DNA from: Bacteroidia bacterium
GTDB taxonomy: Bacteria > Bacteroidota > Bacteroidia > J057 > JANWXU01
Direction of reading: 5' to 3'
Length of the DNA stretch: 35,617 nt
Assembly (NCBI GenBank): GCA_025057395.1
Contig: JANWXU010000031.1
Location: 1-35,617, forward strand
Below are positions 1-35,617 of this stretch, in pieces. The notes under the pieces were generated by a model. The model saw nothing but the letters and a program-made list of their open reading frames with translations, was not told the DNA's origin and did not search any database. Each line of letters opens with the position of its first letter. Within the stretch, counting starts at the first letter, position 1. The translations under genes were made by a program, and so were the position numbers.

Positions 1-192
1 GTAAGGGGATTAGGGCAACCTCTTAAAAGTTTTCGTGATTCCAAGATACATTTTTCAATTTATGAAAAGAATACTTCTTTACCCTATTTGCAATCTTTAG
101 GTCCTTTAGAAAAAATGAAAAAAAGAATGTTTTTAGAGCCCCAAGCAAATGAAAACAACAGCATAGCAACAGAAACAAGCATTGAAAAATAA
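1..192 (+). CDS. 3' end of an unidentified protein (partial)
   Basis: Frame 1 is open from the first base of the window to a TAA at 190-192, giving the last 63 residues of a protein whose start lies outside. The visible part is basic in the middle (residues 38-43 include MKKRM) and ends in a polar tail rich in N, E, T and S, such as a disordered C-terminus would have. I recognise no domain. Codon use (A/T-rich third positions) matches the other genes here, so it is likely a real gene end and not chance. It converges on the AraC-type gene that ends at 237. Confidence 0.55.
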   Translation, partial: VRGLGQPLKSFRDSKIHFSIYEKNTSLPYLQSLGPLEKMKKRMFLEPQANENNSIATETSIEK

Positions 193-210
193 CCCAAGAT
201 AATCCCTTTT

Positions 211-225
211 CGAAGCTATGCTTCG
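211..225. terminator. Small hairpin between convergent genes
   Basis: CGAAGC-TAT-GCTTCG is a perfect 6-bp stem with a 3-nt loop, lying between the stop codons at 192 and 237 of two converging genes. There is no U-run on either strand, so if it ends transcription it is a weak or bidirectional terminator. The next bases repeat the motif (GCTTCGAAGC palindrome, 220-229). Confidence 0.35.
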
Positions 226-236
226 AAGCTTCAAGA

Positions 237-1241
237 CTAAATAATTTTTCGAAAAGAATTTTTTCTCAAAGCACTAGGACTAAAACCAAATTTTTTCTTA
301 AAAGCATTACTAAAATTAGCAGTAGTAGAATAGCCTGCAAGAAACGCAATATTAGCAATAGGCTCGTCGGTGGTAGCAAGCATTTGTTTAGCTAGTTCTA
401 GTTTTTGATTGATCACATAGCCATAAACAGTAGTTTGAAATAATTCTTTAAATCCTTTTTTGAGCTTGAAGTCATTTAAACCTACCATTCGGCAAAGTTC
501 CATAAGGGTAGGAGGGGAAGTAAGATTTTCATCCAAAATTCTTTTTACTTCGTAGATTTTCTCTCTATCACGATTAGTTATAACAGAAACTTCCTTCTGG
601 CAATTACATTCTTCATATTTTGCAGCTATTAGGGCTAAGATCTCTATCATCTTAGATTGTAAAAATAAACTTTTTATCTCACCTTGAAAAGGAGCATTTA
701 ATATTTGGTGTAGTAGTACCGAAACATACTGATTAATAGGATAAAACTGATTTCCAAGAAGCATTGGTTGATTTTTTTCGATAGACTTACAGAATTCATC
801 GTAAACACAAATCTTTTGATAAACCCAATGATAAAATTGCTCTGAGCAAAAGATAATCTCTATAAAATGATGATAGCTTTGGGCCTCAAACTCATATTCT
901 TCGATTGGGTAGGGATCAAAAAATAAACCGAAGTGATTAACAGGAATAACAGTACTTTTTGAAAAGCTACGGCAGCCGATTTTATGAATTCCTTCTAAAT
1001 TAAAGTGGAACTTAATAATTCCTTCCTCGAATTCTCGAGTAGCAGTTAGTTTTTTTTGAGGACGATATTTGAAGTCAAATATAGAGGTTCCTGCAAAGTG
1101 AATTTGATAGATAGAATAACTATTCGGCGACTCTGAACAATGCCGAGACTCTTGAACATGGTTTTGATACCTCTTTACTACTAAAGCTTCTCCTTCAAAA
1201 ATAATATTGCTTTCTTCTTTGCGCCTTAATAATACTCGCAT
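237..1241 (-). CDS. AraC-family transcriptional regulator
   Basis: This 334-residue cytoplasmic regulator has a typical AraC-family C-terminal DNA-binding domain from about residue 227 to 330. Two helix-turn-helix units are visible: the first around LMELCRMVGLNDFKLKKGF, the second around IANIAFLAGYSTTANFSNAF, followed by the family's closing KKFGFSPSALRK. The N-terminal 220 residues show no recognised ligand domain, as is usual for PchR-like members. It is transcribed away from the HmuY/TonB receptor operon that starts at 1382. Because PchR-type AraC proteins often control adjacent iron or haem receptors, it is probably the local regulator of that operon (inference). The start is ATG at 1241 and is preceded by an A-rich stretch without a clear Shine-Dalgarno sequence. 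Confidence 0.88.
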   Translation of the reverse strand: MRVLLRRKEESNIIFEGEALVVKRYQNHVQESRHCSESPNSYSIYQIHFAGTSIFDFKYRPQKKLTATREFEEGIIKFHFNLEGIHKIGCRSFSKSTVIPVNHFGLFFDPYPIEEYEFEAQSYHHFIEIIFCSEQFYHWVYQKICVYDEFCKSIEKNQPMLLGNQFYPINQYVSVLLHQILNAPFQGEIKSLFLQSKMIEILALIAAKYEECNCQKEVSVITNRDREKIYEVKRILDENLTSPPTLMELCRMVGLNDFKLKKGFKELFQTTVYGYVINQKLELAKQMLATTDEPIANIAFLAGYSTTANFSNAFKKKFGFSPSALRKNSFRKII

Positions 1242-1300
1242 TCAGTTTTTTTTCCAAATAGAAAAACTTTAAATACCGATTAGCTATGCTGATTGATATG

Positions 1301-1340
1301 CAAGTTACGCAATTTTGCTGCGTAATTAATACACAAGTTA
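1301..1340. promoter_or_regulatory. Direct repeat CAAGTTA, candidate AraC-type half-sites
   Basis: CAAGTTA occurs at 1301-1307 and again at 1334-1340, 33 bp apart, close to three helical turns and in the same orientation. AraC-family proteins commonly bind tandem direct repeats on one face of the helix, so these could be half-sites for the regulator encoded at 237-1241. The first copy overlaps the left arm of the dyad at 1305-1325. Confidence 0.35.
1305..1325. promoter_or_regulatory. Perfect dyad, candidate operator
   Basis: TTACGCA-N7-TGCGTAA is a perfect 7-bp inverted repeat in the 140-bp space between the divergent regulator and the haem-uptake operon. Its place and symmetry suit a dimeric regulator (AraC-type, Fur- or CRP-like). 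Which protein binds it is unknown. Confidence 0.5.
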
Positions 1341-1381
1341 TTTAGAATTAAATTAAGTCTAAATAATCATTTATTCAGGAT

Positions 1382-2683
1382 ATGATTCGTTACATAAACA
1401 CATTTTGTTTTACTCTTATATGGCTTTATTTTCCTATTCATATTTTAAGAGCCCAAAGGGCTTTTGAAGCCAATGATTCAGTTACTTTAGGTGCAGGGTA
1501 TATAGACGATGTTTACTATTCATTAGAAAAAGGGTTCAAAAAATCCGTAAAGCGAGGAGATTGGGATATTGCTTTTATGGTAAATCCTAGCTCTTCGATT
1601 TTAGTTAATACTGCTGAGCAGCGTATGCTTTATAAGCTTCCTTATGCCGTGAATCAATGGAAGCAGGTAGATACAACCGGGCATATAAGAAACCAAAATC
1701 GTTTAGTTAATAGTTCCAAGAGCTGGTATAATGGAGCCTTTAATAGAACAGCAAGCGGAGCTTCTAACGACATTGGATGGGCAGTATACGATATCTTTAC
1801 CCATAGCCTAAAAGGGGATTCGCTTTATGCCATCTCCTTGCCAGGTAAAGTTTGGAAAAAATTAATGATCGAGGGAAGAGAGCAAGGAATCTATACTTTT
1901 CGTTTTGCTAATTTGGATGGTTCAGAAGAGATGCTACGAAGTGTGAATGTAAGAGAATATCAAAACCAATTATTTATATACTTTTCTATTCTTAGAAATG
2001 AATTTTTACCACCCGACCGTGAGCCACTTCCTAAGGAATGGGACCTATTATTTACTAAATATATGCACGAATATGAAAATGTGCCTATTCAGGAAGAAAC
2101 CAGATTTTATCCTGTCACTGGAGCATTACTGAATCCTTCCTTGCAAGGAGCTAAAGTAATTACAACTACCCCTAAAAATGCCAAATGGCAAGAAGCTAAC
2201 TTCACCCCACAAGCAGATATTGTTGGCTTCGATTGGAAAACTTTTAATAATCAAACTATGCAATGGCAACTAGATTACAATAGAGTATATTTTGTTAAAG
2301 ACCATAATAATAGCGTCTGGCGTCTCTATTTTACTGATTTTACAGGCTCTAGAAGTGGAAAAATTTTATTTTACAAAGATAAAGTAGGAGAAATTACTTC
2401 TAACGACGAAAACCTGGATAAAACAATTACTTACTCCCAACTATATCCTAGCCCTGCCCGAGAACTCACTTACTGGATTTTTGAGAGTCTTTATCCCCTT
2501 AGAGAAGCCGAGCTTGAAATTTATAATTCTAGTGGCCGCAAAATGCAAAGTTATACCTTTTCAGCAATGCCCGGCTTAAATCAACTACCTATAGATACTT
2601 CTAATCTAACAAGTGGTATATATTACGTAGTGCTAAAGAGCGACACTTTTTCCTTATCCCAGAAATTGGTTGTTATAGAATAA
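1382..2683 (+). CDS. HmuY-like protein with T9SS type A sorting domain
   Basis: A secreted 433-residue protein. Residues 1-24 form a signal peptide ending LRA, with no lipobox. The middle resembles the HmuY family: a WDIAF block near residue 61, then WDLLFTKYMHEY, YPVTGALLNP, VGFDWK and a late VWRLYFTDF block. The last 80 or so residues look like a T9SS type A sorting domain (SPARE, AELEIYNSSGRKM, GLNQLPID, SGIYYVVL). HmuY of Porphyromonas gingivalis is a haem-scavenging lipoprotein that works with the TonB receptor HmuR. Here the same fold appears to be exported through T9SS and displayed or released at the cell surface. It aligns with the lipoprotein at 4960-6003, including a His in the WDxxFT+YxH segment. 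It starts an operon, and the receptor begins 10 bp downstream. Haem binding itself is inferred. Confidence 0.8.
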   Translation: MIRYINTFCFTLIWLYFPIHILRAQRAFEANDSVTLGAGYIDDVYYSLEKGFKKSVKRGDWDIAFMVNPSSSILVNTAEQRMLYKLPYAVNQWKQVDTTGHIRNQNRLVNSSKSWYNGAFNRTASGASNDIGWAVYDIFTHSLKGDSLYAISLPGKVWKKLMIEGREQGIYTFRFANLDGSEEMLRSVNVREYQNQLFIYFSILRNEFLPPDREPLPKEWDLLFTKYMHEYENVPIQEETRFYPVTGALLNPSLQGAKVITTTPKNAKWQEANFTPQADIVGFDWKTFNNQTMQWQLDYNRVYFVKDHNNSVWRLYFTDFTGSRSGKILFYKDKVGEITSNDENLDKTITYSQLYPSPARELTYWIFESLYPLREAELEIYNSSGRKMQSYTFSAMPGLNQLPIDTSNLTSGIYYVVLKSDTFSLSQKLVVIE

Positions 2684-2692
2684 GCAGGGACT

Positions 2693-4963
2693 ATGGGAAA
2701 AGGAAGAGTGTTTTTATTTATTCTAGTTTTGGCTGCTTTTGTAATGTTGTGTCCACGCTTAGCGTGGGCACAATACTTAAAAATTGTAGTTAATTCAGAA
2801 TCAGAAAAACTAAAAGAAGTACCCTTGGAAGGCGCCTACATTATATGTTTTTCTCTTGATGAACCACTTATTAATACTTTTCTTTTAACAGATATCAGGG
2901 GAATAGCTAAGTTGCCAAGAAAAGGAAGATGGAAAATTAGAGTAGAATACCTAGGCTTAGAGCCCAAGCTAGATACAACTGACTTTAAAACTCAAGATAC
3001 TCTGCACATTACACTACAGGGAAAGCCTATTCTACTAGGTGATGTAGTTATAACAGGCCAATACCGAATAACAAGTCAAGAACACGCTACTTACAAAGTA
3101 AAGGTTATTAATCAGGAGCGGATTATTCAACAAGGCGCCATAAACTTATCTGATATCTTGGCTAACGAATTAAATATACGACTGAGGCAAGATATGATGT
3201 TAGGCACAAGTTTAACGATACAGGGCTTAAGTGGACAAAATATCAAAATTTTAATAGATGGTGTTCCTCTTATTGGAAGGCTTAACGGAGATATAGACCT
3301 AACCCAGATTAACTTAAATAACATTGAAAAAATTGAAATTATCGAAGGACCCATGTCTGTGATTTATGGCACAGATGCCATGGGCGGTGTTATTAATTTG
3401 ATTACTAAAAAAGGAATTGCACAAAAAATACAGCTAGGCGCTAATGCTTATTACGAATCTATAGGAAAATATAATTTTGACTTTAACCTTCGCTGGCGAC
3501 AAAATGAGCACTTTTGGCAAATAACAGGAGGAAGAAATTTTATACAAGGTTTTACTCCCGGCACTCGTAAAACTACAAGAGCCCACCTGTGGAAACCACG
3601 TGAGCAATACTTTACTACAATAGACTACATATTTCAGAAAAATAAAATCAAACTTCGACCTTTTGGTAATTTCTTCCGAGAAATCTTATTTAATTGCGGT
3701 GAACCAGTAATAACAACTCGCTTTGCAAGAGCCAAAGACGAGCACTTTATTACTCATCGTGTAGGAGCAGGGCTGGAAATTTCTTATCAGCTTCATAAAA
3801 ATTTATCTCTTCACTTACTAAATAATTACAACTGGTTTGAACGTGAGCGCCAAACATGGATAAAAAATTTGGTTACCTTAGAATCGGCCCCTAGCCAAAA
3901 TCCTGGAGATAATGCCATTGACGCTTTTAATGCCTTTTTATTCCGCGGTACTCTAACTTCTACTAGTCTCGAAAAAAAGCTTAACTATCAGCTAGGGTAC
4001 GATATTAATTTAGAAAGCGCAAGAGGATTACGTATAGAAAATACTCTGCAATATATCTATGATTTTGCCATCTTTACCAGTACAGAATACGAGCCTATAA
4101 GAAATTTAATATTACGTCCGGCTCTTCGGGCTGCATATAATACCCAATACGGCGCTCCTATTGTACCTTCCTTCAATATAAAATACAGTTTTGCTCAAAA
4201 TTGGCAGCTAAGAGCTGCCTGGGCACAAGGTTTTCGTGCTCCTAGTCTTAAAGAACTATTTTTTTTCTTTGTAGATGTTAACCATAATATAAGAGGAAAT
4301 AGGCAATTAGAAGCTGAAAAAGGCAATAATTTCAATGCAAGCTTAATTTATCAAAGTCGCTTCCAAAATTGGAACTTACAATTCGAATGGGCCCCTTTTT
4401 ACAACTCTATTACTAACTTAATACAGCTAGCTATTGTAGATCCCTCTACGCAACTCTACCAATACGTCAATATTGCAAAATATACTACTTACGGTAGCAC
4501 TCTTTCCACCAAAATGGAATGGAAAAATTGGAACTGGGAGTTGGGCTTTAATCATACTGCTCGGCTAAACATGCTACATGACCCAAACTCCAATATACCC
4601 CAGTTCTTGGATTCTTATGAGTTTCGTTTTCTTCCTACGTGGCATCAATCTTTCTCTAAATGGCAGCTTTTTGTAAGCTTATTCTATAAGTATAACGGTC
4701 CGATACCAGGATTTACAATTCAAAATGAAAATAACCAAGAAAAAATTATCCAGACTCAAATACAAGGATATCATCTTTGTGATTTTTCGCTCTCTACGCA
4801 ACTCTTCCAAAATAAACTTATTCTTACTACAGGGGTAAAAAATTTATTCAATGTTACCAATATTCAGGCAGGTTTTGCAAGTGGTGCTCACACCGCTGCC
4901 AATAGCCTAATGCCTGTAGCCCAAGGAACTTCTTATTTCATTAGTTTAAAATTAAGCCTATGA
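2693..4963 (+). CDS. TonB-dependent outer-membrane receptor, haem-receptor-like
   Basis: A 756-residue TonB-dependent receptor. Residues 1-26 are a signal peptide (LAWA|Q). A carboxypeptidase-regulatory-like beta domain follows (about 30-115), then a plug domain (about 120-240) with GDVVITGQY near its start and the typical IEIIEGPMSVIYGTDAMGGVIN block. A 22-strand-type barrel follows, ending in an aromatic/hydrophobic strand (YFISLKLSL). A FRAP box at residues 514-517, a following His at 531 and NRQL at 536-539 resemble the FRAP/NPNL region of haem receptors such as HmuR, where a His between the boxes takes part in haem passage. Flanked by two HmuY-like genes, it is probably the translocator for haem or a related ligand. 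Substrate assignment is inference. Confidence 0.87.
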   Translation: MGKGRVFLFILVLAAFVMLCPRLAWAQYLKIVVNSESEKLKEVPLEGAYIICFSLDEPLINTFLLTDIRGIAKLPRKGRWKIRVEYLGLEPKLDTTDFKTQDTLHITLQGKPILLGDVVITGQYRITSQEHATYKVKVINQERIIQQGAINLSDILANELNIRLRQDMMLGTSLTIQGLSGQNIKILIDGVPLIGRLNGDIDLTQINLNNIEKIEIIEGPMSVIYGTDAMGGVINLITKKGIAQKIQLGANAYYESIGKYNFDFNLRWRQNEHFWQITGGRNFIQGFTPGTRKTTRAHLWKPREQYFTTIDYIFQKNKIKLRPFGNFFREILFNCGEPVITTRFARAKDEHFITHRVGAGLEISYQLHKNLSLHLLNNYNWFERERQTWIKNLVTLESAPSQNPGDNAIDAFNAFLFRGTLTSTSLEKKLNYQLGYDINLESARGLRIENTLQYIYDFAIFTSTEYEPIRNLILRPALRAAYNTQYGAPIVPSFNIKYSFAQNWQLRAAWAQGFRAPSLKELFFFFVDVNHNIRGNRQLEAEKGNNFNASLIYQSRFQNWNLQFEWAPFYNSITNLIQLAIVDPSTQLYQYVNIAKYTTYGSTLSTKMEWKNWNWELGFNHTARLNMLHDPNSNIPQFLDSYEFRFLPTWHQSFSKWQLFVSLFYKYNGPIPGFTIQNENNQEKIIQTQIQGYHLCDFSLSTQLFQNKLILTTGVKNLFNVTNIQAGFASGAHTAANSLMPVAQGTSYFISLKLSL

Positions 4964-6003
4964 AATTGAGATATTTACATCATTTTTTTTGCATATTTTT
5001 AGTTCCTATTCTATACCTTACAAGCTGTTTACCAGAAGATAGGCCCTACAAACTATTACCTACTCCCGATGTTCAAGAAGCCCGAGTAGTAATGGGAACA
5101 AATTATGATAAGCGAATTTATTTCGATCTAGAAACTGTAAGCGGTTTTACAGCTCCAACAGATGCGTATGATTTGGCTTTTGAAAATACCCCAGAAGGAA
5201 ATCGCATTTTACTTAACGGAGCTAATTTTATGAAAGCTTTTAATACCCAAGAAATAGAATTTGACAAAGTAAACTTCCAAACTTTACGTCAAACGCCTGA
5301 TTCACTCTTTTGTGCAGACTATCCCAATGGTTTTCCAGACTCACTAGTACTTTCTCCAACATTTTGGCGCTTACCCAAAGAAAAGTTTAATACAGTTTAT
5401 ATCCTTGATAGAGGAAGGCAAAAATTCAAAGACGAAACAGAACGATTTTATAAGTTCCAACTATTAAGTTATGATAAAAATAGATATGTGATAAAATTTG
5501 GCAAACTAACTGAAACCACGCCTACTACTAAAGTTATCTTAAAAGACAAACAAACAGCCTTGCGATATCTAGATTTAAGCACAGCAGAAATTGTTGAACT
5601 AGAGCCTGCTCATAAAAAGTGGGATATTGTTTTTACTCGTTATACTCATGTATATAAAGATCAGCCCTTAAGTTCGGCTATTCGGTACTATTCAGTTACA
5701 GGAGGACTTATTAATAATTTTCAAGGCGTAAAAGCCCAACGTTTATTTCCTAAAAGTCCAGAGTATATTCCTTTTGACTCATTGAATATTGAACATACTT
5801 TAGCTTTGCCCTTAAAAGATGCACTAGATACCATTGGATTCGACTGGAAAGATTATGATTTTGAAAAAGGCTTTATTACCGACCCTAAACGTCTCTATAT
5901 TATCAAAACTGTAGAAGGAAACTACTACAAATTACGTTTCCTAGATTTCTTAGATGAAAAAGGAAACAAAGGCTCTCCTTATTTTGAATTTCAACAATTG
6001 TAA
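4960..6003 (+). CDS. HmuY-like outer-membrane lipoprotein
   Basis: This 347-residue lipoprotein has a signal ending in the lipobox LTSC, so Cys23 should be the lipidated residue. Most of the remainder resembles the HmuY family: WDIVFTRYTHVY, YYSVTGGL, IGFDWKDYD and YYKLRFLDF, in the order seen in its paralogue at 1382-2683. Its ATG overlaps the stop of the TonB receptor gene (ATGA at 4960-4963), which points to translational coupling and a shared job. HmuY proteins take haem from host or environmental haemoproteins and pass it to the receptor. The conserved His in the TRYTH segment is a candidate ligand, but I cannot show that it corresponds to either known HmuY haem ligand. Confidence 0.83.
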   Translation: MKLRYLHHFFCIFLVPILYLTSCLPEDRPYKLLPTPDVQEARVVMGTNYDKRIYFDLETVSGFTAPTDAYDLAFENTPEGNRILLNGANFMKAFNTQEIEFDKVNFQTLRQTPDSLFCADYPNGFPDSLVLSPTFWRLPKEKFNTVYILDRGRQKFKDETERFYKFQLLSYDKNRYVIKFGKLTETTPTTKVILKDKQTALRYLDLSTAEIVELEPAHKKWDIVFTRYTHVYKDQPLSSAIRYYSVTGGLINNFQGVKAQRLFPKSPEYIPFDSLNIEHTLALPLKDALDTIGFDWKDYDFEKGFITDPKRLYIIKTVEGNYYKLRFLDFLDEKGNKGSPYFEFQQL

Positions 6004-6030
6004 ACTTTAATTGAAAATTAAATCAAAAAT

Positions 6031-8994
6031 ATGAAGATAAGCAACTCTTTTATTATTCTTATAATAGCAAGCATATTATCTATTTCAAATAATAAAATTG
6101 CAATAGGCCAGGAAGAAAAAATACTACTTACTAACATTCGACAATTAATTTATGAAGGCAAAAGATCAGGAGAGGGATATTTTTCTCCAGATGGCAAAAA
6201 AATGATATTTCAGAGTGAAAGAGAACCTAATAACCCTTTTTATCAAATTTATATTCTTGACTTAGAAACTGGAGAAACCCATAGGGTCTCTCCAGGTAAG
6301 GGAAAAACTACTTGTGCATTTTTTCGTCCTAATAGTCAAGAAGTTTTATTTTCTTCAACCCACCTTGATCCTTTAACAGAAAAGTTGCAAGCTGAGGAGC
6401 TCGCTTTTCGGGCAAGTGGTCAAAAAAGAAGATATGCTTGGGACTACGATACAAGCATGGACATTTTTTCAGCTTATCAAGATGGTAGTAATCTTAGGCG
6501 GCTAACCACAGCAAAAGGGTATGATGCAGAAGCTGCTTACTCACCTGATGGCAAAAAAATAGTTTTTTCTTCTTTGCGTTCTGCATATGAAAAGGAACTT
6601 ACCCCCGAAGAGAAAAAAATGCTCGAAATAGATCCTGCTTACTTTGGAGAAGTATACATTATGGATGCTGATGGAAAAAATCAAAAACGTTTGACCTACT
6701 GGCCAGGTTATGATGGAGGTACTTTTTTTTCTCCTGATGGGCAACGAATCATTTGGCGTCATTTCGACCCTACAGGTAAAACCGCAGATATATATACAAT
6801 GAAGTTAGACGGCTCTGATATTAGAAGAATTACAGATTTCAATGCTCTTTCGTGGGCACCTTACTACCATCCTAGTGGCAAATATATCATTTTTTCAAGT
6901 AATAAATTAGGTTTTAGCAATTTTGAACTTTTTATTGTTGATGCTGAAGGTAGAAAAGAACCCGTAAGGGTTACTTATACTGAAGGATTTGATGGATTAC
7001 CTGTTTTTAGTCCTGATGGTAAAAAGTTGAGTTGGACAAGTGCTCGTACCGCTAATGGAGCGGCTCAAATTTTTTGGGCAGATTGGAACCATGAAAAGGC
7101 GCTAGCCCTACTAGAAGCCGCTCCCCCTAGAACAACTCATACTATTACCCAATCTAAAGTAACCATCCAAACTATAACTGATCAAAATTTAACTTCAGCA
7201 TCATCCACTGCTTTGGAAAATAGACTAAAAGCGCATATACAATTTCTAGCCTCAGATGCTTTAGAGGGAAGAATGACAGGCACAGCTGGAGCCGCCCAAG
7301 CAGCTGAGTACTTGACCAAACAATTAATTGAACTAGGATTTGAACCATATACCCAAAGCTACAAAATACCCTTCGAATTTTTAGCTGATTTGCAAATTCC
7401 TGAAACAGGAAACTATTTACAGCTTCTCTTAGAAAAGGGCAAAAAAGCTACACCCTTACCTTTTATTATAAAAAAAGAATTTTTCCCCTATGCTTTTTCA
7501 GATACAACTAGTTTTAGTGGACCTTTAGTTTTTGTAGGCTATGGTATTAAAACTCCGCCCTTAGCTAAGTTGCAGTATAATTCTTATGCTAGCTTTATGC
7601 CTAGCAAACTCAGAGACCATGTACATATTTTGATAGATGGATTACCACAAGGCTTAACAATGGAGCAGAAGGAGGAGCTTTTACCCTACTCTTCTACTAT
7701 AAAAAAGATTCAATTGGCTAAAGAAAATGGTGCTAAAGCCGTAATTGTACTAAGTTTAAAAGAATCTTTTGAAAACAAAAAGTACCGTTCTCGTAGTGAT
7801 GATTTTGCTGCTGTTAATTGCGGCATACCTGCTATACGAATTTCTTTACCTGCTTATAAAAAATTAGTAGCTACAGCAGGGTGGGATAGTATTAATATTA
7901 GTACTTTGAGGCAATCTTCTCTTGCTCAGGCAGATAGTATTTTTCGTACGCACTTCCAAAAATATGAGCCCATTAGGATAAGTGGCAAGGTCCAATTAAC
8001 TCCTATTAAGAAAATAGATTACAACATAGTGGGAGTACTAAAACCTGCTTCTTATTCAGACTCTACAAAATTTCTAGTACTAGGAGCTCATTACGATCAT
8101 TTGGGTAGGGGCGAAGTAGCTTCTTTAGCAGACGAAAAAGAAGCTCACGATATCCATAACGGTGCAGACGATAATGCTTCAGGGGTAGCAGCAGTACTAG
8201 AAATAGCAAGAAATTTATCTACTTTATACAAAAGTCATAAAGCTCAAATAAAGCACGGAGTAATGGTGGGCTTTTGGGCAGGAGAAGAACTAGGTTTGCT
8301 AGGCTCGAACTACTTTGTAAATCACACTTTCCAACCTGCCAAAAAAGCCCTGGCAAACTTTAATTTTGACATGGTAGGACGTCTAAAAGACAACAAACTA
8401 ACAATACAAGGTACCGGTTCCTCTAGTATATGGAATAAGCTATTAGAAAAACATAATATTAAAGCAGGCTTTGATCTAGTACTTTCAGCTGATCCTTATG
8501 TTCCTACTGATGCAACATCTTTTTACACTGCTGGTTCTCCTATTCTCAGTTTTTTTACAGGCATCCATCAAGAATATCACAAGCCTAATGACGATGAAAA
8601 TTTAATTAACTACCAAGGCTTAGCAAAAATCGTTACTTTTTCTTCTCAACTATGTGAGGAAATTCTTAAGCAAAATATTACTCCTGATTATATCAAGGTA
8701 GTTAGTACTGAAAAGCAGCGGAAAGGGGCCGCTACAATATACTTAGGAACAATTCCAGATTACGCCAGTTCAGAAAAAGGAATGAAACTAAGCGGCGTAA
8801 AAGAAGGGGGGCCTGCTGCTAAAGCCGGATTACAAGGTGGAGATATTATTATCAAGCTAGCAGGAAAAGAAATCAATAATATATACGACTATATGTATGT
8901 TCTTGATCTGCTCACTCCTAATCAACCAGTAGAGATAGTAGTACTGCGCAGTGGAAAGGAAATTAAACTAAACGTTATTCCTACAACGAAATAA
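6031..8994 (+). CDS. Secreted M28 metallopeptidase with PD40 propeller and PDZ domain
   Basis: A 987-residue exported protein with a signal peptide (cleavage after IAIG, about residue 26). Residues 40-360 hold PD40/TolB-like propeller repeats, each with a SPDGKK-type motif (for example FSPDGKKMIFQS, YSPDGKKIVFSS, FSPDGQRIIWR). Residues 400-880 are an M28 aminopeptidase interrupted by a PA-like insert. The di-zinc site is visible as His687 (GAHYDH), Asp714 (GADDNASG), Glu752-Glu753 (GEE), Asp780 (NFDMVG) and His850 (EYHKP). Residues 895-985 form a PDZ domain (GGPAAKAGLQGGD). It lies 27 bp after the HmuY lipoprotein, probably in the same operon, so it might degrade haemoproteins or other proteins outside the cell to feed uptake (inference). 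The 26-27 residue spacing from His687 to the Asp is longer than in short M28 enzymes. Confidence 0.88.
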   Translation: MKISNSFIILIIASILSISNNKIAIGQEEKILLTNIRQLIYEGKRSGEGYFSPDGKKMIFQSEREPNNPFYQIYILDLETGETHRVSPGKGKTTCAFFRPNSQEVLFSSTHLDPLTEKLQAEELAFRASGQKRRYAWDYDTSMDIFSAYQDGSNLRRLTTAKGYDAEAAYSPDGKKIVFSSLRSAYEKELTPEEKKMLEIDPAYFGEVYIMDADGKNQKRLTYWPGYDGGTFFSPDGQRIIWRHFDPTGKTADIYTMKLDGSDIRRITDFNALSWAPYYHPSGKYIIFSSNKLGFSNFELFIVDAEGRKEPVRVTYTEGFDGLPVFSPDGKKLSWTSARTANGAAQIFWADWNHEKALALLEAAPPRTTHTITQSKVTIQTITDQNLTSASSTALENRLKAHIQFLASDALEGRMTGTAGAAQAAEYLTKQLIELGFEPYTQSYKIPFEFLADLQIPETGNYLQLLLEKGKKATPLPFIIKKEFFPYAFSDTTSFSGPLVFVGYGIKTPPLAKLQYNSYASFMPSKLRDHVHILIDGLPQGLTMEQKEELLPYSSTIKKIQLAKENGAKAVIVLSLKESFENKKYRSRSDDFAAVNCGIPAIRISLPAYKKLVATAGWDSINISTLRQSSLAQADSIFRTHFQKYEPIRISGKVQLTPIKKIDYNIVGVLKPASYSDSTKFLVLGAHYDHLGRGEVASLADEKEAHDIHNGADDNASGVAAVLEIARNLSTLYKSHKAQIKHGVMVGFWAGEELGLLGSNYFVNHTFQPAKKALANFNFDMVGRLKDNKLTIQGTGSSSIWNKLLEKHNIKAGFDLVLSADPYVPTDATSFYTAGSPILSFFTGIHQEYHKPNDDENLINYQGLAKIVTFSSQLCEEILKQNITPDYIKVVSTEKQRKGAATIYLGTIPDYASSEKGMKLSGVKEGGPAAKAGLQGGDIIIKLAGKEINNIYDYMYVLDLLTPNQPVEIVVLRSGKEIKLNVIPTTK

Positions 8995-9036
8995 GAATAG
9001 GGAAGAAAAGTTATTAGTCTAATTTGATATTTGATA

Positions 9037-9059
9037 GACATTTCTGTTATAAAAATGTC
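9037..9059. repeat. Inverted repeat between peptidase and FecA-like genes
   Basis: GACATTT-N9-AAATGTC is a perfect 7-bp stem in the 102-bp gap after the M28 peptidase. There is no U-run, so it is either a weak terminator/attenuator or an operator of the next gene. Confidence 0.35.
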
Positions 9060-9096
9060 AATATGAACATATTTTCATTTAATCAATAATAAACGA

Positions 9097-11337
9097 ATGA
9101 AGAAAATTTTATTTCTTTCATTTATATTATTACTAAAAAACTTGAATTGCTGGGCTCAAGCTTCTACTATAAGTACGGATACTATTTGGATAATACCAGA
9201 GGTGGCTATTGTTGGAAGAAAAGAAAAATCATTACCTGGCTCCGCACAAATAATTACTAAAGAGAAATTATCTTACCTTAACCAACCAGATATTAACAAA
9301 GTTCTAAGAACGGTACCAGGAGTAAATATTCGAGATGAAGAAGGATGGGGACTACGGCCGAATATCGGTTTACGAGGCACTCCTGTAAATCGCAGTGCTA
9401 AAATTACTCTGATGGAAGACGGCATTTTAATAGCTCCAGCCCCCTATTCTGACCCTGCAGCTTACTATTTTCCATCACTATCTAGAATGGAGGCAGTAGA
9501 AGTACTTAAGGGAAGCAGCCAAATTAAATATGGCCCTTATACTATTGGAGGAGCCATTAATTTGATTTCCACATCGTTTCCTACAAATTTTAAGGGCTTT
9601 GGGTTATTTTCTTATGGAAGTTTTGGCACTAATCAGCAAAGAATTTGGATAGGAGATACCAAGGAAAATATCGACTATGTCTTTGAACTAAATCGTTGGG
9701 CAAGTAATGGCTTTAAGCAGCTAGATGGTGGGGGCAATACAGGCTTTGATAGAAGAGACTTTATGGCCAAACTACGCATACACTCCCAAAAAGAAACCAA
9801 GGTTTTTCAATCTCTAGCTTTGAAATTTCTCAATTCCACCGAAGAAGCTAATGAATCTTATTTAGGACTTACTTATGCAGATTTCAAAGCCAATCCTAAT
9901 CGTCGCTATGCAGCTACGCAAAAGGATTTATTAGATATGAAACACTACCATACCTCCTTAAACCATACAATTATTCCTTTTAAAAACTTTTCTTTAAGTA
10001 CAACAGGATATTTTGCCAAAACCTTTCGAGAATGGGCAAGAGTAAATAGCATTAAAGGTCTAAGCTTAAATACAATCCTAGCTAACTCCACATCTAATGA
10101 CAGTGCTTATCAGATTATGACAGGTCAAATGAATGGAAGTCTTACCTATCAAAGTGCAGCTCGAAGTTATACTGTACGAGGTATTCAACTTCAAGCTCAG
10201 TACGAATTACAAACAAGTGCTATTAGACATCAATGGCAAGTGGGTATGCGCTACCATGAGGATTTTGCGGACCGATGGGCAACTCAGTCTATGTATACTA
10301 TGACCAACGGCAAAATGACTCTTACAAATGCTGGTATAAAAGGAAATCAAGAAAATCAAATTCGAAGTGCAAAAAGCTGGGCTACTTTCTTTCAATATAG
10401 CCTCCACTATAAAAATTTAACAATTACACCAGGCATTCGATGGGAAAAAATAGATTTAAGATTAAAAAATTATGGTAATACAGATAATGCCCGAATAGGT
10501 ACTTTTTTAAAAGAAGCTACCAATGCGCTAGCAGTAGTATTACCGGGCGTGGGTATTAACTATACTATTAATTCACAAATGAGCATTTTTGGTGGCTTAC
10601 ATAAAGGTTTTTCTCCGCCGGGGACACCCTCCTTAAATACTGAAAAACAAGCAAAAGTGGAAACAGCACTAAATTATGAATTAGGATACCGATATTTTCA
10701 TGAAGTAGTTATTGCCCAGTTTTGCTTATTTCTAAGTAATTATGATAATATTCTGGGTTCCGACCAAATTTCTGCAGGAGGCATGGGAACAGGAAATATG
10801 TTTAATGCAGGAAAAGCCAAAGCACAAGGCATAGAAATAAATATAGAATATGATATTATTCAAAGTATCTACAAAAAGTCAATAGTTAAGTTACCCATAA
10901 GTTTGATATATACCTATACAGATGCATATTTTCAACAAGCCTTTCGTAGTATGGGCGGAGATTGGGGTACACAAATTATTCAAAAAAATGATAAAATCCC
11001 TTTTATTACTCCCCATCAATTAACCCTAGTTACTAGCTTGCAAACAACCCAATTTAATGTAACCTTAGTGAGTCGCTTTATAGGAGAAACACGTACTACC
11101 CCTGGACAAAATGTAACTATCACTCCTAGAAATAACGTCAAATATACCGACGTAAATGCAATAGCAAGCTACTGGGTAGTTGATTTAAGTGCAAATTATA
11201 AATTTTATAGACATTTTACTATTTTCATGCTTATTAATAATTTGTTTAATGCTACTTATATCGTAGCTAATTTGCCACAGGGTTATCGACCGGGCATTCC
11301 CTTCGCTTTCAACCTAGGAGCTAAATTTGAGTTCTAG
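9097..11337 (+). CDS. FecA-like TonB-dependent receptor
   Basis: A 746-residue outer-membrane receptor with a signal peptide cleaved after residue 20 (CWA|Q). There is no N-terminal STN signalling domain and no carboxypeptidase-like domain, and the plug starts almost at once (about residues 30-150). The plug carries a FecA-type signature: RPNIGLRG, ITLMEDGI, then APAPYSDPAAYYFP, followed by VEVLKGSSQIKYGP and GGAINL. The barrel ends in Phe (LGAKFEF), as expected for BAM insertion. FecA-group receptors import ferric citrate, but in Bacteroidota this group is broad, so the substrate is open. It follows the haem operon after a 102-bp gap and may be co-transcribed or separately controlled. Without the STN domain it should not signal to an anti-sigma factor as E. 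coli FecA does. Confidence 0.86.
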   Translation: MKKILFLSFILLLKNLNCWAQASTISTDTIWIIPEVAIVGRKEKSLPGSAQIITKEKLSYLNQPDINKVLRTVPGVNIRDEEGWGLRPNIGLRGTPVNRSAKITLMEDGILIAPAPYSDPAAYYFPSLSRMEAVEVLKGSSQIKYGPYTIGGAINLISTSFPTNFKGFGLFSYGSFGTNQQRIWIGDTKENIDYVFELNRWASNGFKQLDGGGNTGFDRRDFMAKLRIHSQKETKVFQSLALKFLNSTEEANESYLGLTYADFKANPNRRYAATQKDLLDMKHYHTSLNHTIIPFKNFSLSTTGYFAKTFREWARVNSIKGLSLNTILANSTSNDSAYQIMTGQMNGSLTYQSAARSYTVRGIQLQAQYELQTSAIRHQWQVGMRYHEDFADRWATQSMYTMTNGKMTLTNAGIKGNQENQIRSAKSWATFFQYSLHYKNLTITPGIRWEKIDLRLKNYGNTDNARIGTFLKEATNALAVVLPGVGINYTINSQMSIFGGLHKGFSPPGTPSLNTEKQAKVETALNYELGYRYFHEVVIAQFCLFLSNYDNILGSDQISAGGMGTGNMFNAGKAKAQGIEINIEYDIIQSIYKKSIVKLPISLIYTYTDAYFQQAFRSMGGDWGTQIIQKNDKIPFITPHQLTLVTSLQTTQFNVTLVSRFIGETRTTPGQNVTITPRNNVKYTDVNAIASYWVVDLSANYKFYRHFTIFMLINNLFNATYIVANLPQGYRPGIPFAFNLGAKFEF

Positions 11338-11666
11338 ACCTCCTTATTTTAGTTACCGACATAAATAGTTTATAAAAAAATAAAAATTTGATGATTTCTT
11401 TCCTTTCACTAAATGTTAAACAAAATAATACTTAGAAGAAACTATCCTCCTTTTAGAGAAGTTTAGGGCAAGACTAGTATAGTGTATTCTGGCAAAGATA
11501 AATTTGCATATGTAGTAGACAAGAAAGCGATTATTTTGGCTCTTGGAGCAGCACATAATAATCCCCAAAATGAGTTACAATCGTAAGAAAATTCATAGTA
11601 TGGTGAATTCATCAAAATAAATTATTTTATTATTTTAGTAAGGTTAAATTCTATTAATTGATTTTT
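11338..11666. other. Gene-poor gap with a possible gene remnant
   Basis: About 330 bp of A/T-rich DNA. No terminator with a U-run and no clear -7 promoter element are seen. From about 11441 to 11586 the forward frame encodes a short coding-like stretch interrupted by a TAG at 11464-11466. The last open piece (GTG 11482 to TAA 11586) would be 34 residues including KDKFAYVVDKKAIILALG. It could be the tail of a decayed gene or chance. Confidence 0.25.
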
Positions 11667-12806
11667 ATGAACTTTGAACTAACAGAAGAGCATAAGATGA
11701 TTCGCGAAATGGCTCGCGAATTTGCACAAAAAGAATTGCTACCCGGAGTTATTGAAAGAGACGAAAAACAGGAATTTCCAGACGAATTAGTCCGTAGAAT
11801 GGGAGAACTAGGCTTTTTGTCAATGATGACAAGTCCTGAATACGGAGGGGGAGGCATGGATACAATTTCTTATGTAATAGCTATGGAAGAAATTTCCAAA
11901 GTAGATGCCTCAGCAGCAGTAATAATGTCCGTAAACAACTCATTGGTTTTGTGGGGATTAGAGAATTTTGGTACTCCAGAACAAAAGAAAAAATATATAC
12001 CGCCTCTAACAACGGGAGAGATGGTGGGTGCCTTTTGCTTATCAGAACCGGAAGCAGGGAGCGATGCCACTTCTCAACGAACCACTGCCGAAGATAAAGG
12101 TGATTACTACCTGCTAAATGGTACAAAAAACTGGATAACTAACGGCAAAAGGGCAGGTATTTATTTAGTTATGGCACAAACGCATAAAGAAAAAGGGCAT
12201 AGAGGTATTAATTGTCTAATTGTAGAAAAAGGAATGCCAGGTTTTGAAGTTGGCAAAAAGGAGGATAAATTGGGTATTCGTGGCTCAGACACAACTACTC
12301 TTTTATTTAATGACGTAAAAGTACCTAAAGAAAACAGAATAGGCGAAGATGGTTTTGGATTTAAATTTGCCATGAAGACCCTAGATGGAGGGAGAATTGG
12401 AATTGCAGCCCAAGCTTTAGGAATAGCAGCAGGTGCTTATGAACTAGCGCTAGCTTATTCCCAACAACGTAAAGCTTTTGGAACAGAAATTTTTAATCAC
12501 CAAGCTATTTCATTTAAGCTTGCCAAAATGGCTACAGAAGTGGAAGCTGCCCGTCTACTTTGCTTTAAAGCTGCTAGAGATAAGGATACTCACAAGCCCT
12601 ATAATCAGTCTGCAGCAATGGCCAAATGGTTTGCCTCTCGTATTGCAGTTGACATTGCAAGAGAAGCTATTCAAATTCACGGAGGGTACGGCTATGTAAA
12701 GGAATACCATGTAGAACGCTTATATCGCGATGCTAAAATCACCGAAATCTATGAAGGTACTAGCGAGATTCAACAACTAGTAATAGCTAGAAGTTTGCTA
12801 AACTAG
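11667..12806 (+). CDS. Acyl-CoA dehydrogenase (short/medium-chain type)
   Basis: A flavoenzyme that oxidises an acyl-CoA to the trans-2-enoyl-CoA and passes electrons to ETF in the cytoplasm. From the ATG at 11667 it is 379 residues, the usual size for the butyryl-CoA dehydrogenase group. A TTG at 11658 is also in frame, but ATG gives the family's normal N-terminus (MNFELTEEHKMIR). Visible signatures are GAFCLSEPEAGSDA (FAD/substrate region), QIHGGYGY with ERLYRDAK, and IYEGTSEIQ, whose Glu363 matches the catalytic base of short-chain enzymes. It stands alone here, with no ETF or enoyl-CoA hydratase next to it, so the exact substrate (short fatty acyl or branched-chain acyl-CoA) is not decided by context. 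Confidence 0.93.
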   Translation: MNFELTEEHKMIREMAREFAQKELLPGVIERDEKQEFPDELVRRMGELGFLSMMTSPEYGGGGMDTISYVIAMEEISKVDASAAVIMSVNNSLVLWGLENFGTPEQKKKYIPPLTTGEMVGAFCLSEPEAGSDATSQRTTAEDKGDYYLLNGTKNWITNGKRAGIYLVMAQTHKEKGHRGINCLIVEKGMPGFEVGKKEDKLGIRGSDTTTLLFNDVKVPKENRIGEDGFGFKFAMKTLDGGRIGIAAQALGIAAGAYELALAYSQQRKAFGTEIFNHQAISFKLAKMATEVEAARLLCFKAARDKDTHKPYNQSAAMAKWFASRIAVDIAREAIQIHGGYGYVKEYHVERLYRDAKITEIYEGTSEIQQLVIARSLLN

Positions 12807-12911
12807 ATTATAATTATAGCTGCCTTCCGCTACATAGATTAAATAGCTTGAATAACATAAAAAAGTTGGTATACTCTTTGTTGCAGAATTATAAAGGCTG
12901 CTATAAAGAAA

Positions 12912-13628
12912 ATGAATAAAAGAATTTTAATACTAATAAAGGGTATAATTTTATTGTTGGCGGTAAGTTTATTGGTTTCAGGCTGCCTTAACGAAAAGGA
13001 AGATACGCAACCTGATATTGTTGCAGGGTTAAAAGAAGCATTAAGCATAGGAACTAATAATACAGTAAGGCAACTTAATGTGTTGAATGGGTATTATGCT
13101 AATCCTAATCCGCGCTACGCGGCCATAAAAATACTCTTACCCCAAGAAGCCCAAGCAGTAGAATCTACTCTTCGTTCTCTACCAGGCATGAATTCTTTAG
13201 TAGATACCCTTATTCTACAAATGAACCGTGCAGCAGAAGATGCTGCTAGTGAGGCAGGTCCGATTTTTTTAGACGCTATTCGAAATATGACTTTTGAAGA
13301 CGCAATGGCAATTTTAAAGGGCGATTCGATAGCAGCTACCACCTATATGCGCCGAGTAACCTATAATTCCCTTGAAGCACTTTATACTCCTAAAATCAAA
13401 AACTCCATGGAAAAAGTAGGAGCTCAACAAAGCTGGCACCAAATAGCCACTGCTTATAATCGTATTCCTTTTGTTACCAAATTGCCTACAGATATTTCCG
13501 CCTACGTAACTCAAAAAGCATTAGATGGCTTATTTTTTGTGCTTAGTAAAGAAGAAATTAATATTCGAAGAAATCCTGCTGCAAGAGTTACTAAATTATT
13601 ACGGGATGTCTTTAAACTCCAAGATTAA
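12912..13628 (+). CDS. DUF4197 lipoprotein
   Basis: This 238-residue protein has a lipoprotein signal ending LVSGC at about residue 25, so it is probably anchored to a membrane facing the periplasm. The rest matches the DUF4197 family along its whole length: GLKEALSIGTNNTV, a Y-A-N-P block, ILLP, MNRAAEDAA, IFLDAI, MTFEDAMAILKGD, AATTYMRRVT, YVTQKALDGLF and the closing EEINIRRNPAARVTKLLRDVF. No biochemical role is established for the family that I know of. It is preceded by a 105-bp gap after the acyl-CoA dehydrogenase and ends just before a strong bidirectional terminator. Confidence 0.88.
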   Translation: MNKRILILIKGIILLLAVSLLVSGCLNEKEDTQPDIVAGLKEALSIGTNNTVRQLNVLNGYYANPNPRYAAIKILLPQEAQAVESTLRSLPGMNSLVDTLILQMNRAAEDAASEAGPIFLDAIRNMTFEDAMAILKGDSIAATTYMRRVTYNSLEALYTPKIKNSMEKVGAQQSWHQIATAYNRIPFVTKLPTDISAYVTQKALDGLFFVLSKEEINIRRNPAARVTKLLRDVFKLQD

Positions 13629-13640
13629 ATAAAAGTAGAG

Positions 13641-13692
13641 TAAAAGAGGCCTTATATGAATATTAATCAATTCCATAAAAAGGCCTCTTTTA
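13641..13692. terminator. Bidirectional terminator
   Basis: A perfect 13-bp inverted repeat, TAAAAGAGGCCTT (13641-13653) and AAGGCCTCTTTTA (13680-13692), with a 26-nt loop, sits between the stops of converging genes. GC-rich core plus flanking A and T runs give a terminator usable in both directions. Confidence 0.85.
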
Positions 13693-13696
13693 AATT

Positions 13697-15391
13697 TTAG
13701 TTAGCATTTACTTTTGATTCCACTACCACAAACCTTTTAGCTACAAAAGCCATATCGGTAAAACTTGCATTACCGGCGGGATTTCCACCCGAAACATGAA
13801 AATCGCTAAAAGCTGCATTTTGATTAATATAAACTTGCCCTGTTAAGTTAAAAGCTACCGGTGTATAAGCTTCTGCCATTTCATCTGCAATGCGATTCAT
13901 TATTTCTTCGCTAGTAGTATAAGCACCACAAGAAATAGCCCCTTGTTGTTGAGCCAATTCTTTTGCTAAACGAATACTTTCTTCCGTACTTTCAGTAGGT
14001 ACTATAAATACAATAGGTCCGAACATTTCTTGGGCTATCAAACTTCGGTCTTCCACTTCTAGTATCAAAGGGGTAGCTGTTCGAGCCTTAGGAAATTCCG
14101 GATTTTGAATAGGTTGAGATTCAAGCAACACTTTCGCCTTGAGTTGACTAGCTTGCTGAATACGCTGATAAGTGTTTTCATTTTGAATAGCCCCGCAAAT
14201 GGCAGGTCCTGCTTTAGGATGGGTACTCAAATTTTTAACCGCTTCTACAAATTGTTTTACTACCTCTTCATAGGGAACAATTGCTTCTCCTACTTTTATG
14301 CCACTACGAGGAATAAAAAAGTTTTGAGGGCAAGTGCACATTTGGCCGCTATATAACGATACTGAAAAGGCAAGATTTTGCAGCATGGCGTTTAAATCTT
14401 TGGTGCTGTCAATAATAACAGAATTTACCCCTGCCTTTTCTGTAAAAGTAATTTTACCCGGTAGAGATTCAATATATTCGCCAAAAGCAGAACTGCCCGT
14501 GTAATCAATAATTTTTATATTTGGGTTTTCTGCTAGAGCTTTGGTGAAGGGAGCTTGGGAAGTATCCGGCGCTAAAATGATGGTGTGCGGGTCAAATCCA
14601 TTTTCTGCTAAAATTGTTTGGAGAATAGCAACGACAATAGCTAAAGGATAGATAGCTTTGGGATGCGGCTTTACAATTACTACGTTGCCTGTTGCTAAAG
14701 AAGCAAAAATGCCGGGCACAGAATTCCAAACAGGAAAAGTACTACATCCAATAGCTAGGCTAATACCTCTTGGAACCGCTCGATAATATTTTTTGACTAC
14801 TACGTTAGTTTTACCTACGGGCTTTTCCCAAATAGCTTCATTAGGAATAGCTTTAAGCGCTTGAAAAGCCATAGCAAGTGCTTCTAGAGCACGGTCACTT
14901 GCATGGGGGCCCGAAGCCTGAAAAGACATAATAAAAGCTTGCCCCGTAGTATGCATAGTGGCATAAGCAATTTCAAAAAAATGATTTTTAATAGTTTCTA
15001 AAGCTTCCATTAGCAAGCCTATCCGAACTTCAGGAGTTGTTTTTCTCCATTGAGCAAATGCAGCTAGCGCCTTTTCAATTGCTTCTTCTGGCGAAGAATA
15101 GGCAGGATAGGTTATATTCAAAGGCTCTTGTAAATAGGGAGAAACTTCCTCACTTTTTAAGTTAATGTCTCCCTGCTGCTTAAGCCTAGAAAAGAATTGG
15201 CCCAGTTGTTGCTGAAAAACGGCAGCACCATTATTTTTAGCTTCTTCTCCATATTCTTTGTCATTTTCGGGGTAGTGAGCATAAAATTCTCGTTTCGCCA
15301 ATGCTTGTAGAGCTCTTTCAATTGCGGCTTGATGCTTTTGAAATAAAGTTTGTGCCTGTGAATCAATTCCTATACTTGTATACACTGTCAT
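13697..15391 (-). CDS. paaN: Aldehyde dehydrogenase, PaaN type (phenylacetate degradation)
   Basis: A 564-residue aldehyde dehydrogenase-fold protein. The catalytic Cys352 is in SGQMCT and the general base Glu318 in TFTEKAG. The nucleotide-binding region shows VIVKPHPKA and DYTGSSAFG. The long N-terminus (about 110 residues before the core) and the C-terminal FHVSGGNPAGNAS followed by TDMAFVAKRF are characteristic of the PaaN group and not of ordinary ALDHs. PaaN-type enzymes oxidise the ring-opened semialdehyde-CoA in aerobic phenylacetyl-CoA breakdown. None of the other paa genes is in this window, so either the pathway is scattered or this copy has another aldehyde substrate. ATG at 15391 is the only sensible start. 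Confidence 0.85.
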   Translation of the reverse strand: MTVYTSIGIDSQAQTLFQKHQAAIERALQALAKREFYAHYPENDKEYGEEAKNNGAAVFQQQLGQFFSRLKQQGDINLKSEEVSPYLQEPLNITYPAYSSPEEAIEKALAAFAQWRKTTPEVRIGLLMEALETIKNHFFEIAYATMHTTGQAFIMSFQASGPHASDRALEALAMAFQALKAIPNEAIWEKPVGKTNVVVKKYYRAVPRGISLAIGCSTFPVWNSVPGIFASLATGNVVIVKPHPKAIYPLAIVVAILQTILAENGFDPHTIILAPDTSQAPFTKALAENPNIKIIDYTGSSAFGEYIESLPGKITFTEKAGVNSVIIDSTKDLNAMLQNLAFSVSLYSGQMCTCPQNFFIPRSGIKVGEAIVPYEEVVKQFVEAVKNLSTHPKAGPAICGAIQNENTYQRIQQASQLKAKVLLESQPIQNPEFPKARTATPLILEVEDRSLIAQEMFGPIVFIVPTESTEESIRLAKELAQQQGAISCGAYTTSEEIMNRIADEMAEAYTPVAFNLTGQVYINQNAAFSDFHVSGGNPAGNASFTDMAFVAKRFVVVESKVNAN

Positions 15392-15620
15392 AAAAACTCG
15401 TTTATAAATTATTAAAAAGTAGTAAAATCTTTAGATTAAGCCAAAAGTTACTAAAAATAAATCTAGATAAGAAATTTTTTTAGAAAACTTAAAAAATATA
15501 AGTTCAGAATTTTTGCTTAAGGATACTCGAATTCATTCACTAATATACAAATTATGCACTATGCTCGTTACTAATTGAGAGCAATACCTTATCTTTTGCC
15601 CCCGTAATTAACAAATTAAC

Positions 15621-15657
15621 AATTATCTAATTTTGAACATTATTGAAGTAGATAATT
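15621..15657. repeat. Inverted repeat in the paaN/DUF4286 divergent region
   Basis: AATTATCTA (15621-15629) and TAGATAATT (15649-15657) form a perfect 9-bp inverted repeat with a 19-nt spacer, just after tandem AATTAACA copies (from about 15606). The 331-bp region 15392-15722 is otherwise A/T-rich and holds no gene that I can see. The repeat may be an operator for either flanking gene. Confidence 0.35.
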
Positions 15658-15703
15658 TGGCAAAAAAATGACAAGCAAAATTTTTTTTTTGAACTTAAAC
15701 TCT

Positions 15704-15711
15704 TATATTTG
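15704..15711 (+). promoter_or_regulatory. Candidate -7 element (TATATTTG)
   Basis: This matches the Bacteroidota -7 consensus TAnnTTTG and lies 11 bp before the ATG at 15723, implying a near-leaderless transcript. No well-spaced -33 TTG is present. Confidence 0.45.
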
Positions 15712-15722
15712 TTTAACATACA

Positions 15723-16028
15723 ATGATTATATATAGTGTTACTATAAATATTAATCAGTCCATAGAGGCTGAATGGCTGGAATGGATGCTAAAGGTGCAC
15801 ATTCCAGAGGTAATGCAGACAGGGTGCTTTTTAAACTATTATATAAATCGTCTAATTGAGCCAGAATCGCAAGAAGGAACGAGCACGTATAATATCCAAT
15901 ACGAGTGCTTGTCATTAGAAATGATAAATAAATATCAGCAAAGTTTTGCAAAGCAACTGCAAGCAAAACATACAGAAAAGTTTAATAACCAGTTTGTAGC
16001 ATTCCGGACTCTCCTTGAGCGCTTATAA
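15723..16028 (+). CDS. DUF4286 family small protein
   Basis: A 101-residue cytoplasmic protein with no signal peptide or membrane segment. The pattern IIYSVTININ, WLEWMLKVHIPEVMQTG, YNIQYECLS and the charged C-terminal helix (YQQSFAKQLQAKHTEKF) are typical of DUF4286, a small ferredoxin-like (ABM-like) family in Bacteroidota whose function I do not know. It has its own -7 element almost touching the start codon and an imperfect hairpin just after the stop, so it is probably a single-gene transcript. Confidence 0.83.
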   Translation: MIIYSVTININQSIEAEWLEWMLKVHIPEVMQTGCFLNYYINRLIEPESQEGTSTYNIQYECLSLEMINKYQQSFAKQLQAKHTEKFNNQFVAFRTLLERL

Positions 16029-16065
16029 AAGATACTATAAGTTCAAAAGAAGGGGAGGTTTTGCT

Positions 16066-16098
16066 AGTAAAACATAAAATAAGCGTTTTATTCTTACT
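16066..16098 (+). terminator. Imperfect hairpin after the DUF4286 gene
   Basis: AGTAA-aac-ATAAAA-taagcg-TTTTAT-tc-TTACT folds into an 11-bp stem with an internal loop, 38 bp after the stop codon. The stem is A/T-rich and lacks a clean U-tail, so termination strength is doubtful. Confidence 0.35.
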
Positions 16099-16413
16099 CA
16101 AATTTGATTTGTTTGGTAGTATGGAGTTTTAGGATGTAGATAGCATCTAGCACCTGGTCTATGCTAAGTTTGTAGCATGGTGTAGTGAAACGGAAAGTAG
16201 AAAAAATATAGGTGAATATAATCAATATGATTGGCTTTTAGTAAGGGTAGCAATCAATTTCCAAGGCTTTCTTCACTTTTGATGAATGGTGGAGTTGGTG
16301 CCCCCAGTCAGGGGTAAGAGATTAGAAATATTAAATTTTTGAATATGAAGGGAGAAATAACTCTAAAGGAAGTGTTGCAACAGCGCTAAATCAATTAAGG
16401 TGCTGATTACTAG

Positions 16414-16421
16414 TATCTTTG
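16414..16421 (+). promoter_or_regulatory. Candidate -7 element (TATCTTTG)
   Basis: This matches TAnnTTTG. It would give the PAS gene a leader of roughly 200 nt. No -33 TTG at suitable distance is seen, so confidence is low. Confidence 0.25.
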
Positions 16422-16628
16422 TTTTGAGGTTTATGCAAACAAATACTACCTGTTGAAAAAGAAATAACAAAATAATGGTAATATTAGAAGATTAAGTTAA
16501 TAGAAACTATAAACCCACAAATTTTGGTTTTTTACTGGGGAAGTAAATATCCCGCAGGCAAAAGGAATATAGCCTACGTGAGTAACGCATACAGGTTAGT
16601 TTTATTTTGACTTCTAAAATTAAAACCT

Positions 16629-17138
16629 ATGATTATAAAAAACCAGGGTAAAACTGTAAAAAAAATAGATACTCCTAAATTAAATCAGTTTCATCGGGAG
16701 CTACATTCATTCCTATCTAATTGTGAGAGTATAAATGCCTTAAAAAATTTTATTGAAAAATATCATGATTTAGCTATTTGTATCACAGAGCAGTATGGTG
16801 AATTTGTAGCGGTAAATCATGCTTTTACAGAGCTATATGGGTACTCAAAAGATGAGCTATTAGGAGAGCACTGTACAATGGTAGTTCCACCCAAGTACAA
16901 ACCCCTAGCTGTAGAATATCACAACCAAGTTGTGCGAAGCAGGCAATTAATGCCAACTGTATGTGTAAATTGCAACAAAAAAGGGGAAAATATAGTATTA
17001 ATAATTGCTCCAATTTCTTATCAAGATCCTGATACGGGAAAGTTATTTATTGTTTCTGCTTTGGAGCCCAAGCGTAGGCAAATGAATGGCTCAAGTAACC
17101 AGGCAGACTTAGAGAGAAAATTGGCGTCTGTTATCTAA
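16629..17138 (+). CDS. Single-domain PAS protein
   Basis: A 169-residue cytoplasmic protein. Residues about 38-150 form one PAS domain: DLAICITEQYGEFVAVNHAF, the YGYSKDELLG turn, a helix-loop with VPPKYK, and strands ENIVLIIAPISY and KLFIVSALEPKRR. There is no attached kinase, GGDEF, HTH or other output domain. It must act by binding a partner, or else it is a free sensor module. Two Cys in CVNCNKK (about residue 118) could be redox- or metal-related, but the family mostly binds flavin, haem or small molecules and nothing here fixes the ligand. A long gene-free leader precedes it and a 16-bp perfect hairpin follows, so it is probably monocistronic. Confidence 0.8.
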   Translation: MIIKNQGKTVKKIDTPKLNQFHRELHSFLSNCESINALKNFIEKYHDLAICITEQYGEFVAVNHAFTELYGYSKDELLGEHCTMVVPPKYKPLAVEYHNQVVRSRQLMPTVCVNCNKKGENIVLIIAPISYQDPDTGKLFIVSALEPKRRQMNGSSNQADLERKLASVI

Positions 17139-17159
17139 TTCTTAATATTAGCACATTTC

Positions 17160-17200
17160 AAGAGCCATTTTAAGCTTATAGAAGGCTTAAAATGGCTCTT
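17160..17200 (+). terminator. Strong hairpin after the PAS gene
   Basis: A perfect 16-bp stem (AAGAGCCATTTTAAGC at 17160-17175, GCTTAAAATGGCTCTT at 17185-17200) with a 9-nt loop begins 22 bp after the stop. The U-tail is short (CTTCAATTT). It separates the PAS gene from the methyltransferase gene. Confidence 0.75.
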
Positions 17201-17247
17201 CAATTTACAGCAATGCTCGTGGTATTTATAACAACTGAATTAAAACC

Positions 17248-18240
17248 ATGGAGACGAATAAAGTAGAAAATAAAAAACGTGCCCCTAACAATCGTACCCT
17301 AACTGTTTCAGAAAACGAACGCAAACTATACTCTAGTAGGTTATTACGCTCCTCTGTTAATAAGAATTGGGAAATCCACGAAATTATTAATAGAACCATT
17401 CATGCCGATATATTTGACATTCTTGAAAAATTACCCCGCTCATTTGCAGATTTAATTATTATTGATCCTCCCTACAATTTGGATAAAAATTTCCATGGGC
17501 TCAAATTCAAATCACTAGACTCTAAAAGATACTTAGAATACCTTCGCTCTTGGTTCCCGCAAGTAGTTCAATTATTAAAAAACAATGGTTCAATTTATCT
17601 TTGTGGAGACTGGCGGTGTTCTGCGATTTTACAACATATAATGGAAGAAAATAATATTATAATCTTGAACCGAATAACTTGGCAAAGAGAAAAAGGAAGG
17701 GGAGCAACTAAGAATTGGAAAAACACACTTGAAGACATTTGGTTTGGAGTTAAAAATAAAAATGATTATTACTTTAATGTGGAGGCTGTCAAGCAAAAGC
17801 GTCGAGTAATTGCTCCTTATAAGTCGCACGGTGAACCTAAAGACTGGGAGCAAACAAAAAATGGTAAATTCAGGCTTACTTACCCTTCTAATTTTTGGGA
17901 TGATATTAGCATTCCCTATTGGTCAATGCCCGAAAATACAGAACATCCTACTCAAAAACCAGAGAAACTGATTGCTAAGTTAATTTTAGCGTCCTGTCCT
18001 CTGGAGGGGGTTGTATTTGATCCTTTTTTGGGCTCAGGTACTACTTCTGTGGTAGCTAAAAAATTAAATAGAAAGTATGTAGGGGTAGAAATTAACGAGG
18101 AATATTGCATTTGGGCAGAAAAAAGACTGGCCCTTGCTGAGTACAATTCTTCAATTCAGGGATATGCAGAGGGCGTATTTTGGGAGAGAAATACTTTTAT
18201 CATGCAAAAAAAACTGAAAGCAGCGAAAAATTTTGACTAA
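17248..18240 (+). CDS. Beta-class DNA methyltransferase, probably adenine-N6
   Basis: A 330-residue SAM-dependent DNA methyltransferase. Catalytic motif IV is DPPY at residues 73-76, and the SAM-binding motif I (FDPFLGSGTT, residues 257-266) comes later, followed by GVEINEEYC. The IV-target domain-I order defines the beta class, and DPPY favours N6-adenine over N4-cytosine (which usually has SPP). EHPTQKPEKL before motif I is typical. The REKGRG...NWKN segment resembles what I recall of MboII-like enzymes, but I would not assign a target site. No restriction endonuclease gene adjoins it, so it is an orphan, either regulatory or the remainder of a restriction system. The N-terminal 50 residues are very basic. 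Its stop overlaps the stop of the opposing oxidoreductase gene. Confidence 0.88.
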   Translation: METNKVENKKRAPNNRTLTVSENERKLYSSRLLRSSVNKNWEIHEIINRTIHADIFDILEKLPRSFADLIIIDPPYNLDKNFHGLKFKSLDSKRYLEYLRSWFPQVVQLLKNNGSIYLCGDWRCSAILQHIMEENNIIILNRITWQREKGRGATKNWKNTLEDIWFGVKNKNDYYFNVEAVKQKRRVIAPYKSHGEPKDWEQTKNGKFRLTYPSNFWDDISIPYWSMPENTEHPTQKPEKLIAKLILASCPLEGVVFDPFLGSGTTSVVAKKLNRKYVGVEINEEYCIWAEKRLALAEYNSSIQGYAEGVFWERNTFIMQKKLKAAKNFD

Positions 18241-19367
18241 TCAACAAGGTGACTACAAAGTATTTCCGCTACTTTGAAAGCTATTGCTACTCCCATGCCG
18301 CTCATTCGGGCTGCTACCCATAAACCATTGCTTACGTTTTTGATAATCGGTGCTTTTTCAGGCCCAAAAGCCATAATTCCGGACCAGCGATAATCTACCT
18401 TGTAGGGTATTTTAGGTAATATTATCTTTTGGAGCAAATTTTCCAATTTTTCTTGTATAAAAGGCGTTGTACCGAAAGCAGTAGTCGCTTCTTCTGTCCG
18501 TGCTAAATGGCGGCCACCACCTAGTAACACTCTATTACCTACATTTCGAAAATAATAATACCCCTCCTCCATATGAAACCCCCCTCGAAATGGAACATAT
18601 GGCAGGGGCTCAGTAATGAGTACTTGCCCTCTTCCTGGTTCAATAGCTAGTTCAGGGAAAAATTGACGAGTAAATGCATTAGTACACACACAGCCCTTAG
18701 GAGCACTAAAGCATAAAGACTCGGTAGGGTGAATATGATTTACCCAAAATTGGCATAAGGAGGAGTTTACATCTATATGAGTAACATTAGCACCACTCAA
18801 AACTATACAACCTAGTTCACAAACCTTTTGATAAAGGGTTCTAAATAATTTTCCCGAATGCAAAATCCCTTCGTATTTATTTTCAATAATGGTAGTAATA
18901 TTTTGGAAGCCAAATTTACTTACCAACTCCTTTCTTTCACGAAAAACTTCAGGCGCACCCACTACCGGAGAAAGAAGTGTATTCATTTTATCTAAATTTT
19001 GGAGGGCTTCCTCTCTAGTATCTGGAATAAGTTCAAACCCTCCTGTAGCTTCATATCCTATTGGATTTACTCCCAATTTTTCTTTAAGCAATTGCAGTCC
19101 TTCCCAGCGCATTTGCACTGTAGAAAGCATATGCTCAGGAGAGTGGGCATAGTCTGCTAATAATTCTGTGAGACTACCAAAGCAAGCAAAACCGGCATTT
19201 TTTGTAGTAGCACCCGTCGGAATTACTCCCCTTTCTAAAATAACTATTTCAGCACGTGGAATCTTTTGCTTTAAAGTTAGTGCTACAGCTAGCCCCACGA
19301 TTCCGGCTCCTATAATTACGTAGTCATAATTAATAAGACTTTCTTTCTCCCAGATGCTTAGAGACAT
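18237..19367 (-). CDS. FAD-dependent oxidoreductase of the DAO family
   Basis: A 376-residue flavoprotein of the D-amino-acid oxidase/glycine oxidase-like fold. The Rossmann motif is GAGIVG at residues 20-25 after a beta strand (YDYVIIG), with an acidic end of strand two in VILERG. NAGFACFGS follows, typical of the FAD pyrophosphate region. GRGQVLITEP sits mid-protein, and a C-terminal RWSGIMAFGPEKAPII then LWVAARMSGMGVAIAFKVAE closes the FAD site. Such enzymes oxidise a secondary or primary amine using FAD, but substrate cannot be told from the sequence. It stands alone, converges on the methyltransferase gene with a 4-bp overlap, and has a -7 element just upstream. Confidence 0.85.
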   Translation of the reverse strand: MSLSIWEKESLINYDYVIIGAGIVGLAVALTLKQKIPRAEIVILERGVIPTGATTKNAGFACFGSLTELLADYAHSPEHMLSTVQMRWEGLQLLKEKLGVNPIGYEATGGFELIPDTREEALQNLDKMNTLLSPVVGAPEVFRERKELVSKFGFQNITTIIENKYEGILHSGKLFRTLYQKVCELGCIVLSGANVTHIDVNSSLCQFWVNHIHPTESLCFSAPKGCVCTNAFTRQFFPELAIEPGRGQVLITEPLPYVPFRGGFHMEEGYYYFRNVGNRVLLGGGRHLARTEEATTAFGTTPFIQEKLENLLQKIILPKIPYKVDYRWSGIMAFGPEKAPIIKNVSNGLWVAARMSGMGVAIAFKVAEILCSHLVD

Positions 19368-19394
19368 TAATAAAGTTTAGTAAATAAACCTCGG

Positions 19395-19402
19395 CAAAAT
19401 TA
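19395..19402 (-). promoter_or_regulatory. Candidate -7 element for the FAD oxidoreductase
   Basis: Reads TAATTTTG on the minus strand (TAnnTTTG consensus), 27 bp before the ATG at 19367. No matching -33 element is seen. Confidence 0.35.
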
Positions 19403-19450
19403 ATTCAGGCTTTGATTTTTCTTTTATGATTTTTCCTTTTTACAACTATT

Positions 19451-19476
19451 GATATCTATGATATCTAGCTCAGCTA
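19451..19476. repeat. Adjacent palindromes at the end of the TPR gene
   Basis: GATATC-TAT-GATATC (19451-19465) and TAGCT-C-AGCTA (19466-19476) lie back to back, the second overlapping the stop codon of the TPR gene. They could form two small hairpins at the transcript end, but there is no U-tail. Confidence 0.35.
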
Positions 19477-19944
19477 GCTTATTAATAAAGCTTTAGCCTC
19501 CGATATATGCTTTCCTTTAGGAAAGAACATAATATATTTTTCAATAGCTTCGATTCCTTTAGAAGAATTATGGGACTGATAATATACATCTTCACACAGT
19601 GCCCACATAGAATCGTCTACTTTTTCAGCATCAGCGCCATGGATACGGGCAGCCACTAGAAACTCTATAGCTTTTTTAGTATCTCCTAGCCATTTATAAG
19701 CATCAGCAATCTGTAACTCACAATAATCACGCTTATCCGGATACATGCCAATAAGGGTCTGATAAGCTTTTATACATGCAAAGTACTCTTTTTTTTCCAT
19801 CAGTTGTGCCGCAGCATGGAATTGGCACTTATAGTTATTTTGATTCAAACTCGCCCTAAAGTCTTGTAGTGTAGCATCGCTATCATTTTCCTCTTCCTTG
19901 GTTATCCCACTTTTACTTCCTACTAATATGTTGAGAAGTTTCAT
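19474..19944 (-). CDS. Small TPR-like protein
   Basis: A 156-residue cytoplasmic protein with no signal peptide. Residues about 40-150 read as helical repeats of TPR type: AAQLMEKKEYFACIKAYQTLIGMYP, then LQIADAYKWLGDTKKAIEFLVAAR, then a less regular CEDVYYQSHNSSKGIEAIEKYIMFFP. Each has the small-large residue spacing and the closing Pro usual for TPR or Sel1-like units. TPRs mediate protein-protein contacts, and no partner is suggested by its neighbours. The N-terminal 30 residues are acidic and probably disordered. Start at ATG 19944; a well-spaced promoter lies upstream. Confidence 0.65.
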   Translation of the reverse strand: MKLLNILVGSKSGITKEEENDSDATLQDFRASLNQNNYKCQFHAAAQLMEKKEYFACIKAYQTLIGMYPDKRDYCELQIADAYKWLGDTKKAIEFLVAARIHGADAEKVDDSMWALCEDVYYQSHNSSKGIEAIEKYIMFFPKGKHISEAKALLIS

Positions 19945-20024
19945 ATGAGTAAGTATTTAACATTCGAAGCTTGTTTAGTTTATCGATGAAAAAATATCTT
20001 GATTCTTGTTTCAGTTTGAAGGCT

Positions 20025-20056
20025 CAAAAATAAAATAATCTCAATAAATAAAGCAA
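20025..20056 (-). promoter_or_regulatory. Candidate Bacteroidota promoter for the TPR gene
   Basis: On the minus strand TTG (20056-20054) is followed after 21 bp by TATTTTTG (20032-20025), a match to the TTG/TAnnTTTG promoter type with acceptable spacing. It would give a leader of about 75 nt. Confidence 0.5.
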
Positions 20057-20136
20057 CTATTTATCAAGACGTTGCGGTAAATTTATCGTTTTTCTTTTAA
20101 CATATTATATTATGTTTATATTATTTCCTTGCTAAT

Positions 20137-20595
20137 TTATTTTCGATAAACATACATTACTTCCCACTCATCAATAGGATGCAAAAATTCAAAACCTACT
20201 TTCTTAAAAAATTGCTGAGCTTGCGTATTACGAACGGCAATACTAGTTCTAATTTCTTGATAGTCTCTTCTTTTTTTCAATAGATGAATAGTTTGCTGCA
20301 GGGCGTAGTATCCTATTCCTTTGTTTTGCCAATTTTTATCAACCATAATTCTGGATATCCAGTATAGATTATTCCATTTGTTGATAATAATCAACCCTAC
20401 CGCTTTTTGTTTATAGCTTATTCCATATAACTCAGCAGGCTCAAAACACGATTGTGCAATAGAAAACAAATTGTCGGGAATAAATTCCTTTTGATAAGGA
20501 TGAACTTCTAATTTTGCATATGGTTCCCAATTAAAACGATTAAGTTTTTCGAGTTGTATAAAATCATTTTCTATATTTTCTATTTCGTCTTGCAT
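20137..20595 (-). CDS. GNAT-family N-acetyltransferase
   Basis: A 152-residue acetyltransferase. The acetyl-CoA pyrophosphate-binding loop is visible as QNKGIG in RIMVDKNWQNKGIGYYALQQ. After it comes the strand EIRTSIAVRNTQAQQFFKKVGFEF, the usual GNAT tail in which the Asn and the KKVGF helix close the cofactor pocket. The N-terminal half (YGISYKQKAVGLIIINKW) fits the beta2-beta4 sheet. The layout is like diamine/spermidine N-acetyltransferases of the BltD type, but that is only resemblance, and the substrate may be an amine, amino acid or protein N-terminus. It is divergent from kdsD, sharing a 111-bp intergenic region. Confidence 0.82.
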   Translation of the reverse strand: MQDEIENIENDFIQLEKLNRFNWEPYAKLEVHPYQKEFIPDNLFSIAQSCFEPAELYGISYKQKAVGLIIINKWNNLYWISRIMVDKNWQNKGIGYYALQQTIHLLKKRRDYQEIRTSIAVRNTQAQQFFKKVGFEFLHPIDEWEVMYVYRK

Positions 20596-20680
20596 TTAGT
20601 TAAATTTTAAATTTAAAGTTTACTTTTCTGCCTTTATGCTGTGCTCAATTTTGTGCTTTATTATAATACGTAAATATGTG

Positions 20681-20688
20681 TATTTTTG
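20681..20688 (+). promoter_or_regulatory. Candidate -7 element for kdsD-kdsA
   Basis: TATTTTTG matches TAnnTTTG. It includes the in-frame TTG at 20686, which makes that TTG an unlikely start codon and supports ATG at 20707. The nearest upstream TTTG (20650-20653) is 27 bp away, longer than usual. Confidence 0.5.
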
Positions 20689-20706
20689 TTTGCGCTAGAC
20701 TTTTTT

Positions 20707-21312
20707 ATGTTAGATTTTGTAAAAAAAATTATAGAACAAGAGGCAAATGCTATTCTGTCTATTCCACTTTCCAATCCATTTGATCAAACTATTACTTGCC
20801 TCTACGAACAAGTGCATATTAAAAAAGGAAAGGTTATCTTCAGTGGCTTAGGCAAAGCAGGAGAAATAGCTAGAAATATTGCTACCACTTTTTGCTCTAC
20901 AGGAACGCCAGCTGTTTTTCTCCATCCTGTAGAGGCACAGCATGGTGATCTAGGAATATTACAGCCTGAAGATGTAATGTTTTTAGTCTCTAATTCTGGT
21001 GCTACTCGTGAAATTTTGGAACTAATTCCATTGGCAAAAAATCTAAATCCCACCCTACCTACTATCTGCTTAACTGGAAAGTTAGAGTCACCCCTTACCA
21101 AAATGGTAAATATAGTTTTATGGACAGGCGCACCCCAAGAAATAGACCCCTTAGGATTAACTCCTACCACTTCCACTACTGTAATGACAGTAATTGGTGA
21201 TATTTTAGTAGCTTTAATGATGGAAAAAATTGGCTTTACTCTAGAAGAATATGGAAAAAGGCATCACGGAGGCTATTTAGGAAGCTTATGCCGTAGTATT
21301 AATAATAAGTAG
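20707..21312 (+). CDS. kdsD: Arabinose-5-phosphate isomerase, SIS-only (KpsF/GutQ family)
   Basis: Isomerises ribulose-5-phosphate to arabinose-5-phosphate, the first step toward Kdo for LPS. From ATG 20707 it is 201 residues: one SIS domain with VIFSGLGKAGEIARNIA, TPAVFLHPVEAQHGDLG, the LVSNSGATREI phosphate loop, GLTPTTSTTVMTVIGD and the closing KRHHGGYLG. These are the KpsF/GutQ hallmarks. The C-terminal CBS pair found in E. coli KdsD (328 residues) is absent, which is common in Bacteroidota. The neighbouring kdsA starts 43 bp downstream on the same strand, so both steps appear to be co-expressed. A TTG start at 20686 is possible but falls in the putative -7 box. Confidence 0.88.
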   Translation: MLDFVKKIIEQEANAILSIPLSNPFDQTITCLYEQVHIKKGKVIFSGLGKAGEIARNIATTFCSTGTPAVFLHPVEAQHGDLGILQPEDVMFLVSNSGATREILELIPLAKNLNPTLPTICLTGKLESPLTKMVNIVLWTGAPQEIDPLGLTPTTSTTVMTVIGDILVALMMEKIGFTLEEYGKRHHGGYLGSLCRSINNK

Positions 21313-21355
21313 TTAAGTTATAGTATAAGTTAGGATTAGATAAATCTAATGTACA

Positions 21356-22147
21356 ATGTTTACATTAATTGCAGGTCCTTGTGTAGTAGAAAACGAAAGC
21401 GAGCCACTTTATATTGCGGAGTATATCCAAGAAATTTGTTTGCAGTACCAAATCAATTTTATTTTCAAAGCTTCTTACAGAAAGGCGAATCGTACTCATT
21501 TAGATTCTTTTCAGGGAATCGGTGATGAAAGAGCCCTTAATGTACTGCGCAATATAAAAGAGAAGCTACAAATCCCTGTGTTAACAGATATTCATACTCC
21601 TCAAGAAGCAGATATAGCAGCTGAGTATGTAGATTGGTTACAAATACCTGCCTTTTTATGTAGGCAAACAGATTTATTAATAGCCGCTGGCAAAACAGGA
21701 AAAGGAGTAAATATCAAAAAGGGGCAGTTTCTTTCTCCAGAGTCTATGATATTTGCCGTGCAAAAAGTTCAGTCAACAGGCAATCAACAAATTATGCTTA
21801 CTGAGCGCGGAAGTTTTTTTGGATATCAGGATTTAGTAGTAGATTTTCGTTCTATACCTATTATGCAGCAAACGGGTTGCTCCGTAATTGTAGATTGCAC
21901 TCATTCGCTTCAAAAGCCCAACCAAAGCAGTGGCGTAAGTGGTGGCGATCCTAAGTTTATACAAACCATTTCTAGAGCAGCTATAGCAGTAGGCGCAGAG
22001 GGCTTATTTATAGAAACCCATCCGCAGCCTTCAAGAGCGCTTAGCGATGCACAAAGCATGCTCCCCCTCTCTGAATTAAAGCCCTTACTGAGCATATGCT
22101 GTCAAATAAAAATAGCTCTTAATAGCTCAAACCTTAAAGAATATTAA
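21356..22147 (+). CDS. kdsA: 3-deoxy-8-phosphooctulonate synthase (Kdo8P synthase), metal-dependent class
   Basis: Condenses phosphoenolpyruvate with arabinose-5-phosphate to give Kdo-8-phosphate in the cytoplasm, for lipid A-core LPS. The 263 residues cover the whole enzyme: IAGPCVVEN at the N-terminus, FKASYRKANRT, GVNIKKGQFLSP, LTERGSFFGY, DCTHSLQ and IETHPQP. Cys9, His183, Glu220 and Asp231 correspond to the four metal ligands of the metal-requiring Aquifex-type enzyme (Cys11, His185, Glu222, Asp233, a constant shift of two). E. coli-type metal-independent enzymes have Asn instead of this Cys. It follows kdsD and its last bases overlap, tail to tail, the DedA gene on the other strand. Confidence 0.95.
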   Translation: MFTLIAGPCVVENESEPLYIAEYIQEICLQYQINFIFKASYRKANRTHLDSFQGIGDERALNVLRNIKEKLQIPVLTDIHTPQEADIAAEYVDWLQIPAFLCRQTDLLIAAGKTGKGVNIKKGQFLSPESMIFAVQKVQSTGNQQIMLTERGSFFGYQDLVVDFRSIPIMQQTGCSVIVDCTHSLQKPNQSSGVSGGDPKFIQTISRAAIAVGAEGLFIETHPQPSRALSDAQSMLPLSELKPLLSICCQIKIALNSSNLKEY

Positions 22148-22818
22148 GAAACAATATCTTTTTCTTTGTTTTTCAATTGTACTGCTCGATTTCTCTTTCT
22201 TTCTTTGAGAATCATTCTAATTATCGGAATAGCTGTTACTATTACAAGGAAAATTACAATTTTTTCATAGTTCTTTTGAATATAGCTGATCTCTCCAAGT
22301 AGGTAGCCAATAAGGCACAGAGAAAATACCCAAAGTATGCCTCCTGTAACATTATAAAATATAAACTTTTTATATTCCATCTGAATAACGCCTGCCATTA
22401 CGGGAGCAAAGGTTCGTATAATTGGAAGAAAACGACCTATTACTAGTGCCCATGCGCCATGGCGCTGATAATATTCTCTTGTCATCGTGACATATTCAGG
22501 CTTAAAAAAGAGAGATTCTTTTTTATTGAAGACTTTTGGCCCTCCCTTTTTGCCAATATAGTATCCAAAAGAATCCCCTAAAATTGCTGCTAGTGTAATA
22601 AAAAAAAGTACTTCATATATAGTGTTATTAATAATCTTAGTAGCACAGGATAAGCCTACTAAAAAAAGCAGCGAGTCACCTGGTAAAAAAAAACCCGCTA
22701 ACAGCCCTGTTTCTGCAAATACGACTAGTACAACTAACCACAACCCACCTGTCTCGATTATAGTTTTAGGATCGACAAGCTTAGTGAAAAAATCTTGTAT
22801 CGAAGATAACCACTCCAT
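22144..22818 (-). CDS. DedA-family inner-membrane protein
   Basis: This 224-residue polytopic membrane protein has hydrophobic segments around residues 24-60, 67-88, 130-165 and 185-202. Family hallmarks are visible: an early membrane Glu (VVFAETGLLAGFFLPGD), the cytoplasmic-side GDSFGYYIGKKGG, and the GRFLPIIRTFAPVMAG signature with its essential Arg residues. DedA proteins contribute to membrane homeostasis, and some members recycle undecaprenyl phosphate or flip phospholipids. Which of these applies here is not visible. The C-terminus is a basic cytoplasmic tail (KERKRNR). Transcribed in the same direction as the anti-sigma gene, 138 bp further on, it might be read from the same transcript. 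Confidence 0.9.
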   Translation of the reverse strand: MEWLSSIQDFFTKLVDPKTIIETGGLWLVVLVVFAETGLLAGFFLPGDSLLFLVGLSCATKIINNTIYEVLFFITLAAILGDSFGYYIGKKGGPKVFNKKESLFFKPEYVTMTREYYQRHGAWALVIGRFLPIIRTFAPVMAGVIQMEYKKFIFYNVTGGILWVFSLCLIGYLLGEISYIQKNYEKIVIFLVIVTAIPIIRMILKERKRNRAVQLKNKEKDIVS

Positions 22819-22956
22819 TCACTTACTAATAGCCCTTTTACTTCTCCGAGGCTTAATGATAGTGCAATATAGCTAATCTGCTTGAATCTGGTTTAATCAT
22901 ATTAAGAATTAACATATCTCCTTATTTTTTCTATAAGCAAAATTTTGTATATCTGC

Positions 22957-23346
22957 TTAAGCCTCAGTAGGTTGAGTAGGGGAAGAACTATTCTTTTTAA
23001 TTAAATTTTTGATAGTAGAAATTAAGTTTTTGGAAATATTTAAATTCTTCAGGGCTGTCTTTACAATTTTTCGCATGGAAGTCTCTATGTTGTATTGCTC
23101 CATACAAAATTCACAAGATCGGATCATAGCTTCCACCTCTTTTTGTTTTTCGGGATCTAATTCTCCATCTAATAGAGCTTCCAACTTAGAAATAATTTCT
23201 TCACACTCCTCAGGTGTATAGGGAGAATCCGGACGATACACGCCTAGCTGATAACCATTAGCATTACCATTTTCACTAGGATGAGTAGAAAAAAGCTCCT
23301 TTCGGGGCGAAATAGCATTCAAGTTGGGATTATTATTGTTTTCCAT
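22957..23346 (-). CDS. Soluble anti-sigma-factor-like protein
   Basis: A 129-residue protein without signal or membrane segment. Residues 46-95 resemble the zinc-finger anti-sigma (ZAS/zf-HC2) domain: CEEIISKLEALLDGELDPEKQ, then SCEFCMEQYNIE. Cys48 and the CxxC pair Cys78/Cys81 are present, but the usual His four residues before the CxxC is Met74 here, so zinc binding may be altered or absent. The N-terminus is Asn-rich and the C-terminus basic, both probably flexible. It lies 45 bp behind the gene containing the ECF sigma domain on the same strand, the standard sigma/anti-sigma order, so it most likely holds that sigma factor inactive. Being soluble, it would sense a cytoplasmic signal. Confidence 0.75.
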   Translation of the reverse strand: MENNNNPNLNAISPRKELFSTHPSENGNANGYQLGVYRPDSPYTPEECEEIISKLEALLDGELDPEKQKEVEAMIRSCEFCMEQYNIETSMRKIVKTALKNLNISKNLISTIKNLIKKNSSSPTQPTEA

Positions 23347-23391
23347 ATGAATTTTCGTAGTAATTAAAATTATAGATAATTTATAGATTAA

Positions 23392-26295
23392 TTAGTCGAT
23401 ATTATAACCAAGTGAAAGTGCATATGAAGCTAGCTTTTCTCTTAACATTTTTCTTGCTCTATGCAAACGAGAACGCACAGTCCCAATAGGGATATCAACG
23501 ATTTTTGATATTTCTTCATACGTAAATTCTTCGATATCACAAAGTATTATTACTGTCCTAAAATCTACAGGTAATGCATTTAGAGCCTTAGATACTTCAT
23601 CTCCAATTAAGCATCCAAATATCTTATCTCTTAAGTCAATAGAATCAGAGTAAGAAGATTTGCTAGTATTAAGAAAGTTTTCTGCTTCTTCATAGTCTAC
23701 CTTATTAGGTTCTTTAGAGGTTTTACGATAATTGTTGATAAAACTGTTTTTAAGAATGCGAAAAAGCCAGGCTTTAGCATTTGATCCCTTCTCATAGCTA
23801 CTTAAGAAACGATAGGCCTTTAGATAAGTATCTTGTACTAAATCCTTGGACTGATCTTCATCATTTGTAAGGCGATAAGCAAAATGATAAAGCGACTTAA
23901 GATGAGGTAACATTTCATTTTCAAAAAGTGCTTCCAAGTCCTGGCTCTCTTCAAGTTTAGCCGAAGTGCTTACCTCCGTATCCTCTGACGTTAAGCCTAT
24001 TTGAGCAGGCAGCGAATTGTTTTCGTTTTTCTCACTATACTTATACATCGAGCGCGTTTCAGCTTTTAGTTTTTTTTTTTGCTGAGCAATCGAATGATCC
24101 CTCGGAGCTTGATTCTCCCTATTTTGCTGCTGAGCTCTAGGCTGTAATGTATCTACAGAATCGTTATCATCAAAATTAAAAGCATTAGGATTTTTATTCA
24201 TGTTTTTTAAACTTGAGTCTACTTTTTTTATAGTATCAATTTTTGCATATTTTGAACGTGCCAAGCTTATGAATTCTTCCTGCGCATTTACCCTAGGTAA
24301 ATCTTTTTCTTCTAACGTTATATAATTACCATTTGGCTGCAAGACTCTTGCTTTTACAGTATCCCTCCACATAATTGAAAAAATTGTTTCTAGTTGTTCT
24401 TGCAGCTTAGGGTCGTCTACTTGGTATATAACTTCCACTCGCCGGTTTAAGTTCCTTTGCATCCAATCTGCACTACCTGAATAGTACCTAATTTGATTAT
24501 TGTACTCAAAACAATATAATCGAGCATGTTCTAAAAATCGACCCACAATACTTCGTACTTCTATATTTTCACTTAAACCCTGTATACCTGGAACTAAGCA
24601 ACAAATACCGCGCACTAATAACTTAATTTTAATTCCTACTTGAGAAGCCTGGTAAAGTTTCGTTATCATTGGAGGATCAACAAGCGAGTTCATTATAATT
24701 CGTATCGAAGAAGGAGTTAAAGGCGAATGGTAACTAATACAATTATCAATCTCTTTTTCAAAGTGTTGGCGCAGATTAATAGGAGCAACATATATCTTTC
24801 TCCAATTTTTTTGCCCAGAAATTCCAGTTAAATAGTTAAAAAGCTCAATTATGTCTTTGCCAAGGGCTTGATTAGCAGTAAGAATACCAATATCCGTATA
24901 TATTTCAGCTGTTCTTTCATTGTAATTACCCGTACTTAGATGAACATAAGTTCTAATACTTTCTCCCTCTTGGCGAAGCACCAAAGCTATTTTGCAATGA
25001 GTTTTTAGCCCCGAAACTCCATATATTACATTTACCCCTACTTTTTCAAGTTCCTTAGCCCATAAAATATTTGCTTGTTCATCAAATCTTGCTTTTAATT
25101 CGATAAGGGCCGTCACTTCTTTGCCGTTAGCTGCTGCCTCTTTAAGCGCCATTACAATTTGAGACTTCCCACTAGTACGATAAAGGGTCTGCTTAATAGC
25201 TACTACTTGAGGGTCCCTTGCAGCGTCTCTAATAAATTTTACTACCGGTAAAAAGCTATCATAAGGATGATGTAAAAGAATATCATGATGCTTAAGCGCC
25301 ATAAAAATATCTTCATTACTAGCAACAATAGGATGTAACACGGGAGTAAAAGGAGGATATTTGAGATGCGGCAAATTAATAGTCTCCACTAATTGCATAA
25401 AAGTATCTACAGCCAAGTATCCCTCACATTGGTAAGTATCTGAAGGCTCTAGCTCAAAAGCTTTTTGTAAAAATTGCGTTGCCTTGGGGGAGATATCTTT
25501 CTCTACTTCTAGTCGAATAATTGTGCCTAACCTTCGCTTTCGTAAACCTCTTTCTATTTGCTTTAATAAATCGTCAGCCTCTGCTTCTGAGATATCTAGA
25601 TCGGCATTTCTGGTAATACGAAAAAGAAATATTTTACGAATATGCATGTTGGGAAATAACAGCTCGATATGTGCTTTAATAAGCTCTTCAATTAAGATTA
25701 CTTTGTGGTTATTTTGGTTTTGAAAGTGAATAAAACGAGGAAGTAAGGTAGGAATAGGAACGATTGCAACCTTAATTTTTCTAGGTTTTACCTTTCTATA
25801 CACTTCCACAAATAAATTGATGCCCAAGCCCCTTAATTGTGGAATGGGGTGGGAGGAATCAATAGCTAAGGGGGTAAGTATAGGAAATATTTTTTCCTCA
25901 AAATAATTCCTTAAGTATTCTTTCTGCTGAGCTTCCAACTCGTTATATTTACAAATGTAAATACCACTTTTTTCAAGCGCAGGTAAAATATTATGATTAA
26001 GGTTATGAAAAAAACGGTTATATAGCTTTTGAACTTCCTGATTAATCCTAAAAAGCTGCTCTTTAGGGCTCAATCCATCGGGTGAGCTTTCATTAATATT
26101 TGCCTCCACTTGTTCAATTAGCCCCGCTACCCGAATCATAAAAAATTCATCTAAATTTGAGTAAAATATGGAAGCAAATTTGAGCCTTTCAAGTAAAGGA
26201 TTGGAACTATTTTCACTCTCTTCCAAAACCCTTTCATTGAACTTGAGCCAACTCAACTCACGATTGAAAAAAACAACTTTTGAATTATCGTGCAT
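23392..26295 (-). CDS. ppk1: Polyphosphate kinase 1 fused to an ECF sigma factor
   Basis: This 967-residue ORF holds two complete proteins. Residues 1 to about 690 are PPK1, which makes polyphosphate from ATP: NRELSWLKFNERVLEE at the N-terminus, SNLDEFFMIRVAG, DSFLPVVKFIRDAA, KQTLYRTSGKS, and the two active-site histidines His433 (GLKTHCK) and His452 (YVHLSTGNYNERTAEIYTD), spaced 19 apart as in E. coli PPK1. Residues about 699-787 are a polar Q/N/K/S-rich linker. Residues 788-967 are an ECF sigma factor, with region 2 (KDLVQDTYLKAYRF, AWLFRILKNSFINNYRK) and region 4 (ALPVDFRTVIILCDIEEFTYEEI, GTVRSRLHRARKMLREKL). The join contains an A7 run (minus strand, 24229-24223); one A fewer gives TAG after residue 691. 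An ATG at 24201 (residue 699) could start a separate 269-residue sigma. The anti-sigma-like gene follows directly. Either a true fusion or two genes joined by an indel. Confidence 0.9.
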   Translation of the reverse strand: MHDNSKVVFFNRELSWLKFNERVLEESENSSNPLLERLKFASIFYSNLDEFFMIRVAGLIEQVEANINESSPDGLSPKEQLFRINQEVQKLYNRFFHNLNHNILPALEKSGIYICKYNELEAQQKEYLRNYFEEKIFPILTPLAIDSSHPIPQLRGLGINLFVEVYRKVKPRKIKVAIVPIPTLLPRFIHFQNQNNHKVILIEELIKAHIELLFPNMHIRKIFLFRITRNADLDISEAEADDLLKQIERGLRKRRLGTIIRLEVEKDISPKATQFLQKAFELEPSDTYQCEGYLAVDTFMQLVETINLPHLKYPPFTPVLHPIVASNEDIFMALKHHDILLHHPYDSFLPVVKFIRDAARDPQVVAIKQTLYRTSGKSQIVMALKEAAANGKEVTALIELKARFDEQANILWAKELEKVGVNVIYGVSGLKTHCKIALVLRQEGESIRTYVHLSTGNYNERTAEIYTDIGILTANQALGKDIIELFNYLTGISGQKNWRKIYVAPINLRQHFEKEIDNCISYHSPLTPSSIRIIMNSLVDPPMITKLYQASQVGIKIKLLVRGICCLVPGIQGLSENIEVRSIVGRFLEHARLYCFEYNNQIRYYSGSADWMQRNLNRRVEVIYQVDDPKLQEQLETIFSIMWRDTVKARVLQPNGNYITLEEKDLPRVNAQEEFISLARSKYAKIDTIKKVDSSLKNMNKNPNAFNFDDNDSVDTLQPRAQQQNRENQAPRDHSIAQQKKKLKAETRSMYKYSEKNENNSLPAQIGLTSEDTEVSTSAKLEESQDLEALFENEMLPHLKSLYHFAYRLTNDEDQSKDLVQDTYLKAYRFLSSYEKGSNAKAWLFRILKNSFINNYRKTSKEPNKVDYEEAENFLNTSKSSYSDSIDLRDKIFGCLIGDEVSKALNALPVDFRTVIILCDIEEFTYEEISKIVDIPIGTVRSRLHRARKMLREKLASYALSLGYNID

Positions 26296-26411
26296 ATGGA
26301 TTTTTACTTATAATATACCACCTAAATTTTCTCTAAAACTTCCTACGCTTTACTTTTGCTCTATTCTTGATTAGAATGCCCAAAAAGATTTTATTAAAAC
26401 AAATAATATTT

Positions 26412-26419
26412 TAGTTTTG
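26412..26419 (+). promoter_or_regulatory. Candidate -7 element for the esterase gene
   Basis: TAGTTTTG matches TAnnTTTG in the 194-bp space between the divergent ppk1-sigma and esterase genes, about 70 bp before the GTG start. No good -33 partner is seen. Confidence 0.35.
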
Positions 26420-26489
26420 CAACTTAAAAGGTACTGGTTTTTCACCTAGCTAATTTTTTATTCTGTTATACCGTTAAAACTAAAATTTT

Positions 26490-27179
26490 GTGTACTACGA
26501 AGAAAGAAAATTCGATATCCAAGAACATTTTTTTAAGGTACAAAGAACCGCCTCCTATTACACTGCTGGATATCTAAATGAAAAAACACAAGAAGTTTGG
26601 ATAGTTTTGCATGGATATGGGCAGCTTGCGCGTTTTTTTATTAAACATTTCGAGCCTCTTTTTTCTTCCCATCGCTTTATTGTTGCTCCCGAGGCGCTTT
26701 CTCGCTTCTATTTAGATGCCCAATACGATAGAGTAGGAGCTAGCTGGATGACAAAAGAAAATCGCCTTTTAGAAATCCAAGATTATAATAATTACCTAGA
26801 AAACTTAATAACAAGTTTAATTCAAGGAATAGACCTTAATCTTGTATCTATAAATCTCTTAGGTTTTTCCCAAGGAGCCGCTACGATGTGGCGTTTTTTG
26901 AACTATACGCAATTACGTATAGATAATGTTATCATATGGGCGGGTATTATTCCTGCCGAATACCAAAAGTTACATAATCAAAATCCTTTCTCTTTGATTG
27001 CCGTCCTAGGTAAAAAAGATCCTTATATTACGCCAGAGCGGAAAAAAATCTTTCAACAGGTAATTCAGGATAGTGGTAGAAACTGGCTACTTATAGAATT
27101 TGATGGAGCGCATACAATAGCTCCCGAGCCTTTACTAGAAGTTGCAGCTTTAGTAAGAAATAAAACGAATGTAATTTAA
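26490..27179 (+). CDS. Alpha/beta-hydrolase, phospholipase/carboxylesterase type
   Basis: A 229-residue cytoplasmic serine hydrolase. The catalytic triad is readable: Ser127 in the nucleophile elbow GFSQG, Asp177 in LGKKDPYI and His208 in FDGAHTI. The oxyanion region is the early VLHGYG. The order and size fit the phospholipase/carboxylesterase (PF02230-like, YpfH-like) group, which hydrolyses short-chain esters or lysophospholipids; the substrate is not evident. The start is GTG at 26490: an in-frame TAA lies at 26481-26483 and there is no ATG before residue 80, so the GTG is needed to keep the first strand. Divergent from ppk1-sigma. Confidence 0.87.
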   Translation: MYYEERKFDIQEHFFKVQRTASYYTAGYLNEKTQEVWIVLHGYGQLARFFIKHFEPLFSSHRFIVAPEALSRFYLDAQYDRVGASWMTKENRLLEIQDYNNYLENLITSLIQGIDLNLVSINLLGFSQGAATMWRFLNYTQLRIDNVIIWAGIIPAEYQKLHNQNPFSLIAVLGKKDPYITPERKKIFQQVIQDSGRNWLLIEFDGAHTIAPEPLLEVAALVRNKTNVI

Positions 27180-27333
27180 AAAAATCACAAGAGTATAAAA
27201 TAATCGAATATTTGAGTCAATAAGTGTACTTTTTTATTTAATTTTGAAACATAATACTAACATTCTTTTCGCATAGAAATTTTGTGGTTAAGAAATTTTA
27301 TATCTTGCGTATACTTATTTAGATAGAAAGTTA

Positions 27334-27341
27334 TATTTTTG
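27334..27341 (+). promoter_or_regulatory. Candidate -7 element for the giant surface protein
   Basis: TATTTTTG matches TAnnTTTG, 38 bp before the ATG at 27380. A TTG at 27305-27307 is 26 bp upstream, slightly too far for the usual -33 spacing. Confidence 0.45.
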
Positions 27342-27379
27342 CAGCTAAAAGATTAATACCTAAAACTGATATCACAGAT

Positions 27380-30300
27380 ATGAGGAAATGTTTATTTAGT
27401 TTAGCGCTATTGCTTACATCATTTTGGGCAGTAGCTCGTGAAAATCCCCAAGCCCAACGGTGGCTAGAGCGTAGAGGGGTTTATTTTACAGAAAATAAAG
27501 GTCAAATATTTGACACGGAAGGTAAGCCACGCCCTGATATCCTTTTTACTACTGATATTAATGGCACAAGGCTCTATTTCCGTAACAATGCTATTAGCTA
27601 TGTTTTTCCCCAGATTGCAAGTGTAAAAGGGCAAGAAGTACTCACACAGCTCTACCGTATGGACTTGGAGTTGTTGAATGCTAACCCCCATGCAGAGGTG
27701 ATAAGCGAAGATATGACCAACGAAATTTCTAACTTTTACTTAGCACATCTTCCCAACGGTATAGAAGGGGTCAAATCCTATCGTAAGATTACTTATAAAA
27801 ATATCTATAATAAAATAGATTTAGTATTCTATGGTGCTAATGGAAGCGGCGCAATTAAGTATGATTTTATCATTCACCCCGGGGGAAAAGTGTCAGATAT
27901 TAAACTAAAGTATAACGCTGCAACTACGCTAAAAAAAGCAAAAGACGGTTCCCTGCAAATAGGTAATCCGTTAGGTACTATCTCTGAAAATACTCCCTAC
28001 TCCTATACCCTAGATAAAGATCATAACGTTAATTCTATCCACTCAGAATACGTTATTAACGGCGATGTAGTTACATTTAAGGTAGATAACTATGATAACA
28101 ATCAGACTCTTATCATAGACCCTCTCGCCCGTACTTGGGCTACTTATTATGGTGCTAATAGCCTAGATAGGGCATATGGGGTAGCAATTGGACCTAACGG
28201 GAACATAGCCGTAGTAGGTTATACTCAAAACACAGGCTTCCCCGTTTCACCAGGCGCTTTTCAGGGCACTTTTAGCGGAGTGAATGATGCATTTGCTATA
28301 CTATTCGATCCTAGTGGTAACCGAATCTGGTCTACATTTTACGGAGGTACTTCAATTGACCAAGCTAATAGTGTGGTTATAGATGCTAATAATAATGTTT
28401 ATTTCACAGGTTATTCTAGCAGTACTGATTTTAGTGTTACGCAAGGAAGCGGGCAAGCAGGGGGGGGAGACGTTTTTGTAGTACGCCTTTCGAGTACAGG
28501 AGCTCGTAATTGGGCACTTCTCCTGGGCGGTAATTCTAACGATCAGGGGAATAGTATCGCACTCGATCGTGGTGGTAACGTATTGGTAGCAGGTACTACA
28601 TTTAGCCCTAATTTTCCGGTAAATAATGCTTTTCAGCAAACTTTTGGAGGAATCCGCGATGCTTTTGTAGTTAAAATGGCGGCAACTAATGGAACCACAC
28701 TCTGGTCCACTTATCTAGGTGGTGCTAATGACGACCAAGCTTTTGGTGTAGATGCAGATGCAAATAATAATGTGGTTGTAGCAGGTCTTACTTCTAGTAA
28801 CAATTTTCCTGCTACTTCAGGTACCTATACAGGAGGTAATGATGTGTTTGTAGCTAGTTTAAATGCAAATGGTCAAAGAAATTGGGCTATATATTGGGGG
28901 GGAACACAAAATGAACAAGCGAATGCCGTAGCGGTAGACGCAGCTAACAATATTATTATTACGGGACAAACCAATTCTACAAGTGGGATTGCAACGCCGG
29001 GCGCTATTCAATCAACATTTGGGGGAGGAGCTCGTGATATTTTCGTAGCAAAACTCAATAATAGTGGTACACCCCAATGGGCCACCTACTATGGGGGCAG
29101 TGCAGATGATGAGGGTTTAAGCATAGCTGCTGATGCCGGAAACAATATCTATATAACAGGTATTACCAATAGTGCTAACTTTCGAACGCAAGCCGCTTTG
29201 CAGTCTACTTCAGCAGGAAATAATGAAGCCTTTATTCTAGAACTAGGAAGTACAGGCTCTCTTCGTTTAGCATCATATTACGGCGGCAGTCAGAATGAAG
29301 TAGGTAGGGGGATTGCAGTAAGGGGCAACACAGTAGTAGTAGTAGGGCAGACAAGCTCAATCAATTTTCCAGTTCAAAATCCTTATCAACAATTCCGCGG
29401 GGGTAATGATGATGCTTTCATTTTAGCATTGCAAAGTGATGCAACCCCAGCTTGCAATATTGTAGTTGATGGAATACCTACTAACGAGCGGTGTGACGCA
29501 CCAAGAACAGGTGCTATTAACATAACAGTAAGTGGAGGTACACCACCTTATCGCTACCAATGGTCAGGACCGGGAGGTTTCACCAGCACACAGGCAAATA
29601 TTTCTGGTTTAGGAGCTGGTGTATATAGCCTTACTGTTACGGATAATGCTAATCCTCCATGCCAAGCAACTGTAAACTTTAGTGTATTGCCAGCCACCAA
29701 CCTAGTTATTACTCCAACCGTTCTGAATGAACAAAGAGCTATAAATATTACAGTGACAGGAGGGAGTGGTAACTATACCTACGCTTGGAGAGGACCAGGA
29801 GGTTTCTCTGCTACTACCCAGAATGTTTCTAATTTAACCACGCCAGGAACTTATACGGTTACGGTAACGGAAGTGGGAACAGGGTGTAGTGCGAGTGCTT
29901 TCCCTGTATTTACAGGAGCTCTTACAGGATGCCCTATCTTTAGAGCTGTTAAAACTGATATAGCCTGCTTTGGCTTAACAGACGGAAAAATGGAGGTTGT
30001 AACTGAAGCAGTGCCTGTAGGAGACGTTGTAGAATACTCCATCGATAATGGTCGTACTTGGGTATCAAATAATATTTTCTTAGGTCTAGCTAAAGGAAAT
30101 TATACTATCCGGGCTAGGGTTAGAAACAAGCCGCAGTGTGACTTTGCACAAAATTTTACTATCGTTGAGCCCGAGTTAATGCAAGTAACGGGTTCGTTTG
30201 CTACAAATGTTTCTTGTACGGGAGGGTCTGATGGTTCTATTCAACTTCAAGTCAGAGGTGGAACGCCAGACCAAAATGGCAATTATCGTTACTTCTTAGT

Positions 30301-33300
30301 AAGTGGAAGCCAAGAAACTCCTACTACTAATCCGGTTCGTAATCTTCGGCCTGGTACTTATGTAGTAAGAGTAGTAGATGTAAACAACTGCAGTGCTGAA
30401 ACACGCTCGGTTGTAATCTCTGAGCCAGCAGCTCCACTTTCTGCTAATATTCTTTCCCAATCGAATGTATCTTGCTTTGGGGCATCAAATGGTAGTTTTA
30501 ATGTTTTAGCAGCGGGCGGCACTCCACCATATGTATACATATTACGTCCACAAGGCGGCACGCCTTTTCCGCCACAAGCAAGTGGTAGTTTTAATAACTT
30601 ACCAGCTGGGAATCACACAGTAACCATCCGTGATGCAAATAATTGTACGCTAGATATTCCAGCAAGAATTACACAACCAGCAGAATTGAGAGTAAACGTG
30701 CTATTTACGCGAGATGCAACATGTTTCAACTCTGCAGATGGTTCTATTACTGTAGGTGCTACGGGTGGTGTAGCTCCTTATCGTTACTCAATAAATGGAG
30801 GAGAATTTCGCCCAGCTGTAACTTTCTCAGGACTGGCACGTGGTGAATATATAATACGCGTACGAGATGCTAATGGTTGTGAAGCCTCCACCGGAGCTGT
30901 ATCGATATTTGCATCCCCACAAATAACAATTACTAACTCCTCAGTTACTACTGTAGACTGCTTTGGTAACCGCACTGGGGGAGTAAGTATTACAGTAGCG
31001 GGTGGTATTCCGCCCTATACTTACCGTTGGTCGAATGGTGCTACCACACCTAATGTAACAGGTTTACCTGCCGGTAATGTAAGTGTTACCATTACGGATG
31101 CTTTAGGCTGTAGCCTTACCCAATCTTTTGATGTTCCTACTAATACCAATTTAGTAGTAAGAGAAACAATAAACCAACCTAGCTGCAACGGTGGCAGCGA
31201 TGGCTCTATTGTTATTAACGTAACTGGAGGCGAGCCTCCCTATTCTTATACCTGGTCCACGGGAGCAAATACCAAGGATCTGTTGGGTATTAGGGCAGGT
31301 AGGTATACTGTTACTGTGATTGACCGGCTAGGGTGTGCACTAAACGAAAGCTATAACGTAGCCGAGCCTACACGTATTGATTTAGGAATTCCAATGGTGA
31401 CTAACGTCTCTTGCAATGGCGGTAATGATGGTCGCATCGCACTAATGGTAAGTGGTGGTACTCCACCTTATGGGTATGCATGGTCTAATGGAGGAACCAA
31501 TTCATTTATAGAAAACTTAACAGCAGGCAATTATACGGTTAATGTAAATGATGCTAATGGATGTACAGTTCCGGCTCGGACCATTACCGTATCCCAACCA
31601 GATCCGCTAGTAGCTTCCCTAGCACCGGGAGGTGATCTATCGTGCTTTGAGTCCTTTGATGGTAGAATTACCGTATTGAATACTGCAGGTGGTACTCCCC
31701 CTTATAGTTACTCCATTTCGCTTAATGGCCAAGTAGTGGGTACTAATAGTACGGGTATATTCAGTGGTTTAGCCGCAGGCACTTATGTAGTAACAGTTCG
31801 TGATGTTAATAACTGTAGTTTTACTACGACCAAAATCCTAACCCAACCTAACCAGATCATTGGTACGGTAACCTTTAAAGCAAATATTGCCTGTTTTGGC
31901 TTGACAGATGGAAAGATTTATGTGAGTGCTTCAGGAGGCACGGGATCACCACTAGGCTTCCTATACTCCTTAAATAATCCACTAGGTCCCTTTACTACTA
32001 CTAATACCTTCGACGGTCTAAGTAAGGGAGTCCAAACCGTATATATCCGAGATTTGGGTAATAATTGCGTAGCAGCTATTAGAGAAGAAATTTTTGAACC
32101 CACTAAGTTGCGCATTGTAAGTGCCGAAGTAAGCAACATCAGCTGCGAAGGCTTCCCCACTGCTACTATCACCGTGAGAGCTGAAGGGGGTACCACGTTG
32201 AATGCTTCGAATGAGTTTGTGCCTTATCAATACAAGATAAACGATAGGCCTTTTGGATTATCAAATGTGTTCACCAATCTAGCACCAGGAAATTACACGG
32301 TTGTAGTACGTGACCATAACCTTTGTACTGATACTGTTAGAGTAAGAGTGGATGCTGGCTTAAATGCAAGGCTTACAGTTACGCCTACTTCGTGCTTTGG
32401 GGGAAGAGACGGATCAATTGTGGTAGAAGCATTTGGTGGGAGGCCTCCCTACACCTACTCGTTGGATGGAAGTCCATTTACCGCCAACAATCGATTCACG
32501 AGCTTAGCTGCTGGTACGTATCAAGTTCGTGCCATGGATTCAAGGGGCTGTATGTTTGTCCAAAATCAAATAGTAGGTTCACGTCCTTCTATTCAACCTA
32601 CAATTATAGCTTCTCATCCTGAGCGCTGTGAAGGACAACTAATTACCCTTACTGCAACCACCAATTTAGTACCAGGATCCCCTCTTCGCTATCAGTGGTT
32701 AGATAGTAATCGTAATCCTATTCCAGGTGCCACTTCTAGCAATTACGTAACAGGAGTAAGCGGAATATTCTTTGTGAGCATAACCGATGTTTCTAGTGGC
32801 TGTACTGAAACGTCTCCTGGTGTAGTAGCACGTATAAATCCAGATCCTAGGCCAGTAATTTCCACGCTTATACCTAACGCTCCAATTCGTTTTTGCAAAG
32901 GGAATAAGGTAGAGTTAATTGCTAATACTGCACAAGTGCCCGATCCTATTTACAATTGGTTCAGAGATGGTATATTCGTACAAGGGGGTATCGATCGAAT
33001 TTATACTGCTTTTGAAACGGGGGTTTATACGGTAAGGGTTATAACAGGACATGGCTGTGTAAATGAATCTCCAGCTTTCCAAGTAATTGTTGATCCTAAC
33101 CCTGAGGCTAATATCTACCAACCAAGTAAGAATATCATTTGCCCAGGAGAAACAATCCGCCTACAATCGAGTAGAGATATCAACTGGTCCTACCAATGGA
33201 GTAGAAATGGTGCACCCATTAGCAATACCAACGATTTCGTATTTAATGCTACGCAACCAGGTTCTTATACTGTAACTATTACTAACCGCCTTACGGGTTG

Positions 33301-35608
33301 TCGCGCAACTTCGCCAGCAGTAGTACTAAATGAAAATCCTCTATCCTTTACTACACGCGTAGTAGAACCTACGGGCTGTGGTCAAAATACAGGACTAATT
33401 GAAGTAACTGCTTCTGGTAATGTAGGGCAAACTTTTTATTCTGTAAATGGATCACAGCAAGTACCCTTTAATGGTAGCTTCAGCATAGGTAATTTAGTAA
33501 GCGGCCCCTATAGAATAGATGTTTCGGATGCTCAGTGTACTGTATCTCGAACAATTACTTTGCAAGTAGCAGCTCCACGTATTGTCTCGAGATTGGATAT
33601 TGCTAGTAATCGTATAGATATATCTTGGACGCCGATACCAGGAGCACGTTATGACATTGAATATAGGGTTGTGGGTGCCGAAACTTGGACTACTATAAGA
33701 AATTTGGCTAACAATATAGCTGCTTTTAGTGGTGCACCTATACCTTCGGTTCGCATAACCGGTCTTCAACATCAAACGCGCTATGAATTTAGGGTGCGAG
33801 CTGTTTGCAGCAGTGGAGCCACTTCTGAATGGTCGCCCATTGAAAGAGCTACTACACCTACCCAAACTACTGGAACTTGCTTTATGCCAGCCAATATATA
33901 CGTCAATCGTGTACCTAACGATCCAGAAGCAGTACTCGTTTATTGGACAGTACCTTTTGGTGGTGAACTTCGTCCTGTATGCTACGACTTAGAATATCGT
34001 GTTAAGGGTACCGATAACTGGTTTGCTTTAAGAATAGGCTCTAATGAAATACCTTATCGTTTGCGTCCTCTTCTTACAAGCACTACCTATGAATTACGCA
34101 TGCGCACTAATTGCGTCTCGTGTCCAGGTTTTGATGAAACGCGTCGTTCTACTTATTCACCTGTTATCGAATTCGAAACCACTAACCTTTGTCCAGAAGC
34201 TAATTCATTAACGCTAAATGGAGGTTCAGCTACGGAAACAGTATGTGGTGGCTTAGAATTGAAGGTAGATAATTTAGCAGATAATGAAAATATTCGATAC
34301 AAGTGGCTATATTCTAGCGATGGTCTAGAATATCAGGAAGCTGCGGGTAATAACACAGCGCGTACTTATAAGGCGTCTATTACAGGGTTCTATGTTGCAG
34401 TAGTTACTATTGGTAATTGCGAGCCAGTTACTACAGCTCCTATCAACGTAAGGGTTAACGCAATACCCGGCGTTATAGCTGAGGTTGTTTCAAATGTATC
34501 TTGCTACAAGGGTACTAATGGTTCTCTAAGGGCAGGTTGCACTGGAGAGGCATGTGTAGATGCTCAAGGTCGTGCGGACTATCAGTTTTCGTTAGATCGT
34601 GTTAACTGGCAGGATAATGGCCTTTTTGAAAATTTAGCAGCTGGCTTATATACCGTTTATGTGCGCAAAGTATCTACTGGTTGCCAAAGTTCCTTCAGCC
34701 ATCCAGTGTATACCAATATTACTCAACCAGGACTCCCAGAGTTTGAAGTTGAATGGCCGGGAGGAAGTAACATAGACGTACGTTGGGCTCAAGTAAGTGG
34801 TGCCTCAGGTTATCGAATTGCTTATCGGATTCTTGGCTCAGGTGATAATGACTGGAATTATATATCAGTTGACCAGCCATTCATTCCTTCTCCGGAGCCA
34901 ATAATTATAAATCGCCGTATAACGAATTTGCAACGCAATGGTACTATTTATGAAGTCCGTTTGCAAACTCGTTGCGCTGCTACTAATGCATTAGGTGAAT
35001 GGACTACTTCCAAAACTGTCATAGTAGACGCACAAGATCCTTTCCTAGGCTGTGTAACTCCGGGGGGTGTGTTTATTAATAATATCTCCCAAACTTCTGC
35101 TCGAATTAATTGGCAACCCACTGCACAGGCTATCTCTTACATTGTAGAATACCGTGAAATTGGAGAAAGCCAGTTTACGAGAATCAACAATGTACAGGGT
35201 ACCTCTTATACACTTACAGGGCTTGTAAGTGGTGGTCAGTATTTCGCACGGGTAATTGCACGGTGTTCTAATTTAGCTAGTGATATTTCGCTACCTTCAG
35301 TAACATTGTTATTTGCTACTTCACTAGCTAAGGAGGCTACTGCTGCTAATAGCTTAGTTACTGATCTTTTAGTATACCCCAACCCCAATAACGGTATTTT
35401 TAATATTAGCCTTAATGCGGTCGAAAGCTCAAATGCAACGGTAACTTTAACCGATCTTTCGGGAAGAGTTATACTTGAAAAAGTATTCGAAGTACATGCA
35501 GGTAATAATCAATTACCTCTAGAGCTTCAGGGTTATACTCCAGGCGTCTATTTATTGCAGTTCAAGCAAGGAAGTGAGCGTCATGTGGTGAAGGTTATTT
35601 TGAACTAA
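27380..35608 (+). CDS. Giant T9SS surface protein with SBBP propeller, SprB repeats, Ig-like and FN3 domains
   Basis: A 2742-residue exported protein with the stop inside the window. Residues 1-19 are a signal peptide (AVA|RE). Residues about 30-245 match the DUF7948-type N-terminal domain (FTENKGQIFD to LIIDPLARTW). Residues 253-690 hold seven SBBP-type blades, each opening with a W-x-x-Y/L-x-G motif such as WATYYGG and containing GNIxVVGxT. Residues 692-1737 hold 13 SprB-like repeats (SCFGG-DGSI, GGTPPYTYSW, AGxYTVTVTDxNGC). Three Ig-like domains follow to about 1990, then further SprB-like, FN3 and Ig-like modules. A T9SS type A sorting domain closes the protein from about 2662 (VYPNPNNGIF, TLTDLSGRVI, TPGVYLLQF). 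SprB of Flavobacterium johnsoniae is the moving adhesin of gliding cells. This protein is built of similar repeats and is likely a surface adhesin, but gliding is inference. Confidence 0.9.
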   Translation: MRKCLFSLALLLTSFWAVARENPQAQRWLERRGVYFTENKGQIFDTEGKPRPDILFTTDINGTRLYFRNNAISYVFPQIASVKGQEVLTQLYRMDLELLNANPHAEVISEDMTNEISNFYLAHLPNGIEGVKSYRKITYKNIYNKIDLVFYGANGSGAIKYDFIIHPGGKVSDIKLKYNAATTLKKAKDGSLQIGNPLGTISENTPYSYTLDKDHNVNSIHSEYVINGDVVTFKVDNYDNNQTLIIDPLARTWATYYGANSLDRAYGVAIGPNGNIAVVGYTQNTGFPVSPGAFQGTFSGVNDAFAILFDPSGNRIWSTFYGGTSIDQANSVVIDANNNVYFTGYSSSTDFSVTQGSGQAGGGDVFVVRLSSTGARNWALLLGGNSNDQGNSIALDRGGNVLVAGTTFSPNFPVNNAFQQTFGGIRDAFVVKMAATNGTTLWSTYLGGANDDQAFGVDADANNNVVVAGLTSSNNFPATSGTYTGGNDVFVASLNANGQRNWAIYWGGTQNEQANAVAVDAANNIIITGQTNSTSGIATPGAIQSTFGGGARDIFVAKLNNSGTPQWATYYGGSADDEGLSIAADAGNNIYITGITNSANFRTQAALQSTSAGNNEAFILELGSTGSLRLASYYGGSQNEVGRGIAVRGNTVVVVGQTSSINFPVQNPYQQFRGGNDDAFILALQSDATPACNIVVDGIPTNERCDAPRTGAINITVSGGTPPYRYQWSGPGGFTSTQANISGLGAGVYSLTVTDNANPPCQATVNFSVLPATNLVITPTVLNEQRAINITVTGGSGNYTYAWRGPGGFSATTQNVSNLTTPGTYTVTVTEVGTGCSASAFPVFTGALTGCPIFRAVKTDIACFGLTDGKMEVVTEAVPVGDVVEYSIDNGRTWVSNNIFLGLAKGNYTIRARVRNKPQCDFAQNFTIVEPELMQVTGSFATNVSCTGGSDGSIQLQVRGGTPDQNGNYRYFLVSGSQETPTTNPVRNLRPGTYVVRVVDVNNCSAETRSVVISEPAAPLSANILSQSNVSCFGASNGSFNVLAAGGTPPYVYILRPQGGTPFPPQASGSFNNLPAGNHTVTIRDANNCTLDIPARITQPAELRVNVLFTRDATCFNSADGSITVGATGGVAPYRYSINGGEFRPAVTFSGLARGEYIIRVRDANGCEASTGAVSIFASPQITITNSSVTTVDCFGNRTGGVSITVAGGIPPYTYRWSNGATTPNVTGLPAGNVSVTITDALGCSLTQSFDVPTNTNLVVRETINQPSCNGGSDGSIVINVTGGEPPYSYTWSTGANTKDLLGIRAGRYTVTVIDRLGCALNESYNVAEPTRIDLGIPMVTNVSCNGGNDGRIALMVSGGTPPYGYAWSNGGTNSFIENLTAGNYTVNVNDANGCTVPARTITVSQPDPLVASLAPGGDLSCFESFDGRITVLNTAGGTPPYSYSISLNGQVVGTNSTGIFSGLAAGTYVVTVRDVNNCSFTTTKILTQPNQIIGTVTFKANIACFGLTDGKIYVSASGGTGSPLGFLYSLNNPLGPFTTTNTFDGLSKGVQTVYIRDLGNNCVAAIREEIFEPTKLRIVSAEVSNISCEGFPTATITVRAEGGTTLNASNEFVPYQYKINDRPFGLSNVFTNLAPGNYTVVVRDHNLCTDTVRVRVDAGLNARLTVTPTSCFGGRDGSIVVEAFGGRPPYTYSLDGSPFTANNRFTSLAAGTYQVRAMDSRGCMFVQNQIVGSRPSIQPTIIASHPERCEGQLITLTATTNLVPGSPLRYQWLDSNRNPIPGATSSNYVTGVSGIFFVSITDVSSGCTETSPGVVARINPDPRPVISTLIPNAPIRFCKGNKVELIANTAQVPDPIYNWFRDGIFVQGGIDRIYTAFETGVYTVRVITGHGCVNESPAFQVIVDPNPEANIYQPSKNIICPGETIRLQSSRDINWSYQWSRNGAPISNTNDFVFNATQPGSYTVTITNRLTGCRATSPAVVLNENPLSFTTRVVEPTGCGQNTGLIEVTASGNVGQTFYSVNGSQQVPFNGSFSIGNLVSGPYRIDVSDAQCTVSRTITLQVAAPRIVSRLDIASNRIDISWTPIPGARYDIEYRVVGAETWTTIRNLANNIAAFSGAPIPSVRITGLQHQTRYEFRVRAVCSSGATSEWSPIERATTPTQTTGTCFMPANIYVNRVPNDPEAVLVYWTVPFGGELRPVCYDLEYRVKGTDNWFALRIGSNEIPYRLRPLLTSTTYELRMRTNCVSCPGFDETRRSTYSPVIEFETTNLCPEANSLTLNGGSATETVCGGLELKVDNLADNENIRYKWLYSSDGLEYQEAAGNNTARTYKASITGFYVAVVTIGNCEPVTTAPINVRVNAIPGVIAEVVSNVSCYKGTNGSLRAGCTGEACVDAQGRADYQFSLDRVNWQDNGLFENLAAGLYTVYVRKVSTGCQSSFSHPVYTNITQPGLPEFEVEWPGGSNIDVRWAQVSGASGYRIAYRILGSGDNDWNYISVDQPFIPSPEPIIINRRITNLQRNGTIYEVRLQTRCAATNALGEWTTSKTVIVDAQDPFLGCVTPGGVFINNISQTSARINWQPTAQAISYIVEYREIGESQFTRINNVQGTSYTLTGLVSGGQYFARVIARCSNLASDISLPSVTLLFATSLAKEATAANSLVTDLLVYPNPNNGIFNISLNAVESSNATVTLTDLSGRVILEKVFEVHAGNNQLPLELQGYTPGVYLLQFKQGSERHVVKVILN
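28136..29452 (+). repeat. Seven SBBP repeats (beta-propeller)
   Basis: Within the giant protein, seven units of 55-65 residues begin WATYYG, WSTFYG, WALLLG, WSTYLG, WAIYWG, WATYYG and LASYYG. Seven units would close one propeller. They are diverged at the DNA level and are not recent duplications. Confidence 0.75.
29453..32590 (+). repeat. Array of about 13 SprB-like repeats
   Basis: Tandem units of about 75-85 residues, each with the paired Cys of the SprB repeat (xSCFG near the start and NGC near the end) and a GGTPPYxYxW core. The first two units lack the first Cys motif and are degenerate. Units 3 and 11 share IACFGLTDGK. DNA identity between units is low by eye. Confidence 0.8.
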
Positions 35609-35617
35609 ATATCTTCT

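Follow-up and report, generated by a model that had tools for sequence, protein, structure and literature searches.

Haem capture in the Bacteroidota is known mostly from gut, oral and animal-pathogenic species, in which it involves one HmuY protein or one unrelated secreted haemophore. In the HmuY-HmuR system (hmuYRSTUV) of Porphyromonas gingivalis and Bacteroides, a lipoprotein of the HmuY fold is encoded beside a TonB haem receptor carrying FRAP and NxxL motifs and a histidine, a pattern reported to be conserved in haem and haemoglobin receptors (PMC9331221). Known HmuY proteins are described as having ligand pairs of the His-His, His-Met or Met-Met type, and some as having none (PMC12106395), and the released HmuY of P. 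gingivalis is described as a proteolysis product of the anchored form (PMC11967795). The HfpR-HfpY system of Flavobacterium psychrophilum likewise has one HmuY-like protein, a haem-binding member of the family that is reported to be co-transcribed with its receptor, with a DoxX-family gene in between, and to be repressed by iron (PMC9331221).

Secreted partners have also been described. In Riemerella anatipestifer, the RhuH-RhuR-RhuA system combines a secreted haemophore, a TonB receptor and an outer-membrane HmuY-like protein under Fur and iron control: RhuH is reported to be secreted and to extract haem from haemoglobin, which RhuA cannot do, while RhuR imports the haem, and the authors suggest that RhuH hands haem to RhuA or RhuR (PMC11967795). 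RhuA (B739_1417) has elsewhere been termed HmuY-like (PMC5429918). Flavobacterium columnare is reported to secrete through the type IX system (T9SS) a HmuY protein, C6N29_01035, that combines PF14064 and Por_Secre_tail in one polypeptide (PMC9618737). According to two further reports, HmuY of Prevotella intermedia is encoded next to a T9SS-sorted protein, both being strongly induced by iron limitation, and in Porphyromonas endodontalis a gene for a T9SS protein lies inside the hmu operon (PMC10434189, PMC11208336). A T9SS-secreted HmuY on its own, and a HmuY beside a T9SS protein in oral species, are thus already on record.

Here we analyse a locus in a Bacteroidia bacterium (contig JANWXU010000031.1 of assembly GCA_025057395.1); the whole stretch of 35,617 nucleotides is called the window below. 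Positions 1382-6003 hold a T9SS-sorted HmuY-fold protein (HYT), a TonB-dependent receptor and a lipidated HmuY-fold protein (HYL). The locus shares with HmuY-HmuR a HmuY-fold lipoprotein beside a receptor with the FRAP/His/NxxL pattern; different from that system, which has a single HmuY of about 180 structured residues, it encodes two paralogues of about 310 residues with two repeats each, and HmuS-T-U-V are absent beside the window genes, the receptor being followed by HYL, then by an M28 peptidase and another receptor. Whereas P. gingivalis releases HmuY by proteolysis, HYT is a separate T9SS-sorted paralogue. The Rhu system is alike in pairing a secreted with an outer-membrane partner, but the fold of RhuH (PDB 8XJC) is reported to differ from that of HmuY, the protein occurs in vesicles and its gene is transcribed divergently, T9SS going unmentioned in its description (PMC11967795); 8XJC is absent among the structure matches listed for HYT, which may nevertheless be homologous to RhuH. 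By description only, C6N29_01035 differs in being reported singly, with no lipidated paralogue or receptor operon described in that account, and the T9SS proteins of P. intermedia and P. endodontalis, also set against HYT by description only, are not described there as HmuY-like. A literature search, which covered mostly open papers and is weak evidence, turned up no account of a single receptor with a T9SS HmuY on one side and a lipidated HmuY on the other. The sequence-only reading took a single lipoprotein to be the normal form of HmuY, a premise that has to be qualified, since a T9SS-tailed HmuY is reported from F. columnare (PMC9618737) and two or three HmuY genes from several species (PMC12106395).

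Organisation of the locus and its proteins

HYT (1382-2683, forward strand, 433 aa) was recognised by its ORF call, Pfam and NCBIfam matches, models and alignments; the haem-type receptor (2693-4963, forward, 756 aa) by family matches and its motifs; and HYL (4960-6003, forward, 347 aa) by Pfam, models and a lipobox. By their ORF coordinates, HYT and the receptor are 9 bp apart and the receptor and HYL overlap by 4 bp, and the three genes are packed as an operon. A haem-type receptor between two HmuY-like proteins, one T9SS-sorted and one lipidated, is what the sequence-only reading had proposed, and ORFs, families, folds and sorting signals agree on it. A PD40-M28-PDZ peptidase gene (6031-8994, forward) starts 27 bp 3' of HYL and is possibly co-transcribed with the trio; it lies outside the conserved cassette, not being found at the equivalent position in the listed homologous loci. 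Also outside the cassette is a second TonB-dependent receptor (9097-11337, forward), FecA/siderophore-like by its family matches. An AraC-family regulator (237-1241, reverse; PF12833, 69.9 bits) is divergent from the operon, and an AraC-type gene also adjoins the cassette in loci L035/L107, L037 and L057. The right end of the window (27380-35608) is taken up by a 2742-aa ORF.

HYT scores 25.3 bits against the Pfam HmuY family (PF14064), just below the cut-off of 27, and so we call it HmuY-like and do not file it as a family member. Despite that score, its AlphaFold model (mean pLDDT 91.5, built on an alignment of the window with the scan loci described below) settles the predicted fold as that of HmuY: residues 31-339 match PinO with Z 12.8 over 130 residues at 3.0 A (VIA-align). 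The C-terminus is a type A sorting domain (PF18962, Por_Secre_tail, 39.4 bits, cut-off 27; TIGR04183 in NCBIfam, 36.1 bits, cut-off 23), and in the model the tail, residues 350-432, matches a T9SS tail structure with Z 11.1 (VIA-align). Such a tail is present in 78 of the 80 HYT ORFs of the scan loci, the other two being truncated by contig ends, and the window's genome encodes the T9SS component SprA (2147.8 bits, cut-off 200).

HYL is well within the Pfam HmuY family (66.1 bits, cut-off 27), and its AlphaFold model, built in the same way (mean pLDDT 92.7), matches PinO with Z 15.6 and haem-bound HmuY with Z 15.3, over 137 residues at 2.6 A in each case (VIA-align); the best ten Foldseek matches of the model are all HmuY-family chains. 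Modelling on HmuY structures, which had been put forward as a check, thus gives a match for both proteins (best Z 12.8 and 15.6). The predicted lipidation site of the window copy is LTSC, with C23, and the aligned cysteine is kept in all 60 rows of an alignment of 59 of the 63 HYL references plus the window. Counting this cysteine as +1, lysine stands at +3 in 47/60 and position +5 is acidic in 60/60, so that most copies come close to C-x-K-(D/E)-(D/E), near the reported surface-lipoprotein export signal C-X-K-(D/E)2-X (PMC5080379); the window copy reads CLPED, with P replacing K. Judged by this signal, HYL is probably a surface-exposed lipoprotein.

Conservation of the trio

A genome scan seeded on a subset of HYT gave 114 stretches and 87 relatives, of which 80 loci were kept; as the seed was the closer HYT subset, these loci lean towards motif-bearing HYT proteins, and the window copy is without that motif. 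HYT, receptor and HYL lie on the same strand within 10 kb in 67 of the 80, in the order HYT-receptor-HYL in 58, likewise with a split ORF in 2, and as receptor-HYL-HYT in 7. Ten of the 13 incomplete loci end at a contig edge, and three (L126, L128 and L132) have sequence but miss a member. Of 65 receptor-HYL pairs that were measured, 62 either overlap or leave a gap of at most 30 bp. In a second sample, 395 genomes drawn from the class, with HYT defined by more than about 150 bits and HYT-type rows removed from the HYL matches, there were at least 143 HYT matches in at least 136 genomes; among the matches listed, a HYL lies on the same strand no more than 12 kb from HYT in 129 of 143 cases, with HYT first in 125 of these, and 14 HYT genes are unlinked to HYL, a figure uncorrected for contig ends. 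The two sets are not fully independent because some genomes are common to both (e.g. L054 and G047). Counting operons with this gene order, another check proposed at the outset, finds the arrangement widely repeated.

The Pfam HmuY family PF14064 was found in 19 of 60 relatives, and a search of viral contigs gave no confirmed match to the window HYT. A further gene of the HYT type is present in the window's genome (G000:C183; L137:1127-2437), in which TTR replaces TH and the conserved histidine is absent; it is 3' of an ORF that by eye resembles a TolC-type efflux protein, and no HYL is among the nearby matches listed. Seven loci (L091, L094, L098, L101, L102, L103 and L106) have a larger second TonB receptor (about 830-860 aa), convergent and directly after HYL.

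Origin of the pair and candidate ligands

The window proteins are 30% identical across 125 aa (E 1e-16), and a profile-profile comparison extends the match to 278 columns (E 2.4e-47). The two halves of HYT are alike, as are the two halves of HYL (profile E about 1e-7 within either protein), but corresponding halves match far better across the two proteins (1.7e-22 and 1.6e-34), which argues that a two-repeat ancestor probably predates the split between HYT and HYL. In a tree of 50 rows, built from 24 randomly picked loci plus the window, the 25 HYT and the 25 HYL sequences each form one clade with support 100/100, and so the two are old paralogues that have travelled together. That the two copies reflect redundant drift after a recent duplication, as the two-repeat fold common to both might suggest, is rejected: it is contradicted by the two deep, fully supported clades and by opposite sorting signals kept throughout, and we find it scarcely credible.

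The sequence-only reading drew attention to a WDxxFT+YxH segment shared by the two proteins and to its histidine. The histidine is indeed present in both window proteins (H229 and H230), but it is not conserved in relatives, being kept in 1/68 HYT and 34/60 HYL, and the importance given to it does not survive: we reject it as a general haem ligand, a role that such poor conservation makes unlikely. WDxxF is a fold motif, found in solved HmuY sequences too. In HYT, an alignment of 67 of the 76 references plus the window (68 rows) leaves one near-invariant histidine as the candidate ligand, H141, present in 65/68; by the repeat alignment, its hairpin may lie near the equivalent of the HmuY His166 hairpin. 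In HYL the candidate is M91 (52/60), H230 being kept in 34/60, and there is no invariant His or Met pair, a counterpoint to haem binding by this protein.

These ligands bear on two other explanations. HYT might be something other than a haemophore, either a protein on the cell surface to which haem proteins bind or a structural partner, and serve to bring haem proteins to the receptor complex: T9SS cargo can be surface-anchored according to one account (PMC10202324), and HYT has only the single near-invariant histidine and the Pfam score below the cut-off, while its HmuY fold over residues 31-339 and the near-invariance of H141 itself count against this role, which we regard as quite improbable. 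Alternatively, HYT and HYL may bind haem in different settings, e.g. oxidised or protein-bound as against free haem, and each deliver directly to the receptor. Their candidate ligands do differ, with H141 near-invariant in HYT and M91 in most HYL, and His and Met ligands are reported to give different redox preferences in known HmuY proteins (PMC12106395); none of the present results points to contact between HYT and HYL. Constant pairing and gene order suggest dependence, yet they fit parallel as well as serial action, and we treat parallel capture as a serious though somewhat doubtful alternative.

The receptor and its cargo

The receptor carries FRAP at residues 514-517, H531, and N536/L539. 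In an alignment restricted to ORFs of at least 640 aa (70 plus the window), the histidine between FRAP and NxxL is invariant (71/71). Its score against TonB-hemin (TIGR01785), 134.3 bits, is far below the cut-off of 316.85 and is still its best NCBIfam match; we suggest that it may work like a TonB-hemin receptor even though it falls short of membership in that family. It also matches TonB-B12 (98.9 bits).

Related operons contain further haem genes. In locus L032, a substrate-binding protein, a FecCD permease, a haem ABC ATPase (268 bits, NCBIfam cut-off 261) and HemS/ChuX are encoded between HYT and the receptor; in L034, genes of these kinds are found 3' of HYL (haem ABC ATPase, 281 bits). 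In L034:3929-9640, HYT is divergent from receptor-HYL, followed by the haem transporter, a layout that resembles Riemerella rhuH versus rhuR-rhuA. Among the 80 loci, the binding protein and permease occur in 9, HemS in 10 and a CbiX-type gene in 16, and no locus combines CbiX with either HemS or the permease set. The CbiX-type gene, seen as a lipobox-bearing chelatase in the operon at L054:11293-12824 and in 15 more loci, is often followed by one for a protein of roughly 190 aa, matching PepSY_TM_like_2 in L054. By comparison with the HmuS de-chelatase (PMC12583661), the CbiX-type lipoprotein is a candidate for an iron-removal step outside the cytoplasm.

Haem as the cargo has good support from the invariant histidine, the best-matching family, the haem genes of related operons and the enriched Fur-box-like sites described below, and haem uptake is very probably what the operon does. 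The cargo could instead be a siderophore or a tetrapyrrole other than haem (cobalamin, protoporphyrin): the family matches of the receptor include TonB-B12, some HmuY homologues are reported to hold porphyrin without iron coordination (PMC12106395), and a CbiX-type lipoprotein occurs in 16/80 loci. Set against this are the invariant receptor histidine, TonB-hemin as the best family, the haem ABC ATPase and HemS of related clusters, and an Rfam scan of the window that gave no cobalamin riboswitch and no other match; family scores, riboswitch-free window and histidine weaken vitamin B12 in particular, and we hold any such cargo to be very unlikely.

Regulation

A perfect 9-bp inverted repeat, TTATTTAGA-N11-TCTAAATAA (1338-1366), lies 15 bp upstream of HYT and is a candidate Fur-type operator. 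It is modest evidence alone, as 76 of 2000 random sequences with the same composition also contained a perfect 9-bp repeat, and the Fur-type assignment is tentative because the spacer is 11 bp and not the usual 5. Taking the consensus from R. anatipestifer (reported Fur box ATTTAGAATTATTCTAAAT; PMC5609570), Fur-box-like palindromes with at most two mismatches were found upstream of HYT in 24 of 80 regions including the window, 21 of them with a 5-bp spacer, against a mean of 3.8 over 50 first-order randomisations, the highest of which reached 9. The half-sites ATTTAGA/TCTAAAT are over-represented in front of HYT homologues, in most cases separated by 5 bp. Fur is encoded in the window's genome, and the operon is probably iron-regulated.

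Other repeats occur in the same region. Between the AraC gene and HYT is an imperfect inverted repeat, GTTACGCA...TGCGTAAT (1303-1325), possibly an AraC-type operator. A second palindrome, about AATACC-N7-GGTATT, precedes HYT in roughly 20/80 loci (e.g. L071, L074 and L056), and CAATACC occurs in 23/80 HYT upstream regions against 1.9 expected; the window is without the full palindrome.

A possible haem relay

We consider it likely that the locus is a haem-acquisition operon, probably under iron control, in which two haemophore-like proteins serve one receptor, and we lean moderately towards the two acting on the same cargo at different distances. Haem binding by both proteins, their placement at the surface and the order of transfer are what we infer in outlining such a route. 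HYT would be exported across the outer membrane through the T9SS and then, released or on the outermost surface, would capture haem; HYL, at the mouth of the receptor, would accept haem supplied by HYT or by the medium and present it to the TonB receptor, which would import it. A relay from secreted to anchored protein to receptor, as proposed in the sequence-only reading, is plausible, and RhuH-RhuR-RhuA is a functional precedent for its logic, although the secreted partner there is unlike HmuY. An obligate hand-off from HYT to HYL is a possibility that we hold only tentatively. Against the haem-acquisition reading in general stands the F. columnare mutant without its T9SS-tailed HmuY, which is reported to have grown normally in the media examined (PMC9618737).

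A broader form of the relay, in which a widespread and obligate pair of double-repeat HmuY-like proteins, one T9SS-exported and one surface-lipidated, has co-evolved as a fixed unit around one haem receptor and passes haem inward, with alternative iron-recovery modules encoded in the same operons, either cytoplasmic (haem ABC transporter and HemS) or extracytoplasmic (CbiX-type chelatase lipoprotein and PepSY-like membrane protein), seems to us rather unlikely. The window's genome encodes a HemS protein, and its assembly, about 96% complete, gave no FecCD permease match and no CbiX match, which counts against the haem-acquisition reading at the step that follows the outer membrane.

Conclusions

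The paired system occurs in roughly one in three of the genomes sampled from the class (at least 136 of 395 with HYT, among the matches listed) and in many uncultured lineages. As many relatives of this bacterium retain the three genes side by side, a two-step haem relay is worth testing. A secreted and an anchored HmuY working as a pair would show how a scarce cofactor is gathered over long range, and would offer a clean test of serial haemophores.
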